Positions 1 to 64,000 of a stretch of DNA of 64,000 nt are shown here, one piece after another. The stretch comes from an uncultured Porticoccus sp. (GTDB lineage: Bacteria; Pseudomonadota; Gammaproteobacteria; Pseudomonadales; Porticoccaceae), in the NCBI GenBank assembly GCA_905181945.1, contig CAJIZZ010000005.1:1-64000 (forward strand), given 5' to 3'. Each line of letters begins with the position of its first letter. The first letter of the stretch is position 1. The notes under the pieces were generated by a model. It was not told where the DNA came from, made no database searches, and saw only the letters and a program-made list of their open reading frames with translations. A program made the position numbers and the translations under genes.

Positions 1-394
1 CTTCGGTTATTAGGTCATCTACTGACTGCTGAAAAATAGAGAGGTTGGGTTGGTTTTCCAAGGTTTTGCGAATAAATGCTTTGTACAACAACCGGTCTGT
101 TTGGGCCCGGGTGGCTCTTACAGCGGGACCCTTTCTTTCATTTAAAACACGAAATTGTATGCCGGCTGCATCGGTAGCGTGGGCCATAACGCCACCCAAA
201 GCATCAATTTCTCTAACGAGATGACTTTTTCCTATTCCACCAATTGCAGGATTGCATGACATTTGCCCCAAGGTTTCTATGTTATGTGTAAGCAAAAGAG
301 TCTTTCTTCCCATTCTCGCAGCAGCCAAGCACGCCTCTGTACCAGCATGTCCACCACCAATAACAATCACGTCAAATTTTTCTGGGTAATACAT
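1..394 (-). CDS. mnmG: tRNA uridine-5-carboxymethylaminomethyl modification enzyme MnmG (5' part only)
   Basis: FAD-dependent partner of MnmE that modifies the wobble uridine (U34) of certain tRNAs. The visible N-terminal 131 residues begin [18 protein letters not shown], a dinucleotide-binding GGGHAG loop, followed by the family sequence around [18 protein letters not shown]. The gene runs off the left edge, so most of the protein is not seen. The ATG lies at 392-394. It is divergent from rpmH across a 516-base spacer holding DnaA boxes. Its partner gene mnmE is about 3 kb away on the other strand instead of adjacent. Identification is firm. Confidence 0.96.
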
Positions 395-910
395 AAATAC
401 AACCAGTCAAGAAAATTCAGAAACAAGTCTCTTAGTATAATATAAATAGGGTGGCGGTTCTAAAAAACCCTTCATGTATTATTAATGGCACTAAGTTATA
501 TATGTGTTGTTATGTATATATATTTAAATTTATTATTATTATTATGTAGGTTTAATTCTGTGCAAAACACAAAAAATCCTTTTTTAATCAAAAAGATAAA
601 ACAATATAATCCCTCTTTATAAGCTAACCATAAACGGTTTTTTATAAACCCAAGGTTGTGGATAATATGGCTACTTATCCACAGATATAACCAGGGGGTC
701 TTTATCCACAAAAAGATCCACAGAGTATTCCTTTGTTTCCCCTGGTGTAATCTACAGGTTATTTTTGTTTAATTTTTGAATTTTTAGCCAAACAATTAAA
801 AAATTAGAAGTATGTAACCATATGATTCATTATTCCATTGCTCTATCGGAGTTTTTTCTTTAGAATCCATCGCCCTTAGAGGTGTTAGTTAGTTAACGGA
901 AGTTTTGATC
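395..910. other. Candidate origin region (mnmG-rpmH spacer) with DnaA boxes
   Basis: This 516-base stretch has no credible gene. It contains three exact TTATCCACA DnaA boxes: 657-665 (reverse), 675-683 and 702-710 (forward), plus a two-mismatch copy at 714-722. Next to them is strongly AT-rich DNA, mainly 495-560 with TTA/TAT runs and 760-830, which could serve as an unwinding element. The promoters of mnmG and rpmH must also lie here. Clusters of DnaA boxes beside AT-rich DNA near mnmG, rpmH and dnaA are typical of bacterial oriC. That this is the working origin is inferred; a second set of boxes lies upstream of dnaA. Confidence 0.7.
657..722. promoter_or_regulatory. DnaA box cluster (oriC-like)
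   Basis: Exact 9-mers are at 657-665 (TGTGGATAA, reverse orientation), 675-683 and 702-710 (TTATCCACA), with a degenerate AGATCCACA at 714-722. Four boxes within 66 bases in mixed orientation are far denser than chance. They could bind DnaA for origin firing or for control of rpmH. Confidence 0.8.
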
Positions 911-1045
911 ATGAAAAGAACATTTCAACCCAGCATAATAAAGCGTAAGCGTACACATGGATTTCGTGCTCGTATGGCTACAAAAGGCGGGCGTGCTGTA
1001 ATTAACCGCCGTCGTGCTAAGGGCCGTCAACGCCTATCAGCTTAA
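911..1045 (+). CDS. rpmH: 50S ribosomal protein L34
   Basis: Forty-four residues, the normal length of L34, beginning [20 protein letters not shown] and ending [10 protein letters not shown]; rich in Arg and Lys for 23S rRNA binding. A Shine-Dalgarno-like ACGGAAG lies about ten bases before the ATG. It is first in rpmH-rnpA-yidD-yidC-mnmE, the usual order. The gene is unmistakable despite its small size. Confidence 0.98.
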
Positions 1046-1121
1046 TTTTTCGCCTTATGGGGGTTTCTGCCTTAACTATAAGGTGGGTTGTTTGTCTTTA
1101 GGGGTGAACACCTAAACTACT

Positions 1122-1487
1122 ATGTCTGAAGTTACCTTTGGTAGAGAAAAGCGACTATTGACAACACAGGCTTTTCAGGCCGTTTTTGGTGATACACATC
1201 ATAAGGTCTCCCACCCAAATTTTTTATTATTAGCGCGCCCCAACCAACTATCAAACGCAAGATTAGGGATGGTTGTGGCTAAAAAAAACATCCGGTTTTC
1301 TGTCCACCGAAACAGAATTAAGCGTGTTGTAAGGGATTCTTTTCGTTTAATGCAGCATGATCTTGCTCCTGTGGATGTTATATTCCTTGTTCGTAGGGGT
1401 ATGGATAAATTATCATCTAAAGATCAAACCGGCCTTATGTTAGGGGCGTGGAAAAAATTGCATAAAAAGCTGCGGATTACATCATGA
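1122..1487 (+). CDS. rnpA: Ribonuclease P protein component
   Basis: Basic 121-residue protein subunit of RNase P, which assists the catalytic RNA in removing 5' leaders from tRNA precursors. The signature is the RNR block around residues 56-75 (RFSVHRNRIKRVVRDSFR). Length is normal. It follows rpmH by 76 bases and overlaps yidD by 4 bases, so translation of the two is probably coupled. Confidence 0.97.
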   Translation: MSEVTFGREKRLLTTQAFQAVFGDTHHKVSHPNFLLLARPNQLSNARLGMVVAKKNIRFSVHRNRIKRVVRDSFRLMQHDLAPVDVIFLVRRGMDKLSSKDQTGLMLGAWKKLHKKLRITS

Positions 1488-1744
1488 CAATTGGCACTAC
1501 CACTGTAGTTCAAAAACTATGTATTTTTCCAATAAAATGCTATCGGTTTATATTGAGTCCTTGGCTGGGGGACAACTGTAGATTTTCGCCCAGTTGTTCT
1601 TGTTATGCAGAGGAAGCTATTGTGGCACACGGTGTCTTTAAGGGGGTTTTCTTTACATTTTATCGACTTATAAGGTGTCACCCCTTTCATCTAGGGGGTT
1701 ACGACCCCGTTCCCCCAACAGACCAAAAAAATCGGAAGAAATAA
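1484..1744 (+). CDS. yidD: Membrane protein insertion efficiency factor YidD
   Basis: An 86-residue protein of the YidD (UPF0161) family, thought to assist YidC-dependent membrane insertion. The core YRFILSPWLGDNCRFSPSCS is present, with the family cysteines, the amphipathic N-terminal segment and CHPFHLGGYDPVPP near the C-terminus. It starts inside the rnpA stop region (4-base overlap) and ends two bases before yidC. Position and motif make the call firm. Confidence 0.96.
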   Translation: MTIGTTTVVQKLCIFPIKCYRFILSPWLGDNCRFSPSCSCYAEEAIVAHGVFKGVFFTFYRLIRCHPFHLGGYDPVPPTDQKNRKK

Positions 1745-1746
1745 AT

Positions 1747-3441
1747 ATGGATTGGCAACGCTCGTTTCTTATTGGCGCCATGTTGGTGGTGTTGTATATG
1801 CTTTTTTTGGAGTGGGACGGCTTTCAGGCACAATACAATCCCGTAACAAATAGTCCTGCTTTAAGTGAGTTGGTGGTTCCAGAAATCCCCTTGGTTGAAC
1901 CAACCAACACCCCCACCCCCAAACCAATGACAAACGAGATCCCCTCTGTCGTTGTGGGTGGAGAAACAACAACAATTTTTCAAGACATACAAAACGAAAA
2001 GAGCGAGCGGGTTGTTACAGTTTCCACTGACGTATTGACAGTTCATATTGATACTCATGGGGGGGACATTGTTCGGGTAGAGCTACCAAAACACCTGGCT
2101 GATATTGACGACAAAGATACCCCATTTATTTTGCTGAATCGCACAGCAACAACAACCTATATAGCACAAAGCGGCTTGATCGGGGTTAACGGCACAGACA
2201 CAAAAGCAGGAAGGCCTGTTTTTAAGGCCCAAGCCACCCACTACCAATTACAAGAAAACGACGACTCATTGCAAGTCCAGCTAATGTTGGAAGAAAACAA
2301 CGTTACGATTACCAAGCAATATACTTTTACTCGTAGCGACTATCTTGTGGAGCTTGAATATAAAATAACAAATCAGAGCAACACAGCATGGAAGGCCGGC
2401 CTGTATGGTCAAATAAAGCGAGACAGTCACAACCCTACAGTTGTTAATGCTATGGGAATGAAGCCGTTTCTTGGAGCGGCCCTAACAAGCAATGAGAACA
2501 ACTATCAAAAATTAGACTTTGAGGACATTACCGACAAGTCTTTTGAGGACAGTCTTTTGGGTGGCTGGGTTGCGATGGTTCAACACTATTTTGTAAGTGC
2601 TTGGGTGCCAAACAAAAGTACCAAAAATAACTTTAATGTTCGAAGGTTGGGCAGCCAAGACGTTTATATTTTAGGCTTCACCTCCCCAGAAATTACAGTC
2701 AACCCAGGGGAAAGTGGCAACATTAGCGCAGCCTTTTACTCTGGACCTAAAGACCAGTACCGCTTAGAGGAAATATCTCCATATCTCGATCTTACCATAG
2801 ACTATGGTTGGTTGTGGATGATAGCAAAACCGTTATTTTGGGTGCTGTATCAGCTGCACCAATTTCTAGGAAACTGGGGCTGGTCAATTATCATGCTCAC
2901 AATCTTGATTAAGGCAGCCTTTTTTCAGTTATCAGCTAAAAGCTACACATCTATGGCTAATATGCGTAGGCTTCAACCAGAAATGCTGCGCTTAAAAGAG
3001 CTCCACGGGGACGATCGTCAAAAAATGTCTCAAGAAACAATGAGCCTTTATAAGCGTGAAAAAGTAAATCCAATGGGGGGGTGTTTGCCCATTCTGGTTC
3101 AGATGCCGGTTTTTATAGCACTATACTGGGTGCTGCTTGAAAGTGTTGAGTTACGACACGCCCCTTGGTTGTTGTGGATTAACGACCTATCAGTGAAAGA
3201 CCCATTCTTTGTGCTCCCTTTAATTATGGGGGCCAGTATGGTTATACAGCAAAAACTAAACCCCACGCCACCAGACCCGATGCAGGCCAAGGTGATGCAA
3301 ATTATGCCTATAGCGTTTACTTTTTTCTTTCTATTTTTTCCGGCAGGCCTTGTTCTCTATTGGACGGTAAATAATTGCCTTTCAATTCTACAGCAGTGGA
3401 TTATTACACGCAGAATAGAAGGGGCGGGAACAAAAAACTAA
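1747..3441 (+). CDS. yidC: Membrane protein insertase YidC
   Basis: Insertase and chaperone for inner-membrane proteins, working alone or with SecYEG. I chose the ATG at 1747 (MDWQRSFLIGAML) because it matches the usual YidC N-terminus; an open frame continues upstream inside yidD. From it the protein has 564 residues, normal for gammaproteobacteria. There is an N-terminal membrane anchor (about residues 5-22), a periplasmic domain to about residue 350, and the conserved C-terminal five-helix core with WGWSIIMLTILIKAAFF and NPMGGCLPILVQMPVFIALY. Confidence 0.97.
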   Translation: MDWQRSFLIGAMLVVLYMLFLEWDGFQAQYNPVTNSPALSELVVPEIPLVEPTNTPTPKPMTNEIPSVVVGGETTTIFQDIQNEKSERVVTVSTDVLTVHIDTHGGDIVRVELPKHLADIDDKDTPFILLNRTATTTYIAQSGLIGVNGTDTKAGRPVFKAQATHYQLQENDDSLQVQLMLEENNVTITKQYTFTRSDYLVELEYKITNQSNTAWKAGLYGQIKRDSHNPTVVNAMGMKPFLGAALTSNENNYQKLDFEDITDKSFEDSLLGGWVAMVQHYFVSAWVPNKSTKNNFNVRRLGSQDVYILGFTSPEITVNPGESGNISAAFYSGPKDQYRLEEISPYLDLTIDYGWLWMIAKPLFWVLYQLHQFLGNWGWSIIMLTILIKAAFFQLSAKSYTSMANMRRLQPEMLRLKELHGDDRQKMSQETMSLYKREKVNPMGGCLPILVQMPVFIALYWVLLESVELRHAPWLLWINDLSVKDPFFVLPLIMGASMVIQQKLNPTPPDPMQAKVMQIMPIAFTFFFLFFPAGLVLYWTVNNCLSILQQWIITRRIEGAGTKN

Positions 3442-3499
3442 GACAATATGGGCTTAGCTGCCGGCGGGCAGCGGTTCGATGATTGCCTGAGTGTTAAAA

Positions 3500-4867
3500 A
3501 TGTATTTATCTTCCGATCAGGACACAATAGCTGCGATAGCAACCCCGCCAGGAAGGGGTGGGGTTGCTGTGTTGCGCATTTCTGGCCCCAACCTTGATGT
3601 ATTAATATCTGGCCTGTTATCAAAAGAACTGCAGCCTAGGCATGCTGTGCTCGCAGATTTTTTGGACGCCAGCGGAAGCGTCATAGACCAAGGGCTTGCA
3701 ATATTTTTTCCTTCGCCCCACTCGTTCACTGGAGAGACAGTGTTAGAGCTTCAGGGGCACGGCGGCCCGGTTGTCATGGACATCTTATTGCGTCGCAGTC
3801 TTGAGCTGGGGGCCCGCTTGGCTAGGGCCGGAGAGTTTTCCGAACGAGCCTTTCTGAACGACAAAATAGACCTAACGCAAGCAGAGGCTACCGCTGACCT
3901 TATTAGCGCATCTTCAGAGCAAGCAGCCAGGTGCGCTGTTCGTTCTTTGCAGGGTGAGTTTTCTAAGCAAATAGTTGCGCTGGTGGGGGCGCTTACTGCC
4001 CTGCGCATTTATGTTGAAGCAGCGATTGATTTTCCAGAAGAAGAAATTGATTTTTTGGCTGACCCCAAGATAACCGCAGACCTTGATCGTTTGCTTGCAA
4101 AATTACGTGAAATCAAAACTAAGGCGCATCAAGGATCGTTAATTTCCGAAGGAATGACTGTTGTAATTGCAGGAAAACCCAATGCGGGCAAGTCTAGCCT
4201 CCTGAACGCCCTTTCTGGTCGAGATAGTGCGATCGTTACGCCTATGGCGGGCACAACTCGCGACATTCTTAAAGAACATATCCATGTTGATGGAATGCCA
4301 CTGCACATAATAGATACTGCAGGCCTTAGGGAAACAGAGAACCTGATTGAGAAAGAAGGCATAAAAAGGGCCTGGGGCGAAATTGATCGCGCTGACAGGG
4401 TATTATTTGTTATTGACAGCGCTGATGAGTACTCACTAGACCTTCAAGCAAACTGGCCAGAGTTTTTTGATCGATATCCAGGCCGAAAAAACATTAGTTT
4501 TGTACTAAATAAGGTGGACCTCTCTTGTTTGCCGGCTGGAATATCAGAATACGACTATCCTGTAATTGGGCTTTCGGCAAAACAGGGTTTGGGTTTGGGG
4601 GTGCTGACTGAGCACCTTAAGGATTGCATGGGTTATACCGGTACCAACGAAGGTAGTTTTGTTGCGAGGCGCCGACACATAGAGGCGCTAATTAACGCGG
4701 AAGAGTTTCTTTTACTAGGCCGTTCGCAGCTTCTTGGAGCTGGGGCTGGAGAGTTGTTAGCAGAAGACCTGCGGTTGGCCCAACAAGCGCTAGCCCTCAT
4801 TACGGGAACGTTTACTAGTGATGACCTGTTGGGCCAAATTTTCGGCAGCTTTTGTGTTGGAAAGTGA
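3500..4867 (+). CDS. mnmE: tRNA modification GTPase MnmE
   Basis: GTPase that works with MnmG on U34 of tRNA. N-terminal formyl-THF-binding domain ([20 protein letters not shown]), then a G domain with G1 [10 protein letters not shown]3 DTAGL and G4 NKVD, and the C-terminal FCVGK, whose cysteine is required in the family. The ATG at 3500 gives 455 residues and fits homologues; a GTG three codons upstream is possible. It is the last gene of the rpmH operon and is followed by the DnaA-box spacer before dnaA. Confidence 0.97.
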
Positions 4868-5214
4868 CTTTTTTAAGCAAACCGGTCACTAAAATAGTTA
4901 ATGTTATTTTTTACAGTCTGACTATTGTAGTGACAAGAAATTCACAGGAAAAAATCAAGTTATCAATAACTTATCCACAAGAAAGCATACAAATATAGCC
5001 ATAAAGACGCCTTTGAGCTGTTTATAAACACAGCGGCGCCTGTTTTCTTATCTTGTTGTTTTAAAAGGGTATTATTTATTATTGTCTGCCTGTTTTATTT
5101 GTCAAAAATTGTGGATAACCCGACTCTTTCTGGCTAGACTAGAGTCTCGGCAAAGAAGCTGGTTCCAGAATCGTAACTAGCAACAATAATTAGTATTTTT
5201 TGGGGTATTGCAAC
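4868..5214. promoter_or_regulatory. mnmE-dnaA spacer with DnaA boxes
   Basis: No gene is visible in these 347 bases. Exact DnaA boxes lie at 4971-4979 (TTATCCACA) and 5110-5118 (TGTGGATAA, reverse), with a one-mismatch copy TTATAAACA at 5022-5030. AT-rich blocks surround 5045-5110. The box at 5110 is about 100 bases before the dnaA start and is well placed for DnaA autoregulation. Together with the cluster at 657-722 this may form a two-part origin. Confidence 0.7.
5008..5047 (+). terminator. Possible terminator after mnmE
   Basis: CGCC pairs with GGCG, and inside these GCTGT pairs with ACAGC around a loop containing GTTTATAAAC; a T-rich run (TGTTTTCTTATC) follows. The stem has an unpaired TTTGA on one side. 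It is in the right place to end the rpmH-mnmE transcript, but the imperfect stem and the overlapping DnaA-like box make this tentative. Confidence 0.35.
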
Positions 5215-6606
5215 TTGGCTCAAGTGTTGTGGGATCAGTGTTTAGGTCGTCTTGAAGAGGAGCTTCCTTCACAACAGTTTAATACCTGGATTAAACCCTT
5301 AAAGCTAGATCCGCTGCCTAGTAGCAGCATCGTCTTATTGGCGCCTAATCGTTTTATAAGAGACTGGGTGTTAGATAAATTTTTATCACGCATTACAGAA
5401 ATTTATCAACAGCTTAGCAGTACGCGCTGCGAAATAAAGGTTGTTGCGTCAGAGAGCACAACCAGTGCGCCAAAGCAGGCAATACTACAGCCCCAAGTGC
5501 TAACCGGCAGGTCGCTGCCAGCGACCACGGCTATAGAGGTTCCTGCTACCCGCCCGCCCGTCAACGTTGAGGGCGGCTTAAATCATAAGACCTATCTCAA
5601 CTCAACGTTCACGTTTAATTCTTTTGTGGAAGGAAAATCAAACCAGCTCGCTTTGGCCGCTTCGCGTCAAATCGCAGACAACCCGGGCGGGTCATATAAC
5701 CCCTTGTTTATTTATGGTGCGGTTGGTCTGGGAAAAACCCACCTAATGCACGCGGTGGGCAACGAACTACGCCGACAAAAACCAAATGCAAAGATCGTTT
5801 ATTTGCATTCAGAACGTTTTGTCGCAGATATGGTAAAAGCCTTACAGCTTAATGCAATTAACGATTTTAAGCGTTTTTATCGGTCTGTTGATGCTCTTTT
5901 GATCGATGATATGCAGTTTTTTGCTGGCAAAGAGAGATCACAAGAGGAGTTTTTTCATACATTTAACGCCCTGCTAGAGGGCGGCAAGCAGATGATATTA
6001 ACTTGCGATCGGTATCCAAAGGAAATTGACGGTTTAGAGGAGCGACTTAAATCCCGTTTTGGTTGGGGTCTAACTGTTTCTGTAGAGCCACCAGAGCTTG
6101 AGACCAGGGTCGCCATCTTAATGAAAAAAGCAACGCAAGCAAAGGTGGCCCTGCCCACTGAAGCGGCTTTTTTCATTGCTCAGCGGGTTCGCTCCAACGT
6201 AAGGGAGCTAGAGGGCGCACTAAAAAGAGTGATAGCAAGCGCTCACTTTACTGGACGCCCAATCAATGTTGATTTAATACGTGAATCCTTAAAAGATTTG
6301 CTTGCGATACAGGACAGGTTGGTCACTATTGATAACATTCAACGGGTAGTTTCAGAATACTATAAATTAAAGATGTCCGAATTGTTATCCAAAAGACGCA
6401 GTCGATCGATTGCCCGCCCCAGGCAGGTTGCAATGGCTCTCGCCAAGACGCTAACGAACCATAGCTTACCAGAAATAGGAGAGGCCTTTGGTGGCAGAGA
6501 TCACACAACCGTTATGCATGCCTGCAAGAAGGTTAAAGAGCTTCAAGAAGAAAGCCGTGACATGCAAGACGACATGAAGCACTTGTTGCGTACACTAACA
6601 ACCTAA
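5215..6606 (+). CDS. dnaA: Chromosomal replication initiator DnaA
   Basis: AAA+ ATPase that opens oriC. I chose TTG at 5215 as start: it gives [20 protein letters not shown], in register with known N-termini (M-S-x-x-LW), and a GGGGT sits just upstream; the frame is open five codons further. The result is 463 residues. Domain I is followed by a variable linker, Walker [10 protein letters not shown] (about residues 168-176), Walker [10 protein letters not shown], and the domain IV DnaA-box-binding signature [15 protein letters not shown]. It is followed by dnaN, recF and gyrB in the usual order. Confidence 0.97.
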
Positions 6607-6671
6607 TTTTTGTGTAGCCTGCAAACTATAGCGGGGAGCGCTTAACTAATTTGAATTGGAGCCGCCGATAA

Positions 6672-7772
6672 ATGAAATTTAAAATATTGCGAGAAGAGCT
6701 TCTAAAGCCGTTACAACTAGTTGTCGGGGTTGTAGAGAGGCGCCAAACCCTACCGATACTTTCTAATGTATTAATCGTTCTTAAGGGCAACCGCCTGTCT
6801 CTCACTGGAACCGATTTGGAGGTTGAGATTGTTGGCCATGCCACCCTAAAGACGGCCGCAGAAGATGGCGAAATTACTGTCCCAGCCCGCAAGCTGATGG
6901 ACATATGTCGGTCTCTGCCAGAGTCAACTGATATCACATTTAATGAAAAAGATGGCCGTATACAGATTGTTGGCGGCCGCAGCCGGTTTACATTGTCGTC
7001 TCTCCCCGCAAGTGAGTTTCCGAGCGTAGATACTGGCGATACCGGCCAGACCTTTGTTATCGGCCATCTAGAACTAAAGCAATTAATTGGTCGTACGTCA
7101 TTTGCAATGGCTCAGCAAGATGTACGCTATTATCTAAACGGGATGCTCTTAGAGGTGAGCGACAATCGAGTTAGAGCGGTAGCAACAGATGGCCATCGCT
7201 TGGCCATGATGGATTCGAGCAAACTAGAGATTGAGGGTGAAAAGATCCAAGCAATTATCCCTCGAAAAGCAGTGATTGAGCTTTCCCGGCTTCTTCTTGA
7301 TGACGGAGAGGTCACCATTGTTTTGGGCGACAATCACATGAAGGTGGTTGCTGAGGACTTTCGATTTATTTCTAAGCTAGTTGACGGGGCTTATCCAGAT
7401 TATGATCGAGTGGTTCCCAAGGAGGGCGACAAGCAAATGGTAGGACTGCGTGAAGACCTGCGAAGCAGCTTTAGTCGTGCCTCTATACTGTCCAACGAAA
7501 AATATCGTGGAGTCAGACTTGTTTTAGCAACAGGCCTTTTAACGCTAGTGGCTAATAATCCAGAGCAAGAAGAGGCTAGAGAGGAGGTTGTTGTGACTTA
7601 TGACGCCACAGAGCTAGATCTTGGTTTCAACGTTAGCTATATTATTGATATTCTTAATATTTTATCTGGACAAGATGTATGTTTTACTTTTTCTGATGCA
7701 AACAGCAGTGTTTTGATTGAAGATCCTGCAGACCAAAGCGCCGTGTACGTTGTTATGCCAATGCGGTTATAA
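6672..7772 (+). CDS. dnaN: DNA polymerase III beta sliding clamp
   Basis: Sliding clamp that tethers DNA polymerase III to DNA. The 366 residues begin MKFKILREELLKPLQLVVGV, contain TLPILSNVL and VRYYLNGMLLEV, and end VYVVMPMRL, the normal C-terminus. Length is exactly that of the family. A GGAG lies about ten bases before the ATG. It sits between dnaA and recF with short gaps, consistent with one transcript. Confidence 0.98.
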   Translation: MKFKILREELLKPLQLVVGVVERRQTLPILSNVLIVLKGNRLSLTGTDLEVEIVGHATLKTAAEDGEITVPARKLMDICRSLPESTDITFNEKDGRIQIVGGRSRFTLSSLPASEFPSVDTGDTGQTFVIGHLELKQLIGRTSFAMAQQDVRYYLNGMLLEVSDNRVRAVATDGHRLAMMDSSKLEIEGEKIQAIIPRKAVIELSRLLLDDGEVTIVLGDNHMKVVAEDFRFISKLVDGAYPDYDRVVPKEGDKQMVGLREDLRSSFSRASILSNEKYRGVRLVLATGLLTLVANNPEQEEAREEVVVTYDATELDLGFNVSYIIDILNILSGQDVCFTFSDANSSVLIEDPADQSAVYVVMPMRL

Positions 7773-7795
7773 TTTTTAAAAAAAGATTTTCTTTT

Positions 7796-8884
7796 ATGTT
7801 TCTAAAAAAGCTTGGTATACATGGCTTGCGAAATCTTTCTCATAATGAAGTATATTTGTCCCCAACCTCTAACTTTTTTTATGGGGTCAACGGCAGCGGA
7901 AAAACAAGCCTCTTAGAGGCAATTCACGTGCTAGGCCGAGGCCGCTCATTCCGCTCTCGAACCCTAGAGCCGATAATTAACGAAGAAGAACAAGCATGCA
8001 CCGTGTATGGAGTGGTGCAAGCCGAGCGCTCTTCTGTATCCTTGGGCGTAACGCGATCTCGAGCAAAAGAGTTTGAGTTTAAGATGAATGGCCAAAAAGT
8101 GAACAGCGCATCCTTGCTTGCTGACACTATGCCACTTTTAGTTCTCAGCGCCGACACTTTTCGGCTTTTGGATGCTGGCCCGCAATATCGCAGGCAATAC
8201 ATAGACTGGGGTGTGTTTCACGTGGAACGTGCTTACAGGTCTCTGTTACAAAAGTTTAAGCGCGCTCTTAAGCAGCGGAATTCATTGCTGCGATGTGATA
8301 GAATAGATATGAGTTCTTTGAGCGTATGGGATATCGAGTTTGTTGAATTAGCAGATCAGATCAACCAGTACCGCAAACAATACTTAGAGAAATTAATTGA
8401 AAAAATTCAATGGGTTATAGGTGAAATTACTGAATTAGACGGCTTTGAGTTTAAGTATTTTCCTGGTTGGGACGCCGCAAAAAACTTGTCAGACGTATTG
8501 TATGCAGACCGCCAAAGAGACGTGCAGATGAAGGCCACAACTCACGGCCCCCAAAGAGCAGACCTGAGAGTAAGGTTTAATATGCGTCCGGCAAACGAAG
8601 TGTTATCCCGCGGGCAAACTAAGATAGTTGTTACCGCAATGCAGGTCGCACAAGGCTACTTGTATCACGAAATGACAGGACAGCAATGCCTTTATTTGTT
8701 AGACGACCTGCCTTCCGAGCTTGACCTGTCTCACAGGAAGCGAGTGGGGGGCTTGTTGTTTAGGCTGGGCGCACAAACTTTTGTTACCGGGGTCATCAAA
8801 GAAGACCTAATGAGCTCCTGGCCCATCGAGGATGAAAATGTAAGTATGTTTCACGTGGAACATGGCCATATTATCCAAGAATAA
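7796..8884 (+). CDS. recF: DNA replication and repair protein RecF
   Basis: SMC-like ATPase that helps load RecA at gaps through RecFOR. Walker A is GVNGSGKTSLLEAI (about residues 30-43); the signature region is NEVLSRGQTKIVV and Walker B is LLDDLPSELD. Length 362 residues is normal. The start lies 23 bases after dnaN. The coding sequence contains two parS-like 16-mers, one within the DWGVFHVER segment and one near the C-terminus (SMFHVEHG), so part of this gene probably doubles as ParB-binding DNA. Confidence 0.97.
   Translation: MFLKKLGIHGLRNLSHNEVYLSPTSNFFYGVNGSGKTSLLEAIHVLGRGRSFRSRTLEPIINEEEQACTVYGVVQAERSSVSLGVTRSRAKEFEFKMNGQKVNSASLLADTMPLLVLSADTFRLLDAGPQYRRQYIDWGVFHVERAYRSLLQKFKRALKQRNSLLRCDRIDMSSLSVWDIEFVELADQINQYRKQYLEKLIEKIQWVIGEITELDGFEFKYFPGWDAAKNLSDVLYADRQRDVQMKATTHGPQRADLRVRFNMRPANEVLSRGQTKIVVTAMQVAQGYLYHEMTGQQCLYLLDDLPSELDLSHRKRVGGLLFRLGAQTFVTGVIKEDLMSSWPIEDENVSMFHVEHGHIIQE
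8214..8229 (+). promoter_or_regulatory. parS-like ParB site 1 (inside recF)
   Basis: TGTTTCACGTGGAACG differs by one terminal base from the near-palindromic parS pattern TGTTYCACGTGRAACA. It lies about 3 kb from dnaA, where chromosomal parS sites usually cluster. It encodes part of the RecF sequence VFHVER. parA and parB are not in the window. Confidence 0.75.
8847..8862 (+). promoter_or_regulatory. parS-like ParB site 2 (inside recF)
   Basis: TGTTTCACGTGGAACA is a full match to the degenerate parS consensus over all 16 bases. It lies 633 bases after the first copy, in the poorly constrained C-terminal tail of recF, where protein coding does not explain it. The pair makes chance occurrence unlikely. 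Confidence 0.85.
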
Positions 8885-8912
8885 ACCTCAATACTACATG
8901 ACCTTAATTTAG

Positions 8913-11339
<2,427 letters not shown>

Positions 11340-11353
11340 GTTAAGCTGAAATG

Positions 11354-12079
11354 TCAATGTTTTAGGGTTTTCTGTGTAGCTTCGATCACGTTTTTTACAT
11401 GCTCTGTTAGCAGCCGACTATCATCGTCGCTGTTTGTTTCTATTGCCTTGCCAATAGAAATATGTATTTGTCCAGGCCGCTTGATAAAAGCGTGCGGCGG
11501 CCAGCAGTGGCCAGCATTGTGGGAGACAGGAATAATTTGAGCTCCGGCCGCAATTGCTAGCGCTGCACCACTTCGTCCATAACGACCTATTTTTCCAAGC
11601 GGCATCCTTGTGCCCTCAGGATAAATCAGTACGTTTTTCCCAGAGGCCAGGCGCTGCAGGCCTTGGGATAAAATTTGCTTTAAGGCCCCCCTCGGACTGC
11701 TTCTGTTGATAGCAATGGGGTGCATAAAATATAAAGCCCAGCCAAAGAAAGGAATCCAAAATAACTCTTTCTTAAGGATGGTGCTTACAGGCCTTAGAAG
11801 CCGCTGGAGATAAAAGGTCTCCCAGCCAGACTGATGATTGCTTAGTATTACGCAAGGGGCCTCTGGGATGTTCTTTAGGCCATCAACTCGTAATGTTACC
11901 CCGCAGCTGACACCCAGCCACTTAATGATCAAGGCGTTAGCTAGAGTAACAATATTATGTCTTGCCCTGCAGGGGAGAAAAATACCAATAGTGCAGGTAA
12001 ATGTGCCGAAAAATGCTAAAATTAAGGCATAAATAACGTAAAATAGTAGCGATCGTGTAAAAAGAATCAAGGTGTTCAC
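11354..12079 (-). CDS. 1-acyl-sn-glycerol-3-phosphate acyltransferase (PlsC family)
   Basis: Inner-membrane acyltransferase of phospholipid synthesis. An N-terminal hydrophobic segment (about residues 8-32) precedes the acceptor motif NHQSGWETF (H-x4-E variant of the usual H-x4-D) and the second motif YPEGTRMPLG. The 241 residues are normal for the family. It overlaps gmhB by 4 bases in a plsC-gmhB-glyS-glyQ unit, as in pseudomonads, where a second lysophosphatidate acyltransferase sits at this place. I give no symbol because several paralogues share the name. Confidence 0.9.
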   Translation of the reverse strand: MNTLILFTRSLLFYVIYALILAFFGTFTCTIGIFLPCRARHNIVTLANALIIKWLGVSCGVTLRVDGLKNIPEAPCVILSNHQSGWETFYLQRLLRPVSTILKKELFWIPFFGWALYFMHPIAINRSSPRGALKQILSQGLQRLASGKNVLIYPEGTRMPLGKIGRYGRSGAALAIAAGAQIIPVSHNAGHCWPPHAFIKRPGQIHISIGKAIETNSDDDSRLLTEHVKNVIEATQKTLKH

Positions 12080-12639
12080 AGGCGAGCTCTAGCGCAGAGA
12101 TAGTCCGCTGCTTGTGCTAAATCGTCAAAAATATTGGCTTGCCGCAAAATAACCTCTTCTTGCTGGCGCAGTATTTTTTCAGTTTCTGCTCCTTTGCCCG
12201 TGCGCACCAAGATAGGCATACATTGGTGCGTTAGACCTGCTTGCAAATCACGAAGGCTGTCTCCAACTAGAGGAACCCCGGCTAAGCTTACGGCCCATTT
12301 TTTTGCTATTTGGTCCAGCAGACCAGAGGCTGGTTTTCTGCACCCGCACTGATCTTCGGGGCTGTGTGGACAATAAAAAATTCCAGCGACGCCGACATTG
12401 AAAGGCAGAAGCAGGTCGGCTAGTTTTGAGTGCATTGCATCAAGAGTGTTTGTGTCAAACAAGCCACGACCTAGCCCTGACTGATTGGTCGCGATAACCA
12501 CGGTATAGCCAGCCCGGCAAAGCCGGACAATTGCATTAATGCTTCCCGGAAGGGGCACCCACTCTTCAGGCGTTTTAACATAAGCATCAGAATCCTGATT
12601 GATAACGCCATCTCGATCAAGAATAATGAGTTTGATCAT
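12076..12639 (-). CDS. gmhB: D-glycero-beta-D-manno-heptose 1,7-bisphosphate 7-phosphatase
   Basis: HAD-family phosphatase of ADP-heptose synthesis for the lipopolysaccharide inner core. It begins MIKLIILDRDGVINQDSDAY, which contains the catalytic DxD of the HAD fold. The Zn-binding loop CPHSPEDQCGCRKP is diagnostic for GmhB, and GDSLRDLQAG forms the acidic end motif. At 187 residues it is normal. Its presence implies an LPS core containing heptose. Confidence 0.94.
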   Translation of the reverse strand: MIKLIILDRDGVINQDSDAYVKTPEEWVPLPGSINAIVRLCRAGYTVVIATNQSGLGRGLFDTNTLDAMHSKLADLLLPFNVGVAGIFYCPHSPEDQCGCRKPASGLLDQIAKKWAVSLAGVPLVGDSLRDLQAGLTHQCMPILVRTGKGAETEKILRQQEEVILRQANIFDDLAQAADYLCARARL

Positions 12640-12667
12640 AAGGGGGTAGTGCTCACTATGAAGGCTT

Positions 12668-14761
12668 TTATTTTGATGGCACCAACAATGAAATGTCAGC
12701 TACCTCAAGAAACAGGTTTCGCAGTTGGCGCAACAAAACAAGACGGTTGTTTCGTATTTCTTGATCGTCAACCATCACCATAACATTATCAAAAAAATTA
12801 TCTACAGGCTGCTTGAGCTGCGACAAAAGCTTTAGTGCCTCAGCATAAGACCTTTTATTAAGGAGCGGGCGAATTTTTTCCTCAAGCGTTACCAGTAGTT
12901 CAGCAAGGGCCACTTCCGACGGCTCCACCAAGAGGTGCGCTTTCACCTCTTTTGATAGAGCTGCCCCTCCTTGCTTAGCAAGAATGTTTGAAACTCGCTT
13001 ATTGGCAGCAGCTAGCGATACCGCTTCAGGCAGGGTGCTAAAAAAATGCACTGCGCTTACTCGAAGATGAATTTCAAGAGGGTTTCTAAGCTTTCTTGCG
13101 GCGACAGATAGAAAAACTTCAGTGGGAATTTTTTCATCCTCGTACCAAGATCTAAAACGGTCAGTAACGTAAGTAAGCACTTGCTTTATTACATCATCGT
13201 TAGCAGCCAGCTTGCCTGTTAGGCAGACATGCTGAGATGCCGCAACCGAAAGCGCCTCATAAAGATCTATATCAATTTTTCGCTCAATAATTATTTTTAA
13301 CAAGCCAAGACTTGCGCGACGAAGAGCAAAGGGGTCCTTGGAGCCAGAAGGCGACTGCCCGATACCAAATATACCGACCAGCGTGTCTAGTCGATCAGCT
13401 AAAGCTAAAACAGCCCCTGTTGCTGTCAGCGGAAGCGTGTCGCCTGCAAAACGAGGCAGATATTGCTCTAATAATGCTTCAGCAACTTCGGGGTGCTCTC
13501 CGTCATTAATGGCGCAATAACGCCCCATGACGCCCTGTAGGTCTTCAAATTCACCAACCATTTCACTCACCAGGTCCGACTTGGATAGTTCGGCGGCTCT
13601 GACGGATAAGGCTGCTTTTGCCCCCACAATTGGCGCCAAAAACTGCGCAAGACCAGCTAAGCGCTCCGTCTTGTCATAGACAGAGCCAAGTTTTTCTTGA
13701 AAGATAACAGGCTTAAGAAAATTGCGCTTCTCGGCAAGGGTGGTTTTTTTGTCAGCATCATAAAAAAAAGCAGCGTCTGCTAGACGCGGGCGGATGACTC
13801 TCTCGTTTCCGTTGATAATTTCTAGGGGGTTTGCGCTATTAATGTTCGAGACCGTAATAAACAAAGGAAGCAGTTCCCCAGTTTTATTTTTTACATGAAA
13901 ATACTTTTGATGCTCAGCCATTGAGGAAATTAATGCCTCAGAGGGGACAACAAGAAAGTGTTCTTCAAACCGCCCCAGAAGCGGCACAGGCCATTCGGTT
14001 AGGGCGACCACTTCATCCAAAAGCGGCTCGTCAATAACAGCTATCCCGCCAGCCTGCGAAGCAGTGCAGGTTACACCAGATCGAATAAGCTCCTTTCGTT
14101 CAGAAAAATCAGCAATAACAAAAGCACTGCGAAGCACTTCTTTGTAGTTTGCGGGGGAAGAGACAACAACACTACCGCTGCTGTGAAAGCGATGCCCTTG
14201 AGTTGTGTTGCTTGAGGTTAGCCCCATAATTTTAGTTGTGATAGCATTTTCACCGAACAAAACCAACACCCAGTGCACAGGGCGAACAAACTCATAAGGG
14301 TTTGCTCCCCAGCGCATTTTTTTTGGAATAGGTAGAGCGGAAAGAGCAGCCTCAATAATTGAGCCTGCTAGCTCGCTTGTTTTCTGCCCGGGCTTATTGG
14401 CGCGATGACACAACTTGTCTTGGGTGCCGTCACTTTCAACCTTGCCAGACAGGGCCTCTATGGGGATGTGGTTTTTGGCAGCAAAAGCTTGAGCTGCAGC
14501 AGTTGGGCGACCCTTGGCGTCAAATGCAATTTTTGCAGGAGGCCCCCATATAACTATATTTTTGTTTGGAGCCTGCTCATCAAGTTCTTTTAGAAGAACG
14601 GCTAGCCTGCGTGGCGTGGCGAAAATCTCTGCCTCTTTAAAGTGCAGAGAATACGAGCTAAATTGAGAAACCAGCTCGTCGCGAAATGCCCGCGACAACG
14701 ACAACAGTGCTTTGGGGGGCAGCTCTTCTGTGCCAACCTCAACTAAAAAATCTGCGCTCAT
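12668..14761 (-). CDS. glyS: Glycine--tRNA ligase beta subunit
   Basis: Beta subunit of the bacterial heterotetrameric glycyl-tRNA synthetase. It begins [19 protein letters not shown], the standard start, and contains [27 protein letters not shown] and the DALR-like C-terminal region. Length of 697 residues is normal. It overlaps the 3' end of glyQ by 4 bases, so the two subunits are probably made in matched amounts. Confidence 0.97.
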
Positions 14762-15708
14762 TTTTCAGCCCCTTTGGCTTGTTGGATAACTTTGTTTGCT
14801 AGTTTTGTAGGGGCTAGAGGGAAACCAAGGGCAAGCCTAGAATTAAAATAAGCCTTTGCTACGGCTTTAGCTAAAGCCCGAATTCGCAAAATATACCGTT
14901 GCCGCTCTGTGACAGATATTGCGTGACGGGCATCCAGAAGATTGAATGCATGAGAGGCCTTAATAACCATTTCGTAGCCAGGCAAAGGCAGGCCTTTTTC
15001 TACGAGTCTTTTGCATTCATGCTCCAGGGCATCAAAGCTTTTGAGCATAAAGTCTACATCAGCCTCCTCGTAGTTATAAGCTGACATTTCTACTTCATTC
15101 TGGTGAAATACGTCGCCATAAGTTACTTTTCCTGCCGGGCCGTCTGTCCAAACTAGGTCATAGACACTATCAACACCCTGCAGGTGCATGGCAATACGCT
15201 CAAGACCATAGGTGATTTCACCAGCAACAGGAAAACATTCGAGCCCGCCTACTTGCTGGAAGTAAGTAAACTGAGTGACCTCCATTCCGTTTAGCCAGAC
15301 CTCCCAGCCGAGACCCCAGGCCCCCAGTGACGGCGACTCCCAGTTGTCTTCAACAAAACGAACATCATGAATGGTTGTATTGATGCCTAGCGTTTGCAGC
15401 GAATCAAGATATAAGTCTTGGAGGTTGTCTGGCGAAGGCTTCAGGACTACTTGAAATTGGTAATAATGTTGCAGCCGGTTGGGGTTTTCACCATAGCGCC
15501 CGTCCGAAGGCCTTCTACACGGTTGTATATAGGCCCCGTTCCACGTTTCGGGGCCAATAGCGCGCAAAAAAGTAGCAGGATGGAACGTGCCTGCCCCAAC
15601 CTCCATGTCTAGTGGTTGCAAGATAACGCAGCCGTGACGAGACCAAAATTGCTGTAAGGCTAAGATCAGCCCCTGGAAGGTGGAAATATCTTGTTCAGCT
15701 TGTGACAC
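14758..15708 (-). CDS. glyQ: Glycine--tRNA ligase alpha subunit
   Basis: Alpha subunit of glycyl-tRNA synthetase, carrying the catalytic class II core. Clear family sequence is seen in [38 protein letters not shown] and [20 protein letters not shown]. It starts with GTG at 15706-15708 ([12 protein letters not shown]) and has 316 residues. It is the first gene of the minus-strand glyQ-glyS-gmhB-plsC unit. Confidence 0.97.
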
Positions 15709-15846
15709 CTAGATCGTCCTTTAGAGTCGAAAGCATACGATTATAAGGCCGCAAACCACGAATAGTAAGAGGCTGGTTGCGCAAATATTAGAAGGGGTTA
15801 TTGAGGTAAGCTATTGGAGGTATAAAAAAATAGAGTTTAACTCTTA

Positions 15847-15878
15847 ATGATTAAAGCATTATAGTGATTTTTAATCAT
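15847..15878. repeat. Inverted repeat upstream of the glutaredoxin gene
   Basis: ATGATTAAA (15847-15855) and TTTAATCAT (15870-15878) are perfect 9-base complements separated by 14 bases. They lie 30-60 bases before the grx start, in the spacer shared with glyQ. The arms could be an operator for a dimeric regulator or a weak AT-rich hairpin; no T-tract follows, so it is not an obvious terminator. Confidence 0.4.
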
Positions 15879-15907
15879 ATTAGACGACCCAATAGGAGGC
15901 CGGCAAG

Positions 15908-16153
15908 GTGCATAAATTTACTGTTTTTGGCCATCAAGCATGTGGTTTTTGTCGCCAAGCAAAGTCTGTGCTGGAGGCTAAAAACTTAGAGTTTAAGTAT
16001 GTGGACATTCACGAAGAAGGCATAAGCCCTGCGGCTTTAGAAAAAACAATAGGCCGTCCTGTGGGTACGGTGCCACAAATTTTTCATGGTGATTTTTATG
16101 TGGGCGGGTATCAAGAGCTAATGAAATATTTAGTTAAAGAGCAGTTGATGTAG
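15908..16153 (+). CDS. Glutaredoxin-like protein (GrxA type)
   Basis: An 81-residue thioredoxin-fold protein that would reduce disulfides using glutathione. It has the active site CGFC at residues 13-16, the cis-Pro loop GTVPQIF and the GGYQEL segment. GTG is the start, preceded by a strong AGGAGG about nine bases upstream. It is a single gene between the divergent glyQ and the convergent TRAP genes. gshB, further right in the window, would supply glutathione. Confidence 0.9.
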   Translation: MHKFTVFGHQACGFCRQAKSVLEAKNLEFKYVDIHEEGISPAALEKTIGRPVGTVPQIFHGDFYVGGYQELMKYLVKEQLM

Positions 16154-16176
16154 AGACACCGCTTATTCTGCCCCAG

Positions 16177-17547
16177 CTAGTATTTTAAAGACGGCAGCCA
16201 CGTGGCTACAGATGGCCAGAAACAAAGAAGAATCATTAAGAAAAGCTGTATGCCGATAAAAGGCACAACTCCTTGATAAATATCTTTTGTTTTTACGGTT
16301 TTTGGCGCAACACCGCGAAGGTAGAATAAGGCAAAACCAAAAGGGGGCGTTAAAAATGAAGTCTGTAAGTTAATAGCGATCATGACTCCCAGCCATATCG
16401 GGTCTAGTCCCATACCAAGAAGAGCTGGGCCTATAATTGGAACCACAATGTAAGTTATTTCTATAAAGTCGAGAATAAATCCGAGAAAGAATATCATCAC
16501 CATTACCGCAAAAGTGGCACCAAACAACCCTCCGGGAATATTACTCAACAGGTCTTCAACCAGCGCTTCGCCGCCAAAGCCACGAAACACTAAAGAAAAT
16601 ACCGCGGCGCCAACTAAAATAAGAAAAACCATAGAGGTCACCTCAGTGGTAGTTTGTGCCACCTCTTTTAGTCGATCAATAGATAGCCGCCTCGAGCCGA
16701 GGGCCAACAAGGCTGCGCCAAACGCACCAACACCGGCAGCCTCAGTTGGTGTAGCTATGCCGGCCAAAATAGACCCCAAGACAGCAACAATTAAAACTAT
16801 CGGCGCCAATAAGCCCTGCAGGAGCTGTAAAACAGCAACCTTGCTTTGCTCTCTTGGCGGAAGCCTTGGAGCAAGATGGGGCCTAAAGTGTGTGATGATT
16901 AGCAAGTAGATAATATACATTGCTACCAGCATGAGGCCCGGAATGACGGCCCCCAAAAAAAGATCCCCGACGGAAACTGTTTTGGGGGCAAAGATACCTA
17001 GAGCGAGCTGAGACTGTTGATAGGCGCTGGACAGAACGTCTCCTAGCAATACCAGGGCAATAGAAGGCGGGATGATCTGGCCCAGGGTGCCTGTAGCGCA
17101 AATAGAGCCAGCCGCTAAAGACGAAGAATAGCCTTGCTTCAGCATGGTCGGCAAAGACATGAGGCCTAGGGTGACCACTGTAGCGCCAACAATCCCCGTG
17201 CTTGCTGCTAGCAACATTCCAACCAGAACAACAGATATTCCTAAGCCGCCTTGCAGCCTACTGAATAATAAGGACATGCTGCTCAGCAGATTTTCTGCTA
17301 GGTTAGATTTTTCTAGCATGACGCCCATGAAGATAAATAACGGCACGGCTATCAAGGTGGTGTTGTCAATTATGCCATAGAGGCGATTAGGTAAGGCATA
17401 CAAAAACGACATATCGAAGTTGCCGCTAAAATTACCAATTAGTGCAAATATCAGGGCAGTGCCAGCTAACGAAAAAGCCACAGGATAGCCAGCCATCAGA
17501 ACCACACAGACCGCAATAAACATAATGATAGAAATATGTTCCACCAC
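16177..17547 (-). CDS. TRAP transporter large permease (DctM family)
   Basis: A 456-residue, very hydrophobic protein with about twelve membrane segments, and family blocks such as VPLFIFMGVMLEKSNLAENL, GQIIPPSIALVLLGD and TPTEAAGVGAFGA. TRAP systems use ion gradients to import carboxylates and other small anions bound by a periplasmic DctP protein. It starts with GTG GTG, sharing one base with the stop of the small permease gene. No DctP-like gene is beside it, so the substrate cannot be inferred. Confidence 0.92.
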   Translation of the reverse strand: MVEHISIIMFIAVCVVLMAGYPVAFSLAGTALIFALIGNFSGNFDMSFLYALPNRLYGIIDNTTLIAVPLFIFMGVMLEKSNLAENLLSSMSLLFSRLQGGLGISVVLVGMLLAASTGIVGATVVTLGLMSLPTMLKQGYSSSLAAGSICATGTLGQIIPPSIALVLLGDVLSSAYQQSQLALGIFAPKTVSVGDLFLGAVIPGLMLVAMYIIYLLIITHFRPHLAPRLPPREQSKVAVLQLLQGLLAPIVLIVAVLGSILAGIATPTEAAGVGAFGAALLALGSRRLSIDRLKEVAQTTTEVTSMVFLILVGAAVFSLVFRGFGGEALVEDLLSNIPGGLFGATFAVMVMIFFLGFILDFIEITYIVVPIIGPALLGMGLDPIWLGVMIAINLQTSFLTPPFGFALFYLRGVAPKTVKTKDIYQGVVPFIGIQLFLMILLCFWPSVATWLPSLKY

Positions 17548-18098
17548 TACGCCTCTCCTTGTGGCGAGGCAGGCATTTTGCTATACAACAAGAATAAAAT
17601 ATTTTTTATGATTTCTGATAGGCCTTGCAGCATAATTGTTACAGGCATTAATAATAATAAAGTTTTTAGTAGATACAACCAAGGTAGGCCGCCCGCCTCC
17701 CGTGATGCCTCATTGATGGCCCAGCTGCTAGCAACATAGTCCCAGCTAACGATTAGAATCAAGAGACACACGGGCAGTAGAAAAAACAAGGCCCCTAATA
17801 TTTCAATTACAGCCTGTGTTCGAGGGTTAAAGTTTTGATAAAAAATATCGACACTAACATGACCTTTTCGTTTAAGGGTAAAAGCAGCGCCAGCTAAGAA
17901 TACAGCCGCATGCAGGTATGTTACCGCTTCTTGTAGGGCTATCGAGCCAGTTTCAAAAAAATATCGCATTAAAACTATAGCGCACGTTAGCGCTACCATT
18001 GCCAGAGTTAGCCAAGCAACAATGCGGCCAGTCCACTCAGTAAAATGGTCAATACCGAGAGCTAGCAATTTAAAAGGATGGGCGAGCTTATAAGCCAT
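17547..18098 (-). CDS. TRAP transporter small permease (DctQ family)
   Basis: A 183-residue protein with four predicted membrane segments (about residues 24-46, 58-80, 96-120, 142-165), matching DctQ topology. The family core is seen in LKRKGHVSVDIFY. It is translated before and almost certainly with the large permease. Its 5' end faces pstS across a 190-base spacer; the Pho box there reads toward pstS. Confidence 0.9.
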   Translation of the reverse strand: MAYKLAHPFKLLALGIDHFTEWTGRIVAWLTLAMVALTCAIVLMRYFFETGSIALQEAVTYLHAAVFLAGAAFTLKRKGHVSVDIFYQNFNPRTQAVIEILGALFFLLPVCLLILIVSWDYVASSWAINEASREAGGLPWLYLLKTLLLLMPVTIMLQGLSEIIKNILFLLYSKMPASPQGEA

Positions 18099-18218
18099 GG
18101 AATGTCTTGCACCTGATGGGGGTTTGGTGAATTATACTTGCACAAGGAAAGCCAATCATCTGATATTAGTTATTTTAAAAAAATTGTTGTTTTTCTGACA
18201 CCTCTAGAGAGCAATAAT

Positions 18219-18251
18219 CTTGTCATAGTACTGTCATTAAAAACTTATAGT
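18219..18251 (+). promoter_or_regulatory. Pho box and -10 element of pstS
   Basis: TTGTCAT (18220-18226) and CTGTCAT (18231-18237) are 11 bases apart, the direct-repeat layout of a PhoB-binding Pho box (consensus CTGTCAT-n4-CTGTCAT). A -10-like TATAGT follows at 18246-18251, at the spacing expected when the Pho box replaces the -35 element. This predicts activation of pstS by PhoB under phosphate starvation. Confidence 0.88.
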
Positions 18252-18288
18252 ATGACCTCAGTAAATTAAACAGGCCTCGGAGGCAATA

Positions 18289-19407
18289 GTGAAAAAAACA
18301 TTCAAAATAGCACTTACCGGCGCTGCGATGGCGCTACTCATGTCAAGTGGTTCGGTATTAGCGGGCGCGCGTGATTATGTTAGCGTTGTTGGCTCATCAA
18401 CAGTGTATCCTTTTGCTACAGTTGTAGCAGAGCGTTTCGGAAAAAACACTGGTAGCCCAACACCGAAAATTGAATCTACAGGATCAGGCGGCGGCATGAA
18501 GCTTTTTTGTGCGGGCGTTGGAACAGCTCATCCAGATGTAACCAATTCTTCGCGTCGTATGAAGGCATCTGAGTTTGAAAAATGCCAAGGCAATGGTGTA
18601 ACGGACATCATAGAGGTCCTTATTGGTTATGACGGTATCGTGGTAGCCAATTCCAAAAAAGCCAAACAAATGAGCCTGACTCGCAAAGACCTGTACTTAG
18701 CCTTGGCGGCTAAAATTCCTGGCCCTGATGGCAAGTTGATTACAAACCCAAATAAAACCTGGAAAGACGTTAACGCTGAGTTACCAGCAGTTAAAATTGA
18801 GGTTATTGGACCACCACCTACTTCTGGAACACGCGATGCTTTTTCTGAGCTAGCAATGGAAGGCGGTGCCAAAAAATTTGAAGCTTTAAGAGCCTTAAGA
18901 AAGGAGAAAAAGTCTGACAGCATCATGGAAATGATGGACAAGCTTGGAATCCCTCCAAGCGCCTACAACAAGAAGGGCAAAAAAGTATTCAAGGCTGTTA
19001 CCCATGCGCTTCGTGAAGACGGCGTTTATATTGAAGCCGGTGAGAACGATAATCTGATTATTCAGAAACTTGAAGCTAATCCTGAGGCGTTGGGTATTTT
19101 TGGATTCTCTTTCTTGGATCAAAATAGCGACAAGGTTCAGGGCTCATTAGTCGAAGGCAACATGCCTTCATTCGATAATATTGCGGATAAGAGCTACCCA
19201 ATCTCACGTCCGCTGTACTTCTACATTAAAAAGGCTCACATAGGGGTTGTTCCTGGTATTACGGAATATGCCGCAGAATTCAGCAGCGATCGCGCTTGGG
19301 GCCCAGAAGGATATCTTGCTGACAAAGGCATGATTTCTATGCCAGTAGAGCTGCGCGCTAAGTATGCAAGCGATATAAAAAACACAGTGCCAATATCTGG
19401 CCTATAA
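18289..19407 (+). CDS. pstS: Phosphate ABC transporter, periplasmic binding protein PstS
   Basis: Binds phosphate in the periplasm and delivers it to PstCA. It begins with GTG after a GGAGG and has a signal peptide (MKKTFKIALTGAAMALL, cleavage near VLAGA at about residues 24-26). The mature part starts with VSVVGSSTVYPFA, and ESTGSGGGMKLFC and PPPTSGTRDAF form the phosphate pocket. At 372 residues it is somewhat longer than the E. coli protein, like the pseudomonad type. It leads the pst operon under a Pho box. Confidence 0.96.
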   Translation: MKKTFKIALTGAAMALLMSSGSVLAGARDYVSVVGSSTVYPFATVVAERFGKNTGSPTPKIESTGSGGGMKLFCAGVGTAHPDVTNSSRRMKASEFEKCQGNGVTDIIEVLIGYDGIVVANSKKAKQMSLTRKDLYLALAAKIPGPDGKLITNPNKTWKDVNAELPAVKIEVIGPPPTSGTRDAFSELAMEGGAKKFEALRALRKEKKSDSIMEMMDKLGIPPSAYNKKGKKVFKAVTHALREDGVYIEAGENDNLIIQKLEANPEALGIFGFSFLDQNSDKVQGSLVEGNMPSFDNIADKSYPISRPLYFYIKKAHIGVVPGITEYAAEFSSDRAWGPEGYLADKGMISMPVELRAKYASDIKNTVPISGL

Positions 19408-19455
19408 AAGTTTTCTCCCTATGGTGTTCATCTCTCTGGAATATCATAAAAGGAT

Positions 19456-19490
19456 AAGGGCTTGGCAATTTGTCGGGCCCTTTTCTGTTT
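19456..19490 (+). terminator. Weak hairpin between pstS and pstC
   Basis: AAGGGC (19456-19461) pairs with GCCCTT (19477-19482) and is followed by TTCTGTTT. The loop is about 15 bases. Partial terminators after pstS are common and let the binding protein exceed the permease in amount. The stem is short, so the role is inferred. Confidence 0.5.
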
Positions 19491-19566
19491 AAGGATGAAT
19501 TTTTCAGTATAATGATTGCGTTGTGAAAAAGTAAAAATAGTGCCATCAACAGCAACTGGAACAGCA

Positions 19567-20955
19567 ATGGGATTAACCTCTTTAGTTTTAATTTTACTGG
19601 TGTTGGCTTTTGTGGTTTATTCTACGGCCCGCTCTCGAGCCATCAGCCTAGCAAAACCGCTTGGTGGAATAAGCCACCTGCACTCTCTGCCATTTTTTTA
19701 TGGCATGCGTTCTGCAATTTGGTGCGCAGTCCCAGCGCTTGGATTGTTGATCATATGGTCATTGTTTGATGATCATATAATCAGCACCTTGGTGTTAAAT
19801 AGTTTGCCAGAAAGCATGAGGCCCGCTTCAGCCACTGAGCACAGCTTGCTTATAAACAGTATAGAGAATATAGCGAGCGGCGCGCTAAGCTCTGTAGCAT
19901 CAGACCCACACCTGGTGTCTGCTGCAAAAGTATTAGACGACCTAAACGCTATGGCTGCAAATTTAGTCACGATAGTTGTATTATCAACGGCTATTTTTTG
20001 CAGCGCGTTGGCCTGGATCAAGCTTTCCCCTCAATTGCGAGCGCGCCAAGCAGTAGAGAAGGCGTTCAAAATAGCTCTGCTTGCAGCAGCTTGTGTGGCG
20101 ATTTTTGCCACTCTTGGCATTGTTCTGTCGGTATTATTTGAATCTATAAGATTTTTTCAGATGGTGCCAGCCTCAGAATTTTTGTTGGGCACAGAGTGGA
20201 GCCCGCAAATGGCTATTCGTGCGGACCAGATAGGCTCATCTGGTAGTTTCGGCGCCATTCCGCTTTTTGTGGGAACGTTGTTAATTTCTTTCATAGCGAT
20301 GGTGATAGCAGTGCCAGCAGGACTAATGTCAGCTATATATTTGGCTGAATATGCCGAACCTGCGGTACGTAACTTTGCTAAGCCAGTGCTAGAAATTTTG
20401 GCAGGAATTCCCACCGTTGTGTATGGCTTTTTTGCCGCACTAACGGTTACCCCCTTTCTTCGACAGGCTGGAGCAAATATAGGATTAGACGTATCATCAG
20501 AAAGCGCTTTGTCCGCAGGACTTGTGATGGGCGTAATGATCATACCGTTTGTATCTTCGTTGGCAGACGATGTAATTACTGCAGTCCCTCAAAGTTTGCG
20601 GGATGGCTCCTTGGGGCTTGGTGCAACCAAATCAGAGACAATTAAAAAAGTTATTTTTCCTGCTGCGCTGCCTGGGATAGTTGGAGGGGTCATGCTGGCA
20701 GTCTCGCGCGCTGTTGGAGACACCATGATTGTGGTTATGGCGGCCGGCCTAGCAGCAAAAATGACTATTAATCCATTAGAAACAGTAACTACAGTGACGG
20801 TGCAAATTGTTACTTTGCTTGTTGGAGACCAAGAGTTTGATAGCCCTAAAACGTTAGCAGCTTTTGCTTTGGGTTTAATGTTGTTTGTGGTTACGTTAGC
20901 GCTTAATTTCTTTGCGCTGCGTGTCGTGAACAAATATAGGGAGCAATATGATTAA
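19567..20955 (+). CDS. pstC: Phosphate ABC transporter permease PstC
   Basis: Inner-membrane permease of the high-affinity phosphate importer. I favour ATG at 19567 (MGLTSLVLILLVLAFVVYST), giving 462 residues; GTG at 19540 and TTG at 19516 are in frame. This is the long PstC form with an extra N-terminal membrane region and the segment LHSLPFFYGMR. The BPD transport domain follows (about residues 230-455), with the EAA-like loop around SLRDGSLGLGATKSETIKKV. Its 3' end overlaps pstA by 8 bases. Confidence 0.93.
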   Translation: MGLTSLVLILLVLAFVVYSTARSRAISLAKPLGGISHLHSLPFFYGMRSAIWCAVPALGLLIIWSLFDDHIISTLVLNSLPESMRPASATEHSLLINSIENIASGALSSVASDPHLVSAAKVLDDLNAMAANLVTIVVLSTAIFCSALAWIKLSPQLRARQAVEKAFKIALLAAACVAIFATLGIVLSVLFESIRFFQMVPASEFLLGTEWSPQMAIRADQIGSSGSFGAIPLFVGTLLISFIAMVIAVPAGLMSAIYLAEYAEPAVRNFAKPVLEILAGIPTVVYGFFAALTVTPFLRQAGANIGLDVSSESALSAGLVMGVMIIPFVSSLADDVITAVPQSLRDGSLGLGATKSETIKKVIFPAALPGIVGGVMLAVSRAVGDTMIVVMAAGLAAKMTINPLETVTTVTVQIVTLLVGDQEFDSPKTLAAFALGLMLFVVTLALNFFALRVVNKYREQYD

Positions 20956-22237
20956 CCTAACTGCGGCCTCCCGAGAGCAAAGAATTAGACTGGGTCTAAA
21001 GAAACGACATAGAGCAGAAAGACAGTTTAAATTTTATGGTGCTCTGGCTATTGTATTTGGTTTGGCCTGCGTTTTTTTGTTGTTTGGCGACATCGTTAGC
21101 AAAGGACATAAAGCCTTTCAGCTAACCTATATTAATCTTGAAGTAACTTACGACCAGGACATTTTAGGTGTAAACGATCCAACTGATGCCAGGCAAGTGT
21201 CCCTAGGAAACTTTCATGGAGCGATTAAGGCTGGACTAAAAAACCGTTTTCCAGAAGCGACCGGACGAAAAAATAAACGGGAACTATACAGCTTAGTCAG
21301 CAATGGCGCAGGATATAATCTGCGTGATCGCCTAATTGAAAACCCAGTGTTATTGGGCAAGACAATAAAAATATGGGTGATCGCCGATGATGACGTTGAC
21401 ACTTACTATAAGTCTATAGGCGAAAGCGATGGACCGTTTACGGGGCGAACGAGCGAACAAAAAGAAGGTTGGTTGAAAGAGCTTATAAAGGCTGGAGATA
21501 TAGAGAAACGATTTAATTTTAATTTTTTCACGGAAGGTGATTCTCGAGAACCAGAGCTGGCAGGCATACGAGGAGCGGCAATGGGCTCCTTCTATACGTT
21601 GATTATTACTATACTGCTTGCTTTTCCTTTGGGTGTTGCGGCGGCAGTATATTTAGAAGAGTTCGCTCCTCGCAATCGTTGGACGGGCTTTATTGAAGTT
21701 AACATTAATAACCTCGCTGCTGTACCGTCGATCATTTTTGGGCTACTAGGCTTGGCAGTTTTCATTAATTTTTTCCATGTGCCTCGATCAGTGCCACTGG
21801 TGGGAGGGTTGGTGTTAACCTTGATGACTTTGCCGACAATAATTATTTCAAGCAGGGCCGCCATCAAGTCTGTGCCTCCGTCAATTCGTGAGGCCGCTAT
21901 TGGCGTTGGTGCGTCTCCGATGCAGGTGGTTTTGCATCACGTGCTTCCCCTTGCTATGCCCGGAATGCTGACCGGCGCCATTATTGGTATGGCGAGAGCG
22001 CTGGGCGAAACAGCGCCACTTTTAATGATAGGAATGGTGGCATTTATCGTGGACATCCCCAGCGGCTTTCATGATCCATCCACCGCGCTACCCGTTCAAA
22101 TTTTTCTTTGGGCGGATAGCCCAGAAAGAGCTTTCGTAGAAAAAACATCGGCGGCAATTATGGTGTTGTTGGCCTTTTTGATAGTAATGAATACTTTCGC
22201 CGTAGTTCTGCGAAAACGTCTTGAACGAAGATGGTAG
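20948..22237 (+). CDS. pstA: Phosphate ABC transporter permease PstA
   Basis: Second membrane subunit of the phosphate importer, partner of PstC. The protein is the long form (429 residues), with one N-terminal membrane helix, a soluble insert, then the permease domain with LAFPLGVAAAVYLEEFAP, NNLAAVPSIIFGLLGLAVF and the EAA loop REAAIGVGASPMQVVLHHVL. The 8-base overlap with pstC points to translational coupling. Confidence 0.96.
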   Translation: MINLTAASREQRIRLGLKKRHRAERQFKFYGALAIVFGLACVFLLFGDIVSKGHKAFQLTYINLEVTYDQDILGVNDPTDARQVSLGNFHGAIKAGLKNRFPEATGRKNKRELYSLVSNGAGYNLRDRLIENPVLLGKTIKIWVIADDDVDTYYKSIGESDGPFTGRTSEQKEGWLKELIKAGDIEKRFNFNFFTEGDSREPELAGIRGAAMGSFYTLIITILLAFPLGVAAAVYLEEFAPRNRWTGFIEVNINNLAAVPSIIFGLLGLAVFINFFHVPRSVPLVGGLVLTLMTLPTIIISSRAAIKSVPPSIREAAIGVGASPMQVVLHHVLPLAMPGMLTGAIIGMARALGETAPLLMIGMVAFIVDIPSGFHDPSTALPVQIFLWADSPERAFVEKTSAAIMVLLAFLIVMNTFAVVLRKRLERRW

Positions 22238-22255
22238 TAGAGGCCAAAAGGATAA

Positions 22256-23131
22256 ATGATGAACACGATAGAAAAACACACTACAGGTATTACTGCTGGC
22301 CTACAGGAAGGCAGTAGCGTAAAAGACAGCGAAGAGCAGCATCCAGAGGAAACCGTAGGAAAACCACTGATAGATAGCCCAAAAATGTCTATCCGCAATG
22401 TCGATGTTTCCTATAGCGACAAGCAGGCCATATATAATGTCAATTTAGATGTTGGGAAACACGAAGTGATTGCTATGATTGGGCCGTCTGGCTGTGGCAA
22501 GTCTACGTTTCTTAGGTGTCTTAACCGAATGAACGATACGATTGACAGCTGTAAGGTGTCCGGTTTAATCACGCTAGATGATGAAGATATTTACGCTTCA
22601 GATATGGATCCTGTGGCGCTACGCGCAAAAGTGGGCATTGTTTTCCAAAAACCCAATCCTTTTCCTAAATCAATTTATGACAACGTGGCTTATGGTCCTC
22701 GACTGCACGGCCTTGCTACCACGAGAGCCGAGATAGATGAAATTGTTGAGGTGAGCCTTACCCGAGCTGGGTTATGGAACGAAGTAAAAGATCGGCTTGA
22801 TCAGCCCGGCACAGGGTTTTCAGGCGGCCAACAGCAAAGACTATGCATAGCAAGAGCCATTGCTATTAGTCCAGAGGTTATTTTGATGGACGAGCCGTGC
22901 TCTGCTCTAGACCCGATTGCTTCGGCTAAGATCGAAGAGCTCATTGCGGAATTGTCACAGAATTACACTATAGCGATTGTGACGCATTCAATGCAGCAAG
23001 CGGCACGAGTGTCTAACCGAACAGCGTATTTTCATTTGGGCCATTTGGTTGAGGTTAATGATACCGAAAAAGTGTTTACTGCGCCTACACATCAGCTCAC
23101 AGAAGCTTATATTACTGGGCGTATTGGATAA
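22256..23131 (+). CDS. pstB: Phosphate ABC transporter ATP-binding protein PstB
   Basis: ATPase of the phosphate importer. Walker A is GPSGCGKST (residues 76-84), the Q-loop region [20 protein letters not shown] is typical of PstB, the signature is [13 protein letters not shown] and Walker B is [13 protein letters not shown]. The N-terminal 40 residues are an extension that looks disordered and acidic, seen in some gammaproteobacterial PstB proteins. It starts 18 bases after pstA. Confidence 0.97.
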
Positions 23132-23184
23132 AAAATAATAAATCGGTTAGTTTAATGGTAATAAATTGTATGTAGGGGTCACCA

Positions 23185-23859
23185 ATGGACAAGTTACAGC
23201 TAGATCAGCATATATCAAGACAGTTTAATGAAGACCTTGAAGACATTAAAACGGCTATGCTGGCGATGGGAGGGCTGGTAGAGAAGCAGCTAGAGGATGC
23301 CATAACGGCGGTTACAGAAGCAGACAGTAAGCTAGCTGAGCATATTATAAATACCGAGGCGCAGATCGATGAGATGGAAAAAGACATTGACGAAACCTGC
23401 ATTACGCTGATTGCTCGACGTCAACCTGCGGCCACCGACCTACGGCTAGTAATGGCGGTGAGTAAAACCATAAGAGATTTAGAGCGCATCGGAGACGAGG
23501 CTCAGAAGATCGCTAAGATGGCCATTCTTTTGACGGAAGACGGTAGTCATCCGCGCGGATACGTAGAGGTGCGTCATATTGGAAGTTGTGTTCGATCAAT
23601 GTTGCGTGACTGTCTGGATGCATTTTCAAGATTTGATGCTGAATCTGCTATCGCCACTATGCTGCAAGATGAACAGGTAGACGTGGACTACAGGACAGCC
23701 CTTCGTGAAACAATTACTTTTATGATGGAGGATCCTCGCAGCATATCTCGTTCCATGAACGTTCTTTGGGTGCTTAAATCGTTAGAGCGTGTTGGCGACC
23801 ATGCTAAAAATATCTGTGAACAGGTTGTGTATCTTGTTCAAGGAAGAGACATCCGCTGA
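23185..23859 (+). CDS. phoU: Phosphate signalling protein PhoU
   Basis: Negative regulator that links the Pst transporter to PhoR. The 224 residues form two repeated three-helix PhoU units, each with the metal-binding pattern: DLRLVMAVSKTIRDLERIGDEAQKI is mirrored by the second block ending LKSLERVGDHAKNICE. Both copies of the ERIGD/ERVGD motif are intact. It ends the pst operon and is followed by a strong terminator. Confidence 0.97.
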   Translation: MDKLQLDQHISRQFNEDLEDIKTAMLAMGGLVEKQLEDAITAVTEADSKLAEHIINTEAQIDEMEKDIDETCITLIARRQPAATDLRLVMAVSKTIRDLERIGDEAQKIAKMAILLTEDGSHPRGYVEVRHIGSCVRSMLRDCLDAFSRFDAESAIATMLQDEQVDVDYRTALRETITFMMEDPRSISRSMNVLWVLKSLERVGDHAKNICEQVVYLVQGRDIR

Positions 23860-23905
23860 TTAGCATCAAATCATGCTGATCTTTGCATGTGGCATGTTCT
23901 TCAGG

Positions 23906-23931
23906 AACCGGATAAATTATCCGGTTTTTTT
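23906..23931 (+). terminator. Rho-independent terminator after phoU
   Basis: AACCGGATAA and TTATCCGGTT are perfect complements around a single central A, practically a 7-8 base-pair stem with a short loop. A run of T (TTTTTTT, starting in the 3' arm) follows directly. It closes the pst-phoU operon. Confidence 0.9.
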
Positions 23932-23997
23932 GTAACAGCATTTGTTGGTTTGAGCTAGCATGTGCGCGACATAATAAATTTATGGAGTTCTGATTTA

Positions 23998-24654
23998 GTG
24001 AAAGAATTATTTTTAAATAACCAAAAGTGGGCAGAAAAGGTTGAAGAAGACAATCCTGACTTTTTTCAGGACTTGTCTGAAGAGCATGCTCCAGAATATC
24101 TCTGGATTGGCTGTTCAGACAGCCGAGTTCCTGCAAATGAAATTATTGGCTTAATGCCAGGGGAGCTTTTTGTTCATCGAAATGTTGCTAATTTGGTAGT
24201 CCATAGTGACCTTAATTGCTTATCAGTGATTCAGCTGGCTGTTGAAAAGCTAAAAGTTAAGCATGTTATTATTTGTGGTCATTACGGCTGTGGCGGCGTA
24301 ACAGCTTCGGTTTCAAACCAAAAGTTTGGCGGTTTGATTGATAACTGGCTACTTAATGTCCAAGATGTCGAGTATCTGCACAGGGCGGCTATAGATTATA
24401 GCGGCCAAGAAGAAAGGACCATTAACCAAGTCTGCGAGCTTAATGTGATAGAGCAGGCAGTCAACGTTTCCATGACTAGTATTGTTTTAGACGCCTGGGC
24501 TCGCGGGCAGAAGCTGGTGATTCATGGCTGGATTTACAGCATGACCGACGGGCTATTAAAAGACCTAGGGGTAAATATTTCAAATGCTGAGGAAATGAGA
24601 TCTCAATATAACTCAGCAATTGAGGACATCAATAGGCGTTACTCTGGCGGTTGA
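23998..24654 (+). CDS. can: Beta-class carbonic anhydrase
   Basis: Zinc enzyme that interconverts CO2 and bicarbonate. The metal and active-site motifs are CSDSRVP and CGHYGCGG (zinc ligands Cys, His, Cys), with GELFVHRNVANLV between them. I chose GTG at 23998 (MKELFLNNQKWAEKV), which aligns with the E. coli Can start and has GGAG upstream; an earlier GTG at 23962 lacks a ribosome site. This gives 218 residues. It stands alone after the phoU terminator, just before yaaA. Confidence 0.94.
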   Translation: MKELFLNNQKWAEKVEEDNPDFFQDLSEEHAPEYLWIGCSDSRVPANEIIGLMPGELFVHRNVANLVVHSDLNCLSVIQLAVEKLKVKHVIICGHYGCGGVTASVSNQKFGGLIDNWLLNVQDVEYLHRAAIDYSGQEERTINQVCELNVIEQAVNVSMTSIVLDAWARGQKLVIHGWIYSMTDGLLKDLGVNISNAEEMRSQYNSAIEDINRRYSGG

Positions 24655-24683
24655 TTTCACAGGATCAATATTGAGGTGTTTTT

Positions 24684-25460
24684 ATGTTAGTAGTTATTTC
24701 TCCTGCAAAAACATTAGACTACAGTACGCCGGCATCAACCGACAACTACAGCCTGCCAGGCTATCTTGACGATTCTGTGGAATTAATTCGACAACTTAGG
24801 CGCCTTTCTCCTTCCGAGGTGTCTAGCCTGATGCATATTAGCGACAAGCTGGGGAGCCTTAATTTTGGTCGGTACCTAGATTGGCGCCCAGAATTTAATA
24901 CAGACAATGCTAAGCAATCTATTCTGGCCTTTAAGGGAGACGTTTATGCTGGGCTGGATGCTGCAAGCCTATCAAGTCTAGACCTGCAGTGGGCACAGAA
25001 TCATTTAAGAATACTATCTGGCCTTTATGGGTTGCTGCGTCCGTTAGACTTAATGCAGCCCTATCGGTTAGAAATGGGCACAAAATTTCCCACGAGTCGT
25101 GGTAGTAACTTATATGAGTTTTGGGGCAATAAAATTACAGAGGGGTTGAACCAAATTCTTGATGCTGAAAAATCTCAATTGATTATTAATTTGGCCTCTA
25201 ATGAATATTTTAAGGTGATAAGAACACAGTCACTTAAAGCCAACATAATCACCCCTGTATTTAAGGACTGGAAGAACGACAATTACAAGATTATTAGTTT
25301 TTTTGCCAAAAAAGCTAGAGGAATGATGAGTCGATTCATTATTGAAAATCAAATTGATGACCCTGAGAAAATAAAATCTTTCATCTCAGGCGGATACCTC
25401 TTTGATCAGGCTATGTCGACACCAAACGAATGGGTGTTCACAAGAAAGACAATGGAATAG
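24684..25460 (+). CDS. yaaA: YaaA family protein (peroxide stress)
   Basis: A 258-residue protein of the UPF0246/YaaA family. In E. coli YaaA is induced through OxyR and lowers free iron during peroxide stress. It begins MLVVISPAKTLDYSTP, and FKGDVYAGLDA, LYGLLRPLDLMQPYRLEMGT and NLASNEYFKV are strongly conserved family blocks. A GAGGTG precedes the ATG. An oxyR gene lies about 8 kb away; no OxyR site was identified here. Confidence 0.93.
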   Translation: MLVVISPAKTLDYSTPASTDNYSLPGYLDDSVELIRQLRRLSPSEVSSLMHISDKLGSLNFGRYLDWRPEFNTDNAKQSILAFKGDVYAGLDAASLSSLDLQWAQNHLRILSGLYGLLRPLDLMQPYRLEMGTKFPTSRGSNLYEFWGNKITEGLNQILDAEKSQLIINLASNEYFKVIRTQSLKANIITPVFKDWKNDNYKIISFFAKKARGMMSRFIIENQIDDPEKIKSFISGGYLFDQAMSTPNEWVFTRKTME

Positions 25461-25466
25461 CGCCGA

Positions 25467-26072
25467 GTGTCGATACCAAAAATATTTTCTCAGGCTTGTG
25501 AAAATAATCGTCAGCCAATCTTAGACTTATTGTTGCGTTTTTTTGCTAAAACCAGATCTGTCTTGGAGATTGGTAGTGGCACCGGCCAGCATGCAGCTTT
25601 TTTTGCCCCTCGCCTCCCCCATCTTGTTTGGCAGACGTCAGATCTAGCGATAAACCACACAGCTATTAATGCCTGGATTAATGACTACCCATCAAGCAAC
25701 ATTCGTCGCCCATTAGTCTTTGATGCAAGCTCCTCAAGCTGGTCATGTCGTTTGATGGACGGGCTTTTTACAGCCAACACCTGTCATATTATGCCATGGC
25801 CTACTGTAGTCAGTTTATTTGCAGGACTGCCTTCGCTGCTTGCCTCGGAGGCCACCATAGTTATATATGGGCCCTTTAAGTACGGAGGGCGGTTTACTAG
25901 CGCAAGTAACGCAGACTTTGATTGTCGACTAAAGATGCATAACCCTCATCAGGGTATACGAGACTTTGAAGCGATTAATGGGCTAGCGTCTTCTGCTGGG
26001 CTAGTCTTGCAGGAAGACCTACCCATGCCTGCAAACAATCGATTATTAGTTTGGCAAAGAAAAAACACTTAG
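25467..26072 (+). CDS. SAM-dependent methyltransferase-like protein (DUF938 family)
   Basis: A 201-residue class I methyltransferase fold. Motif I is VLEIGSGTGQHAAFFAPRLP, followed by a DUF938-like pattern with VWQTSDL, FTANTCHIMPW and YGPFKYGGRFTSASNADFD. It starts with GTG six bases after yaaA, so probably on the same transcript. The substrate of this family is not known to me, and I infer none. Confidence 0.85.
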   Translation: MSIPKIFSQACENNRQPILDLLLRFFAKTRSVLEIGSGTGQHAAFFAPRLPHLVWQTSDLAINHTAINAWINDYPSSNIRRPLVFDASSSSWSCRLMDGLFTANTCHIMPWPTVVSLFAGLPSLLASEATIVIYGPFKYGGRFTSASNADFDCRLKMHNPHQGIRDFEAINGLASSAGLVLQEDLPMPANNRLLVWQRKNT

Positions 26073-26077
26073 CCCGC

Positions 26078-27226
26078 TTATAGCGCTTTTTTGTAGGGCA
26101 GTCGTTTAGAAGCATGCGCTATGTAGTCTTTAGTGTGCTTGTCTTCCTGGTCTAAAAATTTCTGTATTGCTTCTGCAAAGCCAGAGTGTCTAATCCAGTG
26201 TGATGAATGCACCTCTACCGGCTTAAATCCTCTAGAAATTTTGTGCTCTCCTTGAGCCCCTGCATCAAAACAAAACAAATTTTTTTCAATAGCAAACTCT
26301 ATACCTTGGTGATAACAGAGCTCAAAGTGCAGAAATTCGAATTCTTTTTGGCATCCCCAGTAGCGACCGTAGAGGTTGTTATTATCAAAAAAGAATAGTG
26401 CGGCAGCAATCTTCTCGCCTGCTTTTTCATCTCTCCCTTCTGCTACACACATCATTGCTTGGTTTCCTATGGCATTACCCAGGTTTTGGAAAAAGTCTTT
26501 TGTTAAGTATCCGTTTGTTCCGTTGCGTTTTGAGTATGTTTGTTGATACATGGCGTGCATAAATTCCCACCAAATAGGAGTAATTTCTGTACCCACCAAG
26601 CGGGTGACATGTAGTTGTTCGTTTGCTAAGCGGCGCTCCTTAAGGAGATTTTTTCTTTTTCTTGAAGTAAGCGTGCCGACAAAATCGTCGAAATTAATAT
26701 AATGGTCGTTATGCCAATGATATTGAACCCCAGTACGCTGCATTGCTAATTCTGGGACCAGCGTTTGGGCTAATTCGTGTTGTGGAAATAATAGGTGCCA
26801 TCCTGAGGCCCCGCACTCTTCTGCTAAGAGCTTGATTGAGGCCAGTATTTTTTTAGCCACTAGCTGGCTATCAATATTAGGCAGTATACCTATGCGCGGC
26901 CCAGTTGAAGGCGTAAAAGGTATTGCAGAGATAAGCTTAGGGTAATACGGGACTCCATGTTGAGCATAAGCATCAGCCCAAGAATGGTCAAACACATACT
27001 CTCCCCACGAATGATGTTTTAAGTACAGCGGCATAGCGGCTATTATTTTGTCATTAGATTCTAATAATAAATGCTTAGGAGTCCAGCCAGTTTCTGCGCA
27101 TACACTACCAGAGGACTCCAGCAGAGACAGAAAGCTATGTCTAAGAAAAGGATATTTTGATTCAAAAAGAGAGTCCCATAGCGACGGAGGACACTGATCA
27201 ATAGATTCCAATATTCGAGTTTTCAA
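26078..27226 (-). CDS. FemAB/GNAT-fold protein (COG3146 / DUF482 family)
   Basis: A 382-residue protein of a family annotated as GNAT or peptidogalycan biosynthesis-like. Recognisable blocks include KHHSWGEYVFDHSWADAY, PFTPSTGPRIG, LTSRKRKNLLKERR and GAQGEHKISRGFKPVEVHSSH. The fold suggests transfer of an acyl or aminoacyl group, but the substrate is unknown. It ends 12 bases after the start of the adjacent phoR stop region and may be co-transcribed behind phoB-phoR. Confidence 0.82.
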   Translation of the reverse strand: MKTRILESIDQCPPSLWDSLFESKYPFLRHSFLSLLESSGSVCAETGWTPKHLLLESNDKIIAAMPLYLKHHSWGEYVFDHSWADAYAQHGVPYYPKLISAIPFTPSTGPRIGILPNIDSQLVAKKILASIKLLAEECGASGWHLLFPQHELAQTLVPELAMQRTGVQYHWHNDHYINFDDFVGTLTSRKRKNLLKERRLANEQLHVTRLVGTEITPIWWEFMHAMYQQTYSKRNGTNGYLTKDFFQNLGNAIGNQAMMCVAEGRDEKAGEKIAAALFFFDNNNLYGRYWGCQKEFEFLHFELCYHQGIEFAIEKNLFCFDAGAQGEHKISRGFKPVEVHSSHWIRHSGFAEAIQKFLDQEDKHTKDYIAHASKRLPYKKAL

Positions 27227-27237
27227 GCTTTAGCCTT

Positions 27238-28545
27238 TTAGGTGTCTATTTTGGCTGAGTCCATAGGAAACCTGCACCTAAACGTGCTGCCTTTTCCTAG
27301 TGTGCTCTTTATTTCTAGTAAGCCAGAGTGGCGAATTAGAACATGCTTAACGATTGCAAGGCCCAGCCCAGTTCCACCTGTTGCAGAGGAGCGGCTTGCG
27401 TCAACACGATAAAACCGCTCTGTAAGCCGAGAAATGTGAGTGGAATCTATGCCGCTACCATTATCAGATACCTCAATAACTTGAAAATTATTTTCGATAT
27501 AGGCTTTAACTTTAATCTTTGTTTCAGCTGGATTGTGTCTGAGGGCATTCAAAACTAAATTAGAAAAGGCGCTATATAGCTCTTTGTGGTCCCCCGACAG
27601 GCAGACTGTGTCAGCGTACTCTAAGCTTACTTTGTCCGGCTGACCCACAGAAATACTTTCACTGACAACAAGAGCATCTTTAACAATATCTTGTAGTAGT
27701 TGTTCTGTAGCTATTGGGGTTTTTGGTGCCGGCGCTGCTGTGGACTCTAACTGAGACAGCATAACTAAATCATTAGCCAGACAGGTCATCCGGCTAGTTT
27801 GTTCTTGCATTTGCCCCAGTGCTTTTTTCCAAGCCTGAGGCAGGCCCTCTTGAGCGGCTAGCAGTGTTTCGGTATAGCCGGATAGCACTGTCAATGGCGT
27901 ACGTAGTTCGTGAGAAATATTCCCTAAGAAGTCTTGACGTACTTGTTCTAAATGCTTTAATCGAGAAATATCCCTAACTACCAAAAGGATTTCACCTTGA
28001 CCAAACATAGCGGCACTGAAGAGAACAGTTCGATTGGGGTTCTCTGATGCAGCTAGTTCTAGCTGTGTTGATTGTATGGGGTCTTCAATAAAAGCGACAA
28101 ATCTTGGATCACGAACTATATTAACTATGGACTGCCCTCTATCGCTTTCTTTTAGGCCTAATATTTTTACTGCCGAGGGATTCCACCACTCTAATATTCT
28201 TTCAGCAGAAAGAGTAAGAATCGCATCTGGTAGAGCCGCGGTAACCTGACCCACGCGGTCCGATAGTTCTTTGCGACTTCGCTTAGCTCGTTCGTTGCGC
28301 TGTTGCATACGATACAGATGATCTGCCATATCTGCCGGAATACCAGAAATATCAGGAGGGTGGCCCACGCAGCCTCTTTCTAGCCATCGATATAGCTTTA
28401 GGATGCCTAAAGAGGCCCATATCAAATACAGGAGGACCGCTATTAGCCAGGTAAGCACCAGATGATCGTTTGTTAAGCCGACAATTGTCGACAAGAACAA
28501 CAACAGGAGGATCAACTGTGCTTCTGATGCTAGGCCTCTATGCAA
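27238..28545 (-). CDS. phoR: Phosphate regulon sensor histidine kinase PhoR
   Basis: Membrane kinase that phosphorylates PhoB when phosphate is low. Two hydrophobic segments (about residues 8-50) anchor it; a PAS-like sensing domain (about 95-200) follows, then the HisKA box with phospho-acceptor HELRTPLTVLSGY, the N box and G boxes DNGSGI and GGTGLGLAIV. The 435 residues are normal. TTG at 28543-28545 is the start, with AGGA upstream, 14 bases after phoB. Confidence 0.95.
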   Translation of the reverse strand: MHRGLASEAQLILLLLFLSTIVGLTNDHLVLTWLIAVLLYLIWASLGILKLYRWLERGCVGHPPDISGIPADMADHLYRMQQRNERAKRSRKELSDRVGQVTAALPDAILTLSAERILEWWNPSAVKILGLKESDRGQSIVNIVRDPRFVAFIEDPIQSTQLELAASENPNRTVLFSAAMFGQGEILLVVRDISRLKHLEQVRQDFLGNISHELRTPLTVLSGYTETLLAAQEGLPQAWKKALGQMQEQTSRMTCLANDLVMLSQLESTAAPAPKTPIATEQLLQDIVKDALVVSESISVGQPDKVSLEYADTVCLSGDHKELYSAFSNLVLNALRHNPAETKIKVKAYIENNFQVIEVSDNGSGIDSTHISRLTERFYRVDASRSSATGGTGLGLAIVKHVLIRHSGLLEIKSTLGKGSTFRCRFPMDSAKIDT

Positions 28546-28559
28546 AATTTAAATCCTAT

Positions 28560-29258
28560 TTAGTCAGAAATTTTAGCAGAGAACCGATAACCTGCCCCCC
28601 TAACAGTTTGTATCAAGCGATCATGACCTTCAAGCAATAATGCTTTCCGTAGACGTAGAATATGCACGTCAATTGTACGCTCGTCCATGTACACATTCCC
28701 ACCCCAAACATAGTCTAATATTTGGTTCCGCGAGTACACTCTTTCTGGATGTGATAAAAAAAAATTTAAGAGCCTAAACTCAGTAGGCCCAAGATTAACA
28801 GGTGTACCAGAGATGCTGACACGATGGCTGACAGGATCAAATATTAGCTGATCTACCTTAAAGGGCTCTTGCGGCGCTTCCCCATCCGAACGCCTCAACA
28901 CTGCTTTGATACGAGCGATCAAGTTTTTGGGAGAAAATGGTTTAGAGACGTAGTCGTCGGCTCCTGATTCCAAGCCCTGCACCATGTTGTCTTCTGCAAC
29001 TTTAGCCGTCAACATAATAATAGGAAGAGAATTCGTTTGCTCATCACGCTTTAAGCGTCTCATTAATTCCACACCGCTAGTGCCTGGCATCATCCAGTCC
29101 AGCAACATTAAATCTGGCTCTTCGTCTATTATCAGGCTGTGAGCTTTGGAGGCGTTTTCGGCCTGTAAAATTTTGTAGCCAGCAGGCTCCAGAGCCGAAG
29201 CTATCATTTCGCGTATAGGGGCTTCGTCATCAACTATTAAAATAGTTTGTTTTTTCAT
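28560..29258 (-). CDS. phoB: Phosphate regulon response regulator PhoB
   Basis: OmpR-type activator that binds Pho boxes. From ATG at 29258 it has 232 residues: a receiver domain with the acidic pair DDE, the phospho-acceptor in LMLLDWMMPGTSG and LTAK and KPFSP; then a winged-helix DNA-binding domain with VYSRNQILDYVWGGNVYMDE and RTIDVHILRLRKAL. A TTG four codons upstream is possible but matches homologues less well. A Pho box upstream indicates autoregulation. Confidence 0.97.
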   Translation of the reverse strand: MKKQTILIVDDEAPIREMIASALEPAGYKILQAENASKAHSLIIDEEPDLMLLDWMMPGTSGVELMRRLKRDEQTNSLPIIMLTAKVAEDNMVQGLESGADDYVSKPFSPKNLIARIKAVLRRSDGEAPQEPFKVDQLIFDPVSHRVSISGTPVNLGPTEFRLLNFFLSHPERVYSRNQILDYVWGGNVYMDERTIDVHILRLRKALLLEGHDRLIQTVRGAGYRFSAKISD

Positions 29259-29293
29259 AGCGCACACCAATCAAAAGTTGAAACCATTATTAC

Positions 29294-29322
29294 ATGACAT
29301 TTACATAACAAAAATATGACAG
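29294..29322 (-). promoter_or_regulatory. Pho box upstream of phoB
   Basis: On the minus strand, CTGTCAT (29322-29316), TTGTTAT (29311-29305) and ATGTCAT (29300-29294) follow each other at exact 11-base intervals, one and a half Pho boxes. They lie 36-64 bases before the phoB ATG. PhoB binding here would give positive autoregulation, as is known for phoBR in other gammaproteobacteria. Confidence 0.82.
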
Positions 29323-29337
29323 CTGTGCTGTTCTCCA

Positions 29338-30219
29338 TTAGATTGCGCAGTAGTCTAATGCTAGACCAATAAAAATTACTGCTCCCACGTAGTTGTTGTT
29401 TAAAAAAGCCTTAAAACACCCCCTTTTGTCACTATTGCGTATTATGTACTGCTGGTAAACAAATAGAGCCGCGGCAGCTATCAGCGAGCAATAAAACCAT
29501 TCTCCTCGCTCAAAGAAAACACCAGTTATGGTTAGCAGCACCAAAACTGCTACCTGCAAGCATGCGGTAATAGCCCGATCCATTTTGCCAAACAAAATAG
29601 CCGTGGATTTAACGCCAATTTTTAAATCATCGGCCCTGTCAACCATGGCATAAAAAGTATCATATGCAATAGTCCACATGACTATGGCGCTATACAGCCA
29701 CCACAACATACTATCGATTTGATTGGTTACGGCAGCAAAAACCATAGGAACGCTCCAGGCAAAAGCCGCGCCCAAAAATACTTGTGGTAGATGAGTGTAC
29801 CTTTTCATAAAAGGGTAGCTGGCAGTTAAGGCAGCGCCTATGCAAGAAAGCTTAAGCGTCAAGTTGTTAGTAAACATGACCAAGGTAAGTGCGCCAGCGC
29901 ACAGTATAAAAAAAATTATGAGTCCTTCTTGGGTGCTGATAGAGCCGCTAGGAATTGGTCGATCACGAGTCCTCTCTACATGACCATCAATTTTTCGGTC
30001 AGCAATGTCGTTAATAACGCAACCTGCGGCTCGCATCAACACTACACCAAAAGTAAAAATTATAAAGTTTTTCAGAGTTGGCGGACCTCCGCTAGATAGC
30101 CATAGGGCCCACAGGGTAGGCCAAAGCAACAACAAGGTTCCTGCTGGCCGATCAAAACGCATGAGTCTCAAGAAGACAGGCAGGCGTTGTTTTAGGTTCT
30201 TTATCTTAAAGCTATACAT
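29338..30219 (-). CDS. ubiA: 4-hydroxybenzoate octaprenyltransferase
   Basis: Integral membrane prenyltransferase joining a polyprenyl chain to 4-hydroxybenzoate in ubiquinone synthesis. The two Asp-rich Mg/diphosphate motifs are visible as NDIADRKIDGHVERT and DRADDLKIGVKSTA. The 293 residues hold about eight membrane segments. It directly follows ubiC, which makes its substrate, 52 bases upstream on the same strand. Confidence 0.95.
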   Translation of the reverse strand: MYSFKIKNLKQRLPVFLRLMRFDRPAGTLLLLWPTLWALWLSSGGPPTLKNFIIFTFGVVLMRAAGCVINDIADRKIDGHVERTRDRPIPSGSISTQEGLIIFFILCAGALTLVMFTNNLTLKLSCIGAALTASYPFMKRYTHLPQVFLGAAFAWSVPMVFAAVTNQIDSMLWWLYSAIVMWTIAYDTFYAMVDRADDLKIGVKSTAILFGKMDRAITACLQVAVLVLLTITGVFFERGEWFYCSLIAAAALFVYQQYIIRNSDKRGCFKAFLNNNYVGAVIFIGLALDYCAI

Positions 30220-30270
30220 ATGGTTGCTAACACGTGATTAATTTTAAATGAAATTTGGACTGAAAACTTT

Positions 30271-30858
30271 TCAATGAAAACTACTTGAAAGCAATTTTTT
30301 GTTAAATCCTGGTATAAATAGTTCACTCACAAGAAGCGGCTTTTTATCTAGATAAAACAATGAGCGGCGACCCCAAACAGCCGCGTCATAATTATTGGCA
30401 AACCCTTGATGCAGATAACCATTATTTTGCAGGCAGCCTATCTCAATATCACCGCGCTGCATGGCAATGTCTCTGAACAAAAGAGCCCCTAAAGGCTTAT
30501 TATTTAGTTTTCGTAAATTTTTTAAGCGGCCAGTAAGAGTTTTGACAGGAATAACACTGCGCGCATACACTAATGGTATATTGCAACCATACAGAATGAC
30601 TTGTCGGATCAATGCTTTCTGCCGCAAAGGCATTCCGAGCGCTCGAATTTCTGACAGCATTGGTGAAGCCATTTGTTGTGTTAGCACTTCGACTTTAAAT
30701 TCTCCCCGACTTAGCTTCATGAGACGCTGCGTTAGAGACCCCCTGTCAAGAAGCCAGCTACGCAACCCCGTTGGCGTTGCAGTATAGGGTGCCCGCACAT
30801 AGCTTTTCCAGTTGGGCTCGGAAAGAAATATTTGATTAGGGTTATGATAAGCGAACAA
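30271..30858 (-). CDS. ubiC: Chorismate--pyruvate lyase
   Basis: Makes 4-hydroxybenzoate from chorismate, the first step of ubiquinone synthesis. Family pattern: LRSWLLDRGSLTQRLMKLS near the N-terminus, VYARSVIPVKTLTG in the middle and GRRSLFYLDKKPLLVSELFIP at the end, where the last Glu is a conserved active-site residue. The likely start is TTG at 30856-30858, giving 195 residues; no ATG or GTG occurs in the open frame upstream, so the start is the least certain part. Confidence 0.9.
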   Translation of the reverse strand: MFAYHNPNQIFLSEPNWKSYVRAPYTATPTGLRSWLLDRGSLTQRLMKLSRGEFKVEVLTQQMASPMLSEIRALGMPLRQKALIRQVILYGCNIPLVYARSVIPVKTLTGRLKNLRKLNNKPLGALLFRDIAMQRGDIEIGCLQNNGYLHQGFANNYDAAVWGRRSLFYLDKKPLLVSELFIPGFNKKLLSSSFH

Positions 30859-30922
30859 GTTTCTACCTGTAGGTCGTCTGATAGCGGTGTATTCTAACCT
30901 GTAAAGACATTAATGTTGCATC

Positions 30923-32995
30923 CTATACTTGGCCATAACGCTCGCCGTCCCCAAGCCATCTTCGGATAATTGCTTGGGCGTTTAATGGATGTTGGTCCAA
31001 TAGTAACTCTGCTGATAGTTTGATTTCTGGCAACAAATGACCGTCTCTTTGTAAGTCTGCAATCCTGAATGCCATTTCACCCGTTTGCCTGGTCCCCAGA
31101 ACTTCTCCGGCACCACGAAGCTTTAAGTCCATTTCAGCTATTTTAAATCCGTCGTTCGTCTGGCGCATAATTTTAAGTCGCTCAGCCCCTTGTTGTGATA
31201 AGGACGGGCCATACAACAACACGCAGTGACTTTCTTCTTTTCCTCGCCCCACTCTTCCTCGAAGTTGATGGAGCTGCGCTAGGCCAAGACGCTCAGGGTT
31301 TTCAATCACCATCAAGCTTGCATTTGGGACATCAACACCCACTTCAACCACAGTTGTGGCCACCAAAAGTTGAGTTTTCCCCGCCTTAAACTGAGCAATA
31401 GTAGCAGACTTTTCTCCTGTTTTTTGTTTGCCGTGCGCCAAGCCAATTTTTAGCTGTGGAAGCAAAAGATGCAGTTCTGCTGCAGTCGCTTCTGCGGCTT
31501 GCGCTTCCAGCAGATCAGATTCTTCAATAAGCGTGCATACCCAGTATGCTTGGCGACCATTAGTACAAGCTTTTTGTACCCGATCAATTACTTTCTGTCG
31601 ATTGCAGTCCGCGATAACGACTGTATTAACAGGGGAGCGCCCAGGCGGGCTTTGGTCGATGACAGAGCAATCGAGGTCAGCATACGCGCTCATAGCCAGC
31701 GTTCTGGGAATCGGCGTCGCAGTCATTGTAAGCTGGTGGGGAATTTGGTCGTCATTCCTACCTTTTTCCTTCAAGGCTAGACGCTGATGAACCCCAAAGC
31801 GATGTTGCTCATCAATTATGGTTAACGCTAGATCTCGAAAAGAAACCTCTTCTTGAAATAAGGCGTGGGTCCCAATTACTATTTGCGCAGAACCATCTTT
31901 GATTGCGCCAAGTTGTTGTGTTCGAGCCTGTCCTTTTACTTTTCCTGTAATCCATCCAATTTGAATTCCTAGTGGATTGAGCCACGCCTCAAAAGACTGG
32001 CGATGCTGCTCTGCCAAAATTTCAGTTGGTGCCATGAGGGCGGCCTGTTTCCCCGCGGCTACACATTGAATCGCCGCTAACGCGGCAACGACAGTTTTTC
32101 CTGAGCCAACATCCCCTTGCACTAACCTCAGCATAGGATATGAATTATATAAATCTTTTTGAATCTCAAAACTTACTCGTTTCTGTGCACCTGTGAGCTC
32201 AAATGGCAAAGCATCTAAAAACCGCCCTCTCAGGTGATCTTTATTGCAAAGAGGTGGGGCCTTATGACTTTGAACTGCTTGTCTAAGCTTAAGCAGGCTT
32301 AAATTATGAGCTAGCAGTTCTTCAAAGGCCAGGCGCTGTTGGGAGGGATGCTCCCCTTTATTTAATTGTTCGATGGCCGCGGTGTTTGGTGGTTGATGAA
32401 TAAATTTTAATACAGTAGTAAGAGACGATTTTTTTAATTTTTCTGGAAGAAGCTCTATTAACTGATGTTCGTTCATTAAGCTCAGAACTTGCAAGATAAT
32501 GCCCCGCATCCTTTGTTGAGATATACCTTCAGTTGTGGGATATACCGCAGTCAGATATTGCTGGAGGGGCAAAGGATGGGCTGGATCCAAAAATTGACAT
32601 TCTGGATGGTAAACCTCGAGCCCCGAGCTGCCGATTTTTACTTCACCATAACACCTAAGATGAGAGCCTACTTTTAGATTGTTTCGTAGGGCGCTACTAA
32701 AATGAAAAAAACGTAGACTGATAATCCCTGTGTTGTCCTGAAGCCGACATAGCAGACTGCGACGACGACCAAATACGACGTCACATCCACGGATTGTCCC
32801 CTCGATAACAACCTCTGTGTTTGGTTGCGCGCCTCCAATTGCCGATACACGTGTTCTGTCGATATAGCGTAGAGGCAAATGGAAAAGTAAATCTTGTGTT
32901 GTCTCTATCCCCAATTTGGACAACCTTAAGGCAAGCTGAGCCCCGACCCCATTGAGTTTTATTACAGAAATTTGATTAAGAGACTGACTAGTCAT
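30923..32995 (-). CDS. recG: ATP-dependent DNA helicase RecG
   Basis: Branch-migrating helicase that remodels stalled forks. The 690 residues comprise an N-terminal wedge/OB domain (about residues 60-160) and two helicase domains, with Walker A GDVGSGKTVVA, the DEQH box IIDEQHRFGV, MTATPIPRTLA and the TRG-like tail NDGFKIAEMDLKLRGAGEVLGTRQ. It overlaps the 3' end of oxyR by 4 bases. An oxyR-recG operon is known in pseudomonads, so recG may respond to peroxide. Confidence 0.97.
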   Translation of the reverse strand: MTSQSLNQISVIKLNGVGAQLALRLSKLGIETTQDLLFHLPLRYIDRTRVSAIGGAQPNTEVVIEGTIRGCDVVFGRRRSLLCRLQDNTGIISLRFFHFSSALRNNLKVGSHLRCYGEVKIGSSGLEVYHPECQFLDPAHPLPLQQYLTAVYPTTEGISQQRMRGIILQVLSLMNEHQLIELLPEKLKKSSLTTVLKFIHQPPNTAAIEQLNKGEHPSQQRLAFEELLAHNLSLLKLRQAVQSHKAPPLCNKDHLRGRFLDALPFELTGAQKRVSFEIQKDLYNSYPMLRLVQGDVGSGKTVVAALAAIQCVAAGKQAALMAPTEILAEQHRQSFEAWLNPLGIQIGWITGKVKGQARTQQLGAIKDGSAQIVIGTHALFQEEVSFRDLALTIIDEQHRFGVHQRLALKEKGRNDDQIPHQLTMTATPIPRTLAMSAYADLDCSVIDQSPPGRSPVNTVVIADCNRQKVIDRVQKACTNGRQAYWVCTLIEESDLLEAQAAEATAAELHLLLPQLKIGLAHGKQKTGEKSATIAQFKAGKTQLLVATTVVEVGVDVPNASLMVIENPERLGLAQLHQLRGRVGRGKEESHCVLLYGPSLSQQGAERLKIMRQTNDGFKIAEMDLKLRGAGEVLGTRQTGEMAFRIADLQRDGHLLPEIKLSAELLLDQHPLNAQAIIRRWLGDGERYGQV

Positions 32996-33927
32996 TTATA
33001 TGAAGGACTTGTTGGGCCTGATCTACAGCCAGGCAAAGGATTGCGTTTAATGGCTTCTCGAAGCGCATCAATAGCTTTGTGTCTAGGAAAACTTGCTCTC
33101 CACGCTAATGCGGTTGATCTGCGAAGAGAAAGTTCTTCAAATGGGCGGGTAGTTAGAAAGCTGTCGCTATAGCCTGATCCTGTCGCAGCAGAAAACGGTA
33201 AAATCGTGATCCCAAGCCCTGAGGCCACCATATGGCGAAGCGTTTCTAGCGAGCTGCCTTCAGATTCTGTGCGAATTTTCCCTGGATGCTTGTTGAGATT
33301 TGGAAGGGCTAGTCGGACTTGATCCCCAAAGCAATGCCCTTCGCCTAGCAATAAAACATTTTCATTATCTAGGTCGGTTGATTTTATAGAAGCTTGTTTG
33401 GCAAGAGGGTGTGTTTTTGGAAGCAATAGCACAAACGGCTCAGAATATAGGGGCTGCACAACGACATCAGGGGCATCGAAGGGCAATGCAACAATGATAA
33501 CATCTAGGACCCCGCATCTTAAGCGTTCTCTCAAGGTCGAAGTAAAGCCTTCTTCCACAATGAGTGGCATCTGTGGGACAAACTCTTGCAGGTTGGGAAT
33601 AAAGTGAGGGAAAAGATAGGGGCCAATAGTAAAAATAGCACCCACATGAAGAGGGGTGGCAAGCTGATCTTTCCCTGCAGACGCTACATCCTTTATTTTT
33701 TCTACTTCTTCCAGCACAAGATGCGATTGAGCGATAATTTTTTCACCTAGAGGGGTGATAAAAACTCTATTTTTTGAACGCTCAAATAGTTCAACGCTAA
33801 GTTCTGTTTCTAATTTCTTGACAGCAATACTGAGCGTCGGTTGACTGACGTTGCATCGCTTAGCCGCTTCGCCAAAATGTCGTGATTCTGCAAGAGTGAC
33901 GATATAGCGTAATTCAGTTAAAGTCAT
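32992..33927 (-). CDS. oxyR: Hydrogen peroxide-type LysR regulator OxyR (lacks Cys208)
   Basis: LysR-type regulator with an N-terminal winged helix-turn-helix (FGEAAKRCNVSQPTLSIAVKKLE) and a peroxide-sensing domain. I chose ATG at 33927 (MTLTELRYIVTLAESRHF), which matches OxyR N-termini; a frame open eight codons upstream is less likely. The 311 residues carry the peroxidatic cysteine exactly at position 199 (GEGHCFGDQ), but position 208, the disulfide partner in E. coli, is Leu (VRLALPNL). Other cysteines lie at 25 and 138. Overlap with recG and the sequence make OxyR likely; an OxyR-like relative with a different cue is possible. Confidence 0.9.
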   Translation of the reverse strand: MTLTELRYIVTLAESRHFGEAAKRCNVSQPTLSIAVKKLETELSVELFERSKNRVFITPLGEKIIAQSHLVLEEVEKIKDVASAGKDQLATPLHVGAIFTIGPYLFPHFIPNLQEFVPQMPLIVEEGFTSTLRERLRCGVLDVIIVALPFDAPDVVVQPLYSEPFVLLLPKTHPLAKQASIKSTDLDNENVLLLGEGHCFGDQVRLALPNLNKHPGKIRTESEGSSLETLRHMVASGLGITILPFSAATGSGYSDSFLTTRPFEELSLRRSTALAWRASFPRHKAIDALREAIKRNPLPGCRSGPTSPSYK

Positions 33928-33929
33928 AA

Positions 33930-33960
33930 TTGTTTCTCCGTTTATAATCATAGCTATAAT
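33930..33960 (+). promoter_or_regulatory. Shared promoter region of oxyR and the SDR gene
   Basis: A perfect -10-like TATAAT lies at 33955-33960, 22 bases before the SDR start, with a weak TTGTTT at 33930-33935 (19-base spacer). The short palindrome ATAGCTAT (33950-33957) overlaps it. OxyR sites carry spaced ATAG/CTAT pairs, but here they touch, so OxyR binding is only a possibility. Confidence 0.4.
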
Positions 33961-33981
33961 AAATCACAAAGGGAAAGCTAA

Positions 33982-34887
33982 TTGAAAATTTTATTTATAG
34001 GTTGTGGAGATATTGGTCTTCGAGCAATCCGAGCGCTACCAAGCGGCAGCCTAGAGTTTGCTTGGCAAGCGCAGGCTATGCGACGAAACCCTTTGGCTTT
34101 GCCGGCAGATATTGATGCAATAAGGGGGGATCTTTGCAACACAGGAGACCTTTTGGCTGTATTAGACAAGTCTAGTGTTGATGCAATAGTGATCACTTTG
34201 ACCCCGGATCATATGAGTGATCAGGGCTACCTTGACAGCTATGTTGCTGGAGCAAGAGCTTTGAAATTAGCCTTGTCTAAAACAGAAAATCCTCCTCGCT
34301 TAGTAGTGTGGGCCTCAAGTTCAGGAGTATATAGTCAAACTAATGGTGAATGGGTCGACGAGCTTTCGGAGGTAATTCCAATATCGTTCCGAGGCAAGCG
34401 ATTGCTGGAAGCAGAGAAGATAATAGGCTCTTTATCAACAGAGCCCCTATTATGTAACGGTCGACCGATTAAGCCTTTAGTGGTGAGATTTTCTGGAATA
34501 TATGGCCCCGGTAGAAACAGACTAATTCATCAGATAAAACAGGGCAAAATCGCTGCCAAAGAACCCACCGTCTGGACCAACAGAATCCATTCAGAAGATT
34601 GCGCTAGAGTTATTGTTCATTTGCTAAAAAGATATGCGCAAAACAAACCCTTAGAAAGCTTATATCTGGCTACAGACGATGAGCCGGTTTCTGCACATGA
34701 GATGCAGCACTGGTTAGCAAAACAGATGGGGGTTTGTATTTTAGGTGACAGCGACAATAAGAAAAATAGACAGAGTGCTGGATTGTCAAATCGAAGATGT
34801 AGTAATAAATTGTTGACCAAAACTGGTTATAAATTGGCTTTTCCTAGCTTTAGGGAGGGCTATCTTTCTCTTTTAAAAAATGAATAG
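33982..34887 (+). CDS. NAD(P)-dependent SDR-family protein (YeeZ-like epimerase/dehydratase)
   Basis: A 301-residue extended-SDR protein. The nucleotide-binding motif is FIGCGDIGLRAI at residues 5-16; VVWASSSGVYSQ holds the conserved Ser region, and VRFSGIYGPGRNRL is the usual SDR block. The normal YxxxK is not obvious: the equivalent stretch reads ISFRGKRLLEAE, so catalytic activity is uncertain. TTG at 33982 is the start, with AAAGGGA upstream. It is divergent from oxyR and converges on ridA with six bases between. Confidence 0.82.
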   Translation: MKILFIGCGDIGLRAIRALPSGSLEFAWQAQAMRRNPLALPADIDAIRGDLCNTGDLLAVLDKSSVDAIVITLTPDHMSDQGYLDSYVAGARALKLALSKTENPPRLVVWASSSGVYSQTNGEWVDELSEVIPISFRGKRLLEAEKIIGSLSTEPLLCNGRPIKPLVVRFSGIYGPGRNRLIHQIKQGKIAAKEPTVWTNRIHSEDCARVIVHLLKRYAQNKPLESLYLATDDEPVSAHEMQHWLAKQMGVCILGDSDNKKNRQSAGLSNRRCSNKLLTKTGYKLAFPSFREGYLSLLKNE

Positions 34888-34893
34888 AGGCAG

Positions 34894-35277
34894 CTAAATC
34901 ACCATGATGGCATCCATCTCAACAGCAGAATTTTTGGGTAAGGCGCTTACTCCAATTGCTGCTCTGGCCGGGTAAGGTTGGTCAAAATAGCGAGCCATAA
35001 TGTTGTTCACCGCGGAGAAATCATTTAGGTTGGTGAGATAAATATTTAATTTTACAATATTTTTTAGAGACCCACCCGCTGCTTCACAAACGGCAGTAAG
35101 GTTTACAAAAACCTGTTCTATTTCAGCCTGTATGCCACCCTTGACAATAACCATAGTTTTAGGATCCAGTGGTATTTGCCCAGACAGGTAGACAGTATTG
35201 TTTACCTTGATCGCCTGTGAGTATGTGCCAATGGCTGCAGGGGCTTTTTCTGTGTTAATTGTGGCCTTATTGATCAT
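34894..35277 (-). CDS. ridA: RidA family enamine/imine deaminase
   Basis: Hydrolyses reactive 2-aminoacrylate and related enamines. The 127 residues carry the family sequence [39 protein letters not shown] and [20 protein letters not shown], including the conserved Arg of the active site. Just downstream of spoT on the same strand (12 bases), the arrangement found in many gammaproteobacteria. Confidence 0.95.
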
Positions 35278-35289
35278 CGGATTGCCTCT

Positions 35290-37401
35290 TCAATTTTTAG
35301 TGCGGTAGACCCGCTGTACTTGCTTCAATAGTCTTATACGCCTAATAACCTGAGCGAGATGTATTCGACCTTTAACCTCAATTAACAAATCGACAATACT
35401 AGAATCCCCGTCTCTTTCATCTGCTTGGATTTTAAGTATTACTGCTTCACATGCTGAAATGCGTGATGCGAGTGTGGCAATAACCCCCCTCTCAGAAACC
35501 AGTTGAACTTTAAATGCTACAGCAAAATCGCCTTTTACTTTAAGCGACCAATTGAGCGAAATGCATTTTTCAATGTTAGTACGAATTTCATTAAGATTTT
35601 TACAGCTATCAAGGTGGACTACAAGTCCTTTGCCGGGACTAAGGTGGCCTAAAATAGAATCTCCAGGTATAGGATGGCAACACCTCGCATAATTTATAAT
35701 CAATCCTTCTCTAGTGTCAATCATAATTGGTGATTCGAATTCTTCAGGAATGCTGTCTTTTCGCATAGATGGCGGGGCCATAAGGTTAGCCAAAGCATAG
35801 GCCATGCGGTCTCCCAAACCAATTTGCTGCAGAATCTCTTCAAATGAAGCGCAACCTGTTTCCGCCAACGCTCTTTTTATCCAAGATTTACGAATACTTT
35901 TGTAGTTTGTGCCGAAACTGCCAAGTGCCCTATTGAGAAGATTTTTCCCCAAGACTATAGATTCTGCGTGCTGTTGGTGCTTAAGGAAATGACGAATAGC
36001 GCTTCTGGCCTTGGCTGTCATAACAAAATTGAGCCAAGATGGGTTAGGTTGCGCATCTTTAGTGGTGATGATTTGAAGCTTAGCCCCGCTGTCTAGTCGT
36101 GTCGAAAGTGGAATCAAGTCACCATTACTTTTGCAGGCAACACAAGTATTGCCTAAGCCCGTATGCACCGCATAGGCAAAATCGACCGGTGTTGCCCCAT
36201 GAGGAAGGGAGATAATATCACCCTTGGTTGTGAATACATAAACCTCGTCTGGGAATAAATCAGTTTTTACATGCTCAATAAATTCTAGAGAATTACCAGC
36301 TTGTTTTTGTATTTCAAGCAGCCCTTGAATCCATCGATAAGCCCTTGGATTTCCTTCTTGCTGAGACTTGTAAAGCCAATGCGCAGCAACACCAAAATTT
36401 GCCATAGCATCCATGTCCCGTGTTCTTATTTGGATTTCAATAAGTACACCATGCGTTCCTATTAGAACGTTATGGAGAGACTGGTATCCATTGACCTTAG
36501 GAATGGCAATATAGTCCTTAAACTCACCTGCTACTGGTTTAAATAGATTGTGTATAACCCCTAACGTACGGTAACAATTATCTACAGAGTCAACCACAAT
36601 GCGAAACGCAAAGACGTCCATGATGTCGCGAAAGGATTTTTTTTTGGATTTCATCTTTTGGTAGATGCTCCAGAGGTGCTTTTCACGACCGGTCACCTCT
36701 GCCCCAATAGACTCCTTATCTAGTCTCACCTCAATCCCATCTTGAATTTCTTTAACAATCTCTCGGCGAGGACCGCGCGCAGTTTTACGAGCCTCCAGCA
36801 TCCGTTTGTACCTAACCGGATACATGGAGGAAAATCCTAGCTCTTCAAACTCAAGCCTGAGGTTGTTAATTCCTAATCGTTGAGCAATAGGAGCATAAAT
36901 ATCTAATGTTTCTCTGGCAATTCTGCGACGCTTTTCTGGACTTAAGCCATGAATAGTTCTCATATTATGCAGCCGATCAGCTAGCTTTATTAGCAATACG
37001 CGAATATCTTTCGACATAGCCAAGGTCATTTTTTGAAAACTTTCGGCTTGTCTTTCGGCCTTCGAGGTAAATTCAATTTCACTTAGTTTGCTGACACCAT
37101 CTACTAGCTCGGCAACAGTGCTTCCAAAATGACCTATGAGTTCTTTTTTGTTGATATGGGTATCTTCAAGTACATCATGCAATAAGGCCGCCATAAGCCC
37201 TTCGTGGTCAAGATGCATGTCTGCGAGAATTATAGCTACAGCAAGAGGATGAGTAATGTATGGCTCACCACTTTGCCTTAGCTGGCCTTTATGGCACTGC
37301 TCAGCAAACTCGTAAGCTTTCAGAACACTTTGGACTTGATTTTCTGCGAGATAAGAGGAAAGTTTATTGCCTAGCGCCTCGGCGACCAAAAAGGCTACCA
37401 A
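35290..37401 (-). CDS. spoT: Bifunctional (p)ppGpp synthetase/hydrolase SpoT
   Basis: Makes and degrades the stringent-response alarmone. At 703 residues it has an intact HD hydrolase domain (LLHDVLEDT and DRLHNMRT), a synthetase domain (RIVVDSVDNCYRTLGVIH and NGYQSLHNVLIG), a TGS domain (VYVFTTKGDIISLPHGATPVDFA as start) and a C-terminal ACT domain. An intact HD site with a VAYAL-like TGS context points to SpoT, not RelA. Start is TTG after a very strong GGGAGGAG. It follows rpoZ by 21 bases. Confidence 0.96.
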   Translation of the reverse strand: MVAFLVAEALGNKLSSYLAENQVQSVLKAYEFAEQCHKGQLRQSGEPYITHPLAVAIILADMHLDHEGLMAALLHDVLEDTHINKKELIGHFGSTVAELVDGVSKLSEIEFTSKAERQAESFQKMTLAMSKDIRVLLIKLADRLHNMRTIHGLSPEKRRRIARETLDIYAPIAQRLGINNLRLEFEELGFSSMYPVRYKRMLEARKTARGPRREIVKEIQDGIEVRLDKESIGAEVTGREKHLWSIYQKMKSKKKSFRDIMDVFAFRIVVDSVDNCYRTLGVIHNLFKPVAGEFKDYIAIPKVNGYQSLHNVLIGTHGVLIEIQIRTRDMDAMANFGVAAHWLYKSQQEGNPRAYRWIQGLLEIQKQAGNSLEFIEHVKTDLFPDEVYVFTTKGDIISLPHGATPVDFAYAVHTGLGNTCVACKSNGDLIPLSTRLDSGAKLQIITTKDAQPNPSWLNFVMTAKARSAIRHFLKHQQHAESIVLGKNLLNRALGSFGTNYKSIRKSWIKRALAETGCASFEEILQQIGLGDRMAYALANLMAPPSMRKDSIPEEFESPIMIDTREGLIINYARCCHPIPGDSILGHLSPGKGLVVHLDSCKNLNEIRTNIEKCISLNWSLKVKGDFAVAFKVQLVSERGVIATLASRISACEAVILKIQADERDGDSSIVDLLIEVKGRIHLAQVIRRIRLLKQVQRVYRTKN

Positions 37402-37422
37402 GATTTCTCCTCCCGTATGAAG

Positions 37423-37767
37423 CTATTCTTCTGCTGCACTTTGTAAAATTGCAGCAGGGTCTTCTAGTGAAGGCGACACTCCAACCTCAGAGATACTTTC
37501 GCCTTCAGTTATTATTTCTGCTTCTTCTGTATCTACAGGTTCTATTATAAAATCATCAGGCTTCTTTCTTTCTATTAGAATGTCTGCTGTTATAAAACCT
37601 TCTTCAATTTCTCGCAAAGCCACTACGGTAGGCTTGTCGTTTTCCCAGGGAACTAGGGCTTCTTTAGAGCCCAGAGCTAACTGACGGGCCCGTTTAGAGC
37701 TAACCATAACAAGCTCAAAGCGGTTGTCTACATTCTTCAGGCAGTCTTCTACAGTAATTCTGGCCAT
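37423..37767 (-). CDS. rpoZ: RNA polymerase omega subunit
   Basis: Small subunit that helps RNA polymerase assembly and binds ppGpp with beta-prime. I chose ATG at 37767 ([19 protein letters not shown]), the standard omega start; the frame is open 13 codons further. The core [20 protein letters not shown] and the [10 protein letters not shown] helix are clear. At 114 residues it is longer than E. coli omega because of an acidic C-terminal tail. It lies between gmk and spoT, the classic order. Confidence 0.95.
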
Positions 37768-37855
37768 GTGCGGTTCCGTTTGGTTGGTTACTTCTTGAGC
37801 AACCAAGAAGTTCTGTATTGCATACAGGGCCGCCTAGTGTACAAAATTGCTGGTT

Positions 37856-38473
37856 TCAGGACAACAAATCCTTGAGCAACGAGAGATATTTTTGTTCTTG
37901 ACGCGGAAGTTTCAGTCGTTTGCTTAAAATAATAGAGCCAATGTCATCAAGCGCCTCACTAAAACCATCATTAATGATTAAATAATCAGCTTCTTTGAAA
38001 TGAGAAATTTCTTCCTTAGCAGCCGATAAACGTCGTTTTATGACAGCTGAGGCATCTTGCCCACGACTTGTTAGTCTTTCCTCAAGCGCATTCAGTGATG
38101 GAGGTAAAACGAAAATACTGATGCAGTCAGACAGAAGCCGACGAATCTGTGCAGCCCCTTGCCAGTCAATCTCGAGAATAACATCTGCTCCGCTCAAGAG
38201 GGTCTGTTGTACCCACTTTTGAGAGGTGCCATAAAAATGATTGAACACTTGAGCGTGCTCAAGAAAAGCTTGCTCATCAACTAGGGAAAGAAAAGCCGCT
38301 TGATTGACAAAATAATAGTCTACACCCTCTTTTTCTCCGGGCCTCATTGCACGAGTTGTATGAGAAACGGAAGCATGCAAACCAGAAGTCTTTTTCAACA
38401 AGGCGTTTACCAGGCTTGTTTTTCCAGCCCCAGAAGGGGCAGAAACTGTATAGAGGGTCCCTTTTTTAGGCAT
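37856..38473 (-). CDS. gmk: Guanylate kinase
   Basis: Phosphorylates GMP to GDP. It has the P-loop SAPSGAGKTSLVNALL (residues 11-26), the GMP-binding block SHTTRAMRPGEKEGVDYYFV, and DVILEIDWQGAAQIR. The 205 residues are normal. It precedes rpoZ and spoT on the minus strand, so nucleotide supply and alarmone genes are transcribed together. Confidence 0.97.
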   Translation of the reverse strand: MPKKGTLYTVSAPSGAGKTSLVNALLKKTSGLHASVSHTTRAMRPGEKEGVDYYFVNQAAFLSLVDEQAFLEHAQVFNHFYGTSQKWVQQTLLSGADVILEIDWQGAAQIRRLLSDCISIFVLPPSLNALEERLTSRGQDASAVIKRRLSAAKEEISHFKEADYLIINDGFSEALDDIGSIILSKRLKLPRQEQKYLSLLKDLLS

Positions 38474-38514
38474 TGAGTGTATTTCCTTTTATTCTTTAAT
38501 TTTTATAAATTAGG

Positions 38515-39378
38515 CTATTCAATATTTTGAATTTGCTCTCGCATTTGCTCTATTAGAACTTTTAGCTCTACCGAAGACTGTGTTGTATCGCTTCCAATAG
38601 ATTTTGAGCCAAGCGTATTGGCTTCGCGGTTCAACTCTTGCATCAAAAAATCCAGCCTTCTTCCAATAGGCTCTTGGCGTTTAAAAATATGATCTATCTC
38701 TATCAGATGTGTATCGAGCCTATCGAGCTCTTCCTCTACATCAGCTTTTTGCGCAAGCAGCACTAATTCTTGCTCAAGACGTTCTTTGTCAAGATTTAGC
38801 GACATATCATGAAATTTGTCTATAATTTTTTGTCTTCGTGTCTCTAATAGGAGCGGAAGTTTTTGACGCACACTGCTAATCTCACCTGCAATAGCCCTAA
38901 GGCGTTGTTCAATAAGAAGCTGGAGCCTGCTCCCCTCTCTCCGTCGACCCTCTTTGAGTTCTATTAAAGTCTCTTCAAAAAGAGCCACCAATGTTTTATT
39001 TATACCGCTGTTGTCTGCCTCTATTTTTTTGATTACCCCCGGCCACCGCAGAATATCAAAAGGGGAAATTTTTGCAGGGCTATTTATTTGGGTTGCTAGG
39101 GCCTCGCATACAGATATGCATTCTTCTACTATTGGTTGATTTATAGCTAGCTTATCAGGCGTTTGGGTGGTGTTTATTTGTAGTATGCAATCTATTTTTC
39201 CTCTCTCAAGATGTTTTTTGCAAAGTGCTCGCAATGTCATTTCAAGCTCTCGGACTGAGTCAGGTGTATGGAAATGTGCGTCTAAATAGCGGTGGTTAAC
39301 AGAGCGTAATTCCCAAACAGCTGTCCCCCATTCGCATTGGATGGACTTGCGTGCAAAAGCAGTCATGCTGTTTGTCAT
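38515..39378 (-). CDS. yicC: YicC family endoribonuclease-like protein
   Basis: Family of about 290 residues; members have been reported as endoribonucleases. It begins MTNSMTAFARKSIQCEWGTA, and WELRSVNHRYLDAHF and RLDFLMQELNREANTLGSKS at the C-terminus are the most conserved family blocks. The start is preceded by short AT-rich DNA shared with rph, which is divergent. It lies 41 bases before gmk. Confidence 0.93.
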   Translation of the reverse strand: MTNSMTAFARKSIQCEWGTAVWELRSVNHRYLDAHFHTPDSVRELEMTLRALCKKHLERGKIDCILQINTTQTPDKLAINQPIVEECISVCEALATQINSPAKISPFDILRWPGVIKKIEADNSGINKTLVALFEETLIELKEGRRREGSRLQLLIEQRLRAIAGEISSVRQKLPLLLETRRQKIIDKFHDMSLNLDKERLEQELVLLAQKADVEEELDRLDTHLIEIDHIFKRQEPIGRRLDFLMQELNREANTLGSKSIGSDTTQSSVELKVLIEQMREQIQNIE

Positions 39379-39485
39379 ATTTGGCGCCCATAAAAATAAA
39401 ATATTGGTATATATATTAACATGCTGTCACATAAGCTGAATAAATCAGCTAAAATGACATCCTATTTTCTCAGGAAGCAAACAAT

Positions 39486-40208
39486 ATGTCTCGACCTAGT
39501 GGCCGCTCTACAGATCAACTACGCAATGTAACTATTACTCGTAACTATACTAAGCACGCTGAAGGGTCTGTGTTGGTTGAGTTTGGCGACACTAAAGTCA
39601 TTTGTACGGCTAGTGTTGAGAATTCTGTTCCACACTTCCTTCGAGGAAAAGGCCAAGGCTGGATTACAGCAGAGTATGGCATGCTTCCTCGCTCAACAAA
39701 TTCAAGAATGAGTAGAGAGTCCAGTCGAGGCAAGCAGTCCGGAAGAACCCAAGAAATTCAAAGGTTGATTGGCCGCTCATTAAGAGCAGTTGTTGATCTC
39801 AAAATTTTGGGCGAAAATACCATTAAGATAGATTGTGATGTTATTCAGGCTGATGGTGGCACACGAACAGCCTCGATTACTGGCGCCTGTGTTGCATTAA
39901 TGGATGCCGTTAATTACCTAAAAAAGACAGGAAAGATTCAAGAAAGCCCTTTGATTGGGATGATTGCATCTGTATCAGTTGGTGTTTACAACGGAACGCC
40001 CGTATTGGACTTAGACTATGCTGAAGACTCTACGGCTGAAACTGACATGAATGTTGTGATGAACAGTGATGGAGGGTTTATTGAGATTCAGGGAACTGCA
40101 GAAGGCGCTCCCTTTGCTCAAGACCAGCTTGATAAAATGCTAGCTTTGGCTAAAAGTGGCATCAATGAGTTGCTGGAGCTACAACAAGCCGCACTATCTG
40201 AAGGCTAA
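39486..40208 (+). CDS. rph: Ribonuclease PH
   Basis: Phosphate-dependent 3' exonuclease trimming tRNA precursors. The 240 residues begin [20 protein letters not shown]; conserved blocks are [38 protein letters not shown] and [27 protein letters not shown] precedes the ATG. It is a single plus-strand gene between minus-strand yicC and yggT. The full length is intact, unlike the frameshifted rph of some E. coli strains. Confidence 0.97.
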
Positions 40209-40215
40209 TCAATGG

Positions 40216-40803
40216 TTATATGCCGGCAACTACTCGTGTGTCGAGCAGGAGCGAGCCAGCTATCCCATGAAGAAAAAACTCTAGCATATTAAGGACTAAA
40301 AATAAAAGCATCGGCGACAAGTCTATAGCCCCAAAAGATGGAAGAATGCGCCTAAATGGCTCCATTACTGGGGAAATAATTTGCTGAATTAGCACTATAG
40401 CCGGATGCTGACTCTGTGGGGCTATCCAGCTGATAATAATCGTGGCCAGCAACCCGTAGAGGTAAATATTTAGAAATACAGACAGCGTGCCCACTAAACC
40501 CCAAGCAAGAGCCATAAAGATACTGACCATGCCGGCACCATTAATTGTAAATGTTAGCTGTATGATTAACCACTGAACCAGTAAAGCCAGTACTAGGCTG
40601 GCAAGGTCACATGAGCGAAATGGTGGCAAAAAGACGCGTATCGCACTACTTGGTAGTCGAGTGGCTTTAATGATAAATAAAGAAATAGGGTTATAAAAAT
40701 CTGCCTTAACCAGCTGCAGCAAAAAACGAAATATTATTAAAGTTAAATAAAAACTACCTAGGGTTTGGACTAAATATGTTGCGTATGGGGTCAGTGTGGT
40801 CAT
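40216..40803 (-). CDS. yggT: YggT family membrane protein
   Basis: A 195-residue membrane protein with two copies of the YGGT repeat, each with two hydrophobic helices: FLLQLVKADFYNPISLFIIK in the first and APQSQHPAIVLIQQIISPVMEPFRRILP in the second (shown in part). Function is not firmly known; a role in osmotic tolerance has been proposed for the family. It follows proC by 55 bases as in many gammaproteobacteria. Confidence 0.92.
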   Translation of the reverse strand: MTTLTPYATYLVQTLGSFYLTLIIFRFLLQLVKADFYNPISLFIIKATRLPSSAIRVFLPPFRSCDLASLVLALLVQWLIIQLTFTINGAGMVSIFMALAWGLVGTLSVFLNIYLYGLLATIIISWIAPQSQHPAIVLIQQIISPVMEPFRRILPSFGAIDLSPMLLFLVLNMLEFFLHGIAGSLLLDTRVVAGI

Positions 40804-40858
40804 GGCCTGCTTATCCGTTAGTTATATTGATAGATTTTTAGTGCTTATCGATTTAGTC

Positions 40859-41674
40859 TCATGCTTCTTTTGCCAGCTCTTTTGCTCGTTTAACGCAGCT
40901 AGTCATTGCTTTGTTGAATAATCCTAAAATATCCCCTTCAAGAAATGTGTTAATAGCTGCTTCAGTAGTACCAGCTGGAGAAGTAACACGTCTACGCAAC
41001 TCTGCTGGTTCTATGTCATTCTCCATTGCCATTTTTGCCGCACCTAAAGCAGTTTGCAAGATTAATTTTCGAGCAACTTTCTGACTTAGGCCGAGCTCTA
41101 TACCGGTTTTCTCCATAGCCTCCATAAAAAGAAAGAAATAAGCGGGGGCGCTTCCAGAAACTGCCGTAACCGCATCAATATCTTCTTCCTTTTCGAGCCA
41201 ACAGCAGACTCCAACAGCATTAAAAATTTCAGTGGCTAAGCCACACTGTTCACGGCTGACAACCGTATTAGCAAATAATCCCGTTGCACCAGCTTGAACC
41301 AGCGCTGGAGTATTAGGCATGCATCTAACGATAGGAGCGTCCTTCCCTAGCCATTTTTGTAAGGAGGACAAGGGGATACCTGCAGCAACGGAAATTACCA
41401 GTGGTCGATGTTTTAAAGAGGCAGATAGTTCTAGAGAGACTGATTTTACCATTTTAGGTTTGACTGAAAGCAGTATTACTTCTGCGCCGGTAGCTGCAAT
41501 AGAGTTATCTTTCGTCGTACTGATTCCAAATTTTTGGTTTAGGCGAAAAAGCTTCTCTTCTGTGGGACCGCTAACAGTAATATGGCTTGAGGGATGTCCT
41601 TTGTCTAAGATCCCACCTATTAAGCTAGTTGCCATATTGCCACCACCTATAAATGCTATTTTTGGCTTGCTCAC
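40859..41674 (-). CDS. proC: Pyrroline-5-carboxylate reductase
   Basis: Last step of proline synthesis, NAD(P)H-dependent. The Rossmann motif is IAFIGGGNMATSLIGG (residues 6-21); RCMPNTPALVQAGATGL and AVSGSAPAYFFLFMEAMEK are the family signatures, and RRRVTSPAGTTEAAI lies near the end. The 271 residues are normal. It follows yggS, with which it is almost always linked. Confidence 0.97.
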   Translation of the reverse strand: MSKPKIAFIGGGNMATSLIGGILDKGHPSSHITVSGPTEEKLFRLNQKFGISTTKDNSIAATGAEVILLSVKPKMVKSVSLELSASLKHRPLVISVAAGIPLSSLQKWLGKDAPIVRCMPNTPALVQAGATGLFANTVVSREQCGLATEIFNAVGVCCWLEKEEDIDAVTAVSGSAPAYFFLFMEAMEKTGIELGLSQKVARKLILQTALGAAKMAMENDIEPAELRRRVTSPAGTTEAAINTFLEGDILGLFNKAMTSCVKRAKELAKEA

Positions 41675-41719
41675 AAGAACCTCCTTAATAATTAAATCCG
41701 TTGTATGTTGCTATAATAA

Positions 41720-42412
41720 CTACCTGGGACCAAAAATAGCTGAGCCCACCCTGATAATTGTTGCACCTTCTTGGAGTGCAGCTTCAAGGTCAGACGACAT
41801 CCCCATGGAAAGCGTATCTAGTGTTGTCAGTTGAGGGGAGCTATCCCTGACTCTCAGGAGTAGTTTTGACATAGCCTTGAATGTTTTCCTTTGCTCTATC
41901 TCTGTTGCATTGTGTTGAGGTATTGTCATTAAGCCTCTAAGGTTTAAACGAGGAAGGGCCTTAACTGCAGTAGAAACTTCAGAACACTCTTGAACCGATA
42001 GTCCTGATTTGCTTTCTTCTTCACTAATGTTTACCTGTATGCAGACATTTAGTGGCGGCTGATTATCTTGTCGTGATATATTTAGTTTTTTGGCAATTTT
42101 TGCTTTATCAATTGTGTGCACCCAGTCAAAATTTTCTGCTATTTTTCGTGCTTTATTGGATTGCAAGGGACCAATAAAGTGCCAGCATATATCCGATAGG
42201 TCGGAAAGTTCCTGTTGTTTTTTAAGAGCCTCTTGTAAATAATTTTCTCCAAAGTGTTTTTGTCCTAATGCGTATGCAATTCTTATAGCCTCTGAAGGCT
42301 GGCCTTTGCTGGCCGCGACAAGGATTATATCTTTTATGCAGCGATCTGTAGTTGCCAGAGCTTGCTGAATGCGGCAGTTAATATTGTTCAAATTGATAGG
42401 TATATTAATCAT
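41720..42412 (-). CDS. yggS: PLP homeostasis protein (YggS family)
   Basis: Pyridoxal-phosphate-binding protein that keeps PLP and some amino acid pools balanced. The Lys that holds PLP is in LVAASKGQPSEAI; other blocks are FGENYLQEAL, WHFIGPLQSNKAR and LSMGMSSDLEAALQEGATIIRVG. The sequence after the Lys (GQP) differs from the more common TKP. The 230 residues are normal. It forms a yggS-proC-yggT run. Confidence 0.95.
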   Translation of the reverse strand: MINIPINLNNINCRIQQALATTDRCIKDIILVAASKGQPSEAIRIAYALGQKHFGENYLQEALKKQQELSDLSDICWHFIGPLQSNKARKIAENFDWVHTIDKAKIAKKLNISRQDNQPPLNVCIQVNISEEESKSGLSVQECSEVSTAVKALPRLNLRGLMTIPQHNATEIEQRKTFKAMSKLLLRVRDSSPQLTTLDTLSMGMSSDLEAALQEGATIIRVGSAIFGPR

Positions 42413-42459
42413 ATAAGGCCGACTAAAAATTAAGATTTATTGTAGGGGCAAGTATAGCA

Positions 42460-42921
42460 TTACGGTAAAACTGCTATGGTTGGGTCTGATAGCCAAGTTT
42501 GTAAGATAAGTACAGCTGCAAGATCATCCACAGGATTGTCGCGATAGTTTGTTGAACTATGTTTTTTGTTTTTTTCATGCTTAAGCTGATTTTGATGCTT
42601 TGCTTCAAATGTAGAAAGTCGTTCATCGACCATCTCTACTTTTATTCCAAATTTACCATGTATTCTGCGAGCAAATTTACGCGCTCTGATACAAAAATCA
42701 CTCTCACTTCCATCCATATTCAGAGGCAACCCCACAATTACTTGATTTGGTTTCCAGTCATCTAGTAGTAGTTTGATCTTGTCCCAATCAGGCATTCCGT
42801 TTTTTGCCTGTAACACAGCTAGTGTGTTTGCTGTCCCTAAAAAGTTTTGGCCAATAGCAACTCCAATTTGGCGTGTACCAAAATCAAAAGCTAGGACAGT
42901 GAGGATTTCTTTAGTGATAAT
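42460..42921 (-). CDS. ruvX: Holliday junction resolvase-like RuvX/YqgF, apparent ATT start
   Basis: RNase H-fold protein involved in rRNA maturation. The conserved N-terminal strand [17 protein letters not shown] lies upstream of any ATG, GTG or TTG: the only codons between an in-frame stop and that strand are AAT AGG AAT AAA ATT ATC ACT AAA and so on. ATT at 42919-42921 sits five bases after AGGA and would give 153 residues, the normal length. A GTG at 42816 would remove the catalytic Asp. Other blocks are [20 protein letters not shown] and DDLAAVLIL. Confidence 0.88.
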
Positions 42922-42995
42922 TTTATTCCTATTCTAGTTCTAGGCATAACAAATTTTTTAGTAGCATCTTAGTCTCTACCTGCACAAAACTAAAA

Positions 42996-43940
42996 CTATA
43001 GGTTTTTTTCAATGGCGGCCAGTAGTTGTGCTCCAATATCTGTGTGTTGTTCGCGATCAATTTCTCTGGCACATGTGGGGCTAGTAATGTTGATCTCCGT
43101 TAAGTGGCAGCCAATGACATCTAGCCCGGCAAACAGGATGCCTTTTTCTTTTAATACTGGCCCTACTTGGCTGGCGATCCAAAGATCATTCTTGCTTAGC
43201 GGTTGCACAATACCTTTGCCGCCCGCCGCCAGATTTCCTCGAATGTCTCCCTCCGGCGGAATCCTTGCCAAGCAATAGGGAACGGGCTCTCCTTCAATCA
43301 TCAAAATACGCTTATCCCCTAATTTTATTTCTGGGATAAATTTTTGCGCCATGATGGTTCTCCGCCCATTATCGGTCAGTGTTTCTATGATGACATTTAA
43401 GTTGAGATCATTTTTCCCAATTTTAAAGATAGATGCTCCTCCCATTCCATCAAGAGGCTTAAGGACAATGTCATGATGTTTTTTGTAAAAATTTTTAATT
43501 TGACCGACATCCCTACTAACCAAGAGGGGTGGCGTACATTGAGGAAAAGAAGCTGCAAAAATTTTTTCATTGCAGCCCCTAAGGCTTTGAGGCTTGTTAA
43601 GAACCATTACACCTAGCTTCTCTGCTGCTTCAAGTATGTAGGTTGTATATATGTATTCAGTATCAAAAGGAGGGTCTTTGCGCATAAGAATGACATTCAG
43701 GTCTGACAGTGATGTAAGTTTTGGCTGCCCTAAAGAAAACCAGTCTGTCTGATGATCCTTGACTCGTAGCTGAGACATACTAGCGACTGGATTTTCATTC
43801 TCAAGAGATAGGTCATGTTGCTGCATATACATAATCTCCCAGCCTCTGTTTTGCGCGGCAAGAAGTAATAGCAGTGTGGTGTCTTTGTATGGATTAATTG
43901 ATTCAATTGAGTCCATTACAACGCCCAGAGTTCTGGTCAT
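42996..43940 (-). CDS. gshB: Glutathione synthetase
   Basis: ATP-grasp enzyme that adds glycine to gamma-glutamylcysteine. It begins MTRTLGVVMDSIESINPYKD, and MRKDPPFDTEYIYTTYILE, KPLDGMGGASIF and AGLDVIGCHLTEINITSPT are diagnostic. The 314 residues are normal. In pseudomonads gshB adjoins the pilGHIJK-chp cluster; here the next gene to the right is a pilJ-like gene, so the neighbourhood is partly kept. Confidence 0.97.
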   Translation of the reverse strand: MTRTLGVVMDSIESINPYKDTTLLLLLAAQNRGWEIMYMQQHDLSLENENPVASMSQLRVKDHQTDWFSLGQPKLTSLSDLNVILMRKDPPFDTEYIYTTYILEAAEKLGVMVLNKPQSLRGCNEKIFAASFPQCTPPLLVSRDVGQIKNFYKKHHDIVLKPLDGMGGASIFKIGKNDLNLNVIIETLTDNGRRTIMAQKFIPEIKLGDKRILMIEGEPVPYCLARIPPEGDIRGNLAAGGKGIVQPLSKNDLWIASQVGPVLKEKGILFAGLDVIGCHLTEINITSPTCAREIDREQHTDIGAQLLAAIEKNL

Positions 43941-44248
43941 GCGTGCATCCTATAAGATAGCCGGCTGTATTTGTTATTTTTTAACGCTTGAAACATGTTT
44001 GTTACTATAAATCATTCCTTAGTTTTTAAAACCATGTAGATCCGCTTAATGTTTGCAGTTTATTTTTTGAATGACTTTTATACTGTGATTAAGCTCATTT
44101 TTGCGAGCAGTTTTAAAGAATCATCTACTAGACATGTAGTCGTAATCGGTCAATCAGATTGCCGGACGGGTTAATTTTCAGAATTACAGCCTCAAGTAGA
44201 ATAATAAGATAAAATAAGCTAGCTTTGGTTGCTTGGAGACGCATCAAC
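43941..44248. other. Non-coding spacer between gshB and the pilJ-like gene
   Basis: These 308 bases are AT-rich and hold no recognisable gene. I looked for remains of pilG, pilH and pilI, which sit here in pseudomonads, and saw no receiver-domain or CheW-like sequence. Promoters of the two divergent genes must lie here, but I can point to no convincing -35/-10 pair. Confidence 0.5.
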
Positions 44249-45619
44249 ATGAATAGAAAACTATATCAGTCACATAAGAATCCAGCTCTTTTCTTGATTA
44301 CACTGGCCTTAATAGCTGCACTAGGGTTTATTGGCTACATAGTGTGGTTAGTTGCTTCATTGCCCTTAATCCAGGAAGAGCTAAGACAGCTATACTTCGT
44401 TATTCTGTTATTAGATGAATATCAAAAATTTTCTTATCCTGTGTTCTGTGCTGGAGCACTATGCGTTGTTTTATTGATGCTTGTTAGCGTAGAGATATAT
44501 CGAAGATCACGCGAAAGATTTGCTATAGAGAACAATAATCAGCAGGCTATTTTTTTGCTATTAGATCAAATATCCTCGCTCAATGACGTTGATTTGCACG
44601 GCGATACTGAGGAAATTCAAGATTTTAACGGCACTATTTCGGAAGCAATAAAGTTTTCTATTGAGCAACTGCAGACCCTCGCTGATCAAATACAGGGGTC
44701 ATCAGAAAATTTGTCAGCAACAGTAAATGAGACCCGAGTAATTTCATCCCAGTTAGCCGAAGTGTCCGAACACCAATCAGATGAAATAGCTGCTGCAACT
44801 AAAGTTATTAAAGAATTAGAGGGGGCCATCGATGGACTGTCTGTTCAACTGAAGGGAACTGTTGCTGAGACAGAGAAAATATCTTCCCTTGCCAAAAAAG
44901 GGACTACAATTATCAAAAATACTGCTTTTGATATTGACAGCACACAAGATCAAATCAACGAAACCTCCAAACATGTTAATCGGTTGAGTGAAAATTTTAA
45001 GGAAATTGGAAGCTTGGTTTTAGCTCTCAATGATATGGCGGATCAAGCACATATTTTTGGTCTTAATGCAGCTATTCAAGCTTCCACGGCTGGAGATGCA
45101 GGAAAAGGATTTGGCGTAATTGCTGAAGAGATTCAAAGACTAGCAGAACGTTCTGGGGTTGCCACCAAACAAATAACTGCATTGATCCGTATTGTTCATG
45201 TGGGCACCAATGAAACTATTAGCTCTATGGATAAGGCTGTACTCACGGCAACCAAGGGCAAAAAGGTGTCAGACGATGCAAATCATGTCGTGACAGATAT
45301 TGAGGGGGTTGTGTTGGGTTTGGCCAAACAGATCAACGATGCAGCTATAGCCTTAACAGCCCAGAGGACGCTGACTATTAAGTGTTCAAAAACGATGGAT
45401 GTGATACAGGATATATCATCCCAGCTGCTCTTCGGTACAAATAATACGGCTGAAATTATGAATGAGCTTGCTGATGTATCTTTGGGTCTGAGTAATGCTG
45501 TGTCTGGATTTAGGCGGCCTGCTGTTTGTGAAGATCTGACCGATGACCAATCGCAATCAATTTCAACCCCAGATTTTAGTTTTAGCGCCAGAGAAAATCA
45601 GATTGATTTAGGCAAATAA
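44249..45619 (+). CDS. Shortened PilJ-like methyl-accepting chemotaxis protein
   Basis: A 456-residue membrane receptor whose cytoplasmic half resembles PilJ, the receptor of the Pil-Chp twitching/surface-sensing system. Resemblance runs from QQAIFLLLDQISSLNDVDL through NRLSENFKEIGSLVLALNDM to the hairpin tip LNAAIQASTAGDAGKGFGVI and the end GLSNAVSGFRRP. Two membrane helices (about residues 13-38 and 66-84) are separated by only some 28 residues, so the large periplasmic domain of true PilJ (about 680 residues in all) is missing. ATG 44249 follows GGAG. No CheA, CheW or PilG genes are nearby. Confidence 0.85.
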   Translation: MNRKLYQSHKNPALFLITLALIAALGFIGYIVWLVASLPLIQEELRQLYFVILLLDEYQKFSYPVFCAGALCVVLLMLVSVEIYRRSRERFAIENNNQQAIFLLLDQISSLNDVDLHGDTEEIQDFNGTISEAIKFSIEQLQTLADQIQGSSENLSATVNETRVISSQLAEVSEHQSDEIAAATKVIKELEGAIDGLSVQLKGTVAETEKISSLAKKGTTIIKNTAFDIDSTQDQINETSKHVNRLSENFKEIGSLVLALNDMADQAHIFGLNAAIQASTAGDAGKGFGVIAEEIQRLAERSGVATKQITALIRIVHVGTNETISSMDKAVLTATKGKKVSDDANHVVTDIEGVVLGLAKQINDAAIALTAQRTLTIKCSKTMDVIQDISSQLLFGTNNTAEIMNELADVSLGLSNAVSGFRRPAVCEDLTDDQSQSISTPDFSFSARENQIDLGK

Positions 45620-45695
45620 TAACTGTGCCAATCATTGATTCTAGGTCCAAGATAGGAGGTATGCAACCACCATTTAAATTCATAAGAGTATTGAT

Positions 45696-46149
45696 ATGGC
45701 AGAGCAGATAAGCGGACAATCAGAATGGATTAAAATTTCTCAAGAATAGATCAATCAATTTGCAAATGTGACAGGAGACCATCAATACATACATGTTAGC
45801 CCAGAGCGCGCAGCAAAAAAATTTGGTGGTCCGACAGTACACGGATTTCTATCGCTTTCGCTGATACCTCATCTGATGATGGAGGCACTAGTTGATCAGA
45901 TTGGGCCGTCTACGGTGCTAAATTATGGGGTGAATCGATTGCGATTTATTTTGCTTATTCGTCCATGTAACTTTATTCGCCTTAATTGGAATATTGCATG
46001 TACTGGGCAGAAAAAATGGCCTGTTGCTGACTGTTGACGCAGTCATCGAGGCTAAAGGTGAGGAAAAACCAGCACTAGCAGCCGAATGGCTTGTATATCA
46101 TCGACTAAATATTCCCTCTTTAGGGTTGACCTCCATCGAACATGTTTAA
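45696..46149 (+). pseudogene. Broken MaoC-like (R)-specific enoyl-CoA hydratase gene
   Basis: The frame starts at ATG 45696 (MAEQISGQSEWIKISQE), meets an amber stop TAG at 45747-45749, then continues INQFANVTGDHQYIHVSPER with the MaoC hydratase-2 motif and GPTVHGFLSLSLIPHL. Near the A6 run at 46011-46016 the frame shifts by one: reading continues as NGLLLTVDAVIEAKGEEKPA to TAA at 46147-46149. Two separate lesions suggest loss of function. Sequencing error in the A6 run could explain the shift but not the amber codon. The end overlaps the convergent AraC-type gene by 4 bases. Confidence 0.85.
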
Positions 46150-47162
46150 TGTGCACTAAATAATTTAGCTCGTACAGTTTCCCTATATTTTGTTGGCGAA
46201 GCACCAAAGTGCTGACTAAAAATTTTACTGAATGAAGCAGTGTCCTGATACCCACTATGGAGGGCTACTTCGAAAATAGGAAGATTGGATTTTTGTAGTA
46301 ACTCTCCTGCGTTGTTCAACCGGATAGACTGTAAATATTCTAGAGGTGTTTTTCCTAAGGCGCTCTTGAATCGTCGGTTGAAGTTTCTAGTGCTAAATTC
46401 AAATTTTTTTGCCACCTCACTTATCAAGATAGTCCTATTGTAATTATCTTCCAGCCAAATCTGCGCTTGAACCACTTGTTCGTCTGGATGCCGCTGTACA
46501 TCATCAGAAAAATAACTAGTAGGCTTAAAAGAGCTGCGAATTTCATGGAAAAAGTTCCTTTCCACTTGCTTTGCAGCATTTCGGCCATAGAGCCTAGCTG
46601 AAAGATGAACCATTAGTTCAGCCATAGAATTAACGCTTGCAGCACAATAAAGGTTCCCTGCCTGAGTAATAAAGTACTGTCGTTTTAATAGAACGTTTGG
46701 ATAATCTTTTTGGAATTGATCGAAATAGTGCCAATGTGTTGTTGCCGGCTGTTTGTCGAGGAGACCAGATTTGGCAAGAAAACAGACACCAGTTCCTACT
46801 GCTATCACTATGGCCCCTTGAGCAACTTGTTGTTGCAGCCAAGGTATGTAATCTTTGTATTTTATTAGAGCTGGTCTTGGATTTCGCCATAACGCAGGTA
46901 AGTTAATAATGTCAAAATTTTGTGAGTCATCAATAGTTGCGGATGGCCGAATATCAAAACCAGACGGCGATGTAATGGAACATTCATCAATAGACAGAGT
47001 AAGTGCTTCAATTCTTCTAGTGTTTGGGTATTTAGGCCGAACGGTGGCCTCTGCTGTTCGTAGCATTTCCACTGGAAGTGTAGCGCTAGTGCCAAGGATA
47101 TTATCATAGAGCAGCGTTGCTATCCGTAGAGGGGGTTCTTTTGATGTTACTTCTATGGCCAT
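46146..47162 (-). CDS. AraC-family regulator with GlxA-type amidotransferase-like domain
   Basis: From ATG 47162 the protein has 338 residues. The N-terminal half (about 1-200) resembles the DJ-1/PfpI domain of GlxA-type regulators, with a Cys at the nucleophile position (VGTGVCFLAKSGLL). The C-terminal half is an AraC DNA-binding domain with two helix-turn-helix units: ISEVAKKFEFSTRNFNRRFK and IFEVALHSGYQDTASFSKIF, then HFGASPTKYR. It is divergent from fabY, with a direct repeat between them, and converges on the maoC-like pseudogene. The effector is unknown. Confidence 0.9.
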   Translation of the reverse strand: MAIEVTSKEPPLRIATLLYDNILGTSATLPVEMLRTAEATVRPKYPNTRRIEALTLSIDECSITSPSGFDIRPSATIDDSQNFDIINLPALWRNPRPALIKYKDYIPWLQQQVAQGAIVIAVGTGVCFLAKSGLLDKQPATTHWHYFDQFQKDYPNVLLKRQYFITQAGNLYCAASVNSMAELMVHLSARLYGRNAAKQVERNFFHEIRSSFKPTSYFSDDVQRHPDEQVVQAQIWLEDNYNRTILISEVAKKFEFSTRNFNRRFKSALGKTPLEYLQSIRLNNAGELLQKSNLPIFEVALHSGYQDTASFSKIFSQHFGASPTKYRETVRAKLFSAH

Positions 47163-47194
47163 AATGACAAAATATATGGCTATAAATGACAAAA
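47163..47194. promoter_or_regulatory. Direct repeat, candidate AraC-type operator
   Basis: AATGACAAAA occurs at 47163-47172 and again at 47185-47194, 22 bases apart, i.e. about two helical turns. AraC-family proteins typically bind such same-facing half-sites. The repeat touches the start of the AraC/GlxA-type gene and lies about 60 bases before fabY, so it could serve either. Confidence 0.5.
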
Positions 47195-47253
47195 GTCAAT
47201 GAACTGTAGCCTGATAAACTTACTTATATCTATATAAACAAGAGTGTCAGCCG

Positions 47254-49155
47254 ATGCAAGCTTTGCCAATTATAGTAGGTTTTGGTGGTTATAATGCTGC
47301 TGGAAGAAGTTCGTCTCATCAGGCTTTTCGCCGCATAGTTATTGAGTCTCTTTCGGAGTATCAGCAAGAGCAAACCATAGTTGGCTTGGCTTGCCTGATG
47401 AAGCTGGTCTCATGGGACGGGGAGCTTTATGTCGATGCAGAAAACAAACAGTGTACCCCGAAGCAGGTGGTAGAGGCCTTTGGTAATTTAGTGCTTAAAG
47501 GCACCTTAATCCGTCGTCTGGAGGATTCTTTATTTGATCCCAAAAAAATATACGGCCACAAACGAATAAAAATAGAGCCTCAAAATGGAGAAGCTGTAGT
47601 TTTCAGGCTAGCCAAAAAAGATATACCTGCATCGATTCCTGAGCACTGGAATATTACATATTTGGATGAAGCTTTTTGCGAGGTCAGCATTAAAGGCGCT
47701 GCAGATTTTTTAGTACCGACATATTCTGAACAGGCAGCCAAAGCTGCAGGACAGCTCCCCTCAGGCTTTGATCCTGCTGCGCAATATAGCTCGCGTTTTC
47801 ATCCCAGAGGACTTCAGTTGGCGTTACTGGGGGCCAGTGATGCGCTAGCTTCTATCGGGATTCCGTGGGACAAAATAGCAGCCAGCATTCGCCCTGATGA
47901 AGTTGGTGTTTATTGCACTAGCATTATGGGACAAGTCACTAAAGAGGGGCTGGGCGGGTTACTACAGGCAAGACTTTTGGGAGAGCGGGCGACCTCAAAG
48001 CATTATGCCATGGGCCTGAATACAATGCCTGCAGATTTTGTGAACGCTTACGTAATAGGCAGTGTGGGCCACACGGCTGCAATAACAGGAGCTTGCGCAT
48101 CTTTTCTTTATGTTTTGCAGGCAGCAATTCAAGATATCAGAAGCGGGCGAAGAAGGGTGGCGATAGTTGGCAGCGCTGAGGCCGGGTTGACTCCAGAAAT
48201 CATGGAGGGTTTTACCAGTATGGGCGCTCTAGGCACTGATATTAATCTTTGTAAGTTGGATTCATCGAAAACACCAAATTGGCGAAAAGCTAGCAGACCA
48301 TTTGGAGAAAATTGTGGATTTACAATTGGTGAGGCTACCCAATACATAGTTCTTATGGATGACGCCCTTGCTATAGATCTTGCGGCAGACGTACATGGTG
48401 CTGTTTCTGATGTGTTTATCAATGCAGACGGCATCAAGAGATCTATATCAGCGCCTGGTGCTGGCAATTATGTTTCTTTTTCTAAAGCGGTAGCATCAGC
48501 AATTGCAATTGTAGGTGAATCAACCGTTCGCAAACACAGTTTCATTCATGCACACGGCTCTAGTACCCCTGCAAATAGAGTTACAGAATCTAGAATATTT
48601 GATCGTGTAGCAGAAGCTTTTTCTATCAAGGATTGGCCTATTACGGCTGCAAAAGCTTTCGTAGGGCACTCTTTGGCAGCAGCTAGTGGCGATCAACTCG
48701 CCTTTGCACTGGGGACATTTAAGTACGACATACTTCCTGGCATTAAAACAGTCGATAAGATTGCTGACGATGTTGCTCAAAAACGCTTGTTTTTCCCTTT
48801 ACAGGACATGGATCTTGTTAATCGAAAAATGGATGTAGCATTTGTAAATTCAAAAGGATTTGGTGGTAATAATGCTACAGCAGTAGTCCTTTCTCCGCGC
48901 AAAGTGGAGAATATGCTGTCTGCTAGGTATGGATCAGTGATGGCAGATTACCAAAGCCGTCGAGAAGAAACTCGTCAAGCAGCAAAAAATTATGCCGAAA
49001 AAGCAGATAAAGGCAATATTCCAGTTGTCTATCGCTTCGGGGAAGCTCTAGTTCAAGAACAAGATATTGATATTTCTTGTGATGGCATACATATGCCTGG
49101 GCATAAACAGGACGTAATATTTGATAAATTAAATCCATGGGCGGACATGGATTGA
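47254..49155 (+). CDS. fabY: Beta-ketoacyl-ACP synthase FabY
   Basis: Large (633-residue) ketoacyl synthase of the FabY type, which in Pseudomonas aeruginosa starts fatty acid synthesis from acetyl-CoA and malonyl-ACP in place of FabH. It begins MQALPIIVGFGGYNAAGRSS; the active-site Cys is in AITGACASFLYVL, and the two His are in HAHGSSTPANRVTES and AFVGHSLAAASGDQLAF. The length and the insertions before the thiolase fold distinguish it from FabB/FabF. It is a single gene divergent from the AraC-type regulator. Confidence 0.92.
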   Translation: MQALPIIVGFGGYNAAGRSSSHQAFRRIVIESLSEYQQEQTIVGLACLMKLVSWDGELYVDAENKQCTPKQVVEAFGNLVLKGTLIRRLEDSLFDPKKIYGHKRIKIEPQNGEAVVFRLAKKDIPASIPEHWNITYLDEAFCEVSIKGAADFLVPTYSEQAAKAAGQLPSGFDPAAQYSSRFHPRGLQLALLGASDALASIGIPWDKIAASIRPDEVGVYCTSIMGQVTKEGLGGLLQARLLGERATSKHYAMGLNTMPADFVNAYVIGSVGHTAAITGACASFLYVLQAAIQDIRSGRRRVAIVGSAEAGLTPEIMEGFTSMGALGTDINLCKLDSSKTPNWRKASRPFGENCGFTIGEATQYIVLMDDALAIDLAADVHGAVSDVFINADGIKRSISAPGAGNYVSFSKAVASAIAIVGESTVRKHSFIHAHGSSTPANRVTESRIFDRVAEAFSIKDWPITAAKAFVGHSLAAASGDQLAFALGTFKYDILPGIKTVDKIADDVAQKRLFFPLQDMDLVNRKMDVAFVNSKGFGGNNATAVVLSPRKVENMLSARYGSVMADYQSRREETRQAAKNYAEKADKGNIPVVYRFGEALVQEQDIDISCDGIHMPGHKQDVIFDKLNPWADMD

Positions 49156-49200
49156 AAGGCATGCAAAGCTAAATCAGTCTATTTTGCGCAGAGAATAAGT

Positions 49201-50676
49201 TTATTTTTCGATGCCTAAGGATTCCCACAGCCTGTCAATTTTTTCTTTTATTTTGGTATCCATTTCGATTGGTTTCCCCCACTCTCTATCTGTTTCACTC
49301 GGCCATTTATTAGTGGCGTCAAACCCTACCTTTGAGCCCAATCCAGAGACAGGAGAAGCAAAGTCTAAATAATCAATGGGGGTGTTATCAATTATCACCA
49401 TATCTCGCTTAGGGTCCATTCGAGTTGTAATGGCCCATATTACATCACTCCACTCGCGAGGATTCACATCGTCATCTACAACAACTACAAATTTCGTGTA
49501 CATGAATTGTCGTAAAAAAGACCAAACTCCCATCATCACTCGCTTGGCGTGGCCAGGATACTTTTTCTTCATCGAAACAACAGCCATGCGATAGGAGCAA
49601 CCTTCAGGTGGAAGATAAAAATCAATAATTTCTGGAAATTGTTTTTGTAGAATAGGAACGAATATTTCGTTCAGTGCTACCCCCAGAATGGCTGGCTCGT
49701 CAGGAGGTCTGCCAGTATAAGTACTATGATAGATCGGGTTTTTGCGATGAGTGATTCTTTCCACCGTAAAAACTGGAAATTGATCCACTTCATTATAGTA
49801 GCCAGTATGGTCTCCAAAAGGGCCTTCAGTCGCCATTTCGTCTGGATAAAGAAAGCCTTCTAGGATAAATTCAGCGCTTGCTGGCACTTGAAGGTCGCTG
49901 CCCAAACAGCCCACCACCTTTGTTTTTTCACCCCTTAGTAGTCCTGCAAAAGCATATTCTGAGAGAGTATCTGGCACAGGTGTGACTGCACCTAGTATAG
50001 TTGCGGGGTCAGCACCTAAAGCTACAGCAATTGGGAATGGTTCTCCAGGATGGGCTAGTTGCCAGTCTTGAAAATCAAGCGCCCCTCCTCGATGAGACAA
50101 CCATCGCATGATTAGTTTATTTTTCCCTATTACCTGCTGGCGATAAATACCTAGATTTTGTCTTTCTTTCTCTGGACCTCGGGTGATAACTAGCGGCCAA
50201 GTAATCAGTGGCCCCGCATCACCTGGCCAGCAGGTCTGAATTGGTAGTTTGTTTAAATCAACATCTGCACCTTCAATGATAAAATCTTGGCAGGCAGCTT
50301 TTTTTACAACCTGTGCTGGCATGTTTAGAATTTGTTTAAACTTATCACGATTTCCCCAGAGGTCTTTTATTCCTTTCGGCGGTTCTGGCTCTTTTAGAAA
50401 AGCGAGCAACTCTCCTACTTCTCGCAGGGCAAGAAGAGTTTCTTTTCCCATGCCCATCGCAACTCTTTCTGGCGTACCAAAAAGATTGCCTAACACAGGA
50501 ATATCGAATCCTTTGGGATTTTCAAATAATAGAGCTGGGCCGCCAGCGCGAAGGGTACGGTCACAAATTTCCGTCATCTCTAGAACAGGATCAACTTCGA
50601 CTTTAATGCGCTTTAATTCGCCGCGCTTTTCTAGGAATTTAATAAACTCCCTAAGATCTGAGTGTTTTATTGTCAT
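49201..50676 (-). CDS. ubiD: 3-octaprenyl-4-hydroxybenzoate carboxy-lyase
   Basis: Decarboxylase of ubiquinone synthesis using prenylated FMN. The 491 residues include [59 protein letters not shown] (carrying the conserved Glu of the active site) and [20 protein letters not shown]. The cofactor-making UbiX is not in the window. It is isolated from ubiC-ubiA, facing convergent fabY. Confidence 0.97.
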
Positions 50677-50842
50677 GTTAGATAATAGTTAGAAATAGGT
50701 ATACTCCAAGTGTTACGATAAAAACTTGTAATTGCAACTTCTTACAAGTTGTTAAGTAAGCTAAAATTGTATCTGAAATTCTAGATCGTAGCGCTAAATA
50801 ATCGATTTATAAGTATATTCTGAGCTCCAAAAAGAGAAATAC

Positions 50843-51526
50843 ATGAATAATTTTCTTATAGCACCATCAATCCTGTCCGCAGACTTTGCTCGATTGGGAG
50901 AGGAGGTAGAGGCTGTTATTGATGCAGGTGCTAACCTAGTCCATTTCGATGTAATGGATAATCATTATGTGCCTAATTTGACTATTGGCCCCATGGTTTG
51001 CAAGGCGTTGCGTGACCATGGGATAGTAGCCTCTATTGATGTGCACCTCATGGTTGACCCCGTAGACCAGCTTATTAACAGTTTTTCTGCTGCCGGCGCT
51101 AACTGGATAACCTTTCATCCGGAGGCTTCTCAGGATGTTGATCGCTCCCTGCAACTGATAAGAGATGCAGGATGTAAAGGTGGTTTAGCGTTAAATCCCG
51201 AAACGGGGCTTGATGAGATAAAACACTTTTTAAAAAAAGTGGATATAATTCTACTAATGTCTGTAAACCCTGGCTTTGGGGGACAAAAATTTATTCCAGC
51301 GACATTAGGTAAGTTGCGTGAAGCTCGTACCCTTATTGATAACAGTGGGCTAGACATTCGCCTGGAGATCGATGGGGGTGTTACCACTAAAAATATTAGA
51401 GCAATTGCTGAAGCAGGGGCAGATACTTTTGTTGCCGGTTCAGCCATCTATGGTTCTGATGATTATCGTCAAGCCATTAATTGTATGCGTGCAGAATTAT
51501 CCAAATTGGAGTTTGAGCAGTCATGA
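50843..51526 (+). CDS. rpe: Ribulose-phosphate 3-epimerase
   Basis: Pentose phosphate pathway epimerase with a TIM-barrel fold. [38 protein letters not shown] and [14 protein letters not shown] are diagnostic, with the metal ligands His/Asp in HFDVMD. The 227 residues are normal. It overlaps trpE by 4 bases (ATGA). In pseudomonads a phosphoglycolate phosphatase gene sits between these two; here it is absent. Confidence 0.97.
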
Positions 51527-52989
51527 CCCCTGAGCATTTTGCCGAGCTAGCTAAGCAAAATTACAGTCGAATCCCAGTGATACGAGAAGTTCTGGCCGAT
51601 CTAGAAACACCATTGTCTTGTTATTTAAAGCTAGCAAGAGGGCCATACTCGTATTTATTTGAATCTGTTCATGGTGGCGAAAAATGGGGGCGTTATTCCC
51701 TCATAGGCCTGCCATCAAGTACCATTATAAAGGTCTTCGGCGATCAATTGGTGATAGAAAAAAATAATCAAATTATAGAATCTAAGACTACGATAGATCC
51801 TCTAAGTGATATTGAAGCTTTTCAGTCCAGATACCAGATACCTGAGTTACCTGAGTTGCCTCGCTTCACAGGAGGACTTGTAGGTTATTTTAGCTACGAT
51901 ACCGTACGTTATGTTGAGGAAAGATTAAAGCAATCGGCACCCAAAGATGATTTAGGCAATCCAGATATCTTATTGATGGTGTCTGATGAAGTGGTAATTT
52001 TTGATAATCTGCTGGGAAAACTAATTTTTGTTGTTCACCAGGATGCTTGTGATATAAACGCCTGGGGTAAGGCCCAGCAACGACTAGATGAGCTTGAAGC
52101 TAAACTCAAAAATTCTGTTCCGGATCTGCCATCATTGAACTTAGATAGTAAAGAACAAAGTGAATCTGCTTTTGTGTCTAGTTTTGGCGAAGAGAATTTT
52201 CTGGAAGCAGTCAGCAAGATAAAAGACTACGTGTTAGCCGGCGATGCAATGCAGGTTGTTCCATCGCAGCGGTTATCTCTAGACTTTAATGCCGAACCCT
52301 TGAATCTTTATAGGGCATTACGCTGCCTTAATCCATCCCCTTATATGTACTTTCTGGATCTAGACTCCTTTCATATAGCAGGGTCATCGCCAGAAATTTT
52401 AGCTCGTCTAGAGGATGGAGCGGTAACAGTGAGACCTATCGCCGGAACTCGTCGTCGCGGACACACCTCCGAGGAAGACCTATCCCTAGAAAAAGAGCTG
52501 CTAAGTGACCCCAAAGAAATTGCAGAGCATTTGATGCTCATTGATTTGGGTCGCAACGATGTGGGAAGAGTTGCCCAAATAGGAACAGTAGAAGTCACTG
52601 ATCAGATGCTAGTAGAGCGTTATTCGCATGTTATGCACATTACATCTAATGTGACTGGTCAGGTGAAGCCAGGCACTACGGCTATGGACGTGCTGCGAGC
52701 AACGTTACCGGCTGGTACTTTGAGCGGAGCTCCAAAAATTCGTGCTATGGAAATAATTGACGAGCTTGAGCCAGTGAAGCGCGGGGTGTATGGGGGAGCT
52801 GTAGGCTATATTGGCTGGAATGGCAATATGGATACTGCTATTGCCATCAGAACCGCAGTAATTAAAGACGGTAAGCTTTATGTGCAAGCTGGCGCCGGAG
52901 TAGTAGCAGATTCGGTTCCAGAACTGGAATGGAAAGAAACTATAAATAAAGCACGCGCTATTTTTCGTGCTGTTGATTTAGTCGTCTAA
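51523..52989 (+). CDS. trpE: Anthranilate synthase component I
   Basis: Converts chorismate to anthranilate with ammonia supplied by TrpG. The feedback site region [20 protein letters not shown] lies at the N-terminus; the chorismate-binding core shows [29 protein letters not shown] and [20 protein letters not shown]. The 488 residues are normal. It begins within the end of rpe, so the two are probably translated together, and trpG follows after 12 bases. Confidence 0.97.
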
Positions 52990-53001
52990 GGCACCCTGGC
53001 T

Positions 53002-53580
53002 ATGATTTTAATGATTGACAATTATGATTCGTTTACCTATAACGTAGTGCAGTACTTGGGAGAACTCAAGGCTGAGGTGCGCGTCATCCGTAATGATGAG
53101 CTGACATTAGACCAAATCCAATCAATAGCCCCAGAAAAAATTGTTATCTCCCCTGGACCATGTACCCCTAACGAAGCAGGCATTTCTGTTGCGGCGATTG
53201 AACATTTTTCTGGAAAAATCCCTATCCTAGGCATTTGTCTGGGCCATCAAAGTATTGGCCAAGCTTTTGGTGGAAAAATTATACGAGCCAGAAATGTAAT
53301 GCATGGGAAAACGTCCTTTATTTATCATAACAACAAGGGAGTATTTAAAGGCTTGCCCAATCCTTTTGAGGCAACTCGCTATCATTCCTTAATTGTCGAA
53401 AGGGAAAGTTTGCCGCGTTGTCTTGAAGAGACTGCCTGGACTAAAAAATCGACAGGAGAGATTGATGAAATTATGGGTTTTCGTCACCGCGATTTTGCAG
53501 TAGAAGGCGTACAATTCCATCCAGAATCGATTCTTACTGAAAATGGGCACGACTTGCTCGAAAATTTTTTGAAAAACTAA
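53002..53580 (+). CDS. trpG: Anthranilate synthase component II (glutamine amidotransferase)
   Basis: Class I glutamine amidotransferase that feeds ammonia to TrpE. It starts [20 protein letters not shown]; the nucleophile Cys is in [15 protein letters not shown] and the His-Glu pair in [13 protein letters not shown]. The 192 residues are normal. In many bacteria the same subunit also serves PabB. Nine bases separate it from trpD. Confidence 0.97.
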
Positions 53581-53588
53581 AAAAGGCT

Positions 53589-54626
53589 ATGATGGACATT
53601 CAGCAGGCAATTAACAAAATTTTGAATGGCCATAATCTTTCGATCAGTGACATGCGTGAAGCAATGATGCAGATTATGACGGGAAAAGCTACCGATGCTC
53701 AGATAGGTGGATTTTTGATCGGACTGCGCATGAAGGGTGAAACGGTCGAAGAGATTACTGGTGCGGCCCAAATAATGCGTGAACTATCAGTGCCATTACA
53801 CTTAACAAATGAGCATTTGGTGGATATCGTTGGAACAGGTGGCGATAGCGCAGGGATCTTTAATGTGTCTACAGCAAGTATTTTTGTTGCGGCAGCAGCA
53901 GGTGCGAACATTGCCAAACATGGCAATAGAGGGGTTAGTAGCAGCAGTGGTAGCGCAGATTTGCTAGAGTATGCGGGGGTAAATTTAGATTTATCAGCAG
54001 AACAGATAGGCCTTTGCGTAGAAGAGGTTGGGGTTGGTTTTATGTTTGCCATTAATCATCATGGCGCAATGAAGCATGCTGTTGGTGCACGCAAAGAGCT
54101 TGGCGTACGTACTATTTTTAATCTGCTGGGTCCGCTCACCAATCCAGCCAAAGTTCCCAATATGCTGCTGGGCGTTTATGATCGCAAATGGTTAATCCCG
54201 CTTGCAGAAGTAATGAGGGCACTAGGCTGCGAACATGTACTTGTTGTTCATTCTCAGGATGGATTGGACGAGATTAGTATTTCGTCTGATACCTGGATTG
54301 TAGAACTCAAAGACGGCGAAATTAGCGAATACACTTTAATGCCAGAAGATTTTGGAATGAGCAAAGGTAATCTTGACGACCTGAAGATTTCTGATGCAAA
54401 AGAAAGCTTGGATTTGATAAAGTTAGCGCTGTCTAAGCAGCGCGTCTTTTCTTCTAAGGTTGAGTCTGCATCTGATATAATTGCGTTAAATGCTGGAGCA
54501 GCACTTTATGTTTCCGGCGTCGCGAATAATTTAGCAGAAGGTGTTATTTTAGCGCAAGACGCTATTGGTAGTGGCTTAGCTAAGGAAAAAATTTCTGAGC
54601 TTGCTGCGTTTACTCGTTGTTTTTAG
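53589..54626 (+). CDS. trpD: Anthranilate phosphoribosyltransferase
   Basis: Adds phosphoribosyl to anthranilate. The PRPP-binding loop is [38 protein letters not shown] and [20 protein letters not shown] are family blocks. The 345 residues are normal. It begins with ATG at 53589 (a second ATG follows at once) and is followed by trpC. Confidence 0.97.
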
Positions 54627-54661
54627 GCAAGAAAAATATTACAAATCGTAGTCAAAATATC

Positions 54662-55477
54662 ATGGATGCAGCATTGGATACTCCAACAGTTTTAAAAAAA
54701 ATTCTAACTAAAAAGATAGCAGAGGTCGCTAGTCGACGGCGAAATGTGTCGCTGGCCGAGTTAGAGCAGCAATGTTGCGGAGAGCTAAAAAACAGAGAAG
54801 TAAGAAGTTTTTCAGGCGCCCTTTCTGCAAAAATAAATACAGGAGTATCTGCAGTTATTGCCGAAATTAAAAAGGCATCACCTAGCAAAGGGGTGATCAG
54901 AGAAAATTTTGACCCTGAAAAAATTGCTATAAGTTATCAGAAAGGCGGCGCAGCTTGCTTGTCTGTTTTGACGGAAAGTGCTTTTTTCCAAGGCTCAGAT
55001 GATTATTTAAAAATAGCCAGAAACGCCACCTGTTTGCCAGTTTTAAGAAAGGATTTCATAGTTGATCCTTATCAAGTCTATGAGTCTTATGCGCTAGGCG
55101 CAGATTGTATTTTATTGATTGTTGCAGCTTTGAGCCAGATAGACATAGAGGAGCTGCATGGAGTTGCCCGACAGCTTGGCCTGGATGTGTTGATGGAGGT
55201 TCACAATGAAGAAGAGCTTGATAGAGCCCTGTTGATTGATAATCCAATGATTGGAATCAATAATCGTAATCTGCATACTTTTGAAACAAGTCTTGATACA
55301 ACTATTCAGCTCTTGAATAAGATTCCAAAAAATAGAATTATTATTACTGAAAGCGGCATACTCAATTCAGACGATGTTGCCACCATGAAAGATCATGATG
55401 TAAATGCTTTTTTGGTGGGTGAAACATTTATGCGTGCAGATGATCCAGGATTAAAATTATCTGAAATGTTTATGTAG
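54662..55477 (+). CDS. trpC: Indole-3-glycerol phosphate synthase
   Basis: Ring-closing step of tryptophan synthesis, TIM barrel. I chose ATG 54662 ([19 protein letters not shown]), which fits homologues; a TTG at 54617 inside the trpD end is possible. The 271 residues show [40 protein letters not shown] and [17 protein letters not shown]. It is single-function, not fused to TrpF. TrpF, TrpA and TrpB are not in the window. Confidence 0.95.
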
Positions 55478-55542
55478 ACTAGGATTTTTAGCTTAGCTAT
55501 AAGTACATGAATTTTTTAAATTTCTTGAGGCCTTTTATTTTT

Positions 55543-55968
55543 ATGAAAGCAAAGATTACATGGGGTGGAGAGGTTAAATTTATAGCCGAGTCTGAGTCTG
55601 GACACAGGATTATCATGGATGGTCCTCCAGATTATGGCGGTGGAAATGCAGGACCTCGACCTATGGAGATGATGCTGATGGGGATGGGAGGTTGCTCAGC
55701 TTTTGATGTGGTTCATATTTTGCAGAAAAGCCATCAAAGCGTAGCGACTTGCGTGGCAGAAATTACTGCAGTCAGAGCCAAAGAGGTTCCTGCAGTATTT
55801 ACTAAAATACATCTACATTTTCTGGTGTCAGGCGACAATCTAAAAGAAAGCATAGTGCGTAACGCAGTTAAGCTGTCCGCTGAAAAATATTGCTCCGCTT
55901 CTATTATGCTCACCAAGGGTGGCGTCGAGGTTACTCACACATTCGAGATTAATAGCCCTAAAGTCTGA
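55543..55968 (+). CDS. OsmC/YhfA family protein
   Basis: A 141-residue OsmC-fold protein starting at ATG 55543 (MKAKITWGGEVKFIAESESG); the frame is open 12 codons upstream. The conserved block GPRPMEMMLMGMGGCSAFDVV holds the first Cys, and SAEKYCSASIML holds the second Cys. OsmC proteins reduce organic peroxides, but this YhfA-like branch is less well known. In pseudomonads it lies between vfr and speD; both are missing here. Confidence 0.9.
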   Translation: MKAKITWGGEVKFIAESESGHRIIMDGPPDYGGGNAGPRPMEMMLMGMGGCSAFDVVHILQKSHQSVATCVAEITAVRAKEVPAVFTKIHLHFLVSGDNLKESIVRNAVKLSAEKYCSASIMLTKGGVEVTHTFEINSPKV

Positions 55969-56118
55969 TTGTCAAAAATTAGCAATTAAAAAAAGGCAGC
56001 TTACGCCGCCTATAAAAGAATACTGAGGGAGAAGAACAAACAAGATTTTCAATTTGGTGGAATCGGTCCTGGAAAGCGATTCAATAATCTACTCATCAAC
56101 AAAATAAATATACAGCAC

Positions 56119-56147
56119 TTGACACACATTCTTAAAATGTATATATA
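56119..56147 (+). promoter_or_regulatory. Sigma70-type promoter in the osmC-lysR spacer
   Basis: TTGACA (56119-56124) and TATATA (56142-56147) are 17 bases apart, near the ideal. The spacer 55969-56299 (331 bases) otherwise holds AT-rich DNA, a GC-rich hairpin at about 56006-56020 and a small open frame (56182-56340). The promoter points to the LysR gene and would give a leader of about 145 bases. Confidence 0.65.
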
Positions 56148-56181
56148 TTATGTTATCTATAATTTTTAGGAATAACAATTA

Positions 56182-56340
56182 ATGGGTTACTCTATAGATA
56201 TAGAGTGCGCCTACCATGCTTATATAATGCTGTTGCCAGCATTCATCTGCTGCTATCTAAGATGGCAGTTTACCTCTTTAGTGCTATCTAGTTTGGAGTA
56301 TGATCTTGGATGCAAAACTGTTATCTCGCGTAGACCTTAA
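56182..56340 (+). CDS. Possible 52-codon upstream open frame (doubtful)
   Basis: ATG at 56182 has AGGA about nine bases upstream and opens 52 codons (MGYSIDIECAYHAYIMLLPA...) ending at TAA 56340, overlapping the lysR start in another frame. The middle is hydrophobic with three nearby cysteines, like a tiny membrane peptide or a leader whose translation could affect lysR. No homologue is recognised; it may be chance. Confidence 0.2.
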   Translation: MGYSIDIECAYHAYIMLLPAFICCYLRWQFTSLVLSSLEYDLGCKTVISRRP

Positions 56341-57259
56341 TTTATTAGTAGCACTACAGCGACTCTTAGAGGAAGAGAGTGTGACTAAGGCTGCCGAAAG
56401 GCTGTTTATCACACAACCGGCTATGAGCAAAACATTACAACGTTTGCGAGAAACATTTAATGATCCCTTGTTTGTCAGATGTGGGCGAGGATTGTCTCCT
56501 ACCCCAAGAGCGATCGAGCTAAAAAAACAATTGCCAGCAGTTTTAGCAGCTATAGCAACCATGATGCTAAAAGAAGAGTTTGATCCCCTAACCTTTGAGG
56601 GAGAGATATTTATTATGGCTGCTGAATTTATTGCCGTTCAAGTGATGCCAGCCTTAACTCAAAAGCTAGTTAAGGAGGCACCGTTAATGACCATCCGGCT
56701 GGTGGGTGAAGACTCTAACACCAAGGTATCAGGCCTAGAAAAAGGTGATTTGGATTTTGCTATTGAAATTGCACGCCCATACACTGAAGACTACCACGAG
56801 ACCTCGCTAGGGAGTTTTACGCCGGCTGTATGGATGAACACTGGGCACCCTTTGGCAGAGAAAAGGCAGCTTAAACTGAATGAAATGCTAAATTACCCCT
56901 TTGTTCAGTATGCCCTGCTTCGGTCACCATCTGGCGATACGGCCCAACAAACACGCTTTGACTCACAATTAAAAGAGAAAGGTCTGAAGCGAAAAAAAGC
57001 AATGGTAACCGATCAGCTGATGACCGCCTTAAATGTTTTGCGGGTAACAGATTGCTTGATGATGGGGACTATGCATGATTTAAAAAGCGATGGCGCTACT
57101 TATGGAATTGTCCGTAAGGCCTATCCAAAAGAATTAGACTTTGATAACTCTGTACCAATAGTGTTAGTACAGCATTCTAGGAGCGTTAAGTCTGCAGCAC
57201 ATGACTGGATTAAACAGAAAATTATAGAAGTGGTTTGCCCACTATTAACCGCTAAATAA
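56300..57259 (+). CDS. LysR-family transcriptional regulator (NodD-like branch)
   Basis: The 319 residues have an N-terminal HTH (residues about 12-70: LLVALQRLLEEESVTKAAER then LFITQPAMSKTLQRLRETF) and a PBP2-type effector domain ending with VQHSRSVKSAAHDWIKQKI. The DLNLL(V/L)AL start is typical of the NodD/LinR/PcpR group. A TTG at 56306 has a better-spaced GGAG than the ATG at 56300. It is flanked by osmC and coq7, where pseudomonads have speD. Target and inducer are unknown. Confidence 0.9.
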   Translation: MILDAKLLSRVDLNLLVALQRLLEEESVTKAAERLFITQPAMSKTLQRLRETFNDPLFVRCGRGLSPTPRAIELKKQLPAVLAAIATMMLKEEFDPLTFEGEIFIMAAEFIAVQVMPALTQKLVKEAPLMTIRLVGEDSNTKVSGLEKGDLDFAIEIARPYTEDYHETSLGSFTPAVWMNTGHPLAEKRQLKLNEMLNYPFVQYALLRSPSGDTAQQTRFDSQLKEKGLKRKKAMVTDQLMTALNVLRVTDCLMMGTMHDLKSDGATYGIVRKAYPKELDFDNSVPIVLVQHSRSVKSAAHDWIKQKIIEVVCPLLTAK

Positions 57260-57280
57260 CGTAAAGATAAATCTAGACTC

Positions 57281-57925
57281 TTAGATAAAATAACTAATTT
57301 TTGTCATCGCTTTAGACGCAGTAGTCATAAGTGATTTGGCTGGTGAGGGGAATGCTACCCCTCCAGCCTTTAAGGCTGACTCTGCGTGACGGGCTTCATC
57401 TTCGAGCATTCTCTCAACAATTATCCGACTCTTGATGTCATTAGAGGGTAACTTTTGTAGGTGAATACTTAGGTGTTCGCAAACCTGATGTTCTGTGGCT
57501 GCAACAAATCCTAGGCTAAGTTTGTCGCTAACAAGACCGGTGATGGCGCCAAGACCAAAAGACATAACATACCATAGGGGGTTTAGCGTGCTGGGCTGCT
57601 CCCCAAGTTGAACCACGCGTTCTCGACACCAAGCCAGATGGTCCACCTCCTCACTGGCTGCATGCTCCATTTCATGCCGAACAGTAGTGAGTTTTGCTGT
57701 TAGGGCTTGCCCTTGATATAGGGCTTGAGCACAAACTTCTCCAGTATGGTTGACTCGCATTAATGCTGCAGATTGGCGTTTTTCTTCGCTAGTTAGTGCT
57801 TCTTCAGAAGTATTTTTTGCTGGAGAGGGTCGATTATGGACAGGGTTCTCGGATGTTATTGTTTTTAGAGCCAAGTCCACTTGAGCTAAAAAACCATCAA
57901 TGGATGAAAGTCGTCTTGAGTTCAT
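57281..57925 (-). CDS. coq7: 5-demethoxyubiquinol hydroxylase Coq7
   Basis: Di-iron enzyme performing a hydroxylation in ubiquinone synthesis. ATG 57925 has GGAAG upstream and gives 214 residues; a TTG four codons earlier is in frame. Iron ligands show as [34 protein letters not shown] and [13 protein letters not shown] (E and ExxH motifs). Converges on lysR with 21 bases between. Works in the same pathway as ubiC, ubiA and ubiD in this window. Confidence 0.95.
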
Positions 57926-57998
57926 CAGTGCTTCCAAATTACTATGTAAAGATAAAGGATTATAGCAAAATTATAAACTATATAGTTGGGCGTTAAAA

Positions 57999-58967
57999 AT
58001 GAAAGTTAACAAACATGTAAATCTGGGCAATGGAATTTATAGCGTTGATGCTCGATATATCTGTCCAGGTAATGCGTGCTGCTATTTGATGATCGAAGGC
58101 GATCAAGTCGCCATAATAGAAACGGGAACAGCCTATACAGCAGAGGGAATTCATGAGGCCCTGATATCACTGGGATTCGGAATTGAATCAGTTCGATATA
58201 TTGTTCCAACTCATGTGCATTTAGATCATGCGGGAGGAGCTGGTGTGTTAATGCAAAGGTACCCTAATGCACAGCTAGCTATTCACCCTAGAGGTGCGCG
58301 ACATATGATCAATCCAGACAAGCTGATTGAGGGGTCAAAAGCGGTATACGGGGAAGAAAAATTTACCCAATTTTATGGAAAAATTATCCCAGTCTCTGCG
58401 GATCGAGTTTTGATCATCGAAGATGGAGAAAAGCTTTATTTGGAAAATAGAGTTCTAGAGTTTCGCCATACTCCTGGGCATGCAGAGCATCATTTCTGTA
58501 TCTGGGATCAAGCTAGCCAAGGATGGTTTTCCGGAGATACATTTGGGATTTCATATGCAGCAATGGCGAGCGATCTAGATCGATTCATTATACCTACCAC
58601 GTCGCCAGTGCAGTTTGATCCAGATAAATTATTAGCTTCTATAGATCTGTTGATGAGCTATGGCCCTAAAAGGTTTTTTTTAACTCACTACAGTGTTGTT
58701 GAGGAGCCAAGAAAAAAAGCTGATTTGCTGCGCGAGCAGATTGAATGCTATCGAGAGATTGCCTATTCGCTTTGCCATGAGCCGGATAGAGAGCAGAAAA
58801 TTTTACTTGCAGTGAAGAAGATGACGTTAACTAGAATCTCCTCTGCCCAACCGAGCTTAGACTTAAAGGCAGTAGAAAAGTTATTAGAACTAGATTTTAT
58901 CCTAAATGCTCAAGGTATAAACATATGGGCATCTAAACAAGAGCAGAAAAAGAAGTCAGACGTGTGA
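57999..58967 (+). CDS. MBL-fold metallo-hydrolase
   Basis: A 322-residue metallo-beta-lactamase-fold enzyme. The metal site is complete: THVHLDHAGG (HxHxDH, about residues 71-80), HTPGHAEHH, FSGDTFG and FLTHYS. The C-terminal 90 residues (after GPKRFFLTHY) form a charged helical tail. Family members hydrolyse thioesters, lactones or phosphodiesters; nothing here narrows the substrate. It is divergent from coq7 and converges on purD. Confidence 0.88.
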   Translation: MKVNKHVNLGNGIYSVDARYICPGNACCYLMIEGDQVAIIETGTAYTAEGIHEALISLGFGIESVRYIVPTHVHLDHAGGAGVLMQRYPNAQLAIHPRGARHMINPDKLIEGSKAVYGEEKFTQFYGKIIPVSADRVLIIEDGEKLYLENRVLEFRHTPGHAEHHFCIWDQASQGWFSGDTFGISYAAMASDLDRFIIPTTSPVQFDPDKLLASIDLLMSYGPKRFFLTHYSVVEEPRKKADLLREQIECYREIAYSLCHEPDREQKILLAVKKMTLTRISSAQPSLDLKAVEKLLELDFILNAQGINIWASKQEQKKKSDV

Positions 58968-58979
58968 ACAAAATAGACA

Positions 58980-60272
58980 CTATAAAGTTAATTTCTCTCT
59001 GCCTACTGCCCGATATCCAATATCATCACGAAAGAAAACATTATTCCAAGAAATCTGATTAGTGAGCTGATAGGCTTTTTTTTGTGCCTCGCTGACGTTA
59101 TCTCCTAAACCAACTACACAAAGCACTCTGCCGCCATTGGTTACTGTCTTGCCGTCAATACACTTTGTTCCCGCATGAAACACTTTTTCCGCGCCTGATG
59201 ATTTTTCTGGCAATCCATATATTATATCGCCTGTATCATATTCATAAGGATAGCCTCCTGCGGCAAGCACAACGCCCAGCGCTGACCTGGGATCCCATTC
59301 AAGGCTATGCTGATCTAGTTTTTTGTTTAGCGCCGCAACACATAGGAAAACTAGGTCTGATTTAAGGCGCATCATGATGGGTTGTGTTTCTGGGTCGCCA
59401 AAGCGACAGTTGTACTCTATTACTTTGGGCGTGCCATCTGACATGATCATTAGGCCGGCATAAAGAAAACCTGTGTAAGGATTACCCTCTGCCGCCATAC
59501 CCAAAACGGTTGGCCTGATTACCTCCTTCATAATACGATTATGGATTTTAGTTGTTATAACAGGTGCTGGAGAATAGGCGCCCATGCCTCCAGTATTTGG
59601 ACCCTTGTCATTATTATCTCGAGCCTTGTGGTCTTGTGAGGTTGCCATTGGCAGTATATTTTTTCCGTCAACAATAACAATAAAACTTGCTTCTTCTCCT
59701 GCTAAGAACTCTTCTATGACAATTCGGTGGCCCGCTTCACCAAAAACATTGCCAGCCAGCATGTCATTGACAGCTCGCTGTGCTTCATCAAGTGTCATTG
59801 CAACCACTACACCCTTTCCTGCAGCTAATCCGTCAGCCTTCACTACGATAGGCATATTTTTTGTATGAAGATAAGCAATAGCCGGCTCTATTTCAGTGAA
59901 TTTCTGATATTCGGCAGTAGGAATACCGTGCCTGACAAGAAAATCCTTAGCAAAAGCTTTTGAGCCTTCTAGCTGCGCAGCCCTCTTGTTTGGACCAAAA
60001 ACGGGTAGATTTCGGTCTGAAAAAAAATCTACAATACCATCTACTAAAGGTTGCTCTGGGCCTACGATAGTTAAATTCACCTCATTGCTTTCGGCAAAAA
60101 AAGCTAACTCTTCGAAGTTGCTTGGATCTATAGCTAAATTGGCTACTTTTGGTTCTAGCTGAGTACCGGCATTCCCTGGCGCCACAAAAACTTTTTTAAC
60201 GGCATGATTTTGTGCGACTTTCCATGCCAAGGCATGCTCTCGTCCCCCAGAGCCAATTATTAAAATATTCAT
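58980..60272 (-). CDS. purD: Phosphoribosylamine--glycine ligase
   Basis: ATP-grasp enzyme for the second step of purine synthesis. ATG 60272 (MNILIIGSGGREHALAWK) is the standard start and gives 430 residues. VVKADGLAAGKGVVVAM, GPNTGGMGAYSPAPV and YNCRFGDPETQPIMMRL are diagnostic. It follows purH by 33 bases; the pair is typically co-transcribed (purH-purD). Confidence 0.97.
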   Translation of the reverse strand: MNILIIGSGGREHALAWKVAQNHAVKKVFVAPGNAGTQLEPKVANLAIDPSNFEELAFFAESNEVNLTIVGPEQPLVDGIVDFFSDRNLPVFGPNKRAAQLEGSKAFAKDFLVRHGIPTAEYQKFTEIEPAIAYLHTKNMPIVVKADGLAAGKGVVVAMTLDEAQRAVNDMLAGNVFGEAGHRIVIEEFLAGEEASFIVIVDGKNILPMATSQDHKARDNNDKGPNTGGMGAYSPAPVITTKIHNRIMKEVIRPTVLGMAAEGNPYTGFLYAGLMIMSDGTPKVIEYNCRFGDPETQPIMMRLKSDLVFLCVAALNKKLDQHSLEWDPRSALGVVLAAGGYPYEYDTGDIIYGLPEKSSGAEKVFHAGTKCIDGKTVTNGGRVLCVVGLGDNVSEAQKKAYQLTNQISWNNVFFRDDIGYRAVGREKLTL

Positions 60273-60305
60273 GGATTTTTCTCTTTGCAAAGGAAGGATC
60301 TATTC

Positions 60306-61880
60306 TTAGTGGCGGAAATGTCTGATCCCGGTAAAGACCATTGCCATGCCGTACTCATTTGCAGCAGCGATAACCTCTTCATCTCTAATTGAGCCACCTG
60401 GTTGAATCACACAGCTAATACCTTCGCTGCCAGCATTATCGAGACCATCTCTAAAAGGAAAAAATGCATCAGACGCCATAACCGAGTCTTTGATTTTAAG
60501 ACCTGCATGCTCTGCTTTTATACCAGCAATTCGCGCCGAATTTATACGGCTCATTTGGCCAGCACCAACGCCAATAGTCCGATTATTTTTTGTATAAACT
60601 ATAGCATTAGACTTGACCATTTTTGCGACTTTCCAGGCAAAAATCATTTCATCAAGTTCTTTTTCAGTAGGCTTTCGCTGGGTAACCACCCTCAAATCTT
60701 CTCGAGTGATCATCTCGTTGTCTCTGTCTTGAATGAGCAGGCCTCCATTGACGCGTTTAAAGTCAAAACCTTGAGGTCTTTCTTGTTTCCATTCTCCACA
60801 TTCTAAAAGGCGAACATTCTGTTTGCTGCTGATGACGCGTTTAGCTTTTTCAGAAATACTTGGCGCTATGATGACTTCTACAAACTGACGATCGCATATA
60901 GTCATAGTAGTTTTTTCATCGAGCTCTCGATTAAAGGCAATAATTCCACCAAAAGCTGACTCTGGATCGGTGCTAAAAGCTAGATCATAGGCTGCACTGA
61001 TATTTTTCGCGACTGCAACACCGCAAGGATTGGCGTGTTTTACGATGACACAGGCAGGCTGATCGAACTGTTTGACACACTCTAGTGCAGTATCTGTATC
61101 AGCGATATTGTTATAAGAAAGCTCTTTGCCTTGTAGTTGTTTTGCAGTTGCAATATTGGCTTCAGTTACATTCTTCTCTACATAAAATGCTGCATTTTGA
61201 TGTGGATTTTCTCCGTAGCGCATTTCTTGGGCTTTCATGTATTGCATATTGAAGGTGTTAGGGAAGCCAAGTTTTTCGTTATTAGTGTTACGAGCACCAA
61301 AATGGTTAGCAATCATGCCATCATAGGCGGCTGTATGTTCAAATGCTTTTACCATTAGGTCATAACGAGTCTTGTAGCATGTGTAGCCATTTTTGCTGTT
61401 CATCTCATTTAGCACTAAATCATAGTCTTGGGCGTTAACAATTATTGCCACATCTTTATGATTTTTTGCTGCAGACCTGACCATAGCTGGACCGCCGATA
61501 TCTATATTTTCAATTGCGGCAGGCAAGCTACAGTCTGGATCGGCAACAGTAGCAGCAAAGGGATAGAGGTTGACCACTACCATATCAATCCCTAGGATTC
61601 CATGTGCGCTCATGACAGTTTCATCAGTACCGCGACGACCCAGTATGCCGCCATGAATTTTTGGATGAAGTGTTTTTACCCGACCATCCATCATTTCTGG
61701 AAATTCGGTGTAGTCTGAAACCTCTCGAACGTTAATGCCATTCTCTTTAAGCAAGCGATAGGTTCCGCCAGTAGATAGAATTTCAATTTCCAGCATGCTT
61801 AGTGATTCGGCAAATTTAACTATTCCAGTTTTATCAGATACGCTTATAAGAACACGTGAAACTTTACGTAGGTCGCTCAT
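60306..61880 (-). CDS. purH: Bifunctional AICAR transformylase/IMP cyclohydrolase
   Basis: Last two steps of IMP synthesis. The N-terminal cyclohydrolase shows [28 protein letters not shown] and [18 protein letters not shown]; the C-terminal transformylase shows [25 protein letters not shown] and [12 protein letters not shown]. The 524 residues are normal. It is expressed from the same strand as fis-dusB upstream, 44 bases away. Confidence 0.97.
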
Positions 61881-61924
61881 AATACTCTCATTAATAATTT
61901 TTTCTTATTGCAAAATAGTTAGTT

Positions 61925-62233
61925 CTAGACAGGTTTTAACTGCAAGAGATTATATTGTTTAAGCTTCTTTCTTAGCGTTCCGCGGTTGAGCCCAAGCATC
62001 TCAGAAGCCTTACTTTGGTTCTGTAGGGTATATTGTAGCGTTACCTCAAGCAAAGTAGACTCGACTTCGCTAACAACTAAATGATATAGATCACGAGCAG
62101 CCTGATCACCCAGATCATGAAAGTACTCTTCTAATGCATGCTCTACACACTCGCGCATAGATCCATGCCTATGCGCCCTTATGTGCTTAGAATTTTTTTC
62201 TAATTGTACTTTCAGTGCTTTACTAGTGCTCAT
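61925..62233 (-). CDS. fis: DNA-binding protein Fis
   Basis: Nucleoid protein that bends DNA and activates rRNA and other promoters. ATG 62233 overlaps the dusB stop (ATGA), giving 102 residues; E. coli Fis has 98. The C-terminal helix-turn-helix is clear: QNQSKASEMLGLNRGTLRKK. The central helix LYHLVVSEVESTLLEVTLQY is typical. The dusB-fis pairing is the usual operon. Confidence 0.96.
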   Translation of the reverse strand: MSTSKALKVQLEKNSKHIRAHRHGSMRECVEHALEEYFHDLGDQAARDLYHLVVSEVESTLLEVTLQYTLQNQSKASEMLGLNRGTLRKKLKQYNLLQLKPV

Positions 62234-63219
62234 GCTGCTTCGTTCCATGTAATTTTTATTGCTTTAAAAAACTCATGCAAGCTTTGTATTTGTTGCCCAG
62301 GCTCCTCTAATCGACAAAAATGATGCCGAAATTGCTGACAATCGGATAAGGCATTAACATACCAGCCCACATGTTTTCGGGCAATCCTAACCCCCAAGTA
62401 TTCCCCATAGTGGTTATGAATGGCTTTTATATGTGAACTGATTATACCTACTACTTCACTATTTGTGGGTTCTTTTGGAATTTTTCCCTGTTCAAGGTAG
62501 TGATTAATTTTTCTAAATATCCAAGGATTTCCTTGAGCAGCACGACCTATCATAACTGCAGCTGCGCCAGTATAGTCTAGTACTTTTTTGGCATCTTGTG
62601 GCGTGCATATATCGCCATTTGCGAAAACAGGTATTGATAAGGCCTCTACTACAGAGGCGATAGTATCAAATTCTGCATGGCCTAGAAAACGGCATGCACG
62701 TGTACGACCATGGATGGCTAATGCCTGTATTCCTGAATCTTCTGCAATTAATGCAATTTTCAAAGCATTTCGGTTTTCTTCATTCCAGCCAGTGCGAATT
62801 TTTAGGGTAACAGGTACATCTACAGCGGCAACTACAGCCTTTAGTATTAACTCAACTAGGCCCTCATCTTGAAGTAAAGCTGACCCAGCCGCACGTCTGC
62901 ATACTTTTTTTGCCGGGCAACCCATATTTATATCGATAATTTCTGCACCCAGCTTAACATTTTGGCGTGCCGCATCTGCCATTATTTCTGGAATGCTTCC
63001 AGCAAGCTGAATAGATCTTGGGGAGGCTTCATGTTTATGTACCAAGCGCTGCTGGCTCTTTTTGCTGTTCCATAGACTGGTATCGGAGGTGATCATTTCT
63101 GCAGTAGCAAGCCCCGCCCCTAGCCGCCTACAAAGATTGCGAAACGGTAAGTCAGTGACTCCAGCCATGGGGGCCAACATAGTTTTACCTTCCAGGGCAT
63201 GAGTGCCAATTTTTATCAA
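62230..63219 (-). CDS. dusB: tRNA-dihydrouridine synthase B
   Basis: Flavoenzyme reducing a uridine in tRNA. Blocks: MLAPMAGVTDLPFRNLCRRL, IIDINMGCPAKKVCRRAAGS (catalytic Cys in INMGCP), AIHGRTRACRFLGHAEF and VMIGRAAQGNPWIF. TTG at 63217-63219 starts it, with GAGG about nine bases upstream; 329 residues. It precedes and overlaps fis, so Fis synthesis depends on this transcript. Confidence 0.96.
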   Translation of the reverse strand: MIKIGTHALEGKTMLAPMAGVTDLPFRNLCRRLGAGLATAEMITSDTSLWNSKKSQQRLVHKHEASPRSIQLAGSIPEIMADAARQNVKLGAEIIDINMGCPAKKVCRRAAGSALLQDEGLVELILKAVVAAVDVPVTLKIRTGWNEENRNALKIALIAEDSGIQALAIHGRTRACRFLGHAEFDTIASVVEALSIPVFANGDICTPQDAKKVLDYTGAAAVMIGRAAQGNPWIFRKINHYLEQGKIPKEPTNSEVVGIISSHIKAIHNHYGEYLGVRIARKHVGWYVNALSDCQQFRHHFCRLEEPGQQIQSLHEFFKAIKITWNEAA

Positions 63220-63398
63220 ATGTTGCAGCCTCTTTCAGTTTTAATACTTCTTTAGGGGGGAGGGATATGATACCAGTTGGTTATTTTAGTCAAAAGTTTA
63301 TTATAAAAGCATAAGGGCAGGCTAGCATTTCCAACACCCAATAGCGTTTATATAATTTTATTAAGCGAATAACTGACTTATAAGGTAGCTCTATGGAG

Positions 63399-64000
63399 CT
63401 ACAGGAGCCCACGTTTTTTCGCAGTCAATAAAGCCCAGTTTTCTTTATATACAGGCGCATCAAACTCGAACCACGCTGAAAAATTTTCTTGGACCTCTTT
63501 ACTTTGGTTTTCGATTACCCCTGACAAACAAAGAAGTCCGTCAGGACCAGTCAAAGAAGCTAAGCGTGACGCCAGAGAGATAAGAGGACCGGACAATATA
63601 TTGGCAATTACAATATCAGCTGGATTATTTGGGGCCTTTTCTGGCAAATATACATCGATGACATTAGACATCAAGCCGTTTCTTTTTGCATTTTCAGTAG
63701 TAGCCATTAATGCTTGTGGGTCTATATCTATGCAGGTAGTATTTTTGGCCCCAAGCAACAATGACGCAATAGCAAGTATTCCTGAGCCGCAACCATAATC
63801 AATAATAGTTTTTCCTTCTAATCTTGCAGCATCCAGCCACTGCAGACATAAAAATGTAGTGGGATGTGTTCCGGTTCCAAAAGCGAGCCCAGGATCAAGC
63901 AATAGATTAATGCTCTCTGGCTCCGGCGGTTTGATCCAGCTAGGACAAACCCATAGACGATGACCGCATTTGATAGGTTGATAATTTTTAAGTGACTCTC
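63399..64000 (-). CDS. prmA: Ribosomal protein L11 methyltransferase (3' part only)
   Basis: SAM-dependent methyltransferase of L11. The frame is open to the right edge, so the N-terminal third is cut off. Visible: KCGHRLWVCPSWIKPPEPES, LLLDPGLAFGTGTHPTTFLC (family block), IDYGCGSGILAIASLLLG (SAM motif I) and VIANILSGPLISLASRL (NPPY-like motif IV). It is followed by dusB 179 bases downstream, the usual prmA-dusB-fis order. Confidence 0.95.
   Translation of the reverse strand, partial: ESLKNYQPIKCGHRLWVCPSWIKPPEPESINLLLDPGLAFGTGTHPTTFLCLQWLDAARLEGKTIIDYGCGSGILAIASLLLGAKNTTCIDIDPQALMATTENAKRNGLMSNVIDVYLPEKAPNNPADIVIANILSGPLISLASRLASLTGPDGLLCLSGVIENQSKEVQENFSAWFEFDAPVYKENWALLTAKKRGLL

Follow-up and report, generated by a model that had tools for sequence, protein, structure and literature searches.

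A Porticoccaceae OxyR that keeps Cys199 and lacks Cys208, with a probable role in peroxide regulation

Two models of OxyR activation, those of Storz and Stamler, have been debated: whether the Cys199–Cys208 disulfide is needed or modification of Cys199 alone suffices (PMC2881104). Published Cys208 mutants of two-Cys OxyRs are impaired, which calls for caution on activation: the C208A protein of N. meningitidis represses but does not activate (PMC2881104), E. coli C208S loses polysulfide induction (PMC6831875), and P. aeruginosa C208S and C296S are both reported, secondhand, to be hypersensitive to H2O2 (PMC5101826). DrOxyR of Deinococcus radiodurans has one of the two switch cysteines and a reported sulfenic-acid mechanism (PMC2225504): it possesses Cys210, the equivalent of Cys208, while its Cys199 equivalent is described as absent (PMC2881104), and a T201C substitution is described as restoring the missing cysteine (PMC2225504). 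1-Cys OxyR has been named as a class (PMC3260234). No natural OxyR with Cys199 alone is described in the open-access papers that our searches covered.

The oxyR gene considered here lies in a 64,000-nucleotide stretch of DNA (hereafter the window) belonging to contig C5 of a 1.33-Mb Porticoccus genome rated 100% complete (G000). Its product, like DrOxyR, has one of the two switch cysteines, but it is the reverse case: Cys199 is present and residue 208 is Leu, so it does not belong to the Deinococcus type, which keeps only the Cys208 equivalent. It shares Cys199 without Cys208 with N. meningitidis C208A, which, however, is a laboratory mutant (PMC2881104). Compared with E. coli OxyR, it has the same domain order, Cys25, Cys199, T100, T129, H198 and D202, but pairwise identity is 38% over 294 amino acids and Leu208 makes a Cys199–Cys208 disulfide impossible. 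A preliminary description of this DNA had drawn the same conclusion about the switch, and it holds for the surrounding clade, where Cys208 occurs in 0/54 rows. Among solved structures, P. aeruginosa OxyR (4x6g, 4y0m; E 8.5e-106 for 4x6g) comes closest; it has the same fold but contains both Cys208 and Cys296 (PMC5101826); Cys296 is present in 94/118 two-Cys rows and, like Cys208, in none of the 54 clade rows.

Identity and structure of the window OxyR

The oxyR coding sequence (32992–33927, minus strand) encodes a Cys208-less OxyR of 311 amino acids, as assigned by translation, homology and tree. The mechanical open reading frame opens 24 bp earlier, at 33951, but the ATG at 33927 is the better start because homologues begin with MTLTEL and GGAG precedes this ATG; this agrees with the start chosen previously and leads us to reject a wrong start codon as an explanation. 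Translated from there, the peroxidatic Cys199 is a TGC codon (33331–33333, minus strand) in the motif GEGHCF and Leu208, at the resolving-Cys position, is a CTT codon (33304–33306, minus strand), as the preliminary description had counted them. In the multiple alignment, residue 208 falls opposite E. coli C208. The recG gene (30923–32995, minus strand) shares 4 bp with oxyR. This operon overlap had been described as kept, and recG indeed follows oxyR in all 53 clade rows with enough flank (53/53); it is the usual arrangement, found in 196/226 homologues examined.

Both PF00126 (LysR HTH) and PF03466 (substrate-binding) score above the Pfam cut-off. The best NCBIfam model is OxyR NF008361 (PRK11151), at 215 bits against an equivalog cut-off of 329 bits. 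This cut-off does not separate the Cys208-less from the two-Cys type, because the two-Cys OxyRs of Cellvibrio (248) and Halomonas (243) also miss it, while E. coli OxyR scores 633. The AlphaFold model (mean pLDDT 84.6) has P. aeruginosa OxyR as its best structural match; its regulatory domain superposes on that of reduced P. aeruginosa OxyR with a TM of 0.91 and keeps a helix at 199–207. The protein groups with OxyR in both the sequence comparison and the tree, so that an origin outside OxyR, which the preliminary description had proposed to check by tree, is rejected. It retains Cys199 in the GHC motif together with T100, T129, H198 and D202, and lacks only the resolving Cys208 of the classic two-Cys type's switch pair. 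We judge the gene to be a true, selected OxyR orthologue that is not of the two-Cys type.

Most same-genus genomes measure 2–2.7 Mb; G000 is roughly half as large as most of its congeners and holds two LysR-type matches to the query, compared with 5–10 in the others. In one small relative (G006, 1.2 Mb, 87% complete), no LysR-type match to the query was found at all.

Distribution and conservation of the Cys208-less state

We reduced 228 full-length homologues, leaving out partial rows, to 189 distinct sequences, of which 118 contain Cys199 and Cys208, 66 Cys199 only, five neither and none Cys208 only. We also sampled other groups of the same class; the 80 homologues taken there (80 of 148 listed places) comprise 74 two-Cys and six Cys199-only proteins, and none lacks Cys199. 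The combined 269 homologues thus include 72 with Cys199 only and none with Cys208 only, counts that are not an unbiased census because the homologues were gathered by similarity to the window protein.

In a quick LG+G4 tree built without columns 199–209 and containing some long branches, the window OxyR falls in a 54-row Porticoccaceae (Porticoccus/SAR92) clade (SH-aLRT 99) nested among two-Cys OxyRs. Residue 208 in this clade is Leu in 47 rows, Ile in three, Met in two and Phe in two, and residue 199 is Cys in 53 rows and Ser in one. Across the tree, the state of residue 208 changes at least nine times, six of which are forced by well supported branches. Loss of Cys208 is therefore best read as a family-wide ancestral state and not a peculiarity of the window protein, with similar losses recurring elsewhere. 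The Leu208 noted earlier is real, but the earlier account of it was incomplete, as the whole clade lacks Cys208; frame error, sequencing error or chance is excluded because 54/54 members are without Cys208. In the genus, the switch segment also differs in that Gly201 replaces Arg and Arg205 replaces a hydrophobic residue (14 rows each).

A few homologues have neither switch cysteine. The relative G059 (L169) carries Ser199 and Ile208, and in four OxyR-like proteins from Steroidobacter/Lysobacter-type and related genomes (L113, L116, L122 and L124) position 199 is Pro or Ala and position 208 is Phe.

T100, T129, H198, D202, S226 and T229 are equally conserved in the 66 Cys208-less and 118 two-Cys rows; the first four, which we take to be peroxide-pocket residues, are nearly invariant in both types. 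The Cys208-less oxyR is under purifying selection, with dN/dS of 0.011–0.039 in eight congener pairs (0.02 < dS < 1.2). Within part of the SAR92 group, OxyR is repeatedly decaying or lost. Three SAR92-type relatives (G042, G043 and G035; L175, L176 and L177) have a truncated oxyR of 119–135 codons beside recG, which retains roughly the DNA-binding part only, and a fourth SAR92-type relative (G077, L174) has a disrupted copy. The closest truncated pair gives dN 0.115 and dS 0.141; this ratio of ∼0.8, set against the range of the window gene, indicates that such decay looks different from the state of the window gene.

Candidate target promoters

The window genome contains one katG, no PF00199 catalase, two peroxiredoxins with PF10417, and gshA. 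Its KatG (L263, 1192–3474), in common with several copies from congeners, starts with an apparent signal peptide and is possibly periplasmic.

OxyR boxes have a tandem spacing. Upstream of the 201-amino-acid AhpC-type peroxiredoxin of the window genome, the sequence TTAG-N7-CTAT-N7-ATAG-N7-CAAT matches 14/16 bases of the tandem OxyR box (contig C7, 18213–18249) and lies inside a block that is conserved when the 16 genus genomes with this gene are aligned; the E. coli core is given as GATAG-N7-CTATC (PMC5908139). We also sought the peroxiredoxin in 60 more genomes and found it in 4/20 Porticoccaceae lacking an oxyR match at E 1e-50 or better, 22/32 Porticoccaceae that have one and 8/8 two-Cys outgroups. 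The peroxiredoxin and oxyR may have been lost together (e.g. in G035, G042, G043, G028, G029 and G053).

Fifty peroxiredoxin promoters (16 from the genus and 34 further ones) were scanned with a leave-one-genus-out matrix, a box being called at a shuffle P ≤ 0.025. A CTAT-N7-ATAG-N7-YAAT-like box is present in 33/37 Cys208-less and 7/8 two-Cys genomes, that is, in 40/45 promoters from OxyR-bearing genomes versus 1/5 from genomes without detected OxyR (Fisher P 0.0025, the relatives not being independent). The sole box of the latter kind belongs to G006, a congener only 87% complete. The box was missed in five OxyR-bearing genomes (G058, G059, G075, G095 and G313), four of them among the 37 Cys208-less ones. 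Neither G059, which has Ser199, nor its relative G058, which keeps Cys199, shows a recognizable peroxiredoxin box.

For katG, a matrix of 18 peroxiredoxin sites, all from outside the genus, found upstream sites in 9/11 tested genes at P ≤ 0.014, and in 0/4 gshA controls. The katG site of the window genome (score 15.7, P 0.004) is weaker than the peroxiredoxin match and modest, given three sites scoring at least 14 in the 64-kb window, and it was not picked up when katG promoters were scanned with an E. coli-style box. As positive controls for the new matrix, two E. coli promoters were scored: oxyR gave no match (P 0.21) and katG a borderline one (P 0.06). A box in oxyR's own promoter was rejected, the matches being weak and inconsistent. 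A whole-genome four-tetramer scan returned 17 places with at most three mismatches compared with nine for the reversed control, a background too high for a regulon to be named from it; of the four places with two mismatches, three fall in or beside genes without an evident peroxide role. Taken together, the promoter matches point to OxyR boxes at peroxide-defence genes, less surely for katG than for the peroxiredoxin.

Signalling from Cys199 and its alternatives

Given these predicted targets, the conserved pocket, and a Cys199 that is kept where Cys208 is gone, peroxide sensing at Cys199 without a 199–208 disulfide is the simplest reading. We consider it reasonably probable, on sequence grounds, that the Cys208-less OxyR still runs the peroxide regulon, signalling from Cys199 without the 199–208 lock. 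Within the conserved pocket, H2O2 would convert Cys199 to sulfenic acid; either this form or a glutathione mixed disulfide, instead of an intramolecular disulfide, would transmit the signal; the hydrophobic residue 208 would merely fill a core position; and OxyR would act at the boxes upstream of the AhpC-type peroxiredoxin and, less surely, katG. Both chemical forms are compatible with the data, and glutathione is likely available because gshA is present in 17/17 genus genomes. The sequence data themselves show the lost Cys208, the constant Cys199 and pocket, purifying selection and boxes that accompany OxyR; that the protein senses peroxide, which chemical state Cys199 takes, and whether binding activates or represses belong to the part that we infer. 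Of the options listed in the preliminary description, Cys199 acting alone is favoured, while Cys138, Cys25 and a non-peroxide regulator are disfavoured.

The alignment reveals no partner cysteine that is constant across the 54-row clade at any position; the presence of such a partner had been named in advance as telling against the description. Cys138 (33514–33516, minus strand) is private to the window protein and is rejected as a conserved partner, being found in one row only. Cys25 (33853–33855, minus strand), in the DNA-binding domain, is not a specific substitute because every homologue has it (54/54 clade and 118/118 two-Cys rows). Cys301 (33025–33027, minus strand), in the C-terminal tail, was missing from the earlier list of candidate cysteines and is conserved in 14/14 genus rows.

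Cys199 could nevertheless form a disulfide, within one molecule or between two, with a substitute resolving cysteine: Cys301 in the window genus, Cys269 in most of the genus though not in the window protein, and Cys231 in SAR92. These residues are absent from the 118 two-Cys rows and present in 19 (Cys269), 28 (Cys231) and 15 (Cys301) of the 54 clade rows, reaching 13/14 and 14/14 for Cys269 and Cys301 in the genus and 28/31 for Cys231 in SAR92. The tree shows three separate gains of Cys269, each on a Cys208-less background; this residue precedes R270, which aligns with E. coli R266, a residue reported to lie near C199 (PMC2881104). Cysteine gains are also 1.9-fold denser on Cys208-less branches (1.74 versus 0.92 per unit length, P 0.013), but serine gains are raised there too (ratio 1.40, P 2e-5), so part of the excess may be mutation bias. 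Moreover, the window protein has Arg231 and Arg269, its Cys301 tail has low pLDDT in the model and is likely disordered, and Cys199 is the only regulatory-domain cysteine in 5/54 clade rows. Three of the four such genomes with a tested promoter keep the box (G096, G020 and G084, not G095), indicating that no substitute cysteine is needed for box retention there. Lineage-specific cysteines (231 in SAR92; 269 and 301 in Porticoccus) might serve as substitute partners in some relatives, while a general mechanism of this kind seems unlikely to us. Decidedly unlikely is a broader scenario, in which an ancient family-wide Cys199-only class controls peroxide defence and sublineages then gained different substitute cysteines near the pocket (231 in SAR92; 269 and the tail 301 in Porticoccus), re-wiring the switch more than once.

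It is very unlikely, in our estimate, that the protein is redox-blind or repression-only, a reduced-state OxyR that stays bound to its boxes and has lost activation. The behaviour of N. meningitidis C208A (PMC2881104), the repeated loss of OxyR in SAR92 relatives and the modelled resemblance to the reduced P. aeruginosa regulatory domain, with its helix at 199–207, would be consistent with such a role, but AlphaFold cannot report redox state and a redox-blind OxyR would let Cys199 drift, yet 53/54 rows keep it. Only a slim chance is left to Cys199 sensing a different signal, for instance sulfane sulfur or nitric oxide in place of H2O2: persulfidation at C199 is described as possible for E. coli OxyR, but that response needed C208 as well (PMC6831875). 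The predicted targets are peroxide scavengers and the peroxide-pocket residues are kept, which also counts against the non-peroxide regulator proposed earlier, with boxes at the peroxiredoxin and katG promoters.

In evolution, Cys208 was removed a single time at the root of a bacterial family, and on several further occasions elsewhere, with Cys199 kept, the reverse being unseen in the 269 homologues examined. Such natural loss makes the disulfide question testable with proteins that evolved for that state, instead of crippled mutants.
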